This document shows positions 1-64,000 of a DNA stretch of 64,000 nucleotides, one piece after another. The position numbers and the translations under genes are program-made. Source of the stretch: Candidatus Kapaibacterium sp. (GTDB lineage: Bacteria > Bacteroidota > Ignavibacteria > Kapaibacteriales > UBA4661); contig JALONG010000019.1 in NCBI GenBank assembly GCA_025455065.1, positions 1-64,000 on the forward strand. The letters run 5' to 3'. The notes beneath the pieces were generated by a model. The model did no database searches, had not been told where the DNA came from, and saw only the letters and a program-made list of their open reading frames with translations. Within the stretch, counting starts at the first letter, position 1. Each line of letters opens with the position of its first letter.

Positions 1-73
1 AGCAATGTAAAAAACTCTCGCCCAGCGTCTTTGCCAAAACTATCAAAGAACTCTTTCAAAACCTCTGGAAAAC

Positions 74-367
74 CTAGCAAAATCCGTTAGGTACTAAATA
101 TCCCTGACACTCAAGAATTTCATACAAAATCGGATAGGCTTGTTTGGCGATATGTTCTCCCAAAGCGCGGTATGCCTCAAATTCTTCCGTATTATAGAAT
201 TGGTCGGCTGTTGAACGATTAGGAAAATCCTTATTATCGCGGTTGTAGTTTTCAACGTGGGCAGGTAAACTGCCGTCGTTGAGTTTAGAAATGACATCAT
301 CCTCATCTTGCATCATTGGTCTGTTTGCTCTCAGATAAGCAGAGTAAATATCATGCCTAATAGACAT
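74..367 (-). CDS. Small hypothetical protein (97 aa)
   Basis: I do not recognise this protein with certainty. The ATG at 367 is chosen because the longer open frame upstream of it runs through a palindromic repeat (386-465) and is unlikely to be translated. The product is acidic, with no signal peptide or membrane segment. The central part (FPNRSTADQFYNTEEFEAYR) faintly recalls a region seen near the C-terminus of some patatin-like phospholipases, but no nucleophile motif is present. Directly downstream, at the window edge, another minus-strand frame is open from about 95 to 1 (reading LKEFFDSFGKDAGREFF), so this may be one half of a frameshifted or overlapping pair that continues outside the window. 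Confidence 0.4.
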   Translation of the reverse strand: MSIRHDIYSAYLRANRPMMQDEDDVISKLNDGSLPAHVENYNRDNKDFPNRSTADQFYNTEEFEAYRALGEHIAKQAYPILYEILECQGYLVPNGFC

Positions 368-385
368 TATACAGGGTAAGCCCTG

Positions 386-465
386 TGTGGCACAGACACT
401 CTTTTCTGTGCAAGTATTGATGCAACTTTTGAGGTGATAGCACAGACAGGAGTGTCTGTGCCACA
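386..465. repeat. Palindromic repeat, family A, copy 1
   Basis: Two perfect 16-bp inverted arms, TGTGGCACAGACACTC at 386-401 and its complement at 450-465, flank a 48-bp loop. A near-identical palindrome lies at 42126-42174. The 11-bp string GCAAGTATTGA occurs inside the loop at 410-420 and again just outside at 469-479, like a direct repeat. The element sits between two minus-strand genes and has no long T-run, so it fits an interspersed palindromic repeat better than a terminator. Confidence 0.75.
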
Positions 466-513
466 AATGCAAGTATTGAAGCACCTTGCAACTATTTCTT
501 ATTATCAAACTGC

Positions 514-720
514 CTATTCGGTATAATGTCTCATATCTTCAACCTTTCCGGGCGGAACGTATTGACTAGGCTCTTGAGACTGTTCGGAAGAACTTTGTCT
601 ATTCCCTTGACTCATCGGATACTCCGCTTCAAATGATAAAACTGTGGTTGTAGGTAGTATCGCTCCAAAACAGCAAAAAACAAAATATTCTGCGCGTATT
701 TTGGCACAACGTTCCCCCAT
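514..720 (-). CDS. Possible small hypothetical protein (68 aa)
   Basis: This is an open frame starting at ATG 720. It encodes a short hydrophobic N-terminal stretch (YFVFCCFGAILPTTTVL) followed by a hydrophilic Gln/Ser-rich tail, which could be a small exported or membrane-anchored protein. A shorter start at 615 would give 33 aa. There is no recognisable domain and no clear ribosome-binding site, and the start lies next to the promoter-like motif of the divergent Uma2 gene. It is listed because it lies on the same strand as the next small gene, but it may not be expressed. Confidence 0.22.
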   Translation of the reverse strand: MGERCAKIRAEYFVFCCFGAILPTTTVLSFEAEYPMSQGNRQSSSEQSQEPSQYVPPGKVEDMRHYTE

Positions 721-750
721 TGCTTTCAACGGGAAATTCCGTTATATTAG
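720..750 (+). promoter_or_regulatory. Bacteroidota-type promoter-like motif before the Uma2 gene
   Basis: TTG at 720-722 is followed after 20 nt by TATATTAG (743-750), one base off the Bacteroidota -7 consensus TAnnTTTG. It lies about 50 nt before the ATG at 801. This is an assignment by motif and spacing only. Confidence 0.35.
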
Positions 751-800
751 GGCTGTAATTCAACAAGAAGCATTACATTTATTTTTCTGAAAGCAATGCT

Positions 801-1574
801 ATGGAAACCGTGATTTCATCAGGCACAGCAAGCATTATTCCGACAATCTATTATCCCGATTCCGACGGATTACCTATGGCAAATAATACCGAACACCTTG
901 AGCGCATTATCACCACCAAACATGGCTTAGAATATATCTTTGCAGACCGTGATGATGTTTTTGTCGCAGCAGATTTATTTTGGTATCCCGTCGAAGGAAA
1001 GCCGAAAATTGTTGTTGCACCGGATGTTATGGTTGCACTTGGTCGCCCGAAAGGTGAGCGCAAATCATATAAACAGTGGGAAGAAGGCGGAATCGCACCG
1101 CAAGTTGTTTTTGAATTTCTCTCCGACGCAAACTCGCCGTCGGAGATGACACGAAAAGCAGTGTTTTTCAGTAATTACGGCGTTCAAGAATACTACATTT
1201 ATGATATTGAACACAAGCAATTAAGTGGATTTATTCGTTTTCAATCAGAGGATGAAATGTTGGAAGAGATTCCCGACATGACCGATTGGAAAAGCCCTCG
1301 TTTAGGTATATTTTTTACGATGGAAAAAGGCGAATTGCAGTTACTCAGACCTGACAGAACGCCATTTTTAAGCTACGATGAATACACGAATATCGAAACT
1401 CTTTTAGCGCAAAAACAACGAGAAGCAGAGCAGGAAAAATCACGCGCAGAGCAGGAAAAATCACGCGCAGAGCAGGAAAAATCACGCGCAGAATTGGCAG
1501 AATCTCGCGCAAAACTTCTTGAAGCAAAATTGCGTGAACTTGGCATCAATACTGAAGATGTAGAGCAAGATTAG
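801..1574 (+). CDS. Uma2-family (DUF820) putative endonuclease with coiled-coil tail
   Basis: Residues about 25-180 match the Uma2/DUF820 fold, a PD-(D/E)XK-like nuclease family: the conserved VAPDVMVALG segment, the block APQVVFEFLS with its Glu, and KAVFFSNYGVQEYYIYD with the family Tyr pair. Such proteins are often multicopy, and their biological role is unclear. After residue about 200 the protein becomes a charged coiled coil containing three exact copies of the heptad EQEKSRA, encoded by a 21-nt tandem repeat at 1425-1487. Such tails are common in this family. The start is an ATG about 50 nt after a promoter-like motif. A family D repeat begins right after the stop. Confidence 0.8.
   Translation: METVISSGTASIIPTIYYPDSDGLPMANNTEHLERIITTKHGLEYIFADRDDVFVAADLFWYPVEGKPKIVVAPDVMVALGRPKGERKSYKQWEEGGIAPQVVFEFLSDANSPSEMTRKAVFFSNYGVQEYYIYDIEHKQLSGFIRFQSEDEMLEEIPDMTDWKSPRLGIFFTMEKGELQLLRPDRTPFLSYDEYTNIETLLAQKQREAEQEKSRAEQEKSRAEQEKSRAELAESRAKLLEAKLRELGINTEDVEQD
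1425..1487 (+). repeat. Tandem repeat, 3 x 21 nt, inside the Uma2 gene
   Basis: Three identical 21-nt units encode the heptad EQEKSRA in the coiled-coil tail. Because the unit is a multiple of three, copy-number change by slippage would lengthen or shorten the coil without a frameshift. Confidence 0.85.
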
Positions 1575-1640
1575 GAAAGTATGAAGTAGAAATGATGAAG
1601 TATGAAACGAAGAAATGCAGTATTGAAGAGGCTTTCAGAC
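1573..1640 (+). repeat. Dispersed repeat, family D, copy 1
   Basis: The element starts at the stop codon of the upstream gene with GGAAAGTATGAAGTAG, continues through ATGATGAAGTATGAAAC, and ends with AGTATTGAAGAGGCTTTC. Matching copies lie at 6104-6206 and 12745-12812, each also abutting a stop codon. The remaining gap to 1896 is A+T rich and I see no supported gene in it. Confidence 0.6.
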
Positions 1641-1896
1641 AGTCATTGTTTCAGACTTTGTCCATTTGTTATTTCACCATTCCTTAGTACATTGTTCTTA
1701 AAATAAGATATTATTAAAAAGCAAGTATTTAAGCCACTTTAGTTTTATCATACCGCATAAATACTTAATTAAAAATAACTACTTAAATCAAGAATAATGT
1801 ACTTAGGGGACGTAAAATTATCAATGCAGCACAAATGTACGTGGTTCGAGAAAAAATTGCGTCGCCAAGAGTATTGCTTCGCCAACCAAGCAATCC

Positions 1897-2922
1897 TCAC
1901 TCAAAATCATTATGATACTGCGATAAATTCCTCCGAAAGCGCTCCACTGCGCCGCCCGATTTGGCATTGCGCGTTATCTCCGCCTCCAAACGCTGTGTAA
2001 ATGCGTGTGCTGCGTCGTATCCGTAAGCACGAAGCAAGTAATTAAGTGCAATGACTTCTGCAATAACGGTGATATTTTTTCCGGGTAAAATAGGCAAGCG
2101 CACATAGGAAATAGGCGCTTCCAAAATCTGAATCGTCTCCGGGTCAAGCCCCGTGCGGGTATAAGCCTTCGTTTCGTCCCAATGCTCCAATTCCACAACA
2201 ATCTCCAAGCGCTTTTGATACCGCACCGCACGAATACCGAACATCTGCCGAATGTCAATCAGCCCCAAACCGCGTACTTCCATAAAATGTTGCACAAGTT
2301 GTGTGCCTGTGCCAATCAAAATATCGTCGCGTTTTTGCGTCAAAATCACGACATCATCAGCAACCAAGCGGTGTCCGCGCTCTATCAAATCCAGCGCAAT
2401 TTCGCTTTTTCCGATACCGCTTTTTCCGATGAACATTATCCCCACACCATAAACATCCACAAACGAGCCGTGCAGCGAGACTTGCGGAGCAAAGTGCGTG
2501 TCTAAAAATTCCGAAAGAATGTAGGTAACGCGCGTGGTTTCAAGCGGTGTTCGGAAAAGCGGAATACGGTACTCCGTCGCAAGCGTGATAATTTCTTCGT
2601 CCAGCGTGTGATTATTGGTCAGGATGATGCAGGGAATCTCAAATTGCGCAATCGTCCGAAACGCCTGCTGGCGCTTCTTTGGCGTGAGGCTCTCCAAATA
2701 ATACATTTCCGTATTGCCGAAAATCTGCACACGGTGATAGGTAAAAAGCCCGACATAGCCTGCTAATGCGAGTTGCGGGCGGTGAATGTTTTTATCGGTA
2801 ATTTTGCGTTTCGGCTGAACACTAGGATTTATCTGCTCCAACGGCATACGAAGCATAGGCGATTGAATCATATCCTCGACGGTTATCGGGAGTGGTGCAA
2901 TGGGCTGCGGCGTGAGATTCAT
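1897..2922 (-). CDS. hprK: HPr kinase/phosphorylase
   Basis: This is the bifunctional enzyme that phosphorylates HPr on a serine using ATP or pyrophosphate and reverses the reaction. The product is 341 aa, close to the usual 310-330. The C-terminal domain holds the P-loop GKSGIGKS (residues 166-173), a conserved His before it (151), DD at 189-190 and the family signature VRGLGLIDIRQMFGIRAVR (about 216-234). The ATG at 2922 is preferred over a TTG at 2943. No HPr or PTS gene is visible in the window. The raiA gene lies upstream on the same strand, but a terminator-like hairpin and a family B repeat separate them, so co-transcription is doubtful. Confidence 0.93.
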   Translation of the reverse strand: MNLTPQPIAPLPITVEDMIQSPMLRMPLEQINPSVQPKRKITDKNIHRPQLALAGYVGLFTYHRVQIFGNTEMYYLESLTPKKRQQAFRTIAQFEIPCIILTNNHTLDEEIITLATEYRIPLFRTPLETTRVTYILSEFLDTHFAPQVSLHGSFVDVYGVGIMFIGKSGIGKSEIALDLIERGHRLVADDVVILTQKRDDILIGTGTQLVQHFMEVRGLGLIDIRQMFGIRAVRYQKRLEIVVELEHWDETKAYTRTGLDPETIQILEAPISYVRLPILPGKNITVIAEVIALNYLLRAYGYDAAHAFTQRLEAEITRNAKSGGAVERFRRNLSQYHNDFE

Positions 2923-2986
2923 AGAGAGTTTCAAGGGAAACAAGTTAATAACTATTTGAGTAATACACTATTTGAGTAATACATTT

Positions 2987-3130
2987 TCGATGCAGATTTT
3001 CATGATTCAACAGATTTTCATGATTGTTCAAATACAGACAACGACCCGAAAACTATCCTGGAAGCCGCTCAAAATCTGTGCAATTGGTGTAATCATGACA
3101 ATCTGCGTCGAAAAACTCAATAGTTACACA
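2987..3130. repeat. Palindromic repeat, family B, copy 1
   Basis: About 140 bp with imperfect inverted ends: GCAGATTTTCATGATT near 2992 and its counterpart AATCATGACAATCTGC near 3091-3106. A second copy, same orientation and about 80 percent similar by eye, lies at 19016-19155. It encodes nothing and could fold into one long stem, like a small MITE-type element. Confidence 0.75.
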
Positions 3131-3168
3131 CGGTGGACAATATTGCGAAGCGGAAGTGAATCAAAAAC

Positions 3169-3202
3169 AAAGACACCGAGCATGAACTAGCGCGGTGTCT
3201 TT
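3169..3202 (-). terminator. Rho-independent terminator after raiA
   Basis: Ten-bp perfect arms, AAAGACACCG (3169-3178) and its complement (3193-3202). Read on the minus strand the hairpin is followed by a T-rich tract. It would end transcription of raiA before hprK. Confidence 0.7.
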
Positions 3203-3267
3203 GCGAGAAGAATATCAATCAAAGGGGAAAAATCCGTTGAGTATCTTGTGAAAGAACCCCATAAAAC

Positions 3268-3567
3268 CTAGAGTTGCACGTGTTGTTTGGTTTTGAGTTT
3301 TGTGAGTTGGCGAATCATTTTTTCAGCGCCGTCATGCAGGCTTTTGGAAAAATCTTCGCTGGATTCTTTGGCAACAAGCGTGTGGTCATGGACATGAACG
3401 ACAAACTCCGCTATTTTAATTGAGTCTTTCATGCGCTCAAAACTTAGAATGACCTCCGTACTGACAATGTGGTTGTAGAATTTTTCAAATTTTTGTGCGG
3501 CAGCAATCGCTTCTTCCTTCAGGGAGGGCTTTGCGTCAAAGTGGCGGGCTGTTACTTTAATCTCCAT
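3268..3567 (-). CDS. raiA: Ribosome hibernation-promoting factor (short HPF/RaiA family)
   Basis: This 99-aa protein of the sigma-54 modulation/YfiA family begins MEIKVTARHFDAKPSLKEEA and carries the beta-alpha-beta-beta-beta-alpha pattern of HPF, including the VHVHDHTLVAKESSEDF segment. Family members bind the decoding region of the 30S subunit and help form inactive ribosomes in stationary phase. The length matches short HPF without the dimerising C-terminal domain of long HPF. A purine-rich GAGGTGA eight or so bases before ATG 3567 supports this start. It is a single-gene unit with its own terminator at 3169-3202. Confidence 0.9.
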   Translation of the reverse strand: MEIKVTARHFDAKPSLKEEAIAAAQKFEKFYNHIVSTEVILSFERMKDSIKIAEFVVHVHDHTLVAKESSEDFSKSLHDGAEKMIRQLTKLKTKQHVQL

Positions 3568-3964
3568 GATTTCACCTCGTTAGTAAACCAAAATGTGGTA
3601 ATTAAATTGTTCGACACATCCAAATTACATCAGCGATAGTCAAATCAAAAGGAAATAACGTTATTTTTGAAAAAAGTTTATGTGCCGTTCGACATTTCTA
3701 GTACGCTGTCAAACAACCACTTAATACACAGCGCCGAAAAAAAACCTTTGAAATTTAGCGTATCTTTGCAATTTTAGCAGATTCGATGCTTTATTTTCAA
3801 AAGCAACCGCACAAACCGTTTCACATTATCCGCTTCGCTTCACTCACGGAGAAATACATCGCATACTGCTACACCTTAGACAACACAAGTATTTATGCAC
3901 TCTTTGAGTGGTTTTTCTCTCACAAAGTGCGGTGTATTTTCCCAACAGTTACCCCCATCAAACT
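3568..3964. other. Intergenic region between raiA and porX
   Basis: The region separates two divergent genes and should contain both promoters. TATCTTTG at 3761-3768 matches the Bacteroidota -7 element TAnnTTTG, but there is no TTG at the expected distance upstream. Short open frames here overlap the porX start in another frame and have no supporting features. Confidence 0.4.
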
Positions 3965-5533
3965 ATGTCGAAGCATCATATCCTCTGGGTTGACGACGAA
4001 ATAGACCTTCTGCGCCCCCACATTATTCTTTTGCAACAGCGTGGTTACGACGTTTCTACCGCTACCAACGGTGAAGACGCAATCGAACTTTTCAAACAAG
4101 AGCGCCATAATTTGGTGTTTTTGGATGAGTCTATGATTGGTATGAGCGGCTTAGAAACACTCTCGGTGCTGAAAGATATTGATATTTCCGTGCCAATTGT
4201 TATGGTGACAAAAAACGAAGCCGAAACTGTCATGGAAGAAGCTATCGGGCGCAAAATCAACGATTACCTGACAAAACCCGTGAACCCCGCACAAATCCTT
4301 GCGGCGTGCAAAAAGTTTTTGGAAACGGAAAAAATCACCAGCCAAAAATTCACCCAAGATTATCTGCAAGGTTTTACCGAAGTTTCCCGCCGCTTGATGG
4401 AAGGTCTTTCGTGGCATGATTGGGTAGATATTTACACAAAACTTGTGAATTGGAGCATGGAACTCGACAAATTTCCCGATTTGGGCTTGTCGGAAACGCT
4501 TGCAAACCAATGGCGTGAGTGCAATGCGGAATTTTCCTCATTTGTCGAAGATTCTTATAAATCATGGCTCAAAAGCCCCGAAGACAGCGATTCACCGTTG
4601 CTCTCGCCGAAAATTCTTGACAAATACGTCGTGCCTGCGCTTAAAACCGATGCTCCGGTGTTTTTCTTCGTCGTAGATTGTATGCGGCTTGACCAGTGGT
4701 TGCTTATGGAAGAACTGCTGCGTCCCTTTTTCACCGTCAAAAAAGATTATTATTGCGGAATCCTGCCAACAGCTACGCCCTACGCACGAAATTCGATTTT
4801 TGCAGGGCTGTATCCCGATGAAATTCAAAAGCATTACCCCGAATGGTGGGTGGAAGGCAGTGGCGACGACCATGGACAAAATCGCTATGAAAAAGATTTG
4901 CTGAATAAGTTCTTGGAACGGCGCAGAATCAAGCTTCGCAACGATGTGAAGTATGTGAAGATTATTGATACGGATTTCGGCAAAAAAATTGAGGGCGAAA
5001 TTCTCAGTTACAGTAAAAACCACCTGAACGCGATTGTGGTGAACGTTGTGGATATGATTGCCCATTCGCGCTCAGATTACCCGATTTTGAAGGAAATTGC
5101 GCCGAATGAATCCGCTTACCGTTCGCTCACAGGCTCGTGGTTCCGGCATTCAAGCCTTTTCGGGATGCTGAAGGCGATTGCAAGTATCAAAAATGCACAA
5201 ATTATCATCACCACCGACCATGGCTCGGTGCGCTGTATGCGAGGCGCAAAGGCGCTTGGCGACAAGGACACTTCGACGTGTTTACGCTTCAAATTTGGGC
5301 GCAATGTCAAAGCGGAAAAACGCAATGCACTCATTATTGAACAGCCGGGCGATTATCATTTGCCCAAGCCAAACGTGACAACGAATTACATCATAGCGAA
5401 GGAAGATTATTACTTCGTTTATCCGACCGATTACAACCATTATTTGAATCATTACCGCGACAGTTTCCAGCATGGTGGCATCTCTTTGGAAGAGATGATT
5501 TTACCCGTGATTCAGTTGGAAGCAAAATCGTAA
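3965..5533 (+). CDS. porX: PorX-type response regulator with PglZ phosphodiesterase domain
   Basis: This 522-aa protein (Porphyromonas PorX is about 517) has an N-terminal receiver domain with acidic pair D10/D11, phospho-acceptor D54 and K104. It is followed by a helical linker and a C-terminal PglZ domain of the alkaline-phosphatase superfamily. In that domain VVDCMR (D238), the T271 of PTATPY, NVVDMIAH (D363, H367) and TTDHGS (D418, H419) are likely zinc ligands and nucleophile, and T271 falls at the number reported for the P. gingivalis catalytic threonine. PorX regulates and supports the type IX secretion system and hydrolyses oligonucleotides. The ATG at 3965 is chosen because the receiver fold starts right after it. 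No PorY kinase is nearby. Confidence 0.93.
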   Translation: MSKHHILWVDDEIDLLRPHIILLQQRGYDVSTATNGEDAIELFKQERHNLVFLDESMIGMSGLETLSVLKDIDISVPIVMVTKNEAETVMEEAIGRKINDYLTKPVNPAQILAACKKFLETEKITSQKFTQDYLQGFTEVSRRLMEGLSWHDWVDIYTKLVNWSMELDKFPDLGLSETLANQWRECNAEFSSFVEDSYKSWLKSPEDSDSPLLSPKILDKYVVPALKTDAPVFFFVVDCMRLDQWLLMEELLRPFFTVKKDYYCGILPTATPYARNSIFAGLYPDEIQKHYPEWWVEGSGDDHGQNRYEKDLLNKFLERRRIKLRNDVKYVKIIDTDFGKKIEGEILSYSKNHLNAIVVNVVDMIAHSRSDYPILKEIAPNESAYRSLTGSWFRHSSLFGMLKAIASIKNAQIIITTDHGSVRCMRGAKALGDKDTSTCLRFKFGRNVKAEKRNALIIEQPGDYHLPKPNVTTNYIIAKEDYYFVYPTDYNHYLNHYRDSFQHGGISLEEMILPVIQLEAKS

Positions 5534-5540
5534 TCCACTA

Positions 5541-5595
5541 AAGGCAGAGCGCTTGCAATGAGGTTTTACCTCGTGTTAAACGCTCTGCCTTCTTC
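5541..5595 (+). terminator. Terminator-like hairpin after porX
   Basis: Eleven-bp perfect arms, AAGGCAGAGCG (5541-5551) and its complement (5581-5591), enclose a second small hairpin GAGGT/ACCTC (5560-5572). A short T-rich stretch follows. The tail is weak, so termination may be partial and the hairpin may also influence tsaE. Confidence 0.55.
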
Positions 5596-5614
5596 ACTTC
5601 ATCTTGTTTGCTGC

Positions 5615-6103
5615 ATGGAACGACAGCTACACACAACGCACGATAAAACCGAAACCGAAACTCTGGGCAAAGAATTTGCCGCACGGCTTGTTCCGGGCGA
5701 CATTATTGCACTCTACGGCGATTTGGGCGCAGGCAAAACAGAGTTTGTGCGAGGTGTTTGTGAGCATTTTCGCGTCGGCGAGATTGTCTCAAGCCCGACA
5801 TTTACTATCATCAACTCTTACGTCGGCGTACTGCCCGATGATGAAGATTTGCGTATTTACCACCTCGACCTTTACCGCATCAACTCTGAGCGCGAGTTAA
5901 ATGAAATCGGCTTTGACGAGTGCATGGCGGCGGAAGACGCAATCAAACTTGTTGAATGGGCAGACAAAGCAACCACAAGCCTTCCTGCGGCACGATATTC
6001 AGTGATTTTTCGCTTGGATGACAAAGACGAAGATACACGACACATCGAAGTTCGCCGCACCGAACAGCATGAAACCGTCGAACCGATCGTTGTTCCGCAA
6101 TAA
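5615..6103 (+). CDS. tsaE: tRNA threonylcarbamoyladenosine biosynthesis ATPase TsaE
   Basis: This 162-aa P-loop protein is required, with TsaB, TsaC/Sua5 and TsaD, for the t6A modification of ANN-decoding tRNAs. The Walker A motif GDLGAGKT lies at residues 35-42. SSPTFTIIN and the HLDLYR segment are typical of the family. The internal ATG at 5615 (MERQLHTTHD) is preferred because upstream codons from 5558 fall inside the preceding hairpin. The acidic, charged C-terminal tail (about residues 140-162) is an extension beyond the core. The partners are not in this window. Confidence 0.9.
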   Translation: MERQLHTTHDKTETETLGKEFAARLVPGDIIALYGDLGAGKTEFVRGVCEHFRVGEIVSSPTFTIINSYVGVLPDDEDLRIYHLDLYRINSERELNEIGFDECMAAEDAIKLVEWADKATTSLPAARYSVIFRLDDKDEDTRHIEVRRTEQHETVEPIVVPQ

Positions 6104-6206
6104 AGAAAGTATGAAAGATGAATGATAAAGTATGAAACCCAAAGACCGCTTCAATACTTGCCTCAGAGTTCTATACTTCATACTTTATAGTTTATCCTTT
6201 CCTAAG
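6104..6206. repeat. Dispersed repeat, family D, copy 2 (palindromic form)
   Basis: It begins right after the tsaE stop with GAAAGTATGAAAGATGAATG and AAAGTATGAAACC. The complementary sequence (TATACTTCATACTTTATAG) follows at about 6172-6192, so the copy is a full imperfect palindrome. Its core, GGCAAGTATTGAAGCGG, is in reverse orientation compared with copies 1 and 3. Confidence 0.6.
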
Positions 6207-6268
6207 AACTACCGCATTGCATCAAAACAATATTTCTTTCAAAACATTTTTTTCTTTTGTAATCTGCC

Positions 6269-8515
6269 ATGGCAAAACAACAATCACGCACCGTCGGGAA
6301 ACCGCAGCGTAACCAAGGCGGCTTTTTGGCATCGAATGACGAGGTAACGTCATTTCAAATGTGGATGCTAATTCCGCTTCTTTTGAACCCTATTTTGCTG
6401 ATTAACAGCCTCGCCGGGCTACCCTTTAGCGGCATGATTCTTTGGACAGTGCTTGGCGTAATCGCTTGCTTTTTCACTATCCGCGCCCCTTGGACGCTTA
6501 TTGCAGCGAACCCCCTGTATATCATGAACGGCGTTCACACGGTGGATTTTTACATCAAAGCCGTGTACATCGCCACCGTTTTTGCACTGACATTTCTTTT
6601 TACGAAATCACCGCGCAAGGAAAATGCACCGCTTCAATTCAGCCTTCCCGAACTGCTGTGGTTGGGTTACATGGTTTGGGGCGCTATCGGGCTTTCGTGG
6701 TCGTTTAACCCGACGCTTGGTTACGAGCGTTTAGTGTATATCACCGCATACGGCATCGGCGGTTACATTCTCGGCAAACAGACGCAGTTTTGGAAATCGC
6801 GTCTTTTCTGGGATGTGTTTGCAGCAACGGCGCTGATTGTCGGGCTTATCAATATGTGTATGTACTTTTTTGGCGATGATGCAAATTTGCCCATGCGCCA
6901 TATCCAAAACGACAAAGCATTCTTTGATTTGCCTTTCCGCACAATTATTTCCTTCGATTGGATTATGTCGGCAGGTCGCCCCTCATCAACACTTGCCTTC
7001 CGTGCATATGCGGCAACGTACCTGAGTATGTCGCTACCATTTTTGGCGTGGTATATGCTTTCGCGGCATATTCAAACTGTTGGGCGCTTTGTTTTTGCTG
7101 CATCGGCATTTGCTTCGGCAGCAATTATGCTCTTCCACATCCGCGCCCGCTCAGGCTGGATTAGCTTTTTTGTGACATTCAGCGTGTTGGCGGTGATGTT
7201 TATCATGCAAAAACGTTGGAAAGAAGTAAAGTACCTGCCTCACACGATTGTTGCATTAGCATTAACGGTGCTTGTCAGTTTCTTGCCCCCCAGCAAAGAA
7301 TCAATCGAAAAAGATACGAACCCGCAAAAACTCAAAGGCACGAGTAAAGAATATACCCACACGACCTTTGCCACAATGGGGCGCGTTATCGCTTCTGACC
7401 ACAACGACCGTTTCGATTTTTGGAGTATGTCGAAGCGCATTGTGTTTGAAAAATCTGCCCGCGACCGTTACGAACATCCTTTCGGCATTCCCGCTTGGAT
7501 TCTGGGTGTTGGCATAGGGCAGTTTCCTCTGTATGTGCCGATGTACACCCCGATTTTGCACAATCTCGGCGCAGAGATACACAATGATTGGATGCAATCC
7601 TTTGTGGAGCTTGGTCCCATAGGCTTTCTTTGCTGGAATGGCTTTATGCTCTCGCTCTTGTATTACGCATGGCGTGAACGCAAAAAAGGCTTGATGTATG
7701 CGTCTATTGGTGGAGTTTTGGCATGGGTATTTGTTACACAAACCGACTTTGCGACGGCACGGGTGTACGCGGCTGTTTGGGTGGGCGGTATGGCGGCAAT
7801 GATTTGCTCCGAAGCAGGTGCAGCGCCGATTTTAACGCTGAATGTGCGCTGGATGCCATGGCTGCGAAAAATAGCCGGTGTGTTTTACATTTGGGTTGCC
7901 GTTTCGTGGGGTTCTATGATGTGGTGCGATCGCCAAATCTACGTCATGCTCACCAAAGGCGAACCCGTTGATGTGGTAACAGACCGCCTTTTTGGCACTG
8001 TAAACGGTGATAGAGGCTGGAACAGTTACCAAAATGCGTTTGGGAAATACCTCATTTTCAGCCCCGTTTCCGATATGCAACGCGCTATCCAGCAGCAGAC
8101 GGACAAACTTGAAGCCAACCCGCAGCAAAACGAAAATATGATTCGTTCCATGCAGGAAATTGAAAAACGCGTACTCAAAGAACTTCTGGTGATGCACCCG
8201 CATAACTATCAGGCTTTGGGGCGAATGTCCGAAATCAATTTCCGTCAAGGCAATTACAAAGACGCTTTCGAGTGGATTAATAAGTACATTGACCTCAAAC
8301 GCGACGATTACAACTTGTTCCTCTTCAAAGGTCAAGCACAGTTGGAACTTGGCGACAGTTTGGGTGCTGCGAAGTCCTTCTATCGCGCTGTCCAACTCGG
8401 CGGACAACAGCCTTTGGCGCAAGATTTCTGGCAACGCCGCATCTCGCGGAAAACACAGGAAGAAGTCATCAATTTGATGAAAACTCAGGCTCAAAACACC
8501 GATATAAACAAGTAA
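6269..8515 (+). CDS. O-antigen ligase-like polytopic membrane protein with TPR tail
   Basis: This 748-aa protein has about a dozen hydrophobic segments in residues 30-560, followed by a soluble part with tetratricopeptide-like helices (about 620-730; e.g. NYQALGRMSEINFRQGNYKDAFEWINKYI). The large loop before IHNDWMQSFVELGPIGF matches the Wzy/O-antigen ligase (PF04932) pattern, in which a conserved H-N-x-W/Y region and periplasmic loops carry catalysis. Members join or polymerise surface glycans at the periplasmic face of the inner membrane. The TPR tail is usual in Bacteroidota members. No glycan gene cluster surrounds it, so its substrate cannot be read from context. The unit ends at a strong terminator. 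Confidence 0.75.
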   Translation: MAKQQSRTVGKPQRNQGGFLASNDEVTSFQMWMLIPLLLNPILLINSLAGLPFSGMILWTVLGVIACFFTIRAPWTLIAANPLYIMNGVHTVDFYIKAVYIATVFALTFLFTKSPRKENAPLQFSLPELLWLGYMVWGAIGLSWSFNPTLGYERLVYITAYGIGGYILGKQTQFWKSRLFWDVFAATALIVGLINMCMYFFGDDANLPMRHIQNDKAFFDLPFRTIISFDWIMSAGRPSSTLAFRAYAATYLSMSLPFLAWYMLSRHIQTVGRFVFAASAFASAAIMLFHIRARSGWISFFVTFSVLAVMFIMQKRWKEVKYLPHTIVALALTVLVSFLPPSKESIEKDTNPQKLKGTSKEYTHTTFATMGRVIASDHNDRFDFWSMSKRIVFEKSARDRYEHPFGIPAWILGVGIGQFPLYVPMYTPILHNLGAEIHNDWMQSFVELGPIGFLCWNGFMLSLLYYAWRERKKGLMYASIGGVLAWVFVTQTDFATARVYAAVWVGGMAAMICSEAGAAPILTLNVRWMPWLRKIAGVFYIWVAVSWGSMMWCDRQIYVMLTKGEPVDVVTDRLFGTVNGDRGWNSYQNAFGKYLIFSPVSDMQRAIQQQTDKLEANPQQNENMIRSMQEIEKRVLKELLVMHPHNYQALGRMSEINFRQGNYKDAFEWINKYIDLKRDDYNLFLFKGQAQLELGDSLGAAKSFYRAVQLGGQQPLAQDFWQRRISRKTQEEVINLMKTQAQNTDINK

Positions 8516-8536
8516 ACGTGAGCTATAATCTGCTTT

Positions 8537-8575
8537 ACAGGCTGCTTTGCTATTAGTGAAGCAGCCTGTTTTGTT
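8537..8575. terminator. Bidirectional terminator between the ligase-like gene and birA
   Basis: Eleven-bp perfect arms, ACAGGCTGCTT (8537-8547) and complement (8559-8569), followed on the plus strand by TTTTGTT. It lies between convergent genes and can serve both. Confidence 0.75.
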
Positions 8576-8601
8576 CACAGCACAATCCCCTCAACAGCAA
8601 C

Positions 8602-9366
8602 CTACCAATCCAAACGCCGCACCGAATCACCATTTAGAATAATTCGCTTTTCGCCATGCTGATTTTCAACGACAAGCGTTCCGTCAGTATTCAATCGCAA
8701 TGCTGTCCATTTCTCACCGCTCCCGTGCAGCGCCACCGAAACGCCCTGCAAGGCAAGTTCTCGCCACCATTCCGCGTAAAGGTCGTCAAGTTGCATTTCG
8801 CAAAGGCGTTCCCATTCTTCCAGCAAGCGCGTAATGACCTCTTCCACCGCCACATCAATCCCACAAAGCAGTAACGATGAGGCTTTGGCGGCAATATCCT
8901 GCGAAAAAACCGTTTGCCGCACATTTACGCCAATTCCAATGACCGTTCCCACACACCGCGCTCCGATAAATTCATGCTCCACCAGAACACCGCATATTTT
9001 CTTGCGTTCTTGGGCGAGGTCGAACATATAGACATCATTCGGATATTTCAAAAAAACGTTGGAACGTCCGTGCGGCGGCAAGATTGAGCGCACCAACGAC
9101 AATACTGCCAATGCCCCGCGCACTTGATAGGAAGCGAGGTCCGGCGAACTTTTGTCCGATGCTTGTCCGTAACGCACAGCAAACGAGCAGTACACATTTT
9201 CATTGTATTCACCCAACCAAACCTTACCATTGCGCCCTCGCCCTTGCGTTTGGACATCGGTGGTGACGGCGAGATATTCATTCACGGCATATTTGGCGCA
9301 CAACTCTTTTGCCTTGTCGTTCGTCGAGGGTAGTTCGGAAAAATGGTATCGTTGAATTGGGCGCAT
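8602..9366 (-). CDS. birA: Biotin--[acetyl-CoA-carboxylase] ligase
   Basis: This 254-aa enzyme activates biotin with ATP and attaches it to the biotin carboxyl carrier lysine. The diagnostic GRGRNGKVW motif (residues 42-50) binds biotinyl-AMP, and STND (14-17) and KYPNDVY match the BPL/LplA fold. There is no N-terminal winged-helix domain, so it should be a monofunctional ligase without the repressor role of E. coli BirA. The small C-terminal domain is present (TDGTLVVENQHGEKRIILNGDSVR). It is the last gene before a bidirectional terminator. The acyl-CoA carboxylase beta subunit at 55.6 kb belongs to a complex that needs this modification on its partner. Confidence 0.92.
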   Translation of the reverse strand: MRPIQRYHFSELPSTNDKAKELCAKYAVNEYLAVTTDVQTQGRGRNGKVWLGEYNENVYCSFAVRYGQASDKSSPDLASYQVRGALAVLSLVRSILPPHGRSNVFLKYPNDVYMFDLAQERKKICGVLVEHEFIGARCVGTVIGIGVNVRQTVFSQDIAAKASSLLLCGIDVAVEEVITRLLEEWERLCEMQLDDLYAEWWRELALQGVSVALHGSGEKWTALRLNTDGTLVVENQHGEKRIILNGDSVRRLDW

Positions 9367-9877
9367 TCGCTATATGGAAAATGGAGTGTCAAACATCAGT
9401 ATTTATCAGTCTTTTTCGTAGTTTTTATGGTAAGATTCGCGTAAAAACTTGCTTCATAGCAAGTGCAACCGAATTTTGAAAAATGAAGCAATTTTTTTCA
9501 CTGCCAACCATCCTTTTTTTCGCAAAAGAATATACTTTTTTCGATTTTTTTTTCCAAGACAAATCCATGCTTAAATGCGCGTGAAATAAGCGATGGTACA
9601 GATTTTGATAAAGAATTTTGAACAAAGAAAGAAGCATATACACGAAAATTAACTTGATTTAATACGGTCAGATGTTCTAATTTTGCAGCCTACGAAAGTC
9701 GGCGAGACTTTTCCACAAAAAATTCCTTCTGCTGCTGCAACAAAAACACCAACGATACGTCGCTATATTCCCCAAGCAATTTGGGCAAGTATTTTACCGT
9801 CGTCGTATCGCTCAAAACCGCAACAGAACAACAACGCTACACATATTCATCCACATTTAATCACGAGAGTTACCATT
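9367..9877. other. Divergent intergenic region, A+T rich
   Basis: No supported gene lies between birA and the DUF2795 gene. The stretch has long A/T runs. It contains a well-spaced promoter-like motif at 9654-9685 and then a leader of roughly 190 nt, in which I could not recognise any riboswitch structure. Confidence 0.4.
9654..9685 (+). promoter_or_regulatory. Bacteroidota-type promoter before the DUF2795 gene
   Basis: TTG at 9654-9656 followed after 21 nt by TAATTTTG (9678-9685), an exact TAnnTTTG match. This is the best promoter match I found in the window. Confidence 0.5.
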
Positions 9878-10117
9878 ATGATTTGGACGCCTGAGCTTGC
9901 TTCATTTCTGGAAGACGCGCCTTGGCCCGCAACCAAAGAAGAACTTATTGACTTTGCTGAACGCAGTGGCGCTCCGATGCAAGTCATTGATAATCTGCAA
10001 GAACTCGAAGAAGAAGATGCCCTTTACGAAGGCATTGAAGATATTTGGCCCGACTCCATCAATCAGGATGATGATTTGTATTACGACGAAGACACCGACG
10101 ACGAAGGGTATTATTGA
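9878..10117 (+). CDS. DUF2795 domain protein
   Basis: A 79-aa acidic protein. Residues 1-45 (the segment ending in MQVIDNLQELEEEDALYEGIEDIW) match the short DUF2795 domain, a helical family of unknown function. In it PWPATKEELIDFAERSGA and the loosely conserved L-P/V-x-D-x-x-Y/W pattern recur. The C-terminus is a run of Asp/Glu/Tyr. The ATG at 9878 is chosen because the in-frame upstream sequence back to 9683 is low-complexity and lies within the expected leader. It is transcribed alone, between a promoter-like motif and a terminator at 10312-10346. Confidence 0.75.
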   Translation: MIWTPELASFLEDAPWPATKEELIDFAERSGAPMQVIDNLQELEEEDALYEGIEDIWPDSINQDDDLYYDEDTDDEGYY

Positions 10118-10311
10118 TGCGCCCTGAACGATGATGCGCCGAAGAGTTTTTTGATGCGCTTTGCAACTTTATGTCTTTTGCAACTCTCTTCACGTTCATC
10201 GTATCTCGTCCTCGCATGAGAACGTTTCCCGAAGAAACTCTCAAGTGGTATTCCCTAGCATCAACAAGCTGTCCTCTTATTTATGTTTAGCGAAAAGCCC
10301 CTTGAAGGTAT

Positions 10312-10346
10312 GCCCGGCTTGCCATTTGCAATGTCCGGGCTTTTTT
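10312..10346 (+). terminator. Rho-independent terminator after the DUF2795 gene
   Basis: Arms GCCCGG (10312-10317) and CCGGGC (10335-10340), followed by six T. The outer sequence AAAAGCCC (from 10294) could pair alternatively with GGGCTTTT. It argues against translation starts upstream of it for the next gene. Confidence 0.7.
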
Positions 10347-10393
10347 ATGCAGTGCCGCTTGGCTTGTTGTCAAACAGCACTGTAAGGGCTTGT

Positions 10394-12745
10394 GTGTCTC
10401 GTTTACAGAGCCAGACACTACTCTTGTTGCTTGTACTATCACTTGTATTGCTTACGACTTTTCTTCCCGCATTTGCTCAAAAAAATTCCCTTATCGAAGA
10501 AACACGTGTCGCCGGAATGCCAACAGACAGCCTGTTCACTGGTTCGGCTTCGCGGTATGAAATTGACGACATTACCTTTGTGGGCAATACCGCATTTTCT
10601 TCCGAACTCCTTTCGGCGGTCATAGCATCGCGCCCAAGCGAAGCAGGTATTGGACGGCGCATCACGGGCTATATCCTACGCGAACTTCGCCGCAACCCAG
10701 CTTCGCCAAAGCAGTTTCAAACGGTCTTGCGCAAAATTGAACAAAGCAGTGACGCAGACATCCGCTATTTCGACAAACTCAGTGCCGGAGCCGATACAAC
10801 GGCGCTTGCTGTCTATTACCGCCAAAATGGTTTTCACCGTGTGGAGGTAGATTACGCCTTTTTTCGCAATCCCCAAACCAAGCGCAATTCCCTTATCTTT
10901 CGTATCGTGGAAAACGAACCCACACCGCTGGATACTATCGTGTATTACGGCTTGGAAACGCTCGCCCCCGAACTTCTCCCCTCCTTCAATGCGGCTAAAA
11001 CACTGGCGCACGGCACACGCTTTAGCCAATCCGCCGTTACAGAACAGAACGAGCGTATTTTGGCATTTCTGCGCGACAACGGCTATCATACGGCACGGTA
11101 CAGAAAGCCGATTTTATCGTTTCTCGACGACGAAAACCGCGATAGTGTTACAGTCGTTTTTGACATCGGTAAACGCAAACGTATCAGTGGCATACACTAC
11201 ATAGACAGCAGTGCTTCCTATACCTATTTGTCACCAAACGTACCGCAAGCATTTGTGGAATTGCGCGTCGGAGATTGGTACAACGAAGCAGCATTGGTGC
11301 GGTCGGTGAATAATCTCTATAATTTCGGACTGTTCGATTATGCGGTGATTGACACCACCTCACTTTTTGAACCGCAAACCGATTCGACGCTTGCAATGCG
11401 TGTACTGACGCGCACTCGCAAGATTCACAACACCGATTTCGGGACATTCATCGGGCAGATTGCCAATACATCACTTCTGGAAGCCGGTGCAAGCGCCCGA
11501 TACGAAAACAAAAATCTGCTGGGGAACGCACAAACACTTGGTGTGCAGGCACAAATCGCTTTTGTGGATTTGAACACGCTGTTTAACAATCTTCTTGCCG
11601 GAAATGCGGTCAATGCTCGTATTGAAGGACTTTTGAGCGCACGTTTTGCATATCCCCTGTTTGCAAAACTTTTCGGAAGGCGTGTGGATTTGGAATCGCG
11701 GCTTTCGTATTCATGGCAAAGCCTGGCTTTTGTGTCGCTTGCAGCGCCGCTGTTCCTTGAAACAGGAAAATTGTACGCTTCCTTGCCAATGATTTTACCC
11801 CAACAAGGATGGCTCAACAGCCTTTTTTTGGAAGTGAATCTCGACCGCCAGCGCCCTATCAATTTCGAGGCAACAAAGGCACAAGCACTTGCTTCGGCAA
11901 AAACAGACGTTGAGCGAACAATCGTGGAGCAGCAGCTTTTTCAGTATGAAATTTTGAATAATCTTTATACGCAAAATTCCACGCCATTTCTGACCAGCAC
12001 TATTCTGACATTCGGCGCTCGCGGCGACCACCGCGATAATCTCTTCAACCCGCGTAAAGGCTACTTTCTGGATATGTCTGCCGATGTGGCAATTCCGCCC
12101 GGTGCATCCCAATTTATTCGGCTTTCCGGTGACATACGCTGGTTTGAAGCGTTTTCCAAACAGTCCGTTTTGGCAGCAAGGTTTCGTGCAGGACACACAA
12201 TATTGCTCAACCCTGAGCAAGCATTTGTGCCGATTGAACGCCATTATTTTGCCGGTGGCAGCAATAGTGTACGCGGATGGAACGTGCGTGAACTCCGCGT
12301 CCGCACAGGCGAACAAAGCGCAGTACTACCGGAATTAGGCTTTGTGGGGCAGTTTATCGGAAGCGGTTCATTGATGGAAGGCAGCATCGAATGGCGCTAC
12401 AATTTTGCTCAAGAATACAACGAATACGGCACGTTTTTTGAACGACAGCTTTCGCGGCTAGGTGTGGCGGGCTTTGTGGATTTTGGCAATGCTTTCAACA
12501 GTTTTTTAGAACCGACAGCAAATTATGGAAAATTGCCGTTGGGAGAGATTTTCCAAAATACCGCGATTGCTGCGGGTGCTGGTATTCGTTGGGATACGAG
12601 TGTCGGACCATTCAGAGTTGATGCCGCATTGCGGGTGTACGACCCCGCAAAACGCCAATGGTTTTTTATGCTGCCTAATCCCACTATTCCCGCCATCATT
12701 CAGAATCTTTTTAACCTGCAAATCGGTTTGGGGCATACTTTTTAA
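10394..12745 (+). CDS. Omp85-family outer-membrane protein (TamA/BamA-like)
   Basis: A 784-aa outer-membrane assembly or translocation protein. Choosing GTG at 10394 gives a textbook signal peptide (Leu-rich core, cleavage after PAFA), and this start lies after the terminator that interrupts the longer frame from ATG 10283. Residues about 40-340 contain POTRA-like repeats (e.g. YEIDDITFVGNTAFSSELL; RISGIHYIDSS). The C-terminal half is a 16-strand barrel domain with the lid-lock motif YFAGGSNSVRGW containing the conserved RG, and GFVDFGNAF near the end, as in D15/TamA proteins. Which role it has (BAM paralogue, TamA or lipid transport) cannot be decided from the context. A family D repeat follows the stop. 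Confidence 0.85.
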   Translation: MSRLQSQTLLLLLVLSLVLLTTFLPAFAQKNSLIEETRVAGMPTDSLFTGSASRYEIDDITFVGNTAFSSELLSAVIASRPSEAGIGRRITGYILRELRRNPASPKQFQTVLRKIEQSSDADIRYFDKLSAGADTTALAVYYRQNGFHRVEVDYAFFRNPQTKRNSLIFRIVENEPTPLDTIVYYGLETLAPELLPSFNAAKTLAHGTRFSQSAVTEQNERILAFLRDNGYHTARYRKPILSFLDDENRDSVTVVFDIGKRKRISGIHYIDSSASYTYLSPNVPQAFVELRVGDWYNEAALVRSVNNLYNFGLFDYAVIDTTSLFEPQTDSTLAMRVLTRTRKIHNTDFGTFIGQIANTSLLEAGASARYENKNLLGNAQTLGVQAQIAFVDLNTLFNNLLAGNAVNARIEGLLSARFAYPLFAKLFGRRVDLESRLSYSWQSLAFVSLAAPLFLETGKLYASLPMILPQQGWLNSLFLEVNLDRQRPINFEATKAQALASAKTDVERTIVEQQLFQYEILNNLYTQNSTPFLTSTILTFGARGDHRDNLFNPRKGYFLDMSADVAIPPGASQFIRLSGDIRWFEAFSKQSVLAARFRAGHTILLNPEQAFVPIERHYFAGGSNSVRGWNVRELRVRTGEQSAVLPELGFVGQFIGSGSLMEGSIEWRYNFAQEYNEYGTFFERQLSRLGVAGFVDFGNAFNSFLEPTANYGKLPLGEIFQNTAIAAGAGIRWDTSVGPFRVDAALRVYDPAKRQWFFMLPNPTIPAIIQNLFNLQIGLGHTF

Positions 12746-12812
12746 GGAAAGTATGCAGTATAAATGATGAAGCATAAAACGGAGGAACCTAGATTTGAAG
12801 CGGCTTTTGGAA
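12745..12812 (+). repeat. Dispersed repeat, family D, copy 3
   Basis: It starts at the stop of the Omp85 gene: AAGGAAAGTATGCAGTAT, AATGATGAAGCATAAAAC and then ATTTGAAGCGGCTTTTGG. It has the same order and orientation as copy 1 at 1573-1640. Confidence 0.6.
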
Positions 12813-12884
12813 GCTCCCATTACTTTACTTTGTTTATTCTTTCGCCAGTTCCAAGCCCAACATCATTCCTGTTTCCAACCTTTT

Positions 12885-14894
12885 TTACGTTCTTCCAAAT
12901 CGGCGGTCAAACTCATCCAGCGAAATTTCAATCACCGTCGGGCGACCGTGCGGACACACGTAGGGCATTTCTGCTGCATAGAGGTCATCGGTTAATTGCC
13001 GCATTTCCTGAAACGTCAAAGCATCGCCCGCGCGAATAGCAGAGCGGCATCCGAAGGATGCTGCGAGATTATCACGCACCGACGTATGCCGAAGTTCATT
13101 GTATTCGCGGTACTGCTCCAACAGTTCGCGGAGCGCATCTTCTTCGTAGCCTGTGCGCACATCTGCCGGAATACCGCGTATTTCCGCGCCTTCCGGCGTA
13201 AGGGCAATGTCAAAGCCTAATGTGTATAAATCCGGCAAAAGTTCTCTAGTCAAAGCCGCATCACCGCTTGTCAGCTCAATGTGAACGGGAAAAAGCAGTT
13301 CTTGACCATACTTAAACCCTTCGTTCATTGCCTTTAATGCCCGCTCATACAAAATACGCTCGTGTGCGGCGTGTTGGTCTATCACCGCAAGACCGCTTGC
13401 TGTCGGCATGATGATATATTTTTTGTGCAGTTGCCAGAAAAATTTCCCCGCGAAACTGCGTCCCTGTGCGCTTTGGTCGAATGTACTGTTTGAGGGAGTT
13501 TCGCGCAATACCTCAGAAGCAACATTGGATGCGTCTTGTGGGGCTTGTGCAGATTGGAAGGCGCTTCCCTGAAATGCACTGCTCTGAAAAGCACTTGCTT
13601 GGCGGTTTTCGGGTGAAAATCGCCGTTCTTTGCCAAAAATTTGCTCATAAGCGCTCATCTCGCGCCCCGTCATTCGGCGCTCTGTGGGCGGCGTGTAGCG
13701 TGGTTCTGCTTCGCGCCTTGTGCCGGAAGGATTGGAAAAGATTTCTCCCGTTTCGCGGTTCACCAAGACCGATTCGCCCCGTCCGGACGGACTTTGCGGC
13801 GCAAGCGTCATACGCTCCATATTGCCGCCGAACTCCTGAAATCCTTCATTGCCGCCGCGGAACTGTGCGCTTGGCGTTAAATTGTGCTGCGCCAGTGTTT
13901 CTGCGACTGCGCGGCGAATGGCAGTGTACATCGTGCGGTCATCGTCGAATTTCACTTCGTGTTTCTGCGGGTGAATGTTCACATCAACCCGCTCCGGGTC
14001 TAGCGTCAAAGCCAGCACAAAGGGTGGATAGCTGGATTGGTCAATGAGGTGTTCGTAAGCGCTCATCACGGCGTGGCTCAGTTGGCGGCTTGCAATCACA
14101 CGCCCGTTCATCGTGAAAAACTGCTCTGCTTTGGTGCGTTTGGCAAAATGCGGCTGACCGATATACCCCGCAACATGAATATCTGAGCCGTTTGCAAGGC
14201 GCTCCGAAAAATCAACCCGCATCAGCGTTTCAGCAAACCGCTTGCCCAACGCATCCAAAATGCGCTGGTAGGGCGTTGTTGCGGGAAGGTCGTAATGGAG
14301 ATTGTCGTCGTCGTAAAACACAAAGCGCACATCGGGGCGAGAAAGCGCAAATTTGGTCATCGTGTCGGCAATATGACGAAACTCCGTGAGGTCAGAACGC
14401 AAGAATTTACGCCGTGCCGGAACGTTGTAAAAAAGATTCCGCACGAAAATTTGTGTTCCCGTTTCCATTGCCACAGGTTCGATAGTAGGCTTTTGAAGCG
14501 GCTCTGCGACAAGTTTCCAGCCATGTTCATCGTTTTTTCGGCGGGTGCGAATTTCCACCTGAGCAACAGAACAAATCGAAGCCAACGCCTCACCGCGAAA
14601 CCCCAGCGTCATAATGTGCGCTAAATCCTCCGCAGTCTTGATTTTGCTTGTTGCGTGGCGCTTTGGGGCAAGTTCGAGGTCGGCACGGCTCATGCCTTTA
14701 CCGTTATCAATGACGTGCAAAAGCTGTTTCCCCGCACCGCGCACAATCACGACAATTTCCGTCGCACCCGCATCAAGACTGTTTTCAACGAGTTCTTTGA
14801 TGACGGATTCGGGGCGCTGAACAACTTCTCCGGCAGCAATTTGATTGGCGATGAAATCCGGTAAAATCTGGATTTCGGTGTCGGTGAGATTCAT
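12885..14894 (-). CDS. mutL: DNA mismatch repair protein MutL (endonuclease type)
   Basis: A 669-aa GHKL ATPase. It has the N-terminal motifs ELVENSLDAGAT, DNGKGM and GFRGEALAS, and a C-terminal domain with the endonuclease motif DQHAAHERILYE (metal-binding DQHA-x2-E-x4-E), followed by GCRSAIRAGD and CPHGRP and ending in FGR. These mark the MutL group that nicks DNA itself in species lacking MutH. A variable linker (about residues 330-470) is rich in Ser, Gln and repeated FQSSAF-like units. ATG 14894 starts right before the conserved domain; the longer frame from 14945 would overlap the preceding gene. Only 13 nt separate it from the PIN gene, so mutL may be co-transcribed with the ATPase/PIN pair. 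Confidence 0.95.
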   Translation of the reverse strand: MNLTDTEIQILPDFIANQIAAGEVVQRPESVIKELVENSLDAGATEIVVIVRGAGKQLLHVIDNGKGMSRADLELAPKRHATSKIKTAEDLAHIMTLGFRGEALASICSVAQVEIRTRRKNDEHGWKLVAEPLQKPTIEPVAMETGTQIFVRNLFYNVPARRKFLRSDLTEFRHIADTMTKFALSRPDVRFVFYDDDNLHYDLPATTPYQRILDALGKRFAETLMRVDFSERLANGSDIHVAGYIGQPHFAKRTKAEQFFTMNGRVIASRQLSHAVMSAYEHLIDQSSYPPFVLALTLDPERVDVNIHPQKHEVKFDDDRTMYTAIRRAVAETLAQHNLTPSAQFRGGNEGFQEFGGNMERMTLAPQSPSGRGESVLVNRETGEIFSNPSGTRREAEPRYTPPTERRMTGREMSAYEQIFGKERRFSPENRQASAFQSSAFQGSAFQSAQAPQDASNVASEVLRETPSNSTFDQSAQGRSFAGKFFWQLHKKYIIMPTASGLAVIDQHAAHERILYERALKAMNEGFKYGQELLFPVHIELTSGDAALTRELLPDLYTLGFDIALTPEGAEIRGIPADVRTGYEEDALRELLEQYREYNELRHTSVRDNLAASFGCRSAIRAGDALTFQEMRQLTDDLYAAEMPYVCPHGRPTVIEISLDEFDRRFGRT

Positions 14895-14907
14895 GGCAAG
14901 TGAGGAA

Positions 14908-15390
14908 TTATGCGGAATAGGGAAGGTCTTGCGGTCGTTTGACAACTGTTACCGTGAATCCGGGAAAATTCTCCAAATCTTGTGTCAAACCCTTGTCGAA
15001 TGTCAATGCGAATCGGCGATGCGACAAGAGAACAACAGGAATGTGGTCTCTGTCCTCATTGTTTGAGAGCATCTTCTTTTCGACTTGTTTGGTGAAATGT
15101 TCTTGCTTGAACTGCTTGATTTGGTCGTTGGAGATTTTCTTGAGCCTTTTCTCCCGAAGTAAGGTGTTGATTAACGCGGCAATGTTGGTAGCGGATGTGG
15201 CATGAAGAGAGGAGCGATGATACTCGGCAAGCAATTTTTGTGAAACAACAAGACACGATTTTTGCTCATCGTCAGGATGATTTTCCATGAGCCATTTGAG
15301 CAGCTTTTTATACTCCGGGTCAAGCGGATTGGCAAAGTTTTTTGCGATGTTATTGTCAATGAAAATATCCTTTTTTAGCTCATTTGCCAT
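14908..15390 (-). CDS. PIN-domain-like nuclease, partner of the AAA/DUF3696 ATPase
   Basis: A 160-aa protein that fits a PIN nuclease by its motif order: DIFIDNNI with D12, LLAEY with E56, an acidic NEDRD cluster (D113/D115) before a hydrophobic helix, and ALTFDKGLTQDL with D132 and D138. PIN domains use three or four such acidic residues to bind Mg2+ and cut RNA, as in VapC toxins. The helical insert at about 60-110 is Lys/Gln rich. It starts 14 nt after the ATPase gene ends, so the two are almost certainly co-expressed. The function as effector nuclease of a defence or stress system is inference; a classical VapB antitoxin is absent. Confidence 0.6.
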   Translation of the reverse strand: MANELKKDIFIDNNIAKNFANPLDPEYKKLLKWLMENHPDDEQKSCLVVSQKLLAEYHRSSLHATSATNIAALINTLLREKRLKKISNDQIKQFKQEHFTKQVEKKMLSNNEDRDHIPVVLLSHRRFALTFDKGLTQDLENFPGFTVTVVKRPQDLPYSA

Positions 15391-15404
15391 AGCTTGAACG
15401 GGCG

Positions 15405-16721
15405 TTATTCCGCATGGAGCGCTATTTCCATAACGTCCATTTGGTACGTGGTAAAAAAGTCTTCGGGAGCGCCTAGAATCTCGCCGCTTTTGGTGAAAGT
15501 AATTTTGTGAACATCGGTATCGAAGGGGTCGTGTTTGGCTTGATTGAGGTAATACACAGCAATATCTTCGGGCTGCAATTCGCCTTTGACAATCCCCAAA
15601 CGCAGCCTGTTTAAGCAGTATTCGCTGTGCGTTTCAATCACATAATTTTTTTCTGTGCGCTCTACCTGCTTTATCAAAAATTCCCCAAAACGCGACTGAA
15701 TATCAGGGTGCAGGTGAATTTCCGGTTGCGCTACAAAAAGTGTGGAATCATTCGGCAACTGCAAATCCGCAACCAAAATCGGCAAAAACTGACTTACACC
15801 AAATCCCACATCCGCAAGCGATGTAAATACGCCATTCTCTTTACTTTGCACCGTGATTTCGTAGCGCCCGCCGTACATACGCGAAGCCTTAATCCCTGTC
15901 AGCAAGTCTAACTCTTTCATCATGCTTAATAACGTCTCAAACTGCGGTGCTTTCTTGGTTTCCCACGCAATGATTTGGTCGAGATAATTTTCGCCAAAAC
16001 GTTCTACTTTCAGCTCGTTTTTCGTTGTTTCCAGATAGGTGCGTTCAGGGTGGAGGCGGAAGGAGCTGATGAAATTAATCCGATTGTCAAAATCGCTTAC
16101 AGTCATACGAGGATATCCTCTTAGAAATCGTACTAATATATTTAGGTCATTATCTTCTGACCAGTGTTGCCTTTTAAGGGTATCAATACTCATTATCTTA
16201 AAACCCTGAGAAGGCGCTTTACCTAAGAGTTCCTCTATAAGAGCTTCAAATGGGTGAGAAATACTCGGAAATTTATTAGGGTTAAACTGAGAACTTAAGA
16301 TATATCCTTTTTCGGTATCTTTGGTCACAGAAACTCTAAAAAAATCTCCTGCTATCACAATCTCATCTAAGGTTGGTAAACCTGTCACTTCGCTTTCTAT
16401 CCATGTTGATTCTATTTGCATTTCCGAAAATTTCTTAAACATCACCAATCTTTTGGATGTAAAGGTAAATGCTATTTTCACCCGTGCATCTTTCCTCCTC
16501 TGAAACGCAATATCCTGAAAATCCCCCATATTCACGTACTTTCCGTTTGTCGAGAACTCCAGAGGAAATTCACCAGATTGAATAGCGCCAAGAATACTGT
16601 ACATGAGAGAACTTTTACCACTGCTGTTCGCACCGGTAAGTATCGTTAAACGCCCCAAATCAAGGTCTTGGCGCTGTCCGAAACATTTGAAATTTTCTAT
16701 GGTAAGATTGGTAAGCCGCAT
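15405..16721 (-). CDS. AAA family ATPase with DUF3696 domain
   Basis: A 438-aa SMC/ABC-like ATPase of the AAA_15/AAA_21 type. Walker A is GANSSGKS (residues 30-37), the signature-like loop is GFGVSQFLPIL, Walker B is QPEIHLHP (about 332-339; Gln replaces the usual Glu at its first position) and the switch His lies in ETHSEYCLNR (about 365). The C-terminal 45 residues (ITFTKSGEILGAPEDFFTTY) match DUF3696. Related ATPases drive defence systems such as those pairing an ABC-type ATPase with a nuclease. Here the partner is the PIN-like protein directly downstream. The gene follows panB in the same direction, with no clear promoter visible in the 18-nt gap. Confidence 0.82.
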   Translation of the reverse strand: MRLTNLTIENFKCFGQRQDLDLGRLTILTGANSSGKSSLMYSILGAIQSGEFPLEFSTNGKYVNMGDFQDIAFQRRKDARVKIAFTFTSKRLVMFKKFSEMQIESTWIESEVTGLPTLDEIVIAGDFFRVSVTKDTEKGYILSSQFNPNKFPSISHPFEALIEELLGKAPSQGFKIMSIDTLKRQHWSEDNDLNILVRFLRGYPRMTVSDFDNRINFISSFRLHPERTYLETTKNELKVERFGENYLDQIIAWETKKAPQFETLLSMMKELDLLTGIKASRMYGGRYEITVQSKENGVFTSLADVGFGVSQFLPILVADLQLPNDSTLFVAQPEIHLHPDIQSRFGEFLIKQVERTEKNYVIETHSEYCLNRLRLGIVKGELQPEDIAVYYLNQAKHDPFDTDVHKITFTKSGEILGAPEDFFTTYQMDVMEIALHAE

Positions 16722-16739
16722 ATTTCCTTGCTCGAATAG

Positions 16740-17645
16740 TTAATAACTCTCCTCTTCCGACGGAAACGTCGCGCCGCGGACATCGTTGATATACTGCCCG
16801 ACCGCCTCCAACATTCGTTCCCGCATGACATCGTAGCGGCGCACAAAGCGCGGTTGGAAGTCATTAGTGATGCCGAGCATATCGGTATAAACCAAAATCT
16901 GCCCGTCACAGTGAACACCCGCACCAATGCCAATCGTAGGAATGGTCAGGGCTGCGGTGATTTGCCGTGCGAGTTCGGCGGGGATTTTTTCCAAGACAAT
17001 CGCAAAGCAGCCTGCACGCTCTAAATCTCTTGCGTCGCGTAAAATCTGCTCTGCTTCCTTTTTGTCCGTGCCGCGTGTGCGGTATGAGCCGAATTGGTGA
17101 ATACTTTGCGGTGTTAATCCCAAATGCCCCATCACCGGAATCCCGGAATCGCTGATGTGTGCAACGATTTCCAAAACACGCCGTCCGCCCTCCAGCTTTA
17201 CAGCGCTTGCTCCGGCTTCTTTCATCAATCGCCCCGCATTGCGGAAGGCTTCTTCGGGTGAGATTTGATACGACATAAACGGCATATCCGCCACAACCAT
17301 TGCACGGCTCACACCCCGCATTACTGCTTTGGTGTGGTAAATTATTTCGTCGAGCGTTACAGGAATTGTGGTTTCATGCCCTTGCACAACATTCCCGACG
17401 GAATCACCGACTAAAAGCAGGTCAATTCCTGCTTCATCGAAGATTTGCGCCATTGTCGCATCGTATGCTGTTAGGCAAGAAAAGCGTTCTCCGCGCTTTT
17501 TCCGTTCCAAAAGCGTTTGGCGGGTAACGTGTTTGGTGCGACGGAGTGCTGGCGCTCCTCCGTAGAGCGTGGTATCGGATTCTGCTTTTGGGGGCGGAGC
17601 CATTGCGGAAGGAAGTGGCGTAACGGGTTTGATAGGTTCGTTCAT
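16740..17645 (-). CDS. panB: 3-methyl-2-oxobutanoate hydroxymethyltransferase
   Basis: This enzyme transfers a hydroxymethyl group from 5,10-methylene-THF to ketoisovalerate, the first step of pantothenate synthesis. The 301-aa protein has [38 protein letters not shown] (Mg2+ site), [35 protein letters not shown] and [20 protein letters not shown], all standard PanB blocks. ATG 17645 is chosen; it leaves a roughly 45-residue Pro-rich extension before the TIM barrel, and the still longer frame to 17804 would cover the next gene. panC and panD are not nearby. Confidence 0.95.
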
Positions 17646-17667
17646 AATGGCATTAAACGGAATAACG

Positions 17668-17946
17668 TTAGTTGTCAAGGCGATACACTTGCAAATCTCC
17701 ACTGAGTTCAACCAGCGTGTCGCCGACAAAAAAGAAAATTTTATTGGTGTACTCGAAGCGATTGACAATGCCGAAAAACTCCCATTTTCCGATAACTTGA
17801 CCACCGGAATACTGAATAACGCGGTAGCGTCCCTGCGAAAACTTGGTTATATCGCGGCGGAATTCCTGCAAACCAAGCGCACTGCAACTGCTTAATGTCC
17901 AAAGCAAAGATACGCCAAAGATAGCGCTCAAAAGAAGTTTTTTCAT
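17668..17946 (-). CDS. Small putative lipoprotein
   Basis: A 92-aa protein with a lipoprotein signal peptide: MKKLLL, a hydrophobic core and the lipobox LSSC at about 18-21, so it should be lipidated at that Cys. The mature part (about 70 aa) has beta-like alternating segments ([21 protein letters not shown]) and no family that I recognise. It lies 22 nt upstream of panB on the same strand and may share its transcript. No functional link to pantothenate synthesis is implied. Confidence 0.7.
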
Positions 17947-18046
17947 GGCGAACTCCAAAAAATGGTGAGAAAAATTGTGGGAACAATCATTGTTTTGAGC
18001 GACGAGTAAAGAGGAAGTTTTGTGTATAGGATGCTACAAAAAAACG

Positions 18047-18081
18047 AAAAAAGCCGCCAAAATGTTTATCGGCGGCTTTTT
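18047..18081 (-). terminator. Rho-independent terminator after the dienoyl-CoA reductase gene
   Basis: Arms AAAAAGCCGCC and complement around an 11-nt loop, with T-runs on the minus strand. It lies 20 nt after the stop of the gene at 18101-18958. Confidence 0.8.
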
Positions 18082-18100
18082 GAGACTGAAGAAAGCACGG

Positions 18101-18958
18101 CTATTTTTTCGGTTTCATCGCTTGAAACATCTGTTTTAACGGCTTGCGATCGAACTCTGTAACAAAGAGGTTAAATTCGCCACCTGCCAAACGCTCTCCG
18201 CCGTCAATCGTTACGCACTCGCCCGTGATGTAACCGGCAAGGTCGGACATAAGGAATACCGCCAAGTTTGCCAATTCTTCGTGTTTGCCGACGCGCCCAA
18301 GCGCAACTTTTTTGAGGTATTTTTCTTGGATTTCTTTGGTCGGCAAAAGGCGTGACCATGCGCCTTCGGTGGGGAATGGTCCGGGAGCAATAGAGTTGAG
18401 GCGGATGCCGTATGTTCCCCATTCGTATGCCAGTGTTGTTGTCATAGCGTACACACCCGCTTTTGCACAGGCTGAAGGCAGCACAAATGCCGAACCCGTT
18501 TCGGTGTATGTGGTTACGATGCTGAGAACAGAGCCTTGACGCTCACTGTTGATGAGGTAATTACCAAAATGCTGTGTGCAGTTGAACGTACCGTGCAGAA
18601 CGATGTCCACAACAGATTTGAAGCCGTTTGGGGTAATATCTTCCGACGGCGAGAGAAAGTTTCCTGCGGCGTTATTAACCAAACCTTCCAGCGAGCCAAA
18701 TTCTTCCACAAGGCGCTTTATCATAACGCCGACGGCATCGAAATCCCGCACATCTACTGCGTGGGTGAGGACTTTTACGCCCGGCTGTTTTCCGGCTTCA
18801 ATTTCTTTTGCCGCTTCGCGGAGTTTATCTTCGGTGCGTCCGCAAATAGCGACGTTTGCGCCGTGTGCGGCAAAATGTTTTGCCATCGAAAGTCCCAAGC
18901 CGCTTCCGCCGCCTGTTACGAGAATACTCTTGCCTTTTAACGTGTCTGGGGTGAACAT
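18101..18958 (-). CDS. 2,4-dienoyl-CoA reductase-type SDR oxidoreductase
   Basis: A 285-aa short-chain dehydrogenase with the cofactor motif TGGGSGLG near the N-terminus and NNAAGN. The active-site region reads GSAFVLPSACAKAGV instead of the classical YxxxK, and then AYEWGTYGIRLNSIAPGP. That arrangement is typical of the DECR/PECR branch, which reduces 2,4-dienoyl-CoA (or 2-enoyl-CoA) with NADPH in unsaturated fatty-acid metabolism. The assignment is to the branch; the exact substrate is inferred. It is a single gene with its own terminator. Confidence 0.82.
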   Translation of the reverse strand: MFTPDTLKGKSILVTGGGSGLGLSMAKHFAAHGANVAICGRTEDKLREAAKEIEAGKQPGVKVLTHAVDVRDFDAVGVMIKRLVEEFGSLEGLVNNAAGNFLSPSEDITPNGFKSVVDIVLHGTFNCTQHFGNYLINSERQGSVLSIVTTYTETGSAFVLPSACAKAGVYAMTTTLAYEWGTYGIRLNSIAPGPFPTEGAWSRLLPTKEIQEKYLKKVALGRVGKHEELANLAVFLMSDLAGYITGECVTIDGGERLAGGEFNLFVTEFDRKPLKQMFQAMKPKK

Positions 18959-19015
18959 ACTGTTTGCTCCTGAACAAAAAATGAAAAAAATGTAGCTGCT
19001 TAGGTCATGTATTTT

Positions 19016-19155
19016 TGACGCAGATTTTCATGATTCAACAGATTTTCATGATTGTTCAACGACAAACAACAATCAAAAGCTATCTCGAAAGCCGCTCAAA
19101 ATCTGTGCAATCAGTTCAACCATGATAATCTGCTTCGAATATCTCAACAGTTACA
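19016..19155. repeat. Palindromic repeat, family B, copy 2
   Basis: About 140 bp, starting GACGCAGATTTTCATGATT, containing a second ACAGATTTTCATGATTGTTC and AGCCGCTCAAAATCTGTGCA, and ending ATGATAATCTGCTTCGAA. It is the counterpart of 2987-3130 in the same orientation. It fills most of the gap between two minus-strand genes. Confidence 0.75.
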
Positions 19156-19177
19156 AAAAAAATAACAAAAACTAAGA

Positions 19178-19903
19178 TTATTGCCACTGTAAAGGATGCT
19201 CCGTAACGGTGTATTTACCGTATTTGAGCGTCGTAAGGAATTTATCACGAGAACTTGCTCCACCGTTCAACGCCTCACCGTTACTTGTGTTTGCGGGTGG
19301 AATATACGTTATCAGCGAAACACGCCCAACAGATTCGTTCCGAGCGCCCAAAACTTTCGCAAAGCCAATCAAACGCTTTTCCTGCGGTGTAAATTCATCT
19401 TCGCCGATGCGCCCGATGATAAACAACTGTGTCGGCAGAACATCGCTCTGAATCACGCCTGCCACGTGTGAGAGCAGAAGCGATTGACGCTTCAAATTCT
19501 CCGGTTCTGCACTGAGAAGTGCTTGCAAAAAAAGATTCTGAAAATCTTTCAGTGATGTGCAGCGCTTGTACACCGCCGTACCGCTTACAATCATGTTGGT
19601 AACGGCAGAATCCGCACCGATGCTGCGGCTCACATCATCCACGATGTGCCGCGCTGTTGCGGAATCAACCGTACCCAGAACTGATGTAAATACCGTCCGC
19701 GTGGCAGGAACGGTGCGCTTTGCAACGGGAGCGCTCTTTTTGGGGACTTGACGGTAAAGAATAATCAACGTCAAGCCTGTAATACCGAGAATACCAATGA
19801 GACCATAGACAATAAGCCAATTCTTCCGTTTTGGAGGCGGCATCATATCTGGTTCGCGGTATTCGGCGGCGAGGTCGTCTTGGTTGAGGTTTTGGGTGTT
19901 CAT
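19178..19903 (-). CDS. Hypothetical single-pass membrane protein
   Basis: A 241-aa protein with a short acidic cytoplasmic N-terminus, one transmembrane helix (about residues 29-50, WLIVYGLIGILGITGLTLII) and a soluble, presumably periplasmic domain of about 190 aa. That domain carries no motif I can assign to a family. The layout (PP-rich then Lys/Arg just before the helix) supports N-in topology. It is on the same strand as the DUF2442 gene, 51 nt downstream of it, and is followed by a repeat. The function is unknown. Confidence 0.65.
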   Translation of the reverse strand: MNTQNLNQDDLAAEYREPDMMPPPKRKNWLIVYGLIGILGITGLTLIILYRQVPKKSAPVAKRTVPATRTVFTSVLGTVDSATARHIVDDVSRSIGADSAVTNMIVSGTAVYKRCTSLKDFQNLFLQALLSAEPENLKRQSLLLSHVAGVIQSDVLPTQLFIIGRIGEDEFTPQEKRLIGFAKVLGARNESVGRVSLITYIPPANTSNGEALNGGASSRDKFLTTLKYGKYTVTEHPLQWQ

Positions 19904-19954
19904 GGTGTGGTGGTGAAAGAGAAGGTTATCGAAATAACAGTCGTGGTGATGTAT

Positions 19955-20458
19955 TTATGTGGTCACGGTCATCAATGGTTTTTGTGGTCTGCCTGCTTTC
20001 CGTTCTGCTAAACGATTCAAATCAGAAGCCCGAATAAGATACTGTTTACCGAAGCGCCGAGCAGGAATGCGCCCTTGCTGCACAAGCACCGTCAAGCGCT
20101 GACGAGAGATATTCATACGTTTTGCAGCTTCGGTGATAGACAATTCCACATTGGAACTAACACTGAGAGATGAGCGCGGGTCATCTTCGGGATGCTGCGC
20201 CCAGTATTCATGCGCAAAAGCACTGGAATCGGGCTTTCCTGCCAAAAGCGCTTCAATGCTAATGTCTTCATCCAATTCTTCCCACGAAACGCTACCGCCC
20301 CATATCCGGCAATTTTTGCGTTCTTGAGGCGTTCCCATAAGCAAGCGGGGAAACCACGAATACGGCACAGAAAGCGTTCTGCCGTCTTTGAGCGCAAGCG
20401 TAAATGCGGTTTTGCCAAAGGATATACTCTGCGCTTCCGGTTCAATAATGAGGTTCAT
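19955..20458 (-). CDS. DUF2442 protein fused to an excisionase-type HTH
   Basis: A 167-aa protein. Residues 1-65 match DUF2442 (FTLALKDGRTLSVPYSWFPRLL, CRIWGGSVSWEELDEDISIEALL). Residues about 103-155 are a MerR/excisionase-like helix-turn-helix (SITEAAKRMNISRQRLTVLVQQGRIPARRFGKQYLIRASDL). DUF2442 proteins often follow a DUF4160 gene, as here, where ATG and TGA overlap by 4 nt. Pairs like this have been proposed as toxin-antitoxin modules; the HTH would make this partner the DNA-binding, autoregulating component. That role is inference. Confidence 0.8.
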   Translation of the reverse strand: MNLIIEPEAQSISFGKTAFTLALKDGRTLSVPYSWFPRLLMGTPQERKNCRIWGGSVSWEELDEDISIEALLAGKPDSSAFAHEYWAQHPEDDPRSSLSVSSNVELSITEAAKRMNISRQRLTVLVQQGRIPARRFGKQYLIRASDLNRLAERKAGRPQKPLMTVTT

Positions 20459-20721
20459 AGCGTTGGAGAAATCGGTGGTGTGGGTTTACAAAAGGCTTCC
20501 CATTCTGCTTGTATAACTGATTCATGCTCCGCAATAATGCGAAGAATTTCTGTCAGTTCATGCCCGCGAAAGCCTTTGTTAAAGGCGATTTCTTGTGTTG
20601 TAACCCAAATTTTTGCTTCTTTACCTTGTGCTTTGACATGAACATGAATTGGTTCGCGGCAATCTGTGGAATAGAATGAAAAGTGATACTGCGATGAAGG
20701 AAGTCCTTTAATTTTCGCCAT
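20455..20721 (-). CDS. DUF4160 domain protein
   Basis: An 88-aa protein matching DUF4160: the segment FSFYSTDCREPIHVHVKAQGKEAKIWV with the conserved EPxHVHV core, then FRGHELTEILRIIAEHESVIQAEWEAF, in which the helix and the terminal W-x-x-F are typical. The biochemical activity of the family is not established. It is translationally coupled to the DUF2442-HTH gene (4-nt overlap) and lies 60 nt downstream of purM on the same strand. Confidence 0.82.
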   Translation of the reverse strand: MAKIKGLPSSQYHFSFYSTDCREPIHVHVKAQGKEAKIWVTTQEIAFNKGFRGHELTEILRIIAEHESVIQAEWEAFCKPTPPISPTL

Positions 20722-20781
20722 AATTTTTGCTCAACTAATCTGCAAAAACTCTTGCTTTTTGACAACATTTTCCTATTTCGC

Positions 20782-21783
20782 TTACGCTCCCTTCACCACA
20801 CGCCCCATCACCACAGGTTTTTCCGGCAACATAGCAGAAACCGCATCCACACTGCTTTCCGGTGTGATGATGATGTACCCGATGCCAAGATTAAAGACGT
20901 GGCGCATTTCTTCGTCGGCGATATTTCCTTCGCGTTGAATCATGGCAAAAAGCGGCGGAAGCTGCCATGCAGACCAATCCACATCAAGTTTCAAATGTTT
21001 TGGTACAACGCGCTTTGTGTTGCCGATAATGCCGCCTCCGGTGATGTGCGACATCCCGTGAACAAGGTTTTGTGCGTTGTTGTGGTCTAAAATCGGCTTC
21101 ATCACAGGTAAATACGATGTATGAACAGCCAACAGCGCCTCGCCAAGCGTCATACCTAAATCGTCAAAATGCTGTTCAGCGCTAAAGCGAGGAAATAAGA
21201 CCTTCCGTGCCAGCGAATAACCATTAGTATGCAGTCCTGAAGAGCGCAAACCCAAGAGAACATCACCTTCTTGGACGGTATCACCGCGCTGCATCTTGGA
21301 TTTTTCGACCACGCCGACGATTGTTCCCGCCACGTCGTATTCGCCTTCTTCATACATGGACGGCATTTCGGCAGTTTCTCCGCCGATAAGCGCACAGCCG
21401 TTTTCGCGGCAGGCTTTCGCAAAGCCCGAAATGACCTGCTCTGCAACGCCAACGGCAAGTTTGCCTGTTGCAAAATAGTCCATGAAATAGAGCGGCGATG
21501 CGCCGCAGACGAGAATGTCATTCACGCAATGATTCACCAAACACTGCCCAACGGTGTCGTGTTTGCCTGTGGCAAAGGCGATTTTGAGTTTCGTGCCAAC
21601 GCCGTCCACGCTCGAAACCAAGACGGGATGCTCGTATTCGGGGAAACGTGCATCAAAACACGCTCCGAAAAGCCCGATGTCGGTCAAAACACGCGGCGTG
21701 AAGGTGGAGCGAACAAGCGGCTTAATTCTATCAACAAGCTCTTCGCCTGCTTCTATGCTGACTCCGGCTGATTTGTAGTCCAT
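20782..21783 (-). CDS. purM: Phosphoribosylformylglycinamidine cyclo-ligase (AIR synthetase)
   Basis: This ATP-dependent enzyme closes the imidazole ring in purine synthesis. The 333-aa protein starts MDYKSAGVSIEAGEELV, the usual PurM start, which favours ATG 21783 over the longer frame. Family motifs include VSSVDGVGTKLKIAF, HCVNDILVCGASPLYFMDYFA, ALIGGETAEMPSMY, GLRSSGLHTNGYSL and HITGGGIIGNTKRV. It stands apart from purN (at 54.5 kb), so purine genes are scattered here. Confidence 0.95.
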   Translation of the reverse strand: MDYKSAGVSIEAGEELVDRIKPLVRSTFTPRVLTDIGLFGACFDARFPEYEHPVLVSSVDGVGTKLKIAFATGKHDTVGQCLVNHCVNDILVCGASPLYFMDYFATGKLAVGVAEQVISGFAKACRENGCALIGGETAEMPSMYEEGEYDVAGTIVGVVEKSKMQRGDTVQEGDVLLGLRSSGLHTNGYSLARKVLFPRFSAEQHFDDLGMTLGEALLAVHTSYLPVMKPILDHNNAQNLVHGMSHITGGGIIGNTKRVVPKHLKLDVDWSAWQLPPLFAMIQREGNIADEEMRHVFNLGIGYIIITPESSVDAVSAMLPEKPVVMGRVVKGA

Positions 21784-21921
21784 CTGAAAAAATGAAAAAT
21801 GAATATTCTCGTTGTGGCAGTACCGACGCGGTTGCGAGGGCAGTGAGACATTGAGGAAGAAATAAGAGCCTCCCCCAAACACGTACAACCAATGACGAAT
21901 GAACAATGACCATGCAACCAC

Positions 21922-22644
21922 CTACACCCGAAACCAAGGCAGCGTAACGCGCATAAATTTCTGAATGTAATTATTCGGCTCTTTCACTTCGCCTGCATAG
22001 AGTTGAAGCGTGTAATCGCCGATTTCTTCCGGTGTGATGGAGGATGCTGTTTTTTCGCGTTTGGAATTGCGTGTGGCGATGTCTGCGATGAACAGTTGAT
22101 ACACATTCACGCCATGCGGGCGCATCTCGCTTGCGAAGGCTTCTGCCATTTTCATCTGAGCAGTTCCGGCGACGGCAACAATCTCAGATTTCCGCACCGG
22201 AACAACGCCACCCGGACCTGCCATAAAAATATACGTTCCCGATTTTGCTTCCTGCATGGAAGGTAAGACAGCACGAGCCAAGTAAAAATGCGGGTCGAGA
22301 TTGTTCGTCATAATTTCTCGCCATTCTTCATTGTTCATTTCCGAAAGCGTTTTCCCACCCCACCAGCCACCAATAGAAGCTACGCAAATATCAATCTTTC
22401 CATGGTCTTCCAGCACATTCCGTACAAATTCTTGCGCTCCGCCAAAAGTGCCGATATTGGCTTGGTAAGGAACAAGATTTCCGGTGGTAATATCGCTGAT
22501 ATAGCCTTGGAGCGAATCAAGATGATTCAGTGTTCGGGAAGGAACAATCACGGTTGCGCCCTCTTCTAAGTACCGTCTGACAATGCCTTCGCCGATATTT
22601 CCCGTGCCGCCGGCGACAATGGCGATTTTTTTCTGGAGTTTCAT
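21922..22644 (-). CDS. Atypical short-chain dehydrogenase/reductase family protein
   Basis: A 240-aa Rossmann protein with the motif GGTGNIGEG near the N-terminus and an N-(N)-x-D-like segment further on. The catalytic Tyr of YxxxK is missing: the aligned stretch reads AGTAQMK, leaving Lys but Thr in place of Tyr, and the Ser site lies in a Gly-rich MAGPGG. It may bind NAD(P) without classical SDR chemistry. ATG 22644 is chosen as it directly precedes the Rossmann strand. It lies between the M16 protease and purM genes, all on the minus strand, without functional connection that I can see. Confidence 0.75.
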   Translation of the reverse strand: MKLQKKIAIVAGGTGNIGEGIVRRYLEEGATVIVPSRTLNHLDSLQGYISDITTGNLVPYQANIGTFGGAQEFVRNVLEDHGKIDICVASIGGWWGGKTLSEMNNEEWREIMTNNLDPHFYLARAVLPSMQEAKSGTYIFMAGPGGVVPVRKSEIVAVAGTAQMKMAEAFASEMRPHGVNVYQLFIADIATRNSKREKTASSITPEEIGDYTLQLYAGEVKEPNNYIQKFMRVTLPWFRV

Positions 22645-22722
22645 AATCTCTGAAAAAGTAATGAAAAAGATGTTGCGGAAGTGTGAAAACAAGTGTAAGA
22701 ACAATTTTGTGAAGGCTCGGTT

Positions 22723-23970
22723 TTACGCGGCTTTGGGAACAAAATCAATCCGTATTTCATTCTCGCGTGTGAAAAGTTTTTTTGCAAACGCATGAACGGC
22801 ATCGGCAGTAATACTTGTGTAATCATCGCTGAGACGAAAAACACGAGCGGGGTCATCAAAAAAGAGTGCTTGATGTGCGGCTTCGTCGGCAATGCCGGAG
22901 GCGCGTTGTACGGTGCGGGCAATGCGTGTTTTGATGCGGTTTTTCGCTTTGTTCAGTTCATGGTCGGTAATGCCACTCTTGAGAACATTCTCAAGTACCT
23001 TCCACATTGACCCGTAGAGCGCTTCACAGCTATATTCTGCACCATTGGAAATGGCATAAATTGTGAACAAACTCGTATGGCGGCGGTCATCCACATACGC
23101 ATTAACATCAGACGCAGAGCGCTCTTCATATGCTAATGCCTTGTAGAGGCGCGAACTCATGCCGTCGGAAATCACACTGCACAGCACATCGGCAAGATAG
23201 ACCTCCTGCGTCGTGTAGCCGTCGAAATGGTAGGAGCAAAAGAGGGAATCTGTCGGAATCGTGTCCTCAACGCGCTCATGGCGTTTGCCCAGACGGTATG
23301 CGGCGTGGAAGGGTTTTGCCTGTACGGGGTTTTCCCCTTGCGGAATTGTGCCAAAGTGCTTTTCAATAAGCGGCAATGCGCTTTCCGGTTCAACTGCGCC
23401 GCAGACCACCAAACACGCATTGTCGGGGCGGTAAAACGTTTTGAAAAAGCCACGCACATCATCCAGCGTCGAAGCCGCAATGTGTTTGGGTTCGCCATAA
23501 ACTTCCCAACTGTATCCCGCTTCGGGTGCAAATGCCGTGCGGCTGAGGACGCGAGAATATGTGCCGTAGGGCGAGTTTTCGACGTTTTGATTGATTTCTT
23601 CCAAAACCACATTTTTCTGGACGGTCAGCGCTTCTTCATCCACACCGAAAGCCGCCATGCGGTCTGCCTCCAACCACAAGCCTAATTCAAGTTGGTGCGC
23701 CGGAAGCGACATATAGTACGTGGTTTTGTCGAAGGTGGTGTAGGCATTATTCTCACCACCCGCTTCGGAACAGTATTTGTCGAACATTCCGTGCGCGACG
23801 TTTTCCGAACCTTCAAACATCAAATGCTCAAAAAGGTGCGCAAAGCCTGTGTTGGTGGGGTGTTCAGCGTATGAGCCAACATTATACGTTACCGCAACCG
23901 ACACTACAGGTGCGTTGGGGCGAGGAATTATCACGGTTCGTAAGCCGTTGGGGAGGGTTTGGTAGAGCAT
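22723..23970 (-). CDS. M16 family (insulinase-like) zinc metallopeptidase
   Basis: A 415-aa protein with the inverted zinc motif HLFEHLMFEGS (HxxEH) near residue 45-49 and a downstream acidic region around ENVVLEEINQN that supplies the third zinc-ligand Glu, about 75 residues later. The ENNAYTTFDKTTYYMSLP block and the C-terminal M16_C half (CLVVCGAVEP...) are present, so this is an active single-ring-half protease of about the usual 410-430 aa. It most resembles processing-peptidase-like bacterial M16B enzymes. There is no obvious signal peptide, so it is likely cytoplasmic or exported by another route. Confidence 0.9.
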   Translation of the reverse strand: MLYQTLPNGLRTVIIPRPNAPVVSVAVTYNVGSYAEHPTNTGFAHLFEHLMFEGSENVAHGMFDKYCSEAGGENNAYTTFDKTTYYMSLPAHQLELGLWLEADRMAAFGVDEEALTVQKNVVLEEINQNVENSPYGTYSRVLSRTAFAPEAGYSWEVYGEPKHIAASTLDDVRGFFKTFYRPDNACLVVCGAVEPESALPLIEKHFGTIPQGENPVQAKPFHAAYRLGKRHERVEDTIPTDSLFCSYHFDGYTTQEVYLADVLCSVISDGMSSRLYKALAYEERSASDVNAYVDDRRHTSLFTIYAISNGAEYSCEALYGSMWKVLENVLKSGITDHELNKAKNRIKTRIARTVQRASGIADEAAHQALFFDDPARVFRLSDDYTSITADAVHAFAKKLFTRENEIRIDFVPKAA

Positions 23971-24015
23971 GAAAGAAATGGCTTGAAATGGTAGTAGGCA
24001 TTATTGAACTACAAG

Positions 24016-25236
24016 TTACTGATTGATTTGTAGCGTTTTTTGTTGCGTCCAATTCTGCACAACAACATCAAACGAATCTACGATGAGCAGATTGTCACGT
24101 GAACGGGCAATGGTGTCGGTGGCAAAAAGTGCTGAGTTTTCGGTCATTGTGCGAACAAGGATGAGATATTTACAGTGTCTTGCTTGGGTTGCGCCAAGAA
24201 GCCTTTGTGCCGCTTCATCCAAGGTTTCATGAGGCTTTTGAATGCGTATGGCAATGGGCGATTCATCAATGTACATCTTCAAAAAACCGTCAATACCGTT
24301 ATTGCGCTCAACAGGAACAGCATCAAAGGCTTCTAAAATACGACGTTCTATGGGAGATTTTACAAAAAATGATGCAGTGCCATCTTCAAGAACAGCAGAA
24401 CGTGATTTTATCGGTATTTCAAGGCGCTGCTCCGACAAACGCACTGCCTCTTGCGCAATATCAATGCCGATTGATGCTCGATTATTCAGTTGCGCCGCAA
24501 CCAGCATCGAACCGCTTCCACAAAAAGGGTCAAGCACCGTCGCGCCTTCATTACTTGCAATCGCAAGTATTCGCTCCATCAGTGCAATAGGTTTCTGTGT
24601 CGGATAACCAACACGCTCGCGGGCTTTGGGATTCAAAAAAGGAATATGCCAAACATCGGACAGAGGAACACCTTTCTTGGCATCTGCTAAAACAACATTC
24701 CCCTCTACATCACGCTTATATGCTGCTTTTCCGTGTTCATTACGGGAGCGTGATTGCAAAATTTGGTCAATGTTGGTTGTGGGCGAATACTCTCCATACA
24801 GCGTGTTGAAGAGAAAATCTGCGGTTTTACTATAAAACAGTATGGTTTGATGCGCTGAGAGCAAGCCTTTTTTGTTATTCGACCAGCGTTTGTATGACCA
24901 AATTATTTCGCTTTGAAAGTATTCCGCACCAAAAACTTCGTCCAAAAGGAGGCGTAGATGATGTGACGCTGTCGTATCACAATGCAGAAAAATACTGCCT
25001 TCTCGCTTCAATACACGATGTGATTCGTGCAAAACCTCGCGCATACAATCACGATATTCGTCTAACGATGCCCACGTGTCTTGGAAGCTATATTCTGTGC
25101 TGTTGTCGCGTGATTTTAAGCTGTGCTGCTTCTGTGTAAAAAAAGGCGGGTCAAGATAGACCACATCAATGCTTTCAGGCTTGAGCGTTGGGATAATTTT
25201 TCGGCAATCGCCGTGATATACAGGTGTTGCGGTCAT
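24016..25236 (-). CDS. DNA methyltransferase of a type II R-M system
   Basis: A 406-aa amino-methyltransferase. Motif IV DPPF lies early (about residues 30-33) and motif I (LDPFCGSGSM) follows late, the permuted order of the beta class that makes N4-methylcytosine or N6-methyladenine. The segment VGYPTQKPIALMERIL is typical of that class. The C-terminal 150 aa form an extra domain, probably for target recognition. It lies directly downstream of an ApaLI-like endonuclease gene (58-nt gap), so it should protect the same site. The exact base modified is not readable from sequence. Confidence 0.9.
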   Translation of the reverse strand: MTATPVYHGDCRKIIPTLKPESIDVVYLDPPFFTQKQHSLKSRDNSTEYSFQDTWASLDEYRDCMREVLHESHRVLKREGSIFLHCDTTASHHLRLLLDEVFGAEYFQSEIIWSYKRWSNNKKGLLSAHQTILFYSKTADFLFNTLYGEYSPTTNIDQILQSRSRNEHGKAAYKRDVEGNVVLADAKKGVPLSDVWHIPFLNPKARERVGYPTQKPIALMERILAIASNEGATVLDPFCGSGSMLVAAQLNNRASIGIDIAQEAVRLSEQRLEIPIKSRSAVLEDGTASFFVKSPIERRILEAFDAVPVERNNGIDGFLKMYIDESPIAIRIQKPHETLDEAAQRLLGATQARHCKYLILVRTMTENSALFATDTIARSRDNLLIVDSFDVVVQNWTQQKTLQINQ

Positions 25237-25294
25237 TGCTCAATGGTTGGTGAAAGTGTACCGTTCTTTTTCGCGGAATTGCCCGTAGAACTGC

Positions 25295-25930
25295 CTACAC
25301 ACGAGTATTGGTGAGGTTTTCGAGTATTGCTTTTAAGTCAATCGAAGTTTTTTGTGCAAGATATTTCCAAGCCTCGTCACCCGCATAATACTCACCGCCG
25401 ATGCCGAGATACAGTGTTTTCAATGTTTTTTGTACACGCAATGCCTGTTCGCGGTTAGGCATGAAAAACATCAAACGTATAGGAATCAAGCCGTAATCTC
25501 GAATTGCATTGATGCGAGTATGCTCTTTGGTAATGTGGTCACCGTCCGTAGTGGCATCGCGCCACTTGATTTCAAGAGCTTTTTGACCAATTACACAATC
25601 TATTTCAAATTCTTTGGGGCGTAAACCTTGTGAATTAGGAATGCGCATTGATGCTGCCTCCGGAAAACGCGCTTGAAAGCAGCATAAAACCGCACGTTCC
25701 AGAAATTTTCCTGCGTAATTGTAGAGAAAACGCCCTTTGTTTTGGTAGAGGTCTATCATTTTGCCTTCTTCTACCGAAACACCAAGCACAGCGTATAAGA
25801 GATAATGAGCCGTGTTGTCATTTTCCATCTCTTGGATTCGCTCTTCGGTACGTCGCGCCAATTCTTGCGCATAGTGTTGAGCAAGTTCCTGTATTTGTGG
25901 TTGGACTGCGAGGTGAAAGGAAGAAGGCAT
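25295..25930 (-). CDS. ApaLI-like type II restriction endonuclease
   Basis: A 211-aa protein whose central block, FEIDCVIGQKALEIKWRDATTDGDHITKEHTR in sense, carries the PD-(D/E)XK pattern: D of FEID, then E-I-K of ALEIKWRD. The sequence DATTDGDHITKEHTR and the following PIRLMFFMPNREQALRVQ and GEYYAGDEAWKYL fit the RE_ApaLI family as I remember it. ApaLI cuts GTGCAC; shared specificity is likely but unproven. It sits upstream of the methyltransferase, with the DUF29-like gene 44 nt before it. Confidence 0.75.
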   Translation of the reverse strand: MPSSFHLAVQPQIQELAQHYAQELARRTEERIQEMENDNTAHYLLYAVLGVSVEEGKMIDLYQNKGRFLYNYAGKFLERAVLCCFQARFPEAASMRIPNSQGLRPKEFEIDCVIGQKALEIKWRDATTDGDHITKEHTRINAIRDYGLIPIRLMFFMPNREQALRVQKTLKTLYLGIGGEYYAGDEAWKYLAQKTSIDLKAILENLTNTRV

Positions 25931-25974
25931 TGCTCAAGAAAAGATACATCGGTGAAGAGTCAGGACTGGTATGC

Positions 25975-26403
25975 TCAGTGCGCTTGTTGCATCAGCGCTA
26001 TTGCTTCGGTCATAATCGCTTCAACATCAAGCATTGCCTCAATTTCATCACTTTCAAAGCGCCCTTCATAAATTTCCAGCGCAGCACGGTCAAGCGCGGT
26101 CGGAAAAACGCTGAGAAGAATTTCGCGCATATCATCCTCTGAAGCATAGTATCCACCGCTTTTGCGGCGTTTATTGATGCGTTCTATTTCGCGGACTGCG
26201 TTGCGAATGGAAACGTCCCACGAGCGTGTAGAGCGCTTTTCAACGTGCTGTTTGAGAAGATGAATAAGCAAGACAATAGAGAAACTGCCGATTTTATTGA
26301 GTTTGTCTTCTTTTGCCATTTCTTCCATTTCTCCAATCAGCATCATTGCTTCATCGTAGCGCTCTGCTTCGAGGTAAGTGCGAAGTTGTGCCAGTTCTTC
26401 CAT
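25975..26403 (-). CDS. Hypothetical DUF29-like helical protein next to the R-M genes
   Basis: A 142-aa, mostly helical, charged protein. The segment SIVLLIHLLKQHVEKRSTRSWDVSIRNAVREI recalls DUF29, a family with a conserved HLLK-containing helix followed by an S-W step, and it also has the usual later acidic end. The family role is unknown. It precedes the endonuclease gene on the same strand and could be part of the R-M transcript, but a control function is not visible (no clear HTH). Confidence 0.5.
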   Translation of the reverse strand: MEELAQLRTYLEAERYDEAMMLIGEMEEMAKEDKLNKIGSFSIVLLIHLLKQHVEKRSTRSWDVSIRNAVREIERINKRRKSGGYYASEDDMREILLSVFPTALDRAALEIYEGRFESDEIEAMLDVEAIMTEAIALMQQAH

Positions 26404-26455
26404 GAGAATTGCAAGGTAAAATAGAACAAAAATATGTCCCTGTTTTGTCTAAAAA

Positions 26456-27817
26456 TCACGGTCTGGTAACAATATCCGTAATCAGCCACTGCGCACGGTT
26501 TAATGCCTGTTCCGGCGAGCGAATACCGTAGAGCGCTTCCACGACGGCATCTTCAATCACCTTCTCAATGTCCAACCAATGCGGGTGCATCGGCGGCAAG
26601 TGCGATGTGGCGATTTGCTGCAAAAACACGTCGTTATGCGGCAACGAGCGCACAAAATCATCGTTCATCGCTTTTTTATTGGCAGGAATACCGGCATCTT
26701 GAAAATTTTTCAATAGCTCCAGAGCCTGCTTACCGTCTGTGATGTAAAGGATAAAGCGCTTTGCCAAAATCGGATTTTGTGCTTTGTAGGTAACTGCCAC
26801 ATAGTTGCAGCCGATAATCGAAGCGCCCTGAGGAACTTCCTTGTGGTCTTCTTTGTGGTCTTCCTTGCGGTCTTCCGTACTTGATGCTGTGCCGCTTCTG
26901 AGCGATGGCATGAGCATTACGCCGTAGTTCAATTTCGGATTTTCACGCGCAATTTTTTCAATAAGCCACGAGCCGGACATCCAGAACCCCAAATTACCAC
27001 GAACAAAGATGTTATCCAACTGTCGCTGCGTTTCGATAAATCCTGACCGCGCCAGCGCCAGATACAACGTCAGCGCTTCAATGTTGGCTTTGCTGTTGAT
27101 AACGACGCGCCCACTGTCATCCAGCACCGTGCCGCCTGCACTCCAAAAAAACGGAAGAATTTTTTTGTGCAGACGGTGTTCGTCCGAACCATTCGCACCG
27201 AAGCCGTAGGCGCGGTTTGTAGCGTTTCCGGCTGCCATTTGTGCATCGCCGAGCGCGTTGATAGCTTCTGCGGCGCGGAGCAGTTCCGATGCGGTCTGGG
27301 GAGGCTTCGTAAAACCTGCTTTGGCGAGAAGGTCTTTGTTGTAGAACATTGCGCGGGTGTTCAAATTCCACGGAAGCGCATAAATGCTGTCGCGGAACTT
27401 CGCGGCGGGATGCGTGTTTTCAGCGAATTTGTCAAGGTTGAATTTGCTCAAGGTCAAATTTTTCAGGACACCGCCCGACGAAAATTGCATCACCCAATCC
27501 CCGCCAAGTTCGACCACATCAGGCGCGGTGCCGGAATTAAACGCTGCAAATAACTTCGCTTTGCCTTCGTTCCATGTTAAATCCACGAGGTTTACTTTGC
27601 AGGAATTTTCCTGCTCAAACCGCGCAACAATAGCCTTCAACGCTTCACGCTGCTTGGGTTCGCTGCGAAAGTGCCAAAACGTGATTTCATCGGGCTTCGT
27701 GATAACGTCCTCTTGATTTCCGTCGCGGGCGCATTGACTCGCAAGCAGCATAAACGCTGCGGTGAGACTGAAAAGCGCAAACAGACTACGTTTGGGGATA
27801 TGGTGAAGACCATTCAT
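26456..27817 (-). CDS. Extracellular solute-binding lipoprotein (family 1, sugar ABC type)
   Basis: A 453-aa lipoprotein: signal sequence with lipobox LLASQC (Cys about 29), then a periplasmic binding-protein fold (SBP_bac_1/MalE type) starting DEITFWHFRSEPKQREALKAIV. The features AFNSGTAPDVVELGGDW and LPWNLNTRAMFYNKDLLAKAGFTKPPQT are typical of sugar binders. A hydrophilic insert EDRKEDHKEDHKEV is encoded by a short tandem repeat (26835-26876). The expected permease and ATPase genes are absent next to it, so the transporter partners must lie elsewhere or be missing. Confidence 0.85.
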   Translation of the reverse strand: MNGLHHIPKRSLFALFSLTAAFMLLASQCARDGNQEDVITKPDEITFWHFRSEPKQREALKAIVARFEQENSCKVNLVDLTWNEGKAKLFAAFNSGTAPDVVELGGDWVMQFSSGGVLKNLTLSKFNLDKFAENTHPAAKFRDSIYALPWNLNTRAMFYNKDLLAKAGFTKPPQTASELLRAAEAINALGDAQMAAGNATNRAYGFGANGSDEHRLHKKILPFFWSAGGTVLDDSGRVVINSKANIEALTLYLALARSGFIETQRQLDNIFVRGNLGFWMSGSWLIEKIARENPKLNYGVMLMPSLRSGTASSTEDRKEDHKEDHKEVPQGASIIGCNYVAVTYKAQNPILAKRFILYITDGKQALELLKNFQDAGIPANKKAMNDDFVRSLPHNDVFLQQIATSHLPPMHPHWLDIEKVIEDAVVEALYGIRSPEQALNRAQWLITDIVTRP

Positions 27818-27900
27818 AATTGCGTAAAAACATTACAAAATATGTGCTGGTGAGCATAATTGCTGAAAGCATCATAAATACCGACTTGGGGACTTATTCA

Positions 27901-29001
27901 CTACGATAAAACCCGCCGTACTGCTTGGTCAATTACGGTGAGCGGGGAGTGATTATCTGCCGAAATCGGGCGAATATCTCGGTGGGCTTGCTCTTCGAGA
28001 AGGCGCATTATATCTGCTTCTTCGCGCAAGCACACGATACCGTATTCTTCAAATGGCAGCCAAAAATAATCATCCGGTACGGAAATTTGATAGGAAAACG
28101 TCGGAATACCAACCGAAGCCGTTTCCAGAAGTGCCATCGAACTAAAGCCCACAGCCAAGCAATTATCACGCAAAACTTCATCAAAGGAAGCAGTGTCAAG
28201 CCGCATGGTTACTCGCTTGCGAATATTGTTCTCTTCGTCAATATCCCTCATCCCTTCGCCCTCATCCCTTTGAACAGCTTCCTGCCAAGGTTCGCGGGAT
28301 TCCATCGGGTGCGGGCGAATAATCAACTCACCGTTAAAGCCGCACAAACGTAGGCTTTGGAGTAATCGGGGAACAACGGTAAATTCGTTAATTGGCTTTT
28401 CGGGATAATAATGCTTGATATTTTCGCAGAAAAAGCGGATACGGCGAATCGGCGTGGTTACTGCTTTGGAGCGAGCATCAGCGTACTGCGCAGCGATATT
28501 TGCCAAATGCGGATTGCCGGAGATAAGAACGCTTGTTCCGGGCAGTTCCGCTTCCGCCTCACGTTTCATGCGCCCGTCAGCAACAAAGAGTGTTTGCGGC
28601 TGAGAGACCGTGCCGTTCAGCGTAAAACGTTTTTGATAATTCGACCAAAAATCCAGAATAGAAAACGTTGGAATCCCGCGCTCATTGGCAAATCGCACGG
28701 CAAGGCGCTCCAAATTGGAATTAAAACTTGTGGCGGTAAAAACGGCTTGAGGCTTGATTTTATCAAGGATTCCGGCAATATCCTCCGGCTCTGCCGAAAG
28801 TTCATTCGGGAAGTCGGGCGTAGTGATAGTCCGAACTGTGTGAGCAACAACACTTGTACTTGTAGGTTTTATGCGCTCTGCTGCCGGTCCGAGCAATAGC
28901 AAATGAGATTGAAGGTCATGGCGAGCCGCATAATACTCAATAACGGGTTTGATGACATTCGCACCGCCCGGGTCGTGTGCAACAAAGAGGATAGATTTCA
29001 T
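27901..29001 (-). CDS. Putative glycosyltransferase/epimerase-like protein
   Basis: A 366-aa protein starting MKSILFVAHDPGGANVIKPV, which resembles the N-terminal Rossmann half of GT-B proteins such as UDP-GlcNAc 2-epimerase or polysaccharide glycosyltransferases. The second half has ELIIRPHPMESRE and GFSSMALLETASVGIPTFSYQ, the usual nucleotide-sugar region (RPHP; S-x-A-L-E-A-like). The donor, acceptor and even the reaction are not identifiable. It is a single gene; a family C repeat lies upstream of its start. Confidence 0.6.
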   Translation of the reverse strand: MKSILFVAHDPGGANVIKPVIEYYAARHDLQSHLLLLGPAAERIKPTSTSVVAHTVRTITTPDFPNELSAEPEDIAGILDKIKPQAVFTATSFNSNLERLAVRFANERGIPTFSILDFWSNYQKRFTLNGTVSQPQTLFVADGRMKREAEAELPGTSVLISGNPHLANIAAQYADARSKAVTTPIRRIRFFCENIKHYYPEKPINEFTVVPRLLQSLRLCGFNGELIIRPHPMESREPWQEAVQRDEGEGMRDIDEENNIRKRVTMRLDTASFDEVLRDNCLAVGFSSMALLETASVGIPTFSYQISVPDDYFWLPFEEYGIVCLREEADIMRLLEEQAHRDIRPISADNHSPLTVIDQAVRRVLS

Positions 29002-29038
29002 GCGGTTTTTGAGGCTATAACGTAACTGTCTTTAGAGA

Positions 29039-29135
29039 TAATTGTCCACGAATCACACGAATTTTCACGAATACATATAAATTTTTATCTGAGCTAAATA
29101 TGATTCGTGTCAATTCGTGCGATTCGTGGATAAAT
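29039..29135. repeat. Palindromic repeat, family C, copy 1
   Basis: Ends AATTGTCCACGAATCACACG and, inverted, CGTGCGATTCGTGGATAAATT form arms of about 35 bp around a short A+T-rich loop. The copy at 44239-44355 has the same arms. It lies between two minus-strand genes. Confidence 0.75.
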
Positions 29136-29169
29136 TCTATGGAATCTGACCGATGACGACCATTTGAGG

Positions 29170-30582
29170 CTAACCGATAATTTTGCGTAAAAAAGAAAGT
29201 TTTCCTGCGTAAGGAGCGTAGCGCATTTTGAGGTCTCCAAAACTCGGTTTGGAAAGAATACTCCGTTTGTGCGAGAAAGCATCAAAACTGTGTTTGCCGT
29301 GATAACCGCCAATGCCGCTATCGCCCACACCGCCAAAGGGCAAGCCCGGAACGGTCAAATGCGTAACGGTGTCGTTAATACAGCCGCCGCCGGAAAGTGT
29401 ATTTTCCATGACTTTGCGCTGAATGGTTTTGTCTTCGCTGAAAACATAGAGTGCAAGCGGCTTCGAGCGGTCATTGACAAATTCGATAGCTTCTTCAACG
29501 CGGGAATAGGTCATCACGGGCAGAATCGGACCAAATATTTCGTCTTGCATCACACGTTTCTCCGGTGCGACATTGCGCATGATTGTTGGTGCGATATAGC
29601 GTTCTGCGGCATCGGTTTCACCGCCCACATACACATCGCCGTCGCCCAAATACCCCGCTAGTCGGTCAAAATGGCGGTCGTTGATAATACGCGGAAAATC
29701 AGGACTTTGCTGAGGATTGTCACCGTAAAACTCGCGCACGGTCTCTTTCATTTTCGCTAAAAACGGCTCTTCGATTGCCTTGTCGAGCAAGACGTAATCA
29801 GGCGCGACGCAGGTTTGTCCGGCATTCAAAAACTTTCCCCAGACAACACGACGTGCGGCAACGGTCAAATCAACGTTTTTATCCACAAAACACGGGCTTT
29901 TCCCGCCAAGTTCCAGCGTCGTTGGCGTAAGGTGCTTGGCTGCTGCTTGTGCGACAATGCGCCCAACTTCTGTCCCGCCTGTGAAAAAGATGTAATCCCA
30001 TTTCTGCTCCAAAAGCCGCGTATTTGTTGCCACGCCGCCTTCCACCACGCTCACATACTCTACGGGAAAAACGCTGCGTACTAATTTCGCAATGACGTTG
30101 GAGGTGTGCGGAGCAAGTTCCGACGGCTTCAAAACGGCACAGTTCCCTGCCGCAAGCGCTCCCACAAAAGGAGCCATGAGGAGTTGAAAAGGGTAATTCC
30201 AAGGGCTGATGATGAGCGACACACCAAACGGCACGGGGTACACACGCGCCCACGCCGGAGCAACAACTATCGGTGAACTCACGCTTTTCGGCTTTGCCCA
30301 CGAGCGAATGTGCTTCAGCGTATGTTTTAATTCTTCCAGAACAAAACCTACTTCCGAAACATAGCCTTCAAATTCACCTTTGCGAAAATCGTTGTAAAGA
30401 GCGCGTAAAATCTCGTTTTCATGCGTACGAATTGCTTCTTGCAATTTGCGTAAATACATGATGCGAAATTCGACATCCTTCGTTTGGCGTGTCTCGAAAA
30501 ACTCGCGTTGTTTTGCCACAAGATTTTGTGCGGCTTCGGAGGAAATATCCTCAATGATTGCGGATGTGCTTAGAGTTACCAT
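29170..30582 (-). CDS. Class 3 aldehyde dehydrogenase
   Basis: A 470-aa NAD(P)-dependent aldehyde dehydrogenase of the ALDH3 type, which oxidises medium- and long-chain aliphatic or aromatic aldehydes. Visible motifs are FFTGGTEVGR, TLELGGKSPCFV with the general-base Glu, GKFLNAGQTCVAPDYVLL with the catalytic Cys, the IFGPILPVM block and the class 3 C-terminal GDSGIGGYHGKHSFDAFSHKRSIL. The C-terminus is basic with a short hydrophobic end. ATG 30582 is preferred; the longer frame starts upstream in the promoter region of the divergent AraC gene. Confidence 0.92.
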   Translation of the reverse strand: MVTLSTSAIIEDISSEAAQNLVAKQREFFETRQTKDVEFRIMYLRKLQEAIRTHENEILRALYNDFRKGEFEGYVSEVGFVLEELKHTLKHIRSWAKPKSVSSPIVVAPAWARVYPVPFGVSLIISPWNYPFQLLMAPFVGALAAGNCAVLKPSELAPHTSNVIAKLVRSVFPVEYVSVVEGGVATNTRLLEQKWDYIFFTGGTEVGRIVAQAAAKHLTPTTLELGGKSPCFVDKNVDLTVAARRVVWGKFLNAGQTCVAPDYVLLDKAIEEPFLAKMKETVREFYGDNPQQSPDFPRIINDRHFDRLAGYLGDGDVYVGGETDAAERYIAPTIMRNVAPEKRVMQDEIFGPILPVMTYSRVEEAIEFVNDRSKPLALYVFSEDKTIQRKVMENTLSGGGCINDTVTHLTVPGLPFGGVGDSGIGGYHGKHSFDAFSHKRSILSKPSFGDLKMRYAPYAGKLSFLRKIIG

Positions 30583-30801
30583 GATGCTGCGAAGAGAGAT
30601 GATTACTTGTTTGCGTGTTAATGTACCGTCAAATCTATCAAATATCTTCATGATACTCTATGTTTTTTTGCAGATTTGAGGAAGAAAAGCAGGTCGGGTA
30701 ACGACAGTACAGACTTCGGTTGATTCTTGCTTGCGGATTCCTTGATACTGCATTACTTCATTTTCTCACTTTTTCAGTAATAGCCCAGCTTTTTTACAAC
30801 A

Positions 30802-31530
30802 ATGAAAGTACAAATCTTCGATACCAACACAGGGTTTTACCATTTTGAATTAGACAGCGTTCAATCTACCTTTCATCTTCATCCCGCCACCGAAATTATC
30901 ATTGCCCGCGAAGGGACGTTTTCTATAACAACAACTCACAAAACATCACAATCGCTGAGGTTTGCGGTGATTGATGCAGGAGTGCGTCATAGACTTGAGG
31001 CTGAAAAAGCACAACTGACGATTCTCATGGTCGAGCATCAAAGCCTCGTCGTTGCTGAATGTATGAGGTGCTGCGGGTTATTGTTGCACAATAGTTTGGG
31101 GTGTTATACCTCAGAAAAAGATTCTGAGCAGTGGAATACTCTAATGTCTAAATTAAAGCAAAGCATCAGGCGTGAAGCGATTTCCCGCCACTATGACGAG
31201 CGCGTTCGGCGTGTTGTGGAGCATATCGGCAGCAATCATGTTGAGTACCATACCATGATTCCTACCTTGCAGGAACTTGTGCATCTGTCTGAAAGCCGAT
31301 TGTCGCATCTTTTCAAGGAAAATGTTGGGGTTTCATTGAAAAAATACCTGCTTTGGAGCAAGCTCAAATCCGTTATTAACCTGCATCTTTATCAGCAGGA
31401 AGATGTATTTAGCGCCTTGATACAGAGCGGCTTCTACGACCATGCGCATTTTTGTCGTGCGTTCAAAATGATGCTTGGCGTTCCACCGACATTTGCGTAC
31501 AATAGCAGAAGCGTACAATTTTTTGCGTGA
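30802..31530 (+). CDS. AraC family transcriptional regulator
   Basis: A 242-aa regulator with an N-terminal cupin-like sensing domain (FHLHPATEIIIAREGTF) and a C-terminal AraC double helix-turn-helix (about residues 140-235). The second HTH reads VFSALIQSGFYDHAHFCRAFKMMLGVPPTFAY, the signature part of the family. It is divergent from the aldehyde dehydrogenase gene with 219 nt between, so it could control that gene, though this is not shown. The GNAT gene follows it by 65 nt. Confidence 0.9.
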   Translation: MKVQIFDTNTGFYHFELDSVQSTFHLHPATEIIIAREGTFSITTTHKTSQSLRFAVIDAGVRHRLEAEKAQLTILMVEHQSLVVAECMRCCGLLLHNSLGCYTSEKDSEQWNTLMSKLKQSIRREAISRHYDERVRRVVEHIGSNHVEYHTMIPTLQELVHLSESRLSHLFKENVGVSLKKYLLWSKLKSVINLHLYQQEDVFSALIQSGFYDHAHFCRAFKMMLGVPPTFAYNSRSVQFFA

Positions 31531-31595
31531 GGACTGCCGTACTTTTGCTGTGAACACAGTATATATCATGCTTTCACAACAATTTACTCAGCATT

Positions 31596-32075
31596 ATGAC
31601 ACATAACAACACGACACCACGCAGTAGGGTACAAATACGAGCAATGCAGCATCAAGACATGGCTTCGCTGAAAGCGGTGATTGATTCGAGCGGGCTTTTT
31701 CCTTCCGAATTTCTTGATGATATGACCACAGAATATTTTGCGAATCCCACAACAAATGAAATCTGGCTTGCGGCAGAGCAAGATAATACGCCGATGGCAG
31801 TGGCATACTGCGCACCGGAACGTCTCACAGACGGCACGTATAATCTCTATCTCATTGCCGTTCACAAGCAGACTCAGGGCGTTGGCATTGGTAAAGCGAT
31901 AATGCAACACGTTGAACGGCTCCTTTTTGAGAAAGGCGCAAGAATACTCCTTGTCGAGACATCGGGGCTGCCGGAATTCGAGCGCACACGAGCTTTTTAC
32001 GACAAGTGCAATTACACACGAGAGGCGGTCATACGCGATTTCTACAAAGCTGGAGAAGATAAAGTGGTGTTTTGA
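31596..32075 (+). CDS. GNAT family N-acetyltransferase
   Basis: A 159-aa GCN5-related acetyltransferase. The acetyl-CoA-binding motif A reads QTQGVGIGKAIMQHVE (pyrophosphate loop Q-x-x-G-x-G) and motif B includes FERTRAFYDKCNYTREAVIRDFY near the end. Such enzymes acetylate amines on small molecules or proteins; the acceptor is unknown. It follows the AraC regulator on the same strand and may be co-transcribed. Confidence 0.88.
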   Translation: MTHNNTTPRSRVQIRAMQHQDMASLKAVIDSSGLFPSEFLDDMTTEYFANPTTNEIWLAAEQDNTPMAVAYCAPERLTDGTYNLYLIAVHKQTQGVGIGKAIMQHVERLLFEKGARILLVETSGLPEFERTRAFYDKCNYTREAVIRDFYKAGEDKVVF

Positions 32076-32487
32076 GCTAATGGTGACATTTCTGAATAAT
32101 GGCAGCACAAAAAATCGTGACGATACAAAAGTCCTGTACGCCTTACCAAATCTTGCGTACAGGTTTTTCTGTTTCAAAGGCAGTTTGCGAACAAATGCCC
32201 TCGAAGCAAAGTAGAATTTGGCATTGCGGTATATCAAGGTATCTTGCCCCCAAGAACTGTTGGGACACAACGGCATTAATCTGACGTTTGTGGTTTAACA
32301 CCTTCAAACTACGACAAAACATTCGTATATTTACTGAGAACTACGGGTTTTTTGGCAGTACAAGGTGAAAACTGCTTCAAATCTATCTTCTCGCTAATGA
32401 GGCAATTTTGGACAAGCACGTGTTTACGCTACTTCTACAAAATTTCCATAGTTCTCAGTATTTAGCAGCAATGATATAACCAACAAT
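32076..32487. other. Intergenic stretch with a large inverted repeat
   Basis: No supported gene. At 32332-32343 TACTGAGAACTA and at 32449-32460 its exact complement flank about 105 bp; with mismatches the arms extend to 17 bp. It marks the left side of an A+T-rich accessory region that reaches to about 35450. Confidence 0.5.
32332..32460. repeat. Inverted repeat before the beta-propeller gene
   Basis: Perfect 12-bp arms TACTGAGAACTA / TAGTTCTCAGTA, extendable to about 17 bp with three mismatches, spanning 129 bp. No second copy was noticed in the window. It could be an element boundary or a large imperfect hairpin. Confidence 0.6.
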
Positions 32488-33600
32488 ATGACAAACACTA
32501 AAAGTAAGAAATCATTCGTAACAATAAATTTAACTCTATTTTTTTTGACTTTTCAAATATCATCTTGCACAGGACAAGTGAAAGAAAAACCAATTAAGAC
32601 TACCACAAAAAATGGAGTAAACTACAAGACAATCAATTCAAAGCAAAGCACAATATTCCCGCAAATCCATACTAATTTAAACGGAATGGTGAGGGAGTTT
32701 GTAAGGACAATGTATCAAGATACAAAAGGGAACTACTGGTTTGGATCAAACGGAAATGGGATTATCCGCTACGATGGGCAAACACTTGAACAAATTACAA
32801 TCGAAGAAGTCAATCCATACATGAGGGTTATAGAAATTGTAGAAGATAAAACAGGCAATGTGTGGTTTGGAACTTCAGAAGGACTCATAAAATACGATGG
32901 CACAAGATTTACAAGATTTTCAAAAAAAGATGGATTGCAAGGTAAGGATGAGGAAATTTGGGGTTTAATAGTTGACAAAAGCGGAATAATTTGGGTTGGT
33001 GCGACTGGAGGAGTTAGTCATTTTAATGGTGAGAAGTTTATACCTTTTTCGTTGCCGGATTCAATGGTCGAAAATCCGCAGCATATGCTATCTAATAAAT
33101 TGGTTTTTAAAATTATAGAAGACAAGAGTGGAACCATTTGGCTTGCTACTGATGGAAATGGAATTTTCAAATACAGTAAAGGAAAATTTGCTCATTTAAC
33201 CAACAAGAATGGACTGACCGACAATAATACTTCGGATATCTTAGAGGACAAGCAAGGAAATATTTGGATTGGAACTTTTTATGGAGGTACAAGTAAATTT
33301 GATGGAACTACTTTCACCAATTTTACAAAAGATGGGATTATTAAAGGTGTAGAAACCGTTGGCTTTTATGAAGATAGAAAAGCAAACATTTGGTTTACGG
33401 CAGAAAATGTTGGAGTATATAAATATGATGGAAAAAATTTCACATTATACACTACTGAAAACGGATTAACTTCAAATCTTGTTCTTAGTATCTTTGAAGA
33501 TAACAAAGGACAACTTTGGTTTGGAACTTGGCAAGGCATATGCATTTTTGACGGTGAAAAATTCGTGAATGCTAAATACAAGGAACCTTGGACGAAGTAA
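32488..33600 (+). CDS. Two-component-regulator-propeller lipoprotein
   Basis: A 370-aa predicted lipoprotein: signal sequence then lipobox SSC near residue 27. The mature protein is a row of Reg_prop repeats (PF07494) of about 40 aa, e.g. DKTGNVWFGTSEGLIKYDG, DKSGIIWVGATGGVSHFNG, DKQGNIWIGTFYGG, which fold into a beta propeller like the sensor part of hybrid two-component proteins. No kinase domain follows, so it is a stand-alone propeller. Its codons are far richer in A and T than neighbouring genes, suggesting recent acquisition. A hairpin follows the stop (33622-33692). Confidence 0.85.
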   Translation: MTNTKSKKSFVTINLTLFFLTFQISSCTGQVKEKPIKTTTKNGVNYKTINSKQSTIFPQIHTNLNGMVREFVRTMYQDTKGNYWFGSNGNGIIRYDGQTLEQITIEEVNPYMRVIEIVEDKTGNVWFGTSEGLIKYDGTRFTRFSKKDGLQGKDEEIWGLIVDKSGIIWVGATGGVSHFNGEKFIPFSLPDSMVENPQHMLSNKLVFKIIEDKSGTIWLATDGNGIFKYSKGKFAHLTNKNGLTDNNTSDILEDKQGNIWIGTFYGGTSKFDGTTFTNFTKDGIIKGVETVGFYEDRKANIWFTAENVGVYKYDGKNFTLYTTENGLTSNLVLSIFEDNKGQLWFGTWQGICIFDGEKFVNAKYKEPWTK

Positions 33601-33621
33601 AAATAGCTGTTACTTACAGCC

Positions 33622-33692
33622 GTTTTGCGAAAGCAGGGATTTTGTGCTTCTATGAAAGTGAAGTGCTAAAAATCCCCGCCTTCGCAAATCCG
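33622..33692. repeat. Large hairpin after the propeller gene
   Basis: TTTTGCGAAAGCAGGGATTTT pairs with AAAATCCCCGCCTTCGCAAA (two mismatches), with a 20-25 nt loop, and further pairing is possible outwards to CCGTTAGCGGTTAGGT. It lacks a T-run. The outer GTTAGGT matches the GTTRRRY core of integron attC sites, but I find no inverse core on the left, so an attC identity is not supported. Confidence 0.55.
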
Positions 33693-33769
33693 TAAACCGT
33701 TAGCGGTTAGGTGAAAACAATGATAAATGACATTAAACAATCCCTTACAAGCCCAAAATTGCTTTCAAT

Positions 33770-34951
33770 ATGGTAAAAATGCTTTTCCTTGCGCTGATGT
33801 TATGTCCTATAATTGGGTTTTCTCAGGTTTTGACGAATAGTACAGTCATTAGCATTACAAAAACATGGTCTTTGCGACCCGTTGGATACACCTACCCTAT
33901 AAGTATATCTGTCCCAAGCGGTTCGGTTCCACAAGGTGGCTTTCCTGTCTGTATTTTACTTCATGGTAATGGCTCTCAGAACCTAGGGAGTTTGGCAGGA
34001 CCGCCAATGCTTGCTCCACTTCAATTTGGTTCGGTACTTCCATGCCATATACTTGTTGCTCCTACCGGATTTGAAAATAGTTGGAATATCTGCTCCGAAA
34101 ACAGCGATGCCCCTGATGTTGAGATGATTAATGACCTTGTCAATACCTTGCAACGCTACTCCAACGTCAATCCCAATAAAATCCGAGTATTAGGGACATC
34201 CAATGGAGCCGGCTTAGCTAATCGGATTTTTATAGAAAATACGAATCCGGGAATTGATATGGTGTGCGCAATTGTTTCCCATCTGAATGATTTCCAATAT
34301 CATACAGGAAATTTTCATAAGCCAAGCGGTATAACGAATTCCACGAGTTCATTCTGTGGCTATGATGTTATTTCACGTCCTTTAACGACAAGAAAATACT
34401 TGAGTATCAGCAACGTGAACGACCCCATAATTCCATACCTCGGTGGCTCTTCTGTGGTAGGAGCAACCTTTTTACCAGCAGAAACCGCCGCTCTCAATAT
34501 AGCAACCTATAAAGGTTATACGGGAAGTTTCGTAACTCCCGGAACAGCAATAGGTAGTGGCACTTCTGCAATTACGGAATTTTCGTATTTATCCGGAAAT
34601 GTGGTTCATATAAAAGGGAACGCGGGGCATCAGGCAAATGCTGCTCAAAAAACCTATATTACAAATTATTTTGCGGACTGTGTGACTGCATCGGTAGGCG
34701 TTAAAGATAATACCGTATCCACCACAATAGGAGTTCATCCTAATCCTGCCAACGACGTGCTTACTATTATCGTAAAAGCATCGTTGTTGGGTGTGGGCTA
34801 CGCTGTCTATGATAATCTTGGCAGAACCCTCTTGTTCGGGAAAATACAATCAGAATACACCCGTATTGATATAACAACCTTGCCAAAGGGGATGTACTAT
34901 CTCATTATCGGAGGGAATGTGGAAGAGGTTGTAAAAGTAGTGAAGAATTGA
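33770..34951 (+). CDS. Secreted esterase (PHB depolymerase/feruloyl esterase type) with T9SS sorting domain
   Basis: A 393-aa exported protein with a Sec signal peptide (cleavage after GFS). It has an alpha/beta-hydrolase domain: oxyanion HG region LLHGNGSQ and nucleophile elbow GTSNGAG with the Ser, as in polyhydroxybutyrate depolymerase-like and feruloyl esterases. Residues about 318-393 are a type IX secretion C-terminal domain: VHPNPANDVLTIIV, YDNLGRTLL, TLPKGMYYLIIGG. So it should cross the outer membrane by T9SS. It is a likely cargo of the system regulated by PorX. Base composition is A+T rich like the neighbours. Confidence 0.85.
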   Translation: MVKMLFLALMLCPIIGFSQVLTNSTVISITKTWSLRPVGYTYPISISVPSGSVPQGGFPVCILLHGNGSQNLGSLAGPPMLAPLQFGSVLPCHILVAPTGFENSWNICSENSDAPDVEMINDLVNTLQRYSNVNPNKIRVLGTSNGAGLANRIFIENTNPGIDMVCAIVSHLNDFQYHTGNFHKPSGITNSTSSFCGYDVISRPLTTRKYLSISNVNDPIIPYLGGSSVVGATFLPAETAALNIATYKGYTGSFVTPGTAIGSGTSAITEFSYLSGNVVHIKGNAGHQANAAQKTYITNYFADCVTASVGVKDNTVSTTIGVHPNPANDVLTIIVKASLLGVGYAVYDNLGRTLLFGKIQSEYTRIDITTLPKGMYYLIIGGNVEEVVKVVKN

Positions 34952-35016
34952 AACCTTGACAATATCTACACCGTCACAATATTATTTTTCTATCACGCTC
35001 ATCTGCATAGACGACT

Positions 35017-35199
35017 ATGAAGAATAACAATCAAACCATTGATGGAATATCAGGAATCATCGAAGCAAGCCTGTACGTGTTTGGCTTCATCATTCTGTTC
35101 TTCGTTTTACAGCCGACCATTGACGAGAACATTTCCGGGATAGACAAACTAAAATTTATTATGGACAATAGTTCGGACATTGTGAAAACTGAAAGTTAG
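35017..35199 (+). CDS. Small single-pass membrane protein
   Basis: A 60-aa protein with a hydrophilic start (MKNNNQTIDG), one hydrophobic helix at about 15-35 (ASLYVFGFIILFFVLQ) and an acidic tail. It resembles nothing I can name. Its last codons lie in the left arm of a 17-bp inverted repeat (35188-35204), so the C-terminus may have been created or altered by an element insertion. Confidence 0.45.
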   Translation: MKNNNQTIDGISGIIEASLYVFGFIILFFVLQPTIDENISGIDKLKFIMDNSSDIVKTES

Positions 35200-35442
35200 A
35201 TAAAAATCTTCTCAATCAAAAAAAGCAAACCTCGTAAAACTATGAAAAACAACAAGTATAGTCTAATTTCAAAAACCTTAATCTACCTTTGCCGAATTAG
35301 TTGGTAGTTGCTTGGCGGATGGCTTGGGCGGCTACTGCCAACTAATTCCCAATAGCCTTATGCAGTTTTAGTGCTGAGAAAAAACAATGCTTTACGGTGA
35401 ATTTGCTCTAAACGGCTCATCCAAATTTATCTAACTTTCAGT
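35188..35442. repeat. 255-bp unit bounded by 17-bp perfect inverted repeats
   Basis: ACTGAAAGTTAGATAAA at 35188-35204 and its exact complement at 35426-35442. Inside, at about 35292-35350, GAATTAGTTGG and CCAACTAATTC form a second, imperfect hairpin with GC-rich arms. No gene of more than 60 codons lies inside. It looks like a non-autonomous mobile element or remnant; it covers most of the gap before the EamA gene. Confidence 0.6.
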
Positions 35443-35526
35443 CTAAACTTCAGCTTGTTTATCTTTTTCGATTTTTTGGGGTATAACTTTAATTTTTCAA
35501 TTCACGCAACAAAGCCCCTTCCAACC

Positions 35527-36429
35527 ATGACCATTACTCATTCGCGCGCACTGCTTCTTTTAGCATTTACGGCGGTATTATGGAGTTCCGGCGGCGTTTT
35601 TATCAAACTTGTTCAATGGGATGCACTTTCGATTGCGGGGGTGCGTAGCGCCATTGCAGCCATTGCCATCGGCTTGGCTACACCGCCCCGCGCCCGTACG
35701 CCGCGAACAATGACGCGATTTGAAATTGGCGCTGCCATTGCGTGTATGCTGACGATGATAATGTTTGTGGCGGCGACAAAACTCACCACTGCGGCTAATG
35801 CTATTTTGCTGCAATACACCGCACCTGTCCACGTGGCACTGTTTGGTTCATGGCTTCTGGGAGAGCGAACAACACGGCTTGATTGGCTGACGATTGGAGT
35901 TGTGTTTGCGGGGATGCTTCTGTTTTTTTTGGGCGGGTTGTCTGCGGAAAATATGCTTGGAAACGGCTTGGCTATTGCAAGTGGGATGAGTTTTGCATGG
36001 TTGGTACTGTTTACTCGGAAAAATATTCAATTTCTCCACGAAAGTCTTGGCGCAAATGCCCCGCAATCAGCATCAGACGGTGTTTTCTGGGGAAATCTTC
36101 TTACGGCAATTATTTGTCTGCCTTTTGCTGTGCAGTCGTTAGCATCAGGTTTTATGCCGCCTTTGACAAGTTGGTTGGGGATTATTCTGCTGGGGGTGTT
36201 TCAGTTGGGATTGTCTTACGCACTGTATTCCCGTATCATTCCTCACGTTTCGGCACTTGAGGCAATTTTGATTCCTGTGGTGGAGCCGCTCTTAAATCCG
36301 ATTTGGGTAGCTATTTTTGCCGGAGAACTTCCTGGATTCTGGTCAGTTGTTGGCGGTGTCATTGTCGTCGGAGCAATAACCATGCGTAGTTTGCTGGTGA
36401 TGAACCATGAGCACAAGCGCATGAAGTAG
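35527..36429 (+). CDS. EamA/DMT-superfamily transporter
   Basis: A 300-aa membrane protein with ten predicted helices made of two EamA repeats (first repeat about residues 8-135, second about 150-285). The start FTAVLWSSGGVFIKLVQWDALSIAG is typical of the drug/metabolite transporter superfamily (RhaT/YdcZ-like), which carries metabolites or amino acids. ATG 35527 is chosen because upstream codons of the long frame read into non-coding A+T-rich sequence. Substrate is not predictable. Codon use returns to the typical host pattern here. Confidence 0.85.
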   Translation: MTITHSRALLLLAFTAVLWSSGGVFIKLVQWDALSIAGVRSAIAAIAIGLATPPRARTPRTMTRFEIGAAIACMLTMIMFVAATKLTTAANAILLQYTAPVHVALFGSWLLGERTTRLDWLTIGVVFAGMLLFFLGGLSAENMLGNGLAIASGMSFAWLVLFTRKNIQFLHESLGANAPQSASDGVFWGNLLTAIICLPFAVQSLASGFMPPLTSWLGIILLGVFQLGLSYALYSRIIPHVSALEAILIPVVEPLLNPIWVAIFAGELPGFWSVVGGVIVVGAITMRSLLVMNHEHKRMK

Positions 36430-36503
36430 GTGGTGAATGATGCAGCATGATTGTACCAATGGAGAATCATGTGCAAAAGCTTGGTTTAATGCGCCTCTGA
36501 ATA

Positions 36504-36704
36504 TTATTGCTCAAACTCGGTATATTTCAAAAATGCGGATACAGCGAGAACCATCACAAACGAGATAATAATTCCCCACATCGCTTGTGAAAGCAACTTT
36601 TTTTCTTGTCCAGCATATTCGGGACGTCCAACGCGGCGGAAGAGCAGAAATGAGCGTGCAACGAGTGTGCCGCCCACAATAGCAACGAAAATAATGGAAA
36701 ACAT
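36504..36704 (-). CDS. Small two-helix membrane protein
   Basis: A 66-aa protein with two hydrophobic segments (residues 1-20 and 42-60) joined by a basic loop RRVGRPEYAGQEKKLL. No family recognised. It lies 48 nt downstream of the TerC-family gene on the same strand and is likely in the same transcript. Confidence 0.55.
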   Translation of the reverse strand: MFSIIFVAIVGGTLVARSFLLFRRVGRPEYAGQEKKLLSQAMWGIIISFVMVLAVSAFLKYTEFEQ

Positions 36705-36752
36705 ATCGCAATGAAATATTAAAGTATAGGTGTCGTGTACCGTCCTGAAATT

Positions 36753-37685
36753 TTACACGCTTTGCTCGGCTTTTTCTTTTTGAGGCCAAATTTTCGAGGC
36801 GACAATAGAACCAATTAAGACGAAAACAACGAATCCAAGCGCCAAACCAATGGGAATTTTGTAAATGTCCATAATCAGCATTTTCACGCCAATAAACGTC
36901 AGAATTATCGAAAGTCCAAATTTCAGATAATGGAACAGATTCATAATTCCTGCAAGGGCGAAGTACAACGAGCGTAAGCCCAAAATAGCGAAGATATTAG
37001 ACGTATAGACAATAAACGGGTCTTGCGTTACGGCAAAGACCGCCGGAATGGAATCCACAGCAAAAAGAATATCCGTTGCTTCGACAATAAGCAGCACGAT
37101 AAACAGCAGTGTTGCTTTGCGCACACCGTCTTCAATCACAAAAAAGTTGCTGCCGTGATATTTGTCGCTCACAGGGAAAAAGCGTCGGAATAATTTCACG
37201 AGGATATTGTCTTCGGGATTAACTTCATCGCCTTTGTCAAATGCCATGCGAACACCGGTAATTACCAAGAACACACCGAAGAGATAAAGAATATAGTGGA
37301 ACTGCGCGATAAGTACCGCTCCCACACCGATAAAGAGCGCTCGCATCACTAATGCACCGATAATGCCCCAAAACAAGACTTTATGCTGGTAATCGGCAGG
37401 AACTTTGAAGTAGGAAAAGACAAGAAGAAAAACGAAGAGATTATCAACGCTAAGAGATTCTTCCAATAAATATCCTGCAAGAAACTCCAATGCAGCGTCG
37501 TGTCCCCGAGTGTACCACACACCCACATTAAAAATGAGCGCAAGACTAATCCACACAGCGCTCCACGTCAGGGCTTCACGCATAGTGACGGTATGCGATT
37601 TCCGATGAAAAACGCCCAAATCAAGCGCCAACATCAGAAAAATAAAAATGTGGAATCCTATCCACCAATATGTTTGTTCGGGCAT
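36753..37685 (-). CDS. TerC/Alx family membrane protein
   Basis: A 310-aa polytopic protein of the TerC family (Alx branch). Conserved parts include the acidic ESLSVDNLFVFLLVFSYF segment, KVLFWGIIGALVMRALFI, ITGVRMAF and the LIVEATDILFAVDSIPAVFAVTQDPFIVYTSNIFAILGLRSLYF block with its intramembrane Asp residues. Members export Mn2+ or confer tellurite resistance. Alx/MntP genes are often controlled by the yybP-ykoY riboswitch, but I see no such structure upstream. Start ATG 37685. A small membrane protein gene follows. Confidence 0.9.
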   Translation of the reverse strand: MPEQTYWWIGFHIFIFLMLALDLGVFHRKSHTVTMREALTWSAVWISLALIFNVGVWYTRGHDAALEFLAGYLLEESLSVDNLFVFLLVFSYFKVPADYQHKVLFWGIIGALVMRALFIGVGAVLIAQFHYILYLFGVFLVITGVRMAFDKGDEVNPEDNILVKLFRRFFPVSDKYHGSNFFVIEDGVRKATLLFIVLLIVEATDILFAVDSIPAVFAVTQDPFIVYTSNIFAILGLRSLYFALAGIMNLFHYLKFGLSIILTFIGVKMLIMDIYKIPIGLALGFVVFVLIGSIVASKIWPQKEKAEQSV

Positions 37686-37919
37686 GGCTGTATCCTTAGA
37701 AGTAAAAAGCCGCTACGAAAAAACGCTGAGAACCGCACCGCCACAGAGTTTCGCGTGATTGTTGCAAACATTTCGCCAAATGCACGAGACGCGAGAGGGG
37801 ACGAATTTCGTGCATATTGTTTCTGAATTATTCCGTAATTTAGTAAAAATCTGTTACCGTGCATGGAAAATCGCACAAACAGAAAAGATTTTGCATTTAA
37901 TTATTATCACCAACCAACT

Positions 37920-38615
37920 ATGGAAGCACATCGCATTCAAGCGCATGAACAATCTACAACAAAAGGGCGCTTTGTTTCAAATAAAGACGAGACGATTCCT
38001 CTGTTCAAGAATCCCGTTCTCGAATATTTTTCCCATATTCACCCCGTAACACCGCTTGTAACCTTTATTCCTGTTGCGGCTGTTACGACCTATTACTCCG
38101 TGCTTGCCGTCGGCACGTTGCTGACACTTGCTCTTTTTGCTGCGGGTGTCCTTTTTTGGACGCTTACCGAGTATGTTTTGCACCGTTGGGTGTTTCATTA
38201 TCACCCGAAATCCGAAATAGGGCAAAAGGTACATTTTCTCGTTCATGGTATTCACCACGATTATCCACGCGATTCAACACGCCTTGTGATGCCTCTGCTG
38301 GTGAGTATTCCGCTTGCAATCTTGTTCTATCTTGCGTTTGCAGGCGCTCTTGGACAATACGCAAACGGGGCGTTTTGCGGATTTATCGTCGGTTATATGG
38401 TGTATGATTCTATCCATTACGCAACTCACCATTTGCCGATGAAAGGCAGAATCGGGCGTTTTCTCAAGACCTACCATATGCGCCACCATTACCAAGACAG
38501 TGATACAGCATACGGTGTAAGCAATCCGCTTTGGGATTACGTTATTGGTACTGTTCCACAATACCTCAAAAATGATGCCAAAAGTGAAGAGTTTAATTCT
38601 AAAGAGAAAGTGTAA
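37920..38615 (+). CDS. Fatty acid hydroxylase / sterol desaturase superfamily protein
   Basis: A 231-aa integral membrane di-iron enzyme. It carries the histidine clusters HRWVFHYH, HGIHHDYPRD, HYATHH and HMRHHYQD, the set seen in fatty acid 2-hydroxylase (FA2H/Scs7) type enzymes, and about four hydrophobic segments. FA2H homologues hydroxylate fatty acids, for instance in sphingolipids, which several Bacteroidota make. The ATG at 37920 is chosen over ATG 37863 because the first 19 codons look non-coding. It is a single gene. Confidence 0.85.
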   Translation: MEAHRIQAHEQSTTKGRFVSNKDETIPLFKNPVLEYFSHIHPVTPLVTFIPVAAVTTYYSVLAVGTLLTLALFAAGVLFWTLTEYVLHRWVFHYHPKSEIGQKVHFLVHGIHHDYPRDSTRLVMPLLVSIPLAILFYLAFAGALGQYANGAFCGFIVGYMVYDSIHYATHHLPMKGRIGRFLKTYHMRHHYQDSDTAYGVSNPLWDYVIGTVPQYLKNDAKSEEFNSKEKV

Positions 38616-38706
38616 GTACAAAACTTGGCAGCATTTGGTTGTTTGATATTTTTAACGGACATTTGTACACAAGATAATTTCTCCTCATTTTTCAATTTTT
38701 CAAGCT

Positions 38707-39228
38707 ATGGCACAGATGAAAGAAACCGTTGTGCAAGTTCTTGCGCCGATTTGCGGCACGGTGAACGTGACAGAACATTGCGGCGAAACGACCTTTATGA
38801 TTGATAAAGGTGATATTTGCGATGCCGTCCGCGAACTCCGTGATAATCCACGCACAAAATTTGAGTTGCTGATTGATATTACGGCGGTGGATTATTTTCG
38901 CCGAAATCATCGCTTTGAAGTCGTGTATGTGCTGTTTTCCTTAGACCACAATGAGCGCATCTGCCTCAAAGTGCCGCTTGAAGAATACGAAGAACCGCAC
39001 TGCCCGACCGTAACGGATGTGTACGAAGCGGCAAATTGGTACGAGCGCGAAACCTACGATATGTACGGCATTATCTTCAACGGGCATCCTGATTTACGCC
39101 GTTTTTATATGCCCGAGGATTTTGTGGCTCCCGAAACAGCAGAACCGCTCTATCCGCTCCGCAAAGACTTCCCACTTATGGGGATTCCCGGTTCATTGCC
39201 GATGCCGGAGAAAAATCCGCAGTATTGA
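38707..39228 (+). CDS. nuoC: NADH-quinone oxidoreductase subunit C
   Basis: The 30-kDa subunit of respiratory complex I, on the cytoplasmic arm. The 173-aa protein has the family core PTVTDVYEAANWYERETYDMYGIIFNGHPDLRRFYMPEDF followed by PLRKDFPL. It stands alone: a terminator follows at 39257 and nuoD or nuoB are not beside it. That differs from the common nuoABCD order and shows split complex I genes, or a paralogue for another complex. The short length excludes a fused NuoCD. Confidence 0.92.
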   Translation: MAQMKETVVQVLAPICGTVNVTEHCGETTFMIDKGDICDAVRELRDNPRTKFELLIDITAVDYFRRNHRFEVVYVLFSLDHNERICLKVPLEEYEEPHCPTVTDVYEAANWYERETYDMYGIIFNGHPDLRRFYMPEDFVAPETAEPLYPLRKDFPLMGIPGSLPMPEKNPQY

Positions 39229-39256
39229 AAAACCTCACTGCATTACAGCTATACAG

Positions 39257-39291
39257 CGCCCTTTCAACCCTGTTTGAAAGGGCGTTTTTTT
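39257..39291 (+). terminator. Rho-independent terminator after nuoC
   Basis: Eleven-bp perfect arms CGCCCTTTCAA (39257-39267) and complement (39274-39284), then seven T (39285-39291). Confidence 0.85.
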
Positions 39292-39488
39292 CGTTATGAT
39301 TTGTGCGCCTAGTAAAGGCTACTTCAAATTCCACACAATATTTCCGTTTTCCGTGTTTTTTCCGTAACTTAGTAGGCTGTACTCTAAAAATGCAGTACAA
39401 CCGTTTTTTGTCTACGCAAAGTCTGTCTGCACAAAGATTGATGAATCGTCTGACTGTCGTTGCTACTCTTGACCATTGTTGCTTCTCT

Positions 39489-40268
39489 ATGGCTCATCGT
39501 AACAGTTTTCGTTTTCCCGTCGTGTTTGTGGTCGTATTTGCCTTTGTTTGGGCATTGCAACCGCATTATGCCTTTGCACAATCTGCAGAGCGCTCTTTTG
39601 CACGGGCAAACGAAACCTACAAAAATGCTGATTACAAGCGGGCTGCGCAGATGTATGAAGACCTTGTAAAAGAGGGAATTGAGGCTGAAGAAGTGTATTT
39701 CAATTTGGGTAATTGTTACTACAAACTTGGAAATATGTCGGCAGCAATTTTGAACTATGAACGCGCACAGCGCCTTGCGCCGACAGATGAAGACATTGAT
39801 TTCAACCTTGAATTAGCCAAAAGCCGCATCACCGATAAAATTGACCCTGCGCCGCAATTTTTCATCATTAAGTGGTGGCGAATGTTTGTTGCGTTAGCTA
39901 CGCCAAGCGCATGGAGTCTGGTTGGTGTTGTCTTTGTTTGGCTGTTTTGTATCGCAGCAGCGCTCTTTTTTATTGCACGCTCACCAACAGTTAAAAAGAC
40001 GTTTTTTGTGCTTGGTATTGTTACGTTGATTTGCGCGACGCTGATGTTCACGTTTGCGTTTCAGCAGCAGCACAAAGCCGTCAGCGCGATTGTTTTTGCC
40101 TCCAGCGTCGTGATTAAAAGCGAGCCGCAAGAGGTTTCAAAAGACCTTTTTGTGTTGCACGAAGGCACGAAAGTAGATGTTCTCGGCACCGACGGCGAAT
40201 GGTGTAAAGTTCGCATTGCCGACGGCAGCGTCGGCTGGATGCGGATTAACACGATTCGCGTGATTTGA
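39489..40268 (+). CDS. BatE-like protein: TPR, membrane segments and SH3 domain
   Basis: A 259-aa exported membrane protein. The start at ATG 39489 (MAHRN) gives a signal sequence ending AFA. Then come TPR repeats (about residues 35-105; FARANETYKNADYKRAAQMYEDLV and VYFNLGNCYYKLGNMSAAILNYERA), two transmembrane helices (about 125-180) and a C-terminal bacterial SH3 domain (VIKSEPQEVSKDLFVLHEGTKVDVLG... WCKVRIADGSVGWMRINTIRVI). This order matches BatE of the Bacteroides aerotolerance operon. The other Bat genes are not next to it. The stop overlaps the start region of the SPFH reading frame. Confidence 0.75.
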   Translation: MAHRNSFRFPVVFVVVFAFVWALQPHYAFAQSAERSFARANETYKNADYKRAAQMYEDLVKEGIEAEEVYFNLGNCYYKLGNMSAAILNYERAQRLAPTDEDIDFNLELAKSRITDKIDPAPQFFIIKWWRMFVALATPSAWSLVGVVFVWLFCIAAALFFIARSPTVKKTFFVLGIVTLICATLMFTFAFQQQHKAVSAIVFASSVVIKSEPQEVSKDLFVLHEGTKVDVLGTDGEWCKVRIADGSVGWMRINTIRVI

Positions 40269-40342
40269 CGGATAGTTTGAAATTATCCTCCAACAATAAC
40301 TCTAAACACTGTTTCCTCAACTATTTCACCGGAGAAGTCCAA

Positions 40343-41248
40343 ATGTTCTTGCTTATTCTTGGCATCATTATCGCGCTTTTGGGACTGGTTCTCGGGAGCT
40401 TTAATCAAAACCTTCGTAAGCTACGATGGGTACTGGTATTGGTCGGTATTGTCGTTGCATTTTTAGGCTCCGGTACAGCAACATTTCGGCAAATTGACGC
40501 AGGACACGTCGGCGTTCAAAAAATCTTCGGGAAAGTGCAAGATAACGTGCTGTACGAAGGTTTGAGTATTGTGAATCCGCTTGCAAGCGTTATCGAAATT
40601 TCCACGCAAACGAAGAATTACACGATGTCCTCCGTAACCGACGAAGGACAAAAACTGGGCGACGACGCAATTCGTGTGCTTGCTGCCGACGGTTTGGAAG
40701 TGACGATTGATATGACTGTTTTGTACCGCGTTCTTCCGCAAGATGCGCCGCGTATTATCCGCGAAATTGGTGAGGATTTTGAGAACAAAATTGTTCGTCC
40801 GCTCACCAGAACACGTGTCCGCGACAACGCCGTCGCCTTTAGTGCTGTTGAGCTGTACTCAACAAAACGCGAGGCATTTCAAACCAACATCAAAACCAGC
40901 ATTGAGAAGGACTTCCGCGATAGGGGCTTAGTCTTGGAACAGCTTTTGGTGCGGAATATCACCTTGCCTGCTTCGGTGAAAGAGAGTATTGAGCGCAAAA
41001 TTACGGCAATTCAAGACGCACAGCGTATGGAGTATGTCCTCGAAAAAGGTAAGCAGGAAGCAGAACTGAAGCGCGTTGAAGCGCGTGGTGTTGCCGATGC
41101 GCAGCAGATTTTAAGTTCTGCTCTGAGCGACAAAGTTCTTCAATACGAAATGATTAAAGCACAGCGTGAGTTAGCAAATTCGCAAAACAGCAAAATTATC
41201 ATCATGGGCGGCGGCAAAGGCGTACCGCTTATGTTGAGTGATAAATAA
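40343..41248 (+). CDS. SPFH/prohibitin family membrane protein
   Basis: A 301-aa protein with two N-terminal hydrophobic segments (about 1-20 and 30-48) and an SPFH/Band 7 domain (GHVGVQKIFGKVQDNVLYEGLSIVNPLASV ... RDRGLVLEQLLVRNITLPASVKESIERK) followed by a coiled coil (AIQDAQRMEYVLEKGKQEAELKRVEARGVADAQQI). Prohibitin-like proteins form large membrane rings and scaffold proteases or lipid microdomains. ATG 40343 is chosen because it begins the hydrophobic segment; the longer frame from 40265 overlaps the previous gene. It is spaced closely with the BatE-like gene. Confidence 0.88.
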   Translation: MFLLILGIIIALLGLVLGSFNQNLRKLRWVLVLVGIVVAFLGSGTATFRQIDAGHVGVQKIFGKVQDNVLYEGLSIVNPLASVIEISTQTKNYTMSSVTDEGQKLGDDAIRVLAADGLEVTIDMTVLYRVLPQDAPRIIREIGEDFENKIVRPLTRTRVRDNAVAFSAVELYSTKREAFQTNIKTSIEKDFRDRGLVLEQLLVRNITLPASVKESIERKITAIQDAQRMEYVLEKGKQEAELKRVEARGVADAQQILSSALSDKVLQYEMIKAQRELANSQNSKIIIMGGGKGVPLMLSDK

Positions 41249-41323
41249 ACCAGGACAATACATTGTTTATCAAAGTTACCAACGTTTCATCAAACCATTT
41301 TTTATCAATTCATTGGAGATTTT

Positions 41324-42016
41324 ATGAGATTTTTCGCGGTCATCGCAGTATGCGTTCTTTTCTGCTCCTGCGATTCGATGTCGCAACAAAAAGCGAAATT
41401 GAAAACAAAGCAAGATTCCGTCAGCTATTCCATTGGTGCGGACATTGGACGCAGCATGAAAAAGCAAGACCTTGAGTTGGATTTGAACGTGATGCTTGCC
41501 GGTATGAAAGACGCTATGGGCGGTAAAATGCAACTTACCGACGAGCAGATGCAAGTCGTTATGCAGTCATTCCAATCGGAAATGATGCAAAAAATGCAAG
41601 CAAAACGTGAAAAAGAATCTGCTGAAAACATTGCTCAAGGCAAAAAATTCTTGGACGAAAACGCTAAAAAAGAAGGCGTGAAGACCACCGCAAGCGGCTT
41701 GCAATACAAAGTTATCAAAGCAAACGAAGGCGGAAAAACTCCGTCCGACACGAACACTGTCCGCGTTCACTATCGCGGTACGCTCATCAATGGCACAGAG
41801 TTTGACAGTTCCATTAAACGCGGTCAGCCGGCAGAATTTCCCGTTAACGGCGTTATTCGCGGGTGGATTGAGGCTTTGAAACTCATGAAAACCGGTGAAA
41901 AATTCCAACTCTTCGTTCCGGGCGACCTCGGTTATGGCGCTCAAGGCGCTCCGCCGAACATTCCGCCACACGCGGTCTTGATTTTTGAAGTGGAATTGCT
42001 GGAAATTGTCAAGTAA
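41324..42016 (+). CDS. FKBP-type peptidyl-prolyl isomerase lipoprotein (FkpA/Mip-like)
   Basis: A 230-aa lipoprotein: signal sequence with lipobox LFCSC (Cys about 17). Then comes the FKBP_N dimerisation helix region (residues about 25-110, KTKQDSVSYSIGADIGRSM) and a C-terminal FKBP domain (about 125-230; VRVHYRGTLINGTEFDSS, FPVNGVIRGWIEALKLMKTGEKFQLFVPGDLGYG, IPPHAVLIFEVELLEI). It folds periplasmic or outer-membrane proteins. The unit ends at a strong terminator, 42042-42088. Confidence 0.92.
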   Translation: MRFFAVIAVCVLFCSCDSMSQQKAKLKTKQDSVSYSIGADIGRSMKKQDLELDLNVMLAGMKDAMGGKMQLTDEQMQVVMQSFQSEMMQKMQAKREKESAENIAQGKKFLDENAKKEGVKTTASGLQYKVIKANEGGKTPSDTNTVRVHYRGTLINGTEFDSSIKRGQPAEFPVNGVIRGWIEALKLMKTGEKFQLFVPGDLGYGAQGAPPNIPPHAVLIFEVELLEIVK

Positions 42017-42041
42017 TTTCGGAACGTTTCTGTATATGTTT

Positions 42042-42088
42042 CCCGCTTTTGTCTTGCTGAATGGAAGAGATAAAAGCGGGATTTTTTT
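42042..42088 (+). terminator. Rho-independent terminator after the FKBP gene
   Basis: Arms CCCGCTTTT (42042-42050) and AAAAGCGGG (42072-42080), loop 21 nt, then A and seven T. Confidence 0.8.
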
Positions 42089-42125
42089 GTGCCTATTGCC
42101 AAAGTACACGATAAAATTTTCTCCC

Positions 42126-42174
42126 TCGTGGCACAAACACTCTTGTTATCCGCAGGAGTGTTTCTGTGCCACGA
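42126..42174. repeat. Palindromic repeat, family A, copy 2
   Basis: TCGTGGCACAAACACTC and, inverted, GAGTGTTTCTGTGCCACGA (arms differ by a 2-nt bulge) with a 13-bp loop. The same core as at 386-465 but with a shorter loop. It lies between the FKBP terminator and hmgA. Confidence 0.7.
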
Positions 42175-42341
42175 AGTATAATTTTGTAGCTGATTAGAAG
42201 GATATTGTCGTGTACATTGACCGAAAATATTTGCGCCGGATGCGCGAAAACGGTAATTTGGGAGTCTTGCGACATTTTGCTGAACTATGTACATTATCAA
42301 ATGTCGTACACGATTTTCTTTACGTTTCAGGAGTGTGGACA

Positions 42342-43697
42342 ATGGTTGCAACAGCACCTGTACATCAAGGAAAAAACGGCACATCTGCCGCAGACATCCG
42401 CTACCAATCGGGTTTTGGGAATGAATTTGCGTCCGAAGCGCTTCCCGGGGCGCTTCCTCAGGGACAGAACTCGCCGCAGCGTGTTCCCTACAATCTTTAT
42501 GCCGAGCAGGTAAGCGGCACGGCGTTTACCATGCCGCGTTCGCAAAACCGCCGCACGTGGCTGTATCGAATCCGTCCGTCGGTTGTGCATACGCCGTTTG
42601 TGCAAATTGACAACGGGCTTATTCGCAGCACACCATTTGACGAAACGCCGACTTCGCCCAATCAACTGCGCTGGAACCCGCTTCCCGCGCCGAAAGCAGG
42701 GACGGACTTTGTAAGCGGCATCGTAACAATGGGCGGGAGCGGCGAGGTAACAACGCACGTCGGCTGCGCGATTCATCTCTACGCCGCAAATACGTCCATG
42801 ACGGACAGGTATTTTTACAATGCCGACGGCGAAATGCTGATTGTTGTGCAAAAAGGGCGGCATTTGTTCAAAACCGAACTCGGCATTTTGGAAGTGCAAC
42901 CGGGCGAAATCTGCGTCATTCCTCGCGGTATCAAGTTTCAAGTGGAAGCGCCGGAGGGTGAAATTCGCGGATATATTTGCGAAAATTTCAGCTCGTCGTT
43001 TCGGTTGCCGGATTTGGGACCAATTGGCGCAAACGGGCTTGCCTACCCGCGTGATTTCCTTTCGCCTGTGGCAGCGTTTGAAGAAAAAGATGGTGATTTC
43101 CGCGTCATTGCAAAGTTTCACGGCAATCTTTGGGAAGCGCATATTGACCACTCGCCGCTTAATGTCGTGGCGTGGCACGGGAATTACACGCCCTACAAAT
43201 ACGATTTGAAGAATTTCCAAACGATAAACACCGTCAGTTTTGACCACCCCGACCCGTCTATTTTCACAGTTTTGACGGCTCCGTCGGAGATTCACGGTAC
43301 GGCAAATATTGACTTCGTGATTTTCCCGCCGCGCTGGATGGTTGCCGAAAATACCTTCCGCCCACCGTGGTTTCATCGGAACTTCATGAACGAGTTTATG
43401 GGCTTGATTTATGGCGTGTATGATGCGAAGGAAGAAGGTTTTGTGCCGGGCGGATGCAGTTTGCATAATTGTATGTCCGGGCATGGACCCGATTCGGCAA
43501 CCTACACCAAAGCCGTCAATGCTGAGTTGAAACCGCATTACATTGATGCCACGCTTGCCTTTATGTTCGAGACGCGCTTTGCGGTGAAGCCGACGAAATT
43601 TGCGCTTGAAACAGGTATGTTGCAACGCGATTATTTTGAGTGCTGGCAAGGCTTGAAATCAACATTTGACCGCACATGGAAACCGGACACGAATTAA
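42342..43697 (+). CDS. hmgA: Homogentisate 1,2-dioxygenase
   Basis: A 451-aa iron enzyme that opens the homogentisate ring to maleylacetoacetate in tyrosine and phenylalanine breakdown. Family blocks: [26 protein letters not shown] at the start, [13 protein letters not shown], and near the end [15 protein letters not shown] (His and Glu iron ligands) and the [15 protein letters not shown] segment (third ligand His region). ATG 42342 precedes the conserved start; upstream codons from 42210 are weak. hpd, fahA and maiA are not nearby. Its 3' end overlaps the DUF4149 gene. Confidence 0.95.
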
Positions 43698-44269
43698 CAT
43701 CGGATATGGAAACAATCACTTCACCACAACCTGAAGAATTGATACGCTACCGCACACTCTTTGCCGCGATGCTCTGCTTTTATGCGGGGCTCATGCTCTG
43801 GGTTGGTGCGGTAGCATTTTTTGGTATCGGCGTAGCGCCTGTGATGTTCAAAGTGTTGCCCTCGAAAGACCTCGCCGGAGCGTTGAACAGCGTGATTTTG
43901 CACCGCTTGAACGTGGTGGAATTAGTCGGCGCAACACTCACAGGAGTAGCATTTGCGCTACTTTTCCCACTCAAAGCCGACAAACAGTACCGCATAGCAC
44001 TTGCACTGTTGGTTACAATGGTCGTGCTTTGGGCTGCCTACGCGCTCGGATTGACGGCAGAAATGAAGAGTTTGCGCCGCGCTATTAACAGCTTCGACAC
44101 GCCCGATACGGCTTCACTGCCGCTTGTGGAGCGCTTTCGCGGGCTTCATCATTGGTATTCGCGCTTAGTAAGCGCGAATTTGCTTGTGGGGCTGGGGCTG
44201 TTTGTTTGGCAGACACGGTTTTTTCTTCATTTAATCCGTGGAATTGTCTCCACGAATCACACGAATTGA
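43676..44269 (+). CDS. DUF4149 (TMEM205-like) membrane protein
   Basis: A 197-aa protein with four hydrophobic segments; [42 protein letters not shown] matches DUF4149, whose role is unknown. The start at ATG 43676 overlaps hmgA by 22 nt, suggesting translational coupling (ATG 43706 is an alternative). The last eight codons (about IVSTNHTN) and the stop lie inside the left arm of a family C palindromic repeat, which seems to have replaced the original C-terminus. Confidence 0.75.
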
Positions 44270-44355
44270 CACGAATCTTACTTTTGACGAGAAAGAATCA
44301 ACAATCTTGTGAATGTCCTGACTTGTGAGGATTCGTGCGATTCAGGGACAATTCA
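44239..44355. repeat. Palindromic repeat, family C, copy 2
   Basis: GGAATTGTCTCCACGAATCA, CACGAATTGACACGAATC and, inverted, GATTCGTGCGATTCAGGGAC and AATTC. It is about 117 bp with a loop longer than copy 1. The left arm supplies the stop codon of the preceding CDS. Confidence 0.72.
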
Positions 44356-44386
44356 CTCCTCTTCTCCCCGACGCATCTCCCCCACT

Positions 44387-46141
44387 ATGAAATTTCCCCG
44401 TTTACCTGACCTGCGCACCGCATCATACCTCACTCTCTCCGGCTTCCTGCTTGGTATCGGCTTTGCTCCGACGTGGCTTGGAATACTGGCATACTTAGGT
44501 TTCGTGCCGCTTTTGTTGGTGTTAGAGCGTACCGAAGGTGTCTCGCAAACACTTCGGCGCTTGTATTGGACATTTTTTGTGTTTCACGGTGTGAGTAATT
44601 GGTGGGTAAGTTCGTGGCAGCGCGAAGCAGACCCGTATCTCATGGCGGCAGGAATAGCGCTGTGGCTGGGACATCCGTTCTTTTTTGCCGTGCCGATGCT
44701 TGGCTATACCTTCATTCGGAAGCGCTTGGGACGCGCAGCAGCACTTGGTTTGTTGCCGTTTTTGTGGACGGCGTTTGAATGGTTGCATGGTTTGGGTGAA
44801 GCCTCGTACCCTTGGCAAGCGCTTGGTTACACGCAAATTTTTTACACGCCGCTTGTGCAAATCGCCGATGTGACGGGCGTTTGGGGGCTTTCCTTTGTGG
44901 TGGTGCTGTTCAACAGCCTTGCTGCTTGGTTGGTGTTCTCGGTTATAGCACAATCCATATCAGGCGAAACTCCGCTTGCCGTGCGTATCACAAAAGCCCT
45001 GTATTTGTGCCGTTTTCAGATTGTTTTGGGAATTGGTGTTCTGCTTGCGCTGCTTGGGTACGGTATGCTGCGGGTGCGGGATTTTTCTCACGACAAACTC
45101 TCGCAACGTCACGCTTTTACTCGCGTTGGGATAATTCAACCCAATATCAATCCTTGGGGAAAATGGCAAGGCAGCCCACAGGAACAGGTACTGTTGCACT
45201 TGCACTTAGCAGATTCGTTGAGGATGATTACGCAAAAAACAGTACAAAAAAGCACCACAGACACCGCATCAAACCTTGATTTCGTCCTTTGGAGCGAAAC
45301 CGCAATTCCCTACCGCATTTTGTTACCACAAAATTCTGCATTTTTGGAAATGCTGCGCCAGTGGACAGACAGCACGAAAACCGCCATTGTAAGCGGTTTA
45401 CCGAGCGATCGCCTGTACAAACGCCGTGCAGACGCGCCCCTTACGGCATCGGTTATTCCCCGAATGTTCGACACGATTTATGCGGAAAGTTTCAACTCCG
45501 CAATGGTACTTGCCCCGGGCAGCAATATCGCCCACAGCGACGTACTTACGCCGTATCCGCCCACGCTGCCGATTCATCGCAAAATGAAACTCACACCGCT
45601 CGCAGAGCGCGTACCTTACGCAGAAACCTTTGCCTTTGCCGTCAAAGCGCTGACGTGGGGCGTAGGCATTTCCGGTTGGGGTTTGGGGCGAGAGCAAAAG
45701 CCACTCCCGCTAGTGCGCGAAAAAGATACTGTACAAATCGGCATGGTCATTTGCATTGAATCCATTTATCCGGCGTTTGTGGCGGAATATGCCCGCAAAG
45801 GCGCGAATATCCTTGCTGTTATCACCAACGACGGTTGGTTTAATCACACGCCCGGACCCGAACAGCACTACATGATAGCAGCAATGAGGGCTGTGGAGAG
45901 TAAACGCTATGTGGTTCGCTGCGGCAATACGGGTATTTCGGGCGTTTTGACACCGCTTGGCACATCGCTTCACCGCACCACTATTGACACACAAGCCGTT
46001 CTCGCAGAAACAGTGCCGCTTTTGGATGAACAAACACTCTATGCGCACTTTGGTGATTGGCTTCCAGAAACGTCGTGTTTGCTGGTGTTGGTGGTGATTG
46101 TTTGGGCGTGGTGGAAGTTTCGGCACAATATTTCATCGTAG
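44387..46141 (+). CDS. lnt: Apolipoprotein N-acyltransferase
   Basis: A 584-aa inner-membrane protein that adds the third acyl chain to lipoproteins. It has N-terminal helices (about 12-260) followed by a nitrilase domain with the Glu of WSETAIPY, the Lys of KMKLTPLAERVPYAE and the Cys of MVICIESIYP forming the E-K-C triad, then TNDGWFNHTPGPEQH and VRCGNTGISG. ATG 44387 is chosen because upstream codons overlap a repeat. Several lipoprotein precursors in the window are its plausible substrates. Confidence 0.92.
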   Translation: MKFPRLPDLRTASYLTLSGFLLGIGFAPTWLGILAYLGFVPLLLVLERTEGVSQTLRRLYWTFFVFHGVSNWWVSSWQREADPYLMAAGIALWLGHPFFFAVPMLGYTFIRKRLGRAAALGLLPFLWTAFEWLHGLGEASYPWQALGYTQIFYTPLVQIADVTGVWGLSFVVVLFNSLAAWLVFSVIAQSISGETPLAVRITKALYLCRFQIVLGIGVLLALLGYGMLRVRDFSHDKLSQRHAFTRVGIIQPNINPWGKWQGSPQEQVLLHLHLADSLRMITQKTVQKSTTDTASNLDFVLWSETAIPYRILLPQNSAFLEMLRQWTDSTKTAIVSGLPSDRLYKRRADAPLTASVIPRMFDTIYAESFNSAMVLAPGSNIAHSDVLTPYPPTLPIHRKMKLTPLAERVPYAETFAFAVKALTWGVGISGWGLGREQKPLPLVREKDTVQIGMVICIESIYPAFVAEYARKGANILAVITNDGWFNHTPGPEQHYMIAAMRAVESKRYVVRCGNTGISGVLTPLGTSLHRTTIDTQAVLAETVPLLDEQTLYAHFGDWLPETSCLLVLVVIVWAWWKFRHNISS

Positions 46142-46244
46142 TACAACAGCATTGTAAAACGTCGTACAAAGTGGTAATTTTACCAACCTGTGAAGAAACC
46201 AGCTATTCTTCACAAAAGACCAATTTTCCACCCTTTCCCAAATC

Positions 46245-47363
46245 ATGGCACAACTCAGCACCAAGCGCGTTTTAAGCACACAGGAAGAAAAACTTGCTTC
46301 GTTGCGCAAGCAGCATAAAACTTTGCTGAAGCGCATTACGACGGAACGTAACAAACTTACACGCTTCAAAGACGAGATGCAACGCATTATGCAGTCTTCT
46401 TCGGGCTTGATGAGCAGTAAACTTCAGGCATTGCACAAAATACAGGCGGAGTTACAAGAAGTCTTGGAACAATGCGCCAAATCCAAGGTTTTTTCCAAAT
46501 CAGAGCGGAAAAACCTGCATTGGATGAAAGAAGATTTGCAAGATATGTTTGCCGATTTCGAGCAACCGCAAATGACCGAAGAAGAATTTGCCAAGTTTGT
46601 TCGTGAGCAGGCGGAAGAACGTGAGCGCATGGGGTTCGATTTTTTCAATCACTTCGCACCACCCGTGCCGGAAGAGCAGCAACGCAGTATTCGTGAGGTC
46701 TATAAGCGGCTTGCAGTGAAATTTCATCCCGACAAAGCAAGCGGCAATCCGGCACTCGAAAAGCGCTTCCATGCGATTATGCAACGTATCAATACTGCTT
46801 ACCAACACGGCGACATAGCAGATTTGCTGGCTGTGGAGGCGGAATATGCCGAACTTGAAGATATTCTGAGCGGCGAAGATGCTCCTTTGCGCGACCTCGT
46901 AGAGCAAGAAATAGAGCGCCTCCGCGCTGAACTCGACCTTTGTCAATCACAACTTGAACGCCTAAAATCAGAACGCAAAAGCGTGGAACGCACTCAAGAA
47001 GGAAAACTTGTCAAAGACTTCCAAAAAGCCGTGAAAGTAGGCATTGATCCCATGGAAGAAATGACACGCGACCTTGATCACACTATCAATGAACTCACCT
47101 TTCAAAAAGAGCTTTATGAGCGCCTTTTGAAGGGCGAAATCAGCAAAGAAGAGTTTGAACACGAGGCAGAAAAGCACATACAAGGCAACTTCGTACCGGA
47201 TATGGACGAAATAAGCGCCGATGAGTTTTTCAGTATGCTTGAAGACCTCAGTGCAGAATTTTTCCAAGAAATGGAGCGCGACGCACGGAGAAGTAAAAAC
47301 AAGAGCGTACACGATTCTAAGCCATCTCCGGGTGCTTCCCGTAAAACTTCCAAACGCTCATGA
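46245..47363 (+). CDS. Coiled-coil protein with an internal J domain
   Basis: A 372-aa, highly charged protein. Residues 145-200 form a J domain (IREVYKRLAVKFHPDKASGNPALEKRFHAIMQRINTAYQ) with the HPD tripeptide at 161-163, so it may stimulate a DnaK-type Hsp70. The flanks (1-130 and 215-350) are predicted coiled coils rich in Lys, Glu and Gln. There is no zinc finger or client-binding domain of DnaJ. It overlaps truA by 4 nt, so the two are probably translated together. The job is unknown beyond that. Confidence 0.75.
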   Translation: MAQLSTKRVLSTQEEKLASLRKQHKTLLKRITTERNKLTRFKDEMQRIMQSSSGLMSSKLQALHKIQAELQEVLEQCAKSKVFSKSERKNLHWMKEDLQDMFADFEQPQMTEEEFAKFVREQAEERERMGFDFFNHFAPPVPEEQQRSIREVYKRLAVKFHPDKASGNPALEKRFHAIMQRINTAYQHGDIADLLAVEAEYAELEDILSGEDAPLRDLVEQEIERLRAELDLCQSQLERLKSERKSVERTQEGKLVKDFQKAVKVGIDPMEEMTRDLDHTINELTFQKELYERLLKGEISKEEFEHEAEKHIQGNFVPDMDEISADEFFSMLEDLSAEFFQEMERDARRSKNKSVHDSKPSPGASRKTSKRS

Positions 47364-48142
47364 TACAAGAAGGTATGCAGCGTTGCGCACTGTTGATTGA
47401 ATACGACGGGCTGGAATATGCGGGCTGGCAGCGTCAAACTAATGCTTTGACGGTGCAGGAAGTCTTAGAGCGAGGAATTGAGCGGATTGTGGGCGTTCCC
47501 GTCAATGTTATCAGCGCAGGGCGCACCGATGCGGGTGTGCATGGCTTTGGACAGGTCGCTCACGTGGATGTGCCGGAAACGTGCCGCATTAGCGATGTAA
47601 GACTTGCCAAAGCGTTTAATTCATGCCTTCCGAGAGATGTTAGGGTACGTGCAGCAAAGCGCGTTTCGGGGAATTTTCATGCTCGGTTTCAGGCTACGCG
47701 CCGTGAATATCGCTATACGCTCACCAATCATTATTCCGTGTTCCGTCGCCGTTATGCTTGGCAACAAACGCTGGCTTTCGACGCATCAATGCTCAATTCC
47801 GCCGCAGAAATTTTTCTTGGGAAACACGATTTTACCTCGTTTTCAAAGCTGAATCACGACACAGAATCCTACATCTGCGCTGTGGAAGAGGCACGCTGGA
47901 ATGAGGTGGAAAGCGGTGTGTGGCACTTTCATGTTGCCGCAGACCGCTTTGTCTATGGCATGGTGCGTTCACTCGTTGGAGCAATGATGGATGCGGCTTT
48001 GCACAAAGTCACCCCTGATGACCTCCGCGAAGCATTAGAACACAAAGAACGCTCTTTGCGCACAACTCCCTTAGCGCCCGCACAGGGTCTTGTTCTGTGG
48101 CGGGTGCAGTATGATGATGACCCGTTTGCGGGTTTGTGGTGA
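47360..48142 (+). CDS. truA: tRNA pseudouridine(38-40) synthase TruA
   Basis: A 260-aa enzyme that isomerises uridines 38-40 in the tRNA anticodon stem. It has EYDGLEYAGWQRQ at the start, the catalytic ISAGRTDAGVHGFGQVAHVD (Asp about 57), NARFQATRREYRYTL-like FHARFQATRREYRY, and a C-terminal YGMVRSLVGAMMDAALHK. ATG 47360 overlaps the upstream stop by 4 nt; ATG 47375 is an alternative. It is convergent with the AddB-like gene (37-nt gap). Confidence 0.94.
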   Translation: MIQEGMQRCALLIEYDGLEYAGWQRQTNALTVQEVLERGIERIVGVPVNVISAGRTDAGVHGFGQVAHVDVPETCRISDVRLAKAFNSCLPRDVRVRAAKRVSGNFHARFQATRREYRYTLTNHYSVFRRRYAWQQTLAFDASMLNSAAEIFLGKHDFTSFSKLNHDTESYICAVEEARWNEVESGVWHFHVAADRFVYGMVRSLVGAMMDAALHKVTPDDLREALEHKERSLRTTPLAPAQGLVLWRVQYDDDPFAGLW

Positions 48143-48179
48143 TTGTTGTGGGAAACAATGACCACACCACTGCCAACCC

Positions 48180-51100
48180 TTACTGCATCTCGCTTACACG
48201 GCATACAGGCTTAAAATCGCAATACTCACACGGTACAAAACCGCCCCGTTTCTGCGGTTCGACCGGAAAATATCCGTTGCCGATGTGTGTAGCATATTCC
48301 GAAGCCTTTTCTGTGGAATGGTCTATCATAGAACGCATGGTTTCTGCATCGGCGACTGTTCCACCGTTTTTTGTTTGTCGCTCCGGTGCAAGCGGTGATT
48401 CTTTGGGAAGCAGCACAAAACTGTGTGTTTCTGCGTCTTCGCCGCGTTTTGCCGTTTTGGGGGAAAGGATGTAATACACTGCTCCGGCAGTCTCCGTCTC
48501 AATCCCGTAGCCCTCACGAAGCATCTGCTCCGCAGCCACGCTGTAAAGCGGCATTTGAAGCGACAGTCCTTTTTTGATGTCGCCGTTTGTTGCCACACTC
48601 GCACCACTTTTATAATCACCAACCATGATTTGATGAGGCTTGTCAGGCGTTTCGCTTGGTAAAATTTCAATGCGGTCTATTTTTCCGTGCAAGCGCACAT
48701 TCTCCGCCAATTCCACATTCCCCAGCGCACTTTTCAGTTCGCCAAACGCAAATTCAAACAGCGCCGGGGCAAATAACCATGCGGCTTTTCCGTCCTTCCC
48801 TTCCGCACGTGCTAATTCACTGTCCAGCCAAATATCAAGTTTTCCGCGTCGGGTGTACTCTTGGTTGCTTGGTTCTTGGTTGCTCGGTTCTTGGTTGCTT
48901 GGGGCTTGGAGATTTTGTTCTTGGTTGTTTGGGGCTTGGGGGATTGGAATTTGCCCTAAAATTGCTTCACGGTCGAGGTCGAAAAATGGATGGTCGAAGC
49001 GAATAACCTTCAATTCCTCCTCAGCGATGGAGTGCAGCAAACGGCGATATCGCTCACGTTCCGACGCTTCCAACTGCACCGTTATAAGGTCCGGCAACCC
49101 TGATTGTATCGGCTTTACGACAAACGCTGTTTCGCGCTGCTCTTGCTGCAATTCTTGATAAAATTTGTACAAAATACGGTGCAGAAGCGAACCGCTTTCT
49201 AACGGCGAAAGCGACGTATCGTATTCCTGAATTTCCCGCAAACGCAGTGTTTTCGCGGCAAAGAACTGATACGGGCATTTCGCGTACTGTTCCAACGCCG
49301 AAATCGAATACGCCGTTTTTGCCAAACGCTCACCCTCCACATGAACATCTTTTGCCGCCGTTTCGCTCTGGGAAAGCACCGCGTCTAAATGCTCCCGAAC
49401 CCGCATGAGTGCTGCTTTTGCGTCCTCTCGTTCCATTTCTCCCACAAATGCTTCTATCACCTGAGAACGCTCTTCCGGCAAGGCTTTCACGTACTTCAGA
49501 GCTGCCGCCCTCACCGTTTCTTCTTCGGAAGCAAGCCCGAAAAGAGAGGAATGAAGCCAAGGTTCTAGGTCATTGGTTACTTGGTCATTGCTTGCTTGGT
49601 TACTTGGGGCTTGGGGGCTTGGTGTAGGGCGCATGGATGCTTGTGAGGCGGTGAGGCGCAATTCTTGACTGACGACGCAGCCTGCTTCTTGAAGCGAGGT
49701 GATTTTGAGCAGCGCATCCACAAACGATGAGCGCGTGAGGTCGTCGCCGTTGTCGGCGCGGGACGGATAGGTGATAAACACACGCTTTCCGCCGGATTCC
49801 AAGAGCGGCGCGTTGTTGGTGAGCGCTTGGTAAAACTGCACCCGCTCTTTGCGCAAAAAGCGTTCTTCGGAATCAACCAATTCTTTGCCCAAAAACGTCT
49901 CCGGCACATAGCGTCCGGGAAATTCGCCGTCCACCGCACCACAAATCACCGTTAGCCGAAACGGCACACCGCGAATCTGCTCCGCAGCCGTTACCGTAAC
50001 ACCGTAACCCAATTTCTCCCGCACCTGATACCGCCCGCTTCGGACGGCTGTTCGGAGGCGCTCAATGTATTCTTCCAATGAGCGTGGTCGCTCTGGCGGA
50101 AGGCTTGTGTTGGCACGGTGTGCGCGGGTGTCGCGCTCTTGCAAAATGGCGGTGAACTCTTCCAAAATTTTCAGAAATGAAGCCAGCGCACGTGCATCTT
50201 TTTCAACTTCCTCTTCAAGGCTGAGAAATTCGGTCATGCGCTTGGCATTGGAATCGGATTGTCCCTCCGAGGCAAGTCCCCGTGCGTGGTTGTGGAAAGC
50301 GACGATTTGGTCGTGGACACGCAATTTTGCCAAAATTGCATCGTTGATAAATTCTGAAAACTCACGTGGTGTGAGTTGTGATTGTTCTTCGGGAAACAGC
50401 GCCAGAAGTGCCGTAAAATCTCGCTTGGCGAGTTCAATTTCTTCGATAAAACGGCGTGTTTCGGCAAGTTCGTCGCGGTCGGCATTTTGGTCGCGGTTCA
50501 GCATAATTTCCCGTTTCGACAAATACGCCAAACGGCTGTCCATGCGGCGCTGCCACTGCGTTTTGCCGTCGCGCCCGAAGCGCCGTCCGCCGCTAATGCG
50601 CAAGCGCCCTGCGACGGTAAACAGATTCGCCGCATTCAGCGGAGCATATTTTTTGTAGCCGCGCTCTTTGCGCTCGAAGCGTAAATACGGGCTTTGCAAG
50701 GCACGATTCACATCCTCGCGTTTGTAACCATACAGCAACATATCCAGCACGGCAAAGACCGCCGTTACGACAGGTGATTTTTCCAACGGGAAACGGTCAG
50801 TAATGTTTGCGGGAATGTCATAGAGCGCAAACATCTCGCGGAAAAGGCTTGAATACTGCTCCGGTTGGCGCATGACCACGCACATTTCCGCAAGCGGGAT
50901 ATTTTCTTTTAGCGCAAAATATCGCAGAAGTTTCGCAATGGAGCGCACTTCATCGGCACGATTGTCGAAGGCAACAATGCGCACCGCGTCGTTAAAGCCT
51001 TCGTGACGAATATCTTCCTCCGTGTTGAAGAGCCAACGGCGTAAATACGAGGCTTTCGGGAGATGTTCTTCGCGGCGCTCTTTGAAACGGTCATTGGCTG

Positions 51101-52049
51101 CGGTATCGGTCGTGAAGGCGGTGTAACGCGGAACAAGCGAGATTTCATCAGGGGTTTTGCCATCTTTTTCGGCAACGGGTTTTCCCGAAAACCCTTGCAG
51201 CGACGCGACGGTATCTTGTAAACCGCCAAAAAGCGGACCATTCGCATCGGAATAATCCAGAATAATGCGGCTGTGAAAAGGAGCATAATACAAAGCAGCA
51301 AGGAAGCGCTCTTCAGGCTTTTTGAATTCCGTAAAACCGTCCAGCACAAGCGTTGTTGCATTTGGCAAAACAGTCTTCCAAGCCACTTCGATACTTGATT
51401 CTGTGCGAAGGTTCGGTGTGCCGTGTTCTTTGGTGAGGCTGTCGGTAATGAGCGTCAGCAATTTGGGGTAATCCGTCACAGCATCACCCAAGGTGCGCTC
51501 GTAGCTTTCGTAGAGCGTGGCAATATCTGCCAAACGGCGCGGGTCGGTTACATCGCTGCCGGGTCCTAAGCCGCTTGCCATCAGGTCTGCGCGAAGGGAT
51601 TTGGGAGTGATGCCGTCTTCTTTCAATCCCAAGATGATGCTTTGCAAGCGCTCCAACACTGCCGGAGAAATAGCTTGAAATCTGCTTCCGCCGCTTGTAA
51701 AAAAGGTCATATCGCGCCTGCACCGCTCCGACGCTTCTTCCATAATGGCAGCCGTGAGCGCTTCGCTCGCCAAGTGCGGCTGCGCATTTCCCAAGAGCAG
51801 ATTCGCCAAATGCCGCACAAAACCTTCCAGCGTGAAGATTTGCACATCGGAAACAGGCTTGCCTGTTTGTCCAAAAACCGCCCGCGTAATGGAGCGCCGC
51901 AAAAGACGTACTCTGCGCCCTGTGGGAACGATACAAACGACGGATTGAAGCGCTTCGTGAGCATTGGCAGCAATTTCCTGCTCCAAGATAACCTCAAGCG
52001 GCGCATCAAGGTCAAAGCGGGACGGGCGGCGGTTGTGGAGGACGTACAT
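48180..52049 (-). CDS. AddB/RexB-like PD-(D/E)XK nuclease with C-terminal Fe-S cysteines
   Basis: A 1289-aa protein in the AddB family of helicase-nuclease subunits for double-strand-break repair. The N-terminal half has weak helicase-like blocks (IVPTGRRVRLL start), and the C-terminal region from about 920 is a PD-(D/E)XK domain: SISALEQYAKCPYQFFAAKTLRLRE at the start, YKSG within IMVGDYKSGAS, and the terminal CEYCDFKPVC that with an earlier Cys makes an Fe-S cluster site. Two Asn/Gln-rich inserts (NQEPSNQ type) interrupt the C-terminal half. No AddA partner is adjacent. ATG 52049 is preferred to the 9-codon longer start. Confidence 0.8.
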   Translation of the reverse strand: MYVLHNRRPSRFDLDAPLEVILEQEIAANAHEALQSVVCIVPTGRRVRLLRRSITRAVFGQTGKPVSDVQIFTLEGFVRHLANLLLGNAQPHLASEALTAAIMEEASERCRRDMTFFTSGGSRFQAISPAVLERLQSIILGLKEDGITPKSLRADLMASGLGPGSDVTDPRRLADIATLYESYERTLGDAVTDYPKLLTLITDSLTKEHGTPNLRTESSIEVAWKTVLPNATTLVLDGFTEFKKPEERFLAALYYAPFHSRIILDYSDANGPLFGGLQDTVASLQGFSGKPVAEKDGKTPDEISLVPRYTAFTTDTAANDRFKERREEHLPKASYLRRWLFNTEEDIRHEGFNDAVRIVAFDNRADEVRSIAKLLRYFALKENIPLAEMCVVMRQPEQYSSLFREMFALYDIPANITDRFPLEKSPVVTAVFAVLDMLLYGYKREDVNRALQSPYLRFERKERGYKKYAPLNAANLFTVAGRLRISGGRRFGRDGKTQWQRRMDSRLAYLSKREIMLNRDQNADRDELAETRRFIEEIELAKRDFTALLALFPEEQSQLTPREFSEFINDAILAKLRVHDQIVAFHNHARGLASEGQSDSNAKRMTEFLSLEEEVEKDARALASFLKILEEFTAILQERDTRAHRANTSLPPERPRSLEEYIERLRTAVRSGRYQVREKLGYGVTVTAAEQIRGVPFRLTVICGAVDGEFPGRYVPETFLGKELVDSEERFLRKERVQFYQALTNNAPLLESGGKRVFITYPSRADNGDDLTRSSFVDALLKITSLQEAGCVVSQELRLTASQASMRPTPSPQAPSNQASNDQVTNDLEPWLHSSLFGLASEEETVRAAALKYVKALPEERSQVIEAFVGEMEREDAKAALMRVREHLDAVLSQSETAAKDVHVEGERLAKTAYSISALEQYAKCPYQFFAAKTLRLREIQEYDTSLSPLESGSLLHRILYKFYQELQQEQRETAFVVKPIQSGLPDLITVQLEASERERYRRLLHSIAEEELKVIRFDHPFFDLDREAILGQIPIPQAPNNQEQNLQAPSNQEPSNQEPSNQEYTRRGKLDIWLDSELARAEGKDGKAAWLFAPALFEFAFGELKSALGNVELAENVRLHGKIDRIEILPSETPDKPHQIMVGDYKSGASVATNGDIKKGLSLQMPLYSVAAEQMLREGYGIETETAGAVYYILSPKTAKRGEDAETHSFVLLPKESPLAPERQTKNGGTVADAETMRSMIDHSTEKASEYATHIGNGYFPVEPQKRGGFVPCEYCDFKPVCRVSEMQ
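48861..48945 (-). repeat. 15-nt tandem-like repeat inside the AddB-like gene
   Basis: Units of about 15 nt encode (N)QEPS repeats, read as QAPNNQEQNLQAPSNQEP and onward. A related low-complexity stretch at about 49575-49622 encodes PQAPSNQASNDQVTND. Both use the same CTTGGTT-rich DNA. Confidence 0.6.
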
Positions 52050-52113
52050 AGAAAGTAGAAAAAGGGTGATTGTCAATGCCTAATTCTTGCCGTTAACATT
52101 GTTGTTTGTAAGC

Positions 52114-53217
52114 CTACGTCCGCGCACGCAGCAAATTCGCCATGCCTGCCAGAAGGAAGACACAATGCGGTGCTGCAGCCGCTAATGCCGGAGGCATATC
52201 ACCCGCCAGCCCTAACGTTTGCCCAATGCGAATACAGGCAATGTACAAAAACGCAATCACAATCGCCATGCTTATTTCGAGTGCAAGCCCCGCTTTGCGC
52301 TGTCCGCCGGAAATTGGTATGCCGAAAAGCATCACGATAAAATTTGCAAAGGGCAAAATGTGTTCTCCCCAGTAGGCAATACGCTGTTGCCGCACATCTT
52401 TCCCGCCACGCTCGGAAGCATCAATGTATTCCCGCAATTCGGGGAACGTCATCTCATTGGTATTACGCTGGAATTGCATGAGAAGACGCGGCGTGGTGTT
52501 GGTTTTGAGCGTTACGCTGGGTTGAATGCTGACAGTGGGATGAACACGAAAATCAGGATTGAAGCGGTGTTCGGAGACATTGGTTAATTGCCACAGATTT
52601 TTCACCGTGTCGTAATTGCACGTGCCGGCATATATCCGCCAGACAAGGCGTGGTTGCTTCTCTGAGGAGTATTCTTCCAATCTCCAATTTGAGCCTGTTT
52701 TTGTTACGTCGTCGTAAAAGCCGATGATGAGATTGCGTTGCGGTGTGTCGCGCATATAGACGTTGTACACGGTCGTTTCTACGCGCCCTTTACCTAATGC
52801 TTTGCGTTCAAACTCAGCTTTGAAGCGGTTTGCGCGAGGCACAACCCATCCGTCGAAATAAAATTGCCCACCGGAAATAATCAACCCAATCACCAACAAC
52901 GGCAGGAGAATACGATAAAGGCTTAATCCGCCGGCTTTCATCGCGGTTAATTCATTCAGTGTCGAAAATCGCCCCATCGTAAAAAGGCTGGAAAGCAGCA
53001 TTGCAACAGGTGTCGTGAGCTTGATGATTTCCGGTAGATAGTTAAGGTAAAAAAGCGCGATGTGCTGTGGTGGGGTTTTGCGGTCTAAAAAGCCATCTAG
53101 ATTTTCCAGCAAGTGCACGATGACAAATAATATACACAGTCCCAACATCCCAAACAGCAGCGTCATCATAAACTGCCGCACAACGTACCAATCCAGCTTT
53201 TTGATGATGTTGCTCAT
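52114..53217 (-). CDS. LptF/LptG family permease (YjgP/YjgQ)
   Basis: A 367-aa membrane component of the LPS transport ABC complex. It has helices at the N-terminus (VVRQFMMTLLFGMLGLCILFVIVHLLEN, IALFYLNYLPEIIKLTTPVAMLL), a periplasmic beta-rich domain in the middle (about 120-270), and three C-terminal helices with FGIPISGGQRKAGLALEISMAIVIAFLYI. LptG and LptF cannot be separated with confidence here. It does not lie beside an lptB gene. ATG 53217 is chosen as the start of the conserved N-terminal domain. Confidence 0.9.
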   Translation of the reverse strand: MSNIIKKLDWYVVRQFMMTLLFGMLGLCILFVIVHLLENLDGFLDRKTPPQHIALFYLNYLPEIIKLTTPVAMLLSSLFTMGRFSTLNELTAMKAGGLSLYRILLPLLVIGLIISGGQFYFDGWVVPRANRFKAEFERKALGKGRVETTVYNVYMRDTPQRNLIIGFYDDVTKTGSNWRLEEYSSEKQPRLVWRIYAGTCNYDTVKNLWQLTNVSEHRFNPDFRVHPTVSIQPSVTLKTNTTPRLLMQFQRNTNEMTFPELREYIDASERGGKDVRQQRIAYWGEHILPFANFIVMLFGIPISGGQRKAGLALEISMAIVIAFLYIACIRIGQTLGLAGDMPPALAAAAPHCVFLLAGMANLLRART

Positions 53218-53339
53218 AAGGTTTTGAGGAAACAATTGTTACAAAAACATACTCTGCACGTAACAAAAATGTCTGCACCATAACGACAAACGTAGTGGAA
53301 CAGACACTTAAATTTTTGACGTTATTTGCTCAACTATAC

Positions 53340-54401
53340 TTACTCCGCTTCGCGGTTTTCCGTCAGCGCTTTATTCGTTGCAAGGCGCTTGGTTAAGCCA
53401 AGAACGGCATTAACGTAAGCGTCGCTGTGGTTGTAGTTATAGACAGCACGCTGTTGTGATTTTTTACTTTTGTTCCAACCCGCATCGCTCAGATAATGCC
53501 CAATGCTGTGTGCTGCGTCGCGGACATCGAAAAGATTCACCGTGCCGTCAGCGTTGCCATCAACAGCCAATTTCAAATAACTTGACGGCAAAAATTGGGA
53601 AAGCCCGAAAGCGCCTGCCCATGAGCCACGCAAATCCAAAACAGCTTTAGCATTGGCTTTGTACATGGTTTGCAGCGCCAGAAGTTCACCAATCGCCCAT
53701 GCTGCCTTGCGTTGAGACTTTTCTTCGATTTTTTTCTCAATTTCCAACCATGCTTCTTCAGTACCTTCAAACTCAGCTTTTAAGCGGTCTTTGTTCTTTT
53801 GGAGGTACTGCGGCTGCGTAACGAGGGCAAAACTGAGATACACACTCGGAACATGGTAATTGCCCAAAAAGTCGCCAAAACGTGTTTCTACCCACATAAT
53901 TGAGGTAATTGCTTCTTTGGGAACGTTGTATTTGCGCTCTGCGGCGGTGAGTAACGAATCATTAGCCGTCAAAAATTCGGAAGATTTTCTGAGCGCAATG
54001 TCATCGTAGGCGTATTGGTAAGCCTTTGGCGGAGTCTTGGGTTCGGGCGGCTTAGGTTTGACGGGAACGTTGATTTTCGTGAGTTTTTCGTAAAATGCTG
54101 TGTTTGCGCTATTGACGATTGTTTTGACGAACTGCGGCTCTGCGCCTTGTGCCAAAAGCTGTTCCATCACCGGCAAGAAGAGTTTTTCGTTGGCACTCAT
54201 TGTCGCCGTATCCGCGATAATGCTGGTAATAGTGGCTGTGCCGCGAGTGGAAGCAACCGTCGGCTGCGGTGTGAAAGGGTCAAAAATAAGCATCATTGCT
54301 GCTGCGGAAGCAAGTGTGCAGGCGGCTCCGGCAACAGCATATTTCCGCCAGCGCGGTACAAAGCGCTTTTGAATTTCGGATGAATCGGTGAGGGGCTGCA
54401 T
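53340..54401 (-). CDS. MltB-like lytic murein transglycosylase
   Basis: A 353-aa exported enzyme: a hydrophobic segment at about 20-45 acts as signal anchor, followed by an SLT_2 (MltB) domain. Catalytic Glu lies in SIMWVETRFGDFLGNYHVPS, and the later block AWAIGELLALQTMY, SWAGAFGLSQFLPSSYLKLAVDGNADGTVNLFDVRDAAHSIGHYLSDAGW matches MltB. It cleaves peptidoglycan to 1,6-anhydro-muropeptides in the periplasm. Upstream of ATG 54401 lies a stretch of about 68 nt to purN. Confidence 0.9.
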   Translation of the reverse strand: MQPLTDSSEIQKRFVPRWRKYAVAGAACTLASAAAMMLIFDPFTPQPTVASTRGTATITSIIADTATMSANEKLFLPVMEQLLAQGAEPQFVKTIVNSANTAFYEKLTKINVPVKPKPPEPKTPPKAYQYAYDDIALRKSSEFLTANDSLLTAAERKYNVPKEAITSIMWVETRFGDFLGNYHVPSVYLSFALVTQPQYLQKNKDRLKAEFEGTEEAWLEIEKKIEEKSQRKAAWAIGELLALQTMYKANAKAVLDLRGSWAGAFGLSQFLPSSYLKLAVDGNADGTVNLFDVRDAAHSIGHYLSDAGWNKSKKSQQRAVYNYNHSDAYVNAVLGLTKRLATNKALTENREAE

Positions 54402-54469
54402 AGCGGCTTCCTTTCTGGGTTCGAGGGGAACAATCGAAAAAAACGTTTCGGAAAAATGTTCGGGAAGAT

Positions 54470-55123
54470 TTAGAGAAGACCGTTTTGGATAGCAAGTGCC
54501 TGTTGTTGTAAAATATCAGGATACAATTCATGCTCATAGTGCAGAACGCGCTCGGCAAGAGTTTCGGGAGTATCGGTCGGCAAAACGGACACAGATTTTT
54601 GAGCAATAATCGTGCCAGTGTCGTACTCGCCATCTACCTCATGCACCGTACAACCGCTTTCCGCCTCGTGTGCAGCAATAACCGCCTTGTGAACAGCCAA
54701 ACCATACATACCATGACCACCAAATTTGGGCAAGAGCGAAGGGTGAATATTGAAAATTCGGCTGCGCTCTTTCGGAGAAAATTCCTGCACAAGTGCTTGC
54801 GGAATTTTTTTCATATATCCCGCAAGTGCAATATACTCGACGTTGTAATGGCGTAAAGATTGTATAAGTGCTGCCGTGTAGTCGGTGTAATCCGAATGAG
54901 TGCTGTTGCTAATGTGCAGCGTCGGAATGTCAAACATCTGCGCCCGCTCTACTGCACCGCAGCGTGAGTTGTTGCTTACAACCAGTGCCACGCGAAAAGC
55001 CGCCGCCGTGCGGTACATATAGTGAATAATTGCTTCGGCATTTGAACCGCCGCCGGAAGCAAAAACCGCAAGCTGTACGCGCTTGACGTTTTGGGAAACG
55101 GGCTTATCGTTTTGATGCGCCAT
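54470..55123 (-). CDS. purN: Phosphoribosylglycinamide formyltransferase (GAR transformylase 1)
   Basis: A 217-aa enzyme of purine synthesis that formylates GAR using 10-formyl-THF. Visible motifs: LAVFASGGGSNAEAI near the N-terminus, LAGYMKKI, FNIHPSLLPKFGG with the catalytic His and Asn, and GCTVHEVDGEYDTGTIIAQ with the catalytic Asp. It lies alone, 69 nt upstream of the transglycosylase gene on the same strand. It is separate from purM (20.8 kb), as are the other purine genes. Confidence 0.93.
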   Translation of the reverse strand: MAHQNDKPVSQNVKRVQLAVFASGGGSNAEAIIHYMYRTAAAFRVALVVSNNSRCGAVERAQMFDIPTLHISNSTHSDYTDYTAALIQSLRHYNVEYIALAGYMKKIPQALVQEFSPKERSRIFNIHPSLLPKFGGHGMYGLAVHKAVIAAHEAESGCTVHEVDGEYDTGTIIAQKSVSVLPTDTPETLAERVLHYEHELYPDILQQQALAIQNGLL

Positions 55124-55640
55124 AGTGTGCGAGATGTTTCACAATGAAGCAGGAATAAGTGTAGTTGGCGAAAGAAAAATACGCAGAAATTCTCGAAAAA
55201 ACAATGGGCGCACTATGGCAAAACACCTTCGACCATAGAACGCCCATCGGGATGGATAAAGAAATGCAGCATACAATTTACAAAAGGTGTACCAAAGTAC
55301 GGTAAAAATAAAATTGTGATAATAGTCAATGTCTAGGCAACAACTATCACCGCAAGACCGCATAAAATCTCTTATTGGAGAGATAAAATATATTCCTAAC
55401 TCCGTGAATAAAACGCAAATGTAACACTGTGAGAAAATCTCCGCATGATGTGGAATTTCTTTGGTTATGAAGTATTGTTCACTATGACAGAGATTGTTCT
55501 CTGCAAAAAAATCTTCGCACTACATTGCTCAGAACACCTGTATTTGATATTTTGCAGCCGCTTTGAGTGAAGACATTCATTGCATTAATGTATTTGTGAA
55601 AGTGTGTGTTCAACGTTTTATTTTTCTTCTTCTTCTGATT
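55124..55640. other. Divergent intergenic region before the carboxylase gene
   Basis: No supported gene lies here. It holds the promoters of purN (minus) and of the acyl-CoA carboxylase gene (plus). A promoter-like motif for the latter is at 55525-55554. I could not recognise an RNA structure in the rest of the region. Confidence 0.4.
55525..55554 (+). promoter_or_regulatory. Promoter-like motif before the acyl-CoA carboxylase gene
   Basis: TTG at 55525-55527 followed after 19 nt by ATATTTTG (55547-55554), two positions off TAnnTTTG but with the same TTTGC end. It lies about 90 nt before the ATG at 55641. Confidence 0.3.
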
Positions 55641-57305
55641 ATGCCTCAAACACTTGGTTCTACCGTCCCGCATGATATGGTATTTGAACAAAATACCGAC
55701 GCAAACAAACAACTCTGGCGTGTGATTGACGGTCGTGGAGACCGCATCAAACTTGGCGGCGGACGCTCTGCGCTGGAAAAACACAAAGCCAAAGGCAAAC
55801 TCACTGCCCGTGAGCGCATTTATGCGCTGGTGGATGAGGATTCGTACTTTTTGGAAATTGGTTTATACGTTGCCGACGGAATGTACGAAGAGCAAGGCGG
55901 AGCGCCGTCTGCGGGCGTTGTGTGTGGAATTGGCATCATTCACGGACGCGAGTGCATGATTGTCTCCAACGACGCAACGGTCAAGGCTGGAGCGTGGTTT
56001 CCAATGACGGCAAAAAAGAATCTCCGTGCGCAGGAAATCGCGCTGGAGAACCGTTTGCCGATTATTTACCTCGTGGATTCGGCGGGTGTATTTTTGCCGA
56101 TGCAAGACGAAATTTTCCCCGACAAAGAACATTTTGGGCGACAATTCCGCAATAATGCTCAACTTTCGGCACTTGGAGTGCCGCAAATTGCCGCAATTAT
56201 GGGACCATGCGTTGCCGGAGGCGCATATTTACCGATAATGAGTGATGAAGCGCTTATCGTCGAAGGACAGGGAAGCCTTTTTCTAGCGGGTCCTGCGCTC
56301 GTGGAAGCTGCCATCGGCGAAAAGACAGGTATAGAGCCGCTTGGCGGGGCTGTTATGCACGCAAGTGTGAGTGGCGTTGTGGATTACAAAGTAAAAAATG
56401 ACGAGGAGTGTATCAAGGTTATTCGCTCGCTCGTCGAAAAATTTTCTCCCGAAAAAGGGCAAAAAGCCGTGTTCTCCCGCGAAACGCCCACCGAACCGAA
56501 GTTTGACGCGGAAGAACTTTGGGGAATTATCCCCGCAGACCGCGCAAAACCTTACGATACCTATCAAGTATTGGCGCGGCTTTTGGATGATTCTGCGTTT
56601 GAGGAGTACAAAGCGGATTACGGCAAAACGATTATTTGCGGCTACGGGCGTGTAGATGGCTGGGCTGTGGGCATTGTGGCAAATCAACGCGCTATTGTGA
56701 AAAACGGTAAGGGCGAATTGCAGGTCGGAGGCGTGATTTATTCGGAAAGTGCGGACAAAGCGGCGCGGTTTATTATGAATTGTAACCAGCGCAAAATCCC
56801 GCTTGTTTTTCTGCAAGACGTAACGGGTTTTATCGTCGGAACACGTGCCGAACAAGGCGGCATCATCAAAGACGGTGCAAAAATGGTGAACGCTGTCGCA
56901 AATTCGATTGTTCCGAAACTCACGTTTATCATGGGCAATAGCTACGGAGCAGGAAATTACGCCATGTGTGGTAAAGCATACGACCCTCGATTTATTTTCA
57001 GTTTGCCAACGTCAAAAATTGCCGTTATGGGCGGCGCACAAGCATCCAAAACGCTTTTGACCATTCGTACCGCCTCGCTGGAAAAACAAGGCAAAAAACT
57101 CACCGAAGCCGAACAAACGCAAATGCTGAAGGAAATTCAGGACAAATACGACGAAACTATGCACCCAATCTACGCTGCGGCGCGGTTGTGGGTGGACGGC
57201 ATTATTCCTCCGACAGCTATTCGCGGCGTGATTTCAAGAGCTTTAGCAGCTGCATCGCATAACGGCGAGTTTCCTGAGTGGAAAGCGGGCGTATTGCAGG
57301 TCTAA
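55641..57305 (+). CDS. Acyl-CoA carboxylase carboxyltransferase (beta) subunit
   Basis: A 554-aa carboxyltransferase of the biotin-dependent acyl-CoA carboxylase group. It has N- and C-terminal crotonase-like halves, with IVSNDATVKAGAWFPMTAKKNLRAQEIA, GPCVAGGAYLPIMSDEALIV, FLQDVTGFIVGTRAEQGGIIKDGAKMVNAVA, NSYGAGNYAMCGKAYDPRFIF and VMGGAQASKTLL. These, with the first-half pattern, best resemble methylcrotonyl-CoA carboxylase beta, but propionyl- or geranyl-CoA specificity is not excluded. The biotin-carrying alpha subunit is not adjacent. ATG 55641 is chosen; upstream codons would fall in the promoter region. Confidence 0.9.
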   Translation: MPQTLGSTVPHDMVFEQNTDANKQLWRVIDGRGDRIKLGGGRSALEKHKAKGKLTARERIYALVDEDSYFLEIGLYVADGMYEEQGGAPSAGVVCGIGIIHGRECMIVSNDATVKAGAWFPMTAKKNLRAQEIALENRLPIIYLVDSAGVFLPMQDEIFPDKEHFGRQFRNNAQLSALGVPQIAAIMGPCVAGGAYLPIMSDEALIVEGQGSLFLAGPALVEAAIGEKTGIEPLGGAVMHASVSGVVDYKVKNDEECIKVIRSLVEKFSPEKGQKAVFSRETPTEPKFDAEELWGIIPADRAKPYDTYQVLARLLDDSAFEEYKADYGKTIICGYGRVDGWAVGIVANQRAIVKNGKGELQVGGVIYSESADKAARFIMNCNQRKIPLVFLQDVTGFIVGTRAEQGGIIKDGAKMVNAVANSIVPKLTFIMGNSYGAGNYAMCGKAYDPRFIFSLPTSKIAVMGGAQASKTLLTIRTASLEKQGKKLTEAEQTQMLKEIQDKYDETMHPIYAAARLWVDGIIPPTAIRGVISRALAAASHNGEFPEWKAGVLQV

Positions 57306-57335
57306 CGAATCATTTTTTCACCGTTCTCCCGTATT

Positions 57336-58646
57336 GTGGTTCGCATTCAAGACCATATTGCAAAAATTTCATGGACAGTCGCAGACAAGGTGTTATTCCT
57401 ACTCTACGGCTTTGTGAACATTATTCAAAACAACGCCCTTTCGCCGCAGGAACTTGGTTTGTACACGCTTTGTAATGCTCTTCAAACCTTCATTTTCGCG
57501 GTGAGCGACGGATTTATTTTGCAGGCAGTTATTGTGCGTGGAACGGACGTAGAAGCGCGTGGCAGTATCAACCGTTTCGTCATCACGTGGCATATTGCAT
57601 TAGCTTTGGGTGCATCATTGCTGGTCTTGCTCTTGCAAGCACCGTTTGCGTGGCTGCTAAATGAGCCGCGTTTAACAACCGTTGCGGCGTATTTGCCGCT
57701 TTTTTGTCTGCTCGGCATCCCGCGAACACTGTGTTTGAAGTACCTCATGCGCGATGTGCAGGCGCGGGAGATATTTACCGTCAATGCAGTGTGGATTGGA
57801 ACGATGATTGCCATTACCGCATGGATGCTTGTGTTTGGGCTATTGGTGTCGTTTGAGGCGATGTTTGTGATTGCTGCAAGTGGCATGGGCGCTAGTTCGG
57901 CAGTAGCACTGTGGATAACGCGCAAACAGTTATCTTGGGAAGGCAGCAAACATATTCCAATGCGCGAACTGTTTCATGCAGGCGTATTGCAAGGCATGGC
58001 TTCGCTTTTAGGGAATATGGTGCGGCAGCTGGATGTAACGGTTGTGCAGTTTTTTTTTGGAACAGCAACGGTGGGCGTGTATCAATCGGCAAAAACATTG
58101 TTTCGCTTTTTTGACGAGGGATTTTCTGCTATCACAAGCCTTGTCTATCCGGCAACGATGCGGCTTATTCACGAAGAGCGCCTCACGGAACTGCTAGCAA
58201 TGCTCTCGAAAATGCTTTCCTTTAGCCTACTTGCGACGCTGGTAATGCTGTTTCTGACAGAAATTGGCGTTGCAGAATTTGTGATTTCCCGCCTGCTTTC
58301 GGCAAAATATGCCAATGCCGTCGGGTATTTCCGCTTTTTGGTGTTTGCTGCCCCTGCCATGCCGTTTGTGGCGCTTTTGCCTGTCATGCTTGCATTAAAC
58401 GAGGTTCGGCGCTTGCTGGTGTTCATCATTGTTGCCGTGCTGTCAGGCTGGACAGTGTTGGCGTTTGTGGGGGTTTTCCGCCAGCCGATGCTTGCGCCGC
58501 TTGGTTTTGTGACATACACCGTTACATTGGGGTTGCTCATTTTTACGTTTGTTCGCTCACGATTGCACCTCCCCATGCGTCTTTTGGTGCGGGCTGTACC
58601 GGATACGTTGGACTTTCTGGGCTTGCTCAAACGAAAAGACGCATAG
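57336..58646 (+). CDS. Oligosaccharide flippase family membrane protein
   Basis: A 436-aa polytopic protein with about 12 hydrophobic helices, of the polysaccharide biosynthesis (MOP/Wzx) type. The start (VLFLLYGFVNIIQNNALSPQELGLYTLCNALQTFIFAVSDGFI) and the loop containing QLDVTVVQFFFGTATVGVYQSAKTLFRFF are typical. It flips lipid-linked sugars across the inner membrane. The start codon is GTG at 57336, 30 nt after the carboxylase stop. No glycosyltransferases surround it. Confidence 0.85.
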   Translation: MVRIQDHIAKISWTVADKVLFLLYGFVNIIQNNALSPQELGLYTLCNALQTFIFAVSDGFILQAVIVRGTDVEARGSINRFVITWHIALALGASLLVLLLQAPFAWLLNEPRLTTVAAYLPLFCLLGIPRTLCLKYLMRDVQAREIFTVNAVWIGTMIAITAWMLVFGLLVSFEAMFVIAASGMGASSAVALWITRKQLSWEGSKHIPMRELFHAGVLQGMASLLGNMVRQLDVTVVQFFFGTATVGVYQSAKTLFRFFDEGFSAITSLVYPATMRLIHEERLTELLAMLSKMLSFSLLATLVMLFLTEIGVAEFVISRLLSAKYANAVGYFRFLVFAAPAMPFVALLPVMLALNEVRRLLVFIIVAVLSGWTVLAFVGVFRQPMLAPLGFVTYTVTLGLLIFTFVRSRLHLPMRLLVRAVPDTLDFLGLLKRKDA

Positions 58647-58686
58647 CCGTTTCATACCAATTTTCCCATTTTTTCTCGCTTCAATT

Positions 58687-59892
58687 ATGCGCTTTATTCC
58701 TTTTATTATGCTCTTTTTTGTGAGCATTGTTTCTCTTGATGCTATGCAGACACCAAAACCATCAGCTGCCACAACACCAACGCCCGAACAGTCTGCAAAG
58801 CCTATTGCTATTGCGATTCACGGTGGAGCGGGAACAATTCGCCGTAGTGCGATGACACCCGAAAAAGAAGCCCAATACCGTGCTGTTCTCACACAAGCGC
58901 TTTACGCAGGACATGAGGTCTTAAAACGCGGCGGAAACGCTTTGGATGCGGTTTCTGCGGCAGTAATGATAATGGAAGATTCACCACTTTTTAATGCCGG
59001 CAAAGGTGCGGTGCTGACGGCAGAAGGTGCAGTAGAACTTGATGCAGCAATTATGGACGGGAGCAATCTCAAAGCGGGTGCTGTTTGCGGAGTTCGCGGG
59101 GTGAAAAATCCGATAGTGCTTGCACGGCGGGTCATGGACAAGACCGCACACGTTATGCTTACGGGCAAAGGTGCAGAGCGCTTTGCAGAGGAGCAAGGTT
59201 TTGAGCGGATGCCGGACGCATATTTCATTACCGAGCGACGCGCACAGGAACTTCAACGTGCGCAACAGAACACAACGCAGAAGCCACTTCCACCCGATGA
59301 AACGCCCGGTAGCACAACACCTAGGAACACTGCACCGAAGAGAGATTCAAGCCAGCAAAAGCGGAGTGAAGCCCTTCCAGGACAAACTTCGCAGTCGCAG
59401 CGCAATCAGAAAAGTGTAGCGTACAATGACACAGCGCCACTGGAAGAAGGTTCGCACGAAGGAAAAAAATTTGGGACAGTCGGCGCTGTTGCGCTGGACA
59501 AAAACGGGAATATCGCTGCTGCCACCTCTACAGGCGGTATGACCAACAAAAAATACGGTCGCGTGGGCGATGCCCCGATAATCGGCGCAGGGACATACGC
59601 AAATAACGTAACGTGCGCTGTTTCTGCAACAGGACACGGTGAATACTTTATTCGGAGCGTTGTCGCGCACGACATTGCGGCACTTATTGAATACAAACAG
59701 TTTTCGCTTGAGCGTGCTGCAGACGAAGTTGTGATGAAAAAACTGGTGGAGCGTGGTGGAAGCGGCGGCATTATTGCGATTGATGGGAAAGGTAATATCG
59801 CCATGCCGTTTAACAGCGAAGGGATGTACAGAGGGTGCATTACGGCAGACGGAAAAATTCGTGTGGAAATCTTCCGAAGTGAAGAAAAATGA
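58687..59892 (+). CDS. Isoaspartyl peptidase/L-asparaginase (Ntn hydrolase)
   Basis: A 401-aa precursor that auto-cleaves before the nucleophilic Thr of KKFGTVGAVALD (Thr about 260), splitting into alpha and beta chains. Visible are AIHGGAGTIRRS, SPLFNAGKGAVL, VELDAAIMDGSNLKAGAV, STGGMTNKKYGRVGDAPIIGAGTYA. It hydrolyses isoaspartyl dipeptides and asparagine. An N-terminal signal peptide (MRFIPFIMLFFVSIVSLDA) suggests export. The linker before the Thr is about 50 residues longer than usual and rich in Gln, Pro and Thr. Confidence 0.9.
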   Translation: MRFIPFIMLFFVSIVSLDAMQTPKPSAATTPTPEQSAKPIAIAIHGGAGTIRRSAMTPEKEAQYRAVLTQALYAGHEVLKRGGNALDAVSAAVMIMEDSPLFNAGKGAVLTAEGAVELDAAIMDGSNLKAGAVCGVRGVKNPIVLARRVMDKTAHVMLTGKGAERFAEEQGFERMPDAYFITERRAQELQRAQQNTTQKPLPPDETPGSTTPRNTAPKRDSSQQKRSEALPGQTSQSQRNQKSVAYNDTAPLEEGSHEGKKFGTVGAVALDKNGNIAAATSTGGMTNKKYGRVGDAPIIGAGTYANNVTCAVSATGHGEYFIRSVVAHDIAALIEYKQFSLERAADEVVMKKLVERGGSGGIIAIDGKGNIAMPFNSEGMYRGCITADGKIRVEIFRSEEK

Positions 59893-59991
59893 GACGTGTA
59901 GATAATGTTGGAGACAGGAGGGGAGAGCAGAAAATGATTTTTTATTTTTCTGTTTGACTGGGCTTTCGTATATTCGGGCTTATGTTCTTTG

Positions 59992-60270
59992 TCAGAAACA
60001 CCCTTTTGACCCGTAAGTATGCGGGTTAGCTATCATATATTGACTTTTGATGAGTGCAAGTTCACCGCTTGTCTCATTATTCTTCATAACCCAGACACAT
60101 TTGATACACATTGTCTTGGTTTGTAACAGTCTGCTTTTATTTTTGGCAATACCAAAATGCCGCAGTATTTGGTCAAACGTCGTATTTATGTCGGTTGTAA
60201 GGATGAATCGTGTCCCTGACAGTTCATATTTACAACAGATATAATGCAAAGCGTATGCCAAAACTCTCAT
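59992..60270 (-). CDS. Possible Cys-rich small protein (92 aa)
   Basis: An open frame from ATG 60270 (a longer TTG start at 60342 is possible) with several Cys (YICCKYEL, TKTMCIKCVWVMK) but no recognised domain. It is antisense to nothing known and lies between two plus-strand genes. The frame is long for an A+T-rich stretch, so it is listed, but there is no RBS-like sequence and no family link. Confidence 0.25.
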   Translation of the reverse strand: MRVLAYALHYICCKYELSGTRFILTTDINTTFDQILRHFGIAKNKSRLLQTKTMCIKCVWVMKNNETSGELALIKSQYMIANPHTYGSKGCF

Positions 60271-60303
60271 TGAGGTACAGTCTGCACTACTACGGTATAG
60301 GAA

Positions 60304-60337
60304 GAATATTTTTGTCTTGATGTCGTCAAAAATATTC
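60304..60337. promoter_or_regulatory. Inverted repeat upstream of the NlpC/P60 gene
   Basis: Perfect 11-bp arms GAATATTTTTG (60304-60314) and CAAAAATATTC (60327-60337), 12-bp spacer, about 60 nt before the ATG at 60397. Symmetry and place are compatible with a regulator-binding site; no regulator can be named. Confidence 0.35.
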
Positions 60338-60396
60338 CTCAAAAAATGCCGTAATAATTACAACGTTTTTTTGCATCATATCGAATCGGAGGCGTA

Positions 60397-61386
60397 ATGC
60401 ATCGTTGGAAAAGTACCTTGTGGATGATTATTACCGGCTTTGTAGCAGTGTTCCTGCTCATTCCCTCTCTCCCGCTCCAAGCCGCGCTGAAACTCAAGAA
60501 AAAAGCTGCTAAGTATGTGAAATACAAAGCAAAGCATAAATCGAAAAAACACAAGTATAAGCGTCATCGCTCGTATTGCAATACGGTCGTAGGGAGAACT
60601 CAAGCGCTTGCGTTCTTGCAATCAAGCAAGGAACTCGCTGCACTCGCAGGTTTAGAATTTCATCCTGACCCCAATCTTCAACGCTATATTGACAATGACG
60701 GCGAAGATTTAGCCGATGAACTTGATTTTAACGGCATTGACAGTGAAGACGAGGATATTGAAGACGATATGTCCGAAGACTTTTCGGCAGATGTAAATTC
60801 ATTCCAAAAACTTTGGATGAACTATATGCGCAACGTTGATCCCGAAACCGCAAACACACAACAAGACCGCATTACACAAGCGGGTTTGCGCAAAAATGAC
60901 GTTGTTGCTGCGGTTATGGATTGGATTGGAACGCCATACTATTACGGTGGGACACAGCGTAGCGGAATTGATTGTTCAGCATTTACGGGTGCTGTGCATC
61001 GTATGCTTGCCGGAATAGTTCTGCCGCGCACCGCTTCAAATCAGTCGAGTGTTGGTGAGCCTGTCCGCGAAGGAGACAAACTCGAACTTGGCGACCTCGT
61101 GTTCTTTAACACACGCCGTGCGGTCTATGTTTCGCACGTTGGTATTTATCTCGGGGATAATTTGTTTGCTCATGCAAGTTCGCGCTACGGCGTTACAGTT
61201 TCTTCGCTTACGGCGGATTATTACAAAAAGCGTTTTATCGGCGCTCGTCGTTTGCGCCCGGCAGATTTGGATGCACTTGCTCCCCAACGATTGGGAAATA
61301 TTTCCCCAAGCGAACTGCCGCAAGGTGTTATTCTTAATCTGCGCTCCGGCGTAAAATCACGCGCAGCGCTCACGATTCAAGATTAA
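60397..61386 (+). CDS. NlpC/P60 peptidoglycan hydrolase
   Basis: A 329-aa exported protein. The signal peptide (MHRWKSTLWMIITGFVAVFLLIPSLPLQA) is followed by a Lys/Arg-rich stretch (KLKKKAAKYVKYKAKHKSKK), an acidic region (DEDIEDDMSEDF) and a C-terminal NlpC/P60 domain (about 165-290) with catalytic Cys in GIDCSAFTG, His in VSHVGIYLG and the third polar residue His in FAHASS. It cuts peptide stems of peptidoglycan. A strong RBS, GGAGG, lies 4 nt before the ATG. Confidence 0.9.
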   Translation: MHRWKSTLWMIITGFVAVFLLIPSLPLQAALKLKKKAAKYVKYKAKHKSKKHKYKRHRSYCNTVVGRTQALAFLQSSKELAALAGLEFHPDPNLQRYIDNDGEDLADELDFNGIDSEDEDIEDDMSEDFSADVNSFQKLWMNYMRNVDPETANTQQDRITQAGLRKNDVVAAVMDWIGTPYYYGGTQRSGIDCSAFTGAVHRMLAGIVLPRTASNQSSVGEPVREGDKLELGDLVFFNTRRAVYVSHVGIYLGDNLFAHASSRYGVTVSSLTADYYKKRFIGARRLRPADLDALAPQRLGNISPSELPQGVILNLRSGVKSRAALTIQD

Positions 61387-61410
61387 GCAAATCTCAATGT
61401 GATGTTTGAT

Positions 61411-61474
61411 AACTCATCGCCCAAAAATCAGTATTGCGTATTGTCGCACTGGTTCTTGGGCGATGAGTTTTTTT
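61411..61474 (+). terminator. Rho-independent terminator after the NlpC/P60 gene
   Basis: Fourteen-bp perfect arms AACTCATCGCCCAA (61411-61424) and complement (61456-61469), ending in a T-run. The arms prevent use of the longer reading frame for the next gene. Confidence 0.8.
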
Positions 61475-61507
61475 ATGCCTTTTTGTTTACATCGTTTTTT
61501 TACTGCT

Positions 61508-62722
61508 ATGAATTTCCAATGCACTCTGCAAGCCTCTCTACGCCTTGTGTTTGGTGTCGTATTGTTTTGCTTGCTACCTCTGCTTCCTCTATTTTCGCAA
61601 TCATCGCAGCAAAACACTCCAAATTCTGCAACACAAGCATCCGTGCGGATTCGTGTGGCGGTTGTGGGTGATTTTATGTGCCACGATTCGCAAATCAAAG
61701 CGGCGTTGCAAAACGACGGAACATACGATTTTTCAGGATGTTACGAGCATATTGCGCCGATGATTACTAAAGCCGATTTTGCCTTTGGCAACTTAGAAAC
61801 CGTACTTGCCGGAAAAGCGCAAGAATACACAGGCTATCCGGCGTTTAATTCACCGAATGCTTACGCTGCTGCAATACAGCAAGCGGGATTTGATGCGCTC
61901 ACAACGGCAAATAATCACTCGTTTGACCGTCAATACTTTGGCGTAAAACGTACATTGTACGTGCTGGATAGCCTGAAAATTCCATATACCGGAACGACGG
62001 AATCACAGAAAGAACGTTCAAAACCGCTTGTGGTGGATGTGCGGGGCATCAAACTGGGTATCATTGCCTATACCTACGGATTGAATGGCGGTGCGCTTTC
62101 GGAGCAGTATCGCTCGACGGTTAATGTGATTGATACCGTAGCAATTCGCGCCGATATTCGCGCTTTGCAATCGCTTCCGCTCGCTGAGCGCCCTGATATT
62201 ATCCTTGTGTCCCTGCATTGGGGCGCAGAGTACCAATTACAGCCAAGCGCAGCACAGCGTAATGTTGCTGATTGGCTGTTCCGCGAAGGCGCACACGCAC
62301 TTTTGGGGGCGCATCCGCACGTTGTTCAAACGGTTGAGAACAAACGTTTTGTACGCATTGTGCAGCGCAATTTAGATACGATAATGTTTCCTGCTATTTA
62401 CTCAATGGGGAATTTTATTTCCGGTCAGCGTACTAAACCACGTGAAACAGGCGTGGTTGCTTGGTTGGAGATAGAAAAAACGGCAGAAGGCAGCACAAAA
62501 ATTGTCGGTGTCGGGTACACACCTACATACATTGACAAACGTCCGAATGAAGCGGGGCGCACGGCTTTTCGCGTGTTAAATGTGCCAAAAGCATTGAAAG
62601 AATATGAGCAGAATCCAAAGGCGTATCCGGCGAATATCGCCAAACGGCTCAAAGACATTATGCGGGAAATCGGGAAGCAGTTTGCAACGCCGGACAACTC
62701 ATTTCAACTTGTTGAAGAATAA
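61508..62722 (+). CDS. CapA family protein (PGA_cap metallophosphatase-like)
   Basis: A 404-aa exported protein: signal peptide to FSQ, then the CapA/PGA_cap fold with VAVVGDFMCHDSQI, FGNLETVL, ALTTANNHSFDR, VSLHWGAEY, ALLGAHPHVVQTVE and YSMGNFISGQ. The family belongs to the calcineurin-like phosphoesterase group and includes the poly-gamma-glutamate synthesis protein CapA. No capB/capC is nearby, so poly-glutamate synthesis is not implied. ATG 61508 is chosen because the upstream start lies within the terminator hairpin. It is convergent with the MEMO gene, 4 nt away. Confidence 0.88.
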   Translation: MNFQCTLQASLRLVFGVVLFCLLPLLPLFSQSSQQNTPNSATQASVRIRVAVVGDFMCHDSQIKAALQNDGTYDFSGCYEHIAPMITKADFAFGNLETVLAGKAQEYTGYPAFNSPNAYAAAIQQAGFDALTTANNHSFDRQYFGVKRTLYVLDSLKIPYTGTTESQKERSKPLVVDVRGIKLGIIAYTYGLNGGALSEQYRSTVNVIDTVAIRADIRALQSLPLAERPDIILVSLHWGAEYQLQPSAAQRNVADWLFREGAHALLGAHPHVVQTVENKRFVRIVQRNLDTIMFPAIYSMGNFISGQRTKPRETGVVAWLEIEKTAEGSTKIVGVGYTPTYIDKRPNEAGRTAFRVLNVPKALKEYEQNPKAYPANIAKRLKDIMREIGKQFATPDNSFQLVEE

Positions 62723-62726
62723 TACG

Positions 62727-63671
62727 TTAGAGGCTCATCTCATAATACGCAAGACTGGAATACGTTACGCCAGATTTTGTCGGGCGCTCATACCACTGCT
62801 CGTATGCTAATGCTTCGCCGTCACGGGGTTTGACGGCTTCCAAGAGCGAATATACGGGCGGCAAACCACAAATTTTGTATGTGTCATTCACTGCGGCTAT
62901 TTGCCGAAAATACTCGCTGCCGTTGCTTGTTTCCATTGCGTGAAGCAAGTTCTTATCGGCTTCTTTCACGGTTGTAAGCATTGTCGCCGCATCATAATTG
63001 TCATCAAATTTACGCCCGATATGTGCCATATCCGCACTGACAACAAACGCTGCTTTCTTTCCCGATTCACCTAAAACTTCCCGTAAAACTCCGCAAAAGC
63101 TGACAAAATCGTGGTTTTGTGTTGGCAGTACACCGTTTTTTCGGAAGGATTGCACAAATGGATAAAACGATGTTATCAATATCGGTACGATAGTAAATTC
63201 ACGAAATCCAAAAAAACGCTGTAAGAAAACGACCTCAAATTCGATAGAATGTTCCTCCTTGTGCGCAGAATCGTCCTTACCGAGGTGGGGCAGACGCTCG
63301 TAAAGTTTTTTGACAATTTCCTCATCCGTTTTGACAACGCCGTGCGGTGTAGAAAAGTGCTGCAAAGTCGGTATAAACAGGCTTCCCCAGCCATAGTGTG
63401 ATGTTGCCAGCACCACAAAAACATCGGCATCATTCTCCAAAAGCGCATAATAAGCGGGTCCGTAGGCGGACAATCCAACGCGAAAATCTATATGCGGCGC
63501 AATAATCGCCTGTGCATTTTTCCTGACACTTTTACCCGAAAGTGTCAGGTGGTGTGGGGAAATCACAACACTGTCAAGTAAATCTGACAGTTTTTGTTCA
63601 TTTGCCGGATAACAAACTCCAGCGAATTGCGCAGGACGGATGTGAGGTGTGGCAATGGTGTGCAGAACCAT
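62727..63671 (-). CDS. MEMO1 family protein (AmmeMemoRadiSam system B type)
   Basis: A 314-aa protein of the MEMO/dioxygenase-like family: FAGVCYPAN at the start, IAPHIDFRVG, ATSHYG, EEHSIEFEVVFLQ and VVSADMAHIG with the metal-region His and Asp residues. Bacterial members often lie beside an AMMECR1 protein and a radical SAM enzyme (AmmeMemoRadiSam); neither is in this window. Its function is unknown; the bacterial protein is structurally like extradiol dioxygenases. Two small inverted repeats lie in the codons of the N-terminal linker (63522-63549 and 63571-63590). Confidence 0.85.
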   Translation of the reverse strand: MVLHTIATPHIRPAQFAGVCYPANEQKLSDLLDSVVISPHHLTLSGKSVRKNAQAIIAPHIDFRVGLSAYGPAYYALLENDADVFVVLATSHYGWGSLFIPTLQHFSTPHGVVKTDEEIVKKLYERLPHLGKDDSAHKEEHSIEFEVVFLQRFFGFREFTIVPILITSFYPFVQSFRKNGVLPTQNHDFVSFCGVLREVLGESGKKAAFVVSADMAHIGRKFDDNYDAATMLTTVKEADKNLLHAMETSNGSEYFRQIAAVNDTYKICGLPPVYSLLEAVKPRDGEALAYEQWYERPTKSGVTYSSLAYYEMSL

Positions 63672-63706
63672 ACAAGAACTGAAAATTTAGATAGTAGCGA
63701 AAACTA

Positions 63707-63767
63707 TTCAGGTTGCCCTACTTTGCCTCAGCCCTTGAATGAGCTAAAATAAGTAGGGCAACCTGAA
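63707..63767. repeat. Palindromic repeat, family E
   Basis: Perfect 17-bp arms TTCAGGTTGCCCTACTT (63707-63723) and complement (63751-63767), with a 27-bp loop that has an inner CTCA/TGAG. It occupies the gap between the MEMO gene and the citrate synthase stop. No T-run is visible; it is seen once in this window. Confidence 0.7.
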
Positions 63768-63784
63768 ATTATTACAAATCATTT

Positions 63785-64000
63785 TTAGTTCATACCCAAC
63801 ATTTTCTTAATACCTGCGCTTGTCAAACCTTTCGGGCGGGTAATCGGAACACCCGCAGCACGCGCCAAGACTAGCTGCGATGCAATGCCCATTGCACGAG
63901 AAACACCGAACATAACGGTATAAAACTCAAATTCACGCATACCGTAGTAATAAAGCAATGAGCCGGAAGCCGCATCCACATTGGGCCAAACGTTTTTCGC
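63785..64000 (-). CDS. gltA: Citrate synthase, C-terminal part (cut by window edge)
   Basis: The frame enters at the window end and covers the last 71 residues: [42 protein letters not shown] and a C-terminal [19 protein letters not shown]. The W-P-N-V-D-A and F-x-V-S-R segments contain the conserved active-site Asp and Arg region. It condenses acetyl-CoA with oxaloacetate. The start lies outside the window. Confidence 0.85.

Follow-up and report, generated by a model that had tools for sequence, protein, structure and literature searches.

The locus and its genomic setting

Two adjacent genes between panB and mutL in a Candidatus Kapaibacterium contig (JALONG010000019.1) raised the question of whether they serve mutL or form a nuclease-effector system triggered by an ATPase, as an earlier note had proposed. 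The window, the whole stretch of DNA analyzed, comprises the first 64,000 nt of this contig. The open reading frames, coordinates, motifs and short intergenic spacings described previously were all found again. The gap between the ATPase and PIN ORFs is 14 nt, the panB ORF lies 18 nt upstream of the ATPase ORF, and the PIN stop codon is followed after 13 nt by the ATG of the co-directional mutL gene (Table 1).

Table 1. Coordinates of the gene pair, its motifs and its flanks in the window, and of a related Cas13b-ATPase locus.
Feature	Position	Strand	Details
ABC-type ATPase with DUF3696 tail	15405..16721	(-)	438 aa, ATG start; gene 1 of the pair
Walker A GANSSGKS	16611..16634	(-)	Residues 30-37; invariant across the clade (alignment)
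QPEIHLHP at Walker B place	15705..15728	(-)	Residues 332-339; preceded by Ala, not the usual acid
DUF3696 domain	15429..15581	(-)	Residues 381-431, PF12476
PIN-fold nuclease, predicted	14908..15390	(-)	160 aa, ATG start; gene 2 of the pair
panB flank (ketopantoate hydroxymethyltransferase)	16740..17804	(-)	Pfam PF02548 7e-117; outside the system
mutL flank	12885..14894	(-)	Pfam MutL domains; outside the system
Cas13b-ATPase locus	L012:3561-8919 = L066:7944-13302		Contig JAOZMN010000047.1; Bacteroidales, metagenome

In G003, which belongs to the same genus, the row purM, SDR, panB and mutL is kept without the cassette, and 84 nt separate panB from mutL. The cassette was either inserted in the window genome or lost from this relative. 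We favor insertion because the pair is rare and because the GC content of its two genes (0.418 and 0.429) is lower than that of the flanking panB and mutL (0.52). When the junctions in the window were inspected, neither a target duplication nor a transposase was seen.

The window copy is surrounded by housekeeping genes, and the closest defense genes are 7 kb off. At that distance (~7 kb; 24016-25930, minus strand), an ApaLI-like restriction endonuclease and an N4/N6 DNA methylase form a type II restriction-modification pair. Adjoining purM (19955-20721, minus strand), a DUF4160 gene overlaps a gene for DUF2442 plus HTH, as in a toxin-antitoxin pair. This pair may be a second cassette inserted into the same gene row, since G003 has only ~54 nt at its place.

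Predicted structure and conserved sites of the two proteins

Pfam matched the window ATPase to AAA_15 (3e-19) and, at its C-terminal end, to DUF3696 (24.4 bits, cut-off 22); no TOPRIM match was obtained. Beyond the motifs in Table 1, the protein has ETHSEY as its switch-His motif and a signature-like GFGVSQ, and its Walker B position reads AQPEIHLHP. The structure model (pLDDT 76.9, poor at residues 152-209) matched the heads of SMC, Rad50 and PtuA (VIA Z 18-21), and no coiled coil was seen in it. The best PADLOC profiles were NsnB, PDC-M55A, HEC-03B and AriA. The protein is thus an ABC ATPase that resembles SMC, Rad50 and PtuA, ends in DUF3696 and comes closest in profile and fold to the defense ATPases NsnB, HEC-03B, AriA and PtuA. 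Both lines of comparison place it with the ATPases that act as sensors in nuclease-effector systems.

A Gln-for-Glu Walker B variant had also been described. The Gln is present, but it is common in DUF3696 ATPases: EQPE is typical of most of those having other partners. Gln being a wider DUF3696 trait, the special point of the window clade lies one residue earlier, where all 12 full-length clade ATPases read carry Ala or Ser in place of the acid normal for Walker B (the next residue is Gln in 8 and Glu in 4). A thirteenth copy, truncated by its contig (L009), has Glu-Gln at this place. With the Walker B acid replaced, ATP turnover is possibly weak or absent.

The small protein gave nothing above the Pfam cut-off, and none of the PADLOC and Pfam models covers it; matches to GerD, ZorC and other Pfam and PADLOC entries were weak, differed between family members and were rejected as chance. 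Because its sequence profile matched no solved structure, fold comparison was used. The AlphaFold2 model built from a 12-sequence alignment (pLDDT 88.9, pTM 0.84) had VapC toxins as its top Foldseek matches, and VIA-align gave Z 8-10 against VapC, Nmd4, SMG6 and protein-only RNase P. D12, E56, D113 and D132 were invariant in 12/12 homologs and, judged by position and order, are the residues of the PIN site. D115, listed with them in the earlier note, dropped out, as position 115 varies between D, E and N. Together, the fold match and the complete set of four acids identify the protein as a PIN nuclease, bearing out the fold assigned before. The dN/dS values were 0.11 for the PIN gene and 0.17 for the ATPase gene, with usable values from two comparisons only.

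Conservation and distribution of the pair

With the PIN protein as the only query, a scan of ~85,000 species genomes found 12 loci, from Bacteroidota wherever the record title names the organism, with full-length matches 46-56% identical; the copies include those of Arcicella rosea and Flectobacillus longus (L002, L003). In each of the 12, the PIN gene is immediately preceded, in the same orientation, by the ATPase gene (34-50% identity), so the pair is kept across genomes; its presence in the same order in 12 other genomes means that it is not a chance association. Spacing ranged from -4 to +87 nt (n = 11 pairs measured), with stop-start overlap in 4, and the divergences of the two proteins were correlated (Mantel r 0.88, p 0.0001).

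The distribution of the cassette is patchy and the pair is rare. In 61 genomes of its order, and again in 395 genomes of the phylum, the window's own copy was the sole convincing PIN match, just as Arcicella's own was the only one in 394 genomes drawn around Arcicella. No PIN gene was found in the other genomes searched of the genus and family, and no copy of the protein in the phages, plasmids and viral contigs searched. One weak, partial match in another genome of the phylum (E 9e-4), listed as G348 and as G742 and taken from size and coordinates to be one genome, was left uncounted.

The gene downstream of the pair is on the same strand in 9 of the 10 other loci with a readable one, and within ~75 nt in 8. 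The cassette thus tends to sit inside operons, and since these neighbors are mostly co-directional and close, it probably uses the transcription of the host operons. This suggests housekeeping operons as a place for such cassettes, one that searches limited to defense islands would not reach. No mutL gene was found in the vicinity of the pair at its other loci. The ATPase was retained with a truncated PIN gene at one locus (L013), and a PIN gene lacking its ATPase was found at none, as would be expected if the PIN protein were a harmful effector kept in check by the ATPase.

Relation to known systems

The earlier note knew of no named system with exactly this pair. A similar pairing is in fact already listed as a candidate, PADLOC HEC-03 (hma-embedded candidate 3), which consists of the ATPase HEC-03B and the PIN-like HEC-03A. 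As in the window, a DUF3696 ATPase gene is followed directly by a gene for a PIN-like protein with acidic motifs in the same order. The window pair nevertheless belongs to a separate clade, and its PIN protein has no HEC-03A match. In a tree of 26 ATPases, the window, HEC-03 and Nsn types each formed one clade with 98-100% support; the window ATPase fell outside the HEC-03 clade, although the HEC-03B profile matched it at 5.6e-43 (third best). The HEC-03A profile matched 0/12 of the PIN homologs, whereas true HEC-03A partners score 2e-24, and a profile-to-profile comparison of the window-type PIN proteins with HEC-03A partners gave no match, although a remote kinship might escape it, as the two alignments are shallow. 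An RNA ligase gene was present in 7 of the 9 HEC-03-type loci read and absent from the window cassette. The HECs originate from a 2024 preprint; according to a later paper, several of them, of which it names HEC-06, had antiviral activity (PMC12988326).

In HEC-03-type loci (L035, L037, L038, L059, L068, L081, L084), the third gene usually belongs to an RNA ligase family and, as far as PADLOC matches show, lies outside the HEC-03 pair itself.

Menshen comprises NsnA, NsnB and NsnC, and of all PADLOC profiles that of NsnB matched the window ATPase best (4.7e-61). The same profile also matches HEC-03 ATPases (4.5e-59), and the window ATPase lies in a separate clade. The DUF262 protein NsnA and NsnC are absent beside it, its flanks being panB and mutL, and no adjacent partners of these types were present in the ORFs read at the other copies of the pair. 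Judged in this way, the window pair belongs to neither Menshen nor HEC-03. It shares the plan of HEC-03 and is a further variant of the ATPase-plus-nuclease kind. It is uncatalogued in the libraries searched and adds a well-bounded clade to the DUF3696 ATPase systems.

PARIS (AriA, AriB), Septu, retron PtuAB, OLD and Gabija likewise combine an ABC ATPase of the OLD/SMC-head kind with a nuclease partner, and by analogy their logic is likely similar. The window pair differs from them in its DUF3696 tail and in having a PIN partner, not TOPRIM or HNH; the TOPRIM of OLD, Gabija and PARIS is absent from both window proteins. With VapBC it shares the VapC-like PIN fold and four conserved acidic residues. 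The small DNA-binding VapB gene is missing, the PIN gene being adjoined only by mutL and the gene for the 438-aa ABC ATPase.

Proposed function and alternatives

There is, in our estimate, an even chance that the two genes form a cassette gained by horizontal transfer, the DUF3696 ABC ATPase serving both as a sensor and as the keeper of the PIN ribonuclease encoded by the next gene. In favor of this reading are the conserved pairing and gene order, the correlated divergence and stop-start overlaps, the PIN fold with its invariant acids, the likeness of the ATPase to defense ATPases, the defense partners of related ATPases, the patchy distribution with an empty site in the same genus, and the loss pattern. 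In PARIS, the AriB tRNase stays sequestered by a hexamer of AriA as long as no phage protein has been sensed (PMC12409363). By analogy, the most likely arrangement is that the ATPase keeps the PIN protein inactive and switches it on when triggered. At rest, the PIN protein would be bound by the ATPase and kept harmless; the ATPase would sense an invader or its effect, and a change in the ATP-bound assembly would release or activate the PIN protein. The active nuclease would then cleave RNA (tRNA, rRNA or mRNA), stopping translation and blocking phage growth. Complex formation, sensing, the RNA substrate and the defensive purpose are parts of this scheme that we infer. The defense reading is weakened by the replaced Walker B acid, by the housekeeping surroundings and by the non-toxic roles in RNA processing that are also known for PIN domains. 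As a unit of two genes, the cassette is small enough for direct testing.

The pair could instead be an addiction module of the toxin-antitoxin kind, in which the ATPase neutralizes the PIN protein, the pair stabilizes itself in operons and any effect on phage is secondary. We hold this to be possible, though doubtful: the VapC-like fold, the small size of the two-gene unit, the many loci that represent insertion within housekeeping operons and the ATPase-only remnant, with no PIN-only counterpart, all agree with it, but an ATPase of 438 aa whose nucleotide-binding motifs are conserved would be an unusual antitoxin, and the nearest ATPase families come from defense systems. Cleavage of invader DNA, with the ATPase loading or positioning the PIN protein on it in the manner of Rad50-Mre11 or of Septu-like nucleases, is unlikely. 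The head of the ATPase is similar to those of Rad50, SMC and PtuA, the last of which has an HNH nuclease as partner; however, most structural matches of the PIN protein are RNA nucleases and the sister HEC-03 systems usually carry an RNA ligase, both of which make RNA the likelier substrate, and the ATPase model lacks a visible coiled coil.

A housekeeping role in RNA processing or repair tied to mutL is highly improbable. It would account for the co-directional genes 13 nt apart in the window, but not for the rarity of the pair or for the absence of the PIN gene from every other genome searched of the genus and family. A link to mutL, whose position next to the pair the earlier note had remarked on, was rejected: the empty panB-mutL site of G003 and the absence of mutL near the other copies speak against a functional connection, and the mutL neighbor is incidental, an adjacency of one genome.

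Other DUF3696 ATPase loci

The neighbors of DUF3696 ATPase genes were read on plasmids, in phages and in Bacteroidota. Several partner sets were found, including DUF262 with a third protein (NsnA and NsnC of Menshen in the one locus profiled), PIN-like proteins of the HEC-03A type, and others. Related ATPases adjoin nuclease or other defense partners, and PIN-like partners were met twice more beyond the window type; PIN nucleases are therefore recurrent partners of DUF3696 ATPases. At L088:817-2686, a DUF3696-type ATPase is followed by a 173-aa protein with no Pfam match and with the PIN-like motifs IIDTN, DEH and TQD, from which it is possibly a third family of PIN partners.

In one Bacteroidales locus (L012), a 1478-aa ORF joins Cas13b (its first 1080 residues, with two RX4H motifs, one at 110 and one at 1056) in frame to a C-terminal DUF3696 ATPase of the window clade. 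The PIN gene follows 3 nt later, and then five 36-nt CRISPR repeats. A stop may have been missed, as Cas13b and ATPase are joined within an A-rich run and the contig comes from a metagenome. The fusion was absent at every other Cas13b locus looked at, and two other Bacteroidota genomes with Cas13b had no ATPase-PIN pair nearby. It is quite unlikely, in our view, that ATPase-PIN is an exchangeable RNA-cleaving effector module wired to different sensors, among them a type VI-B CRISPR effector; if it were, recognition of target RNA by Cas13b at this locus could switch on a second nuclease.

At L013, the pair lies between atpH and atpA, and the PIN protein is cut off after about residue 53. The gene order there (L013:172-10844) is atpF, a HEPN/MNT pair, atpH, the ATPase with the truncated PIN gene, atpA, an AAA_21 gene with a DUF4276-like gene, atpG and AlbA_2, with a GmrSD_N gene upstream. 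Toxin-like or defense-like cassettes thus lie between consecutive ATP synthase genes.
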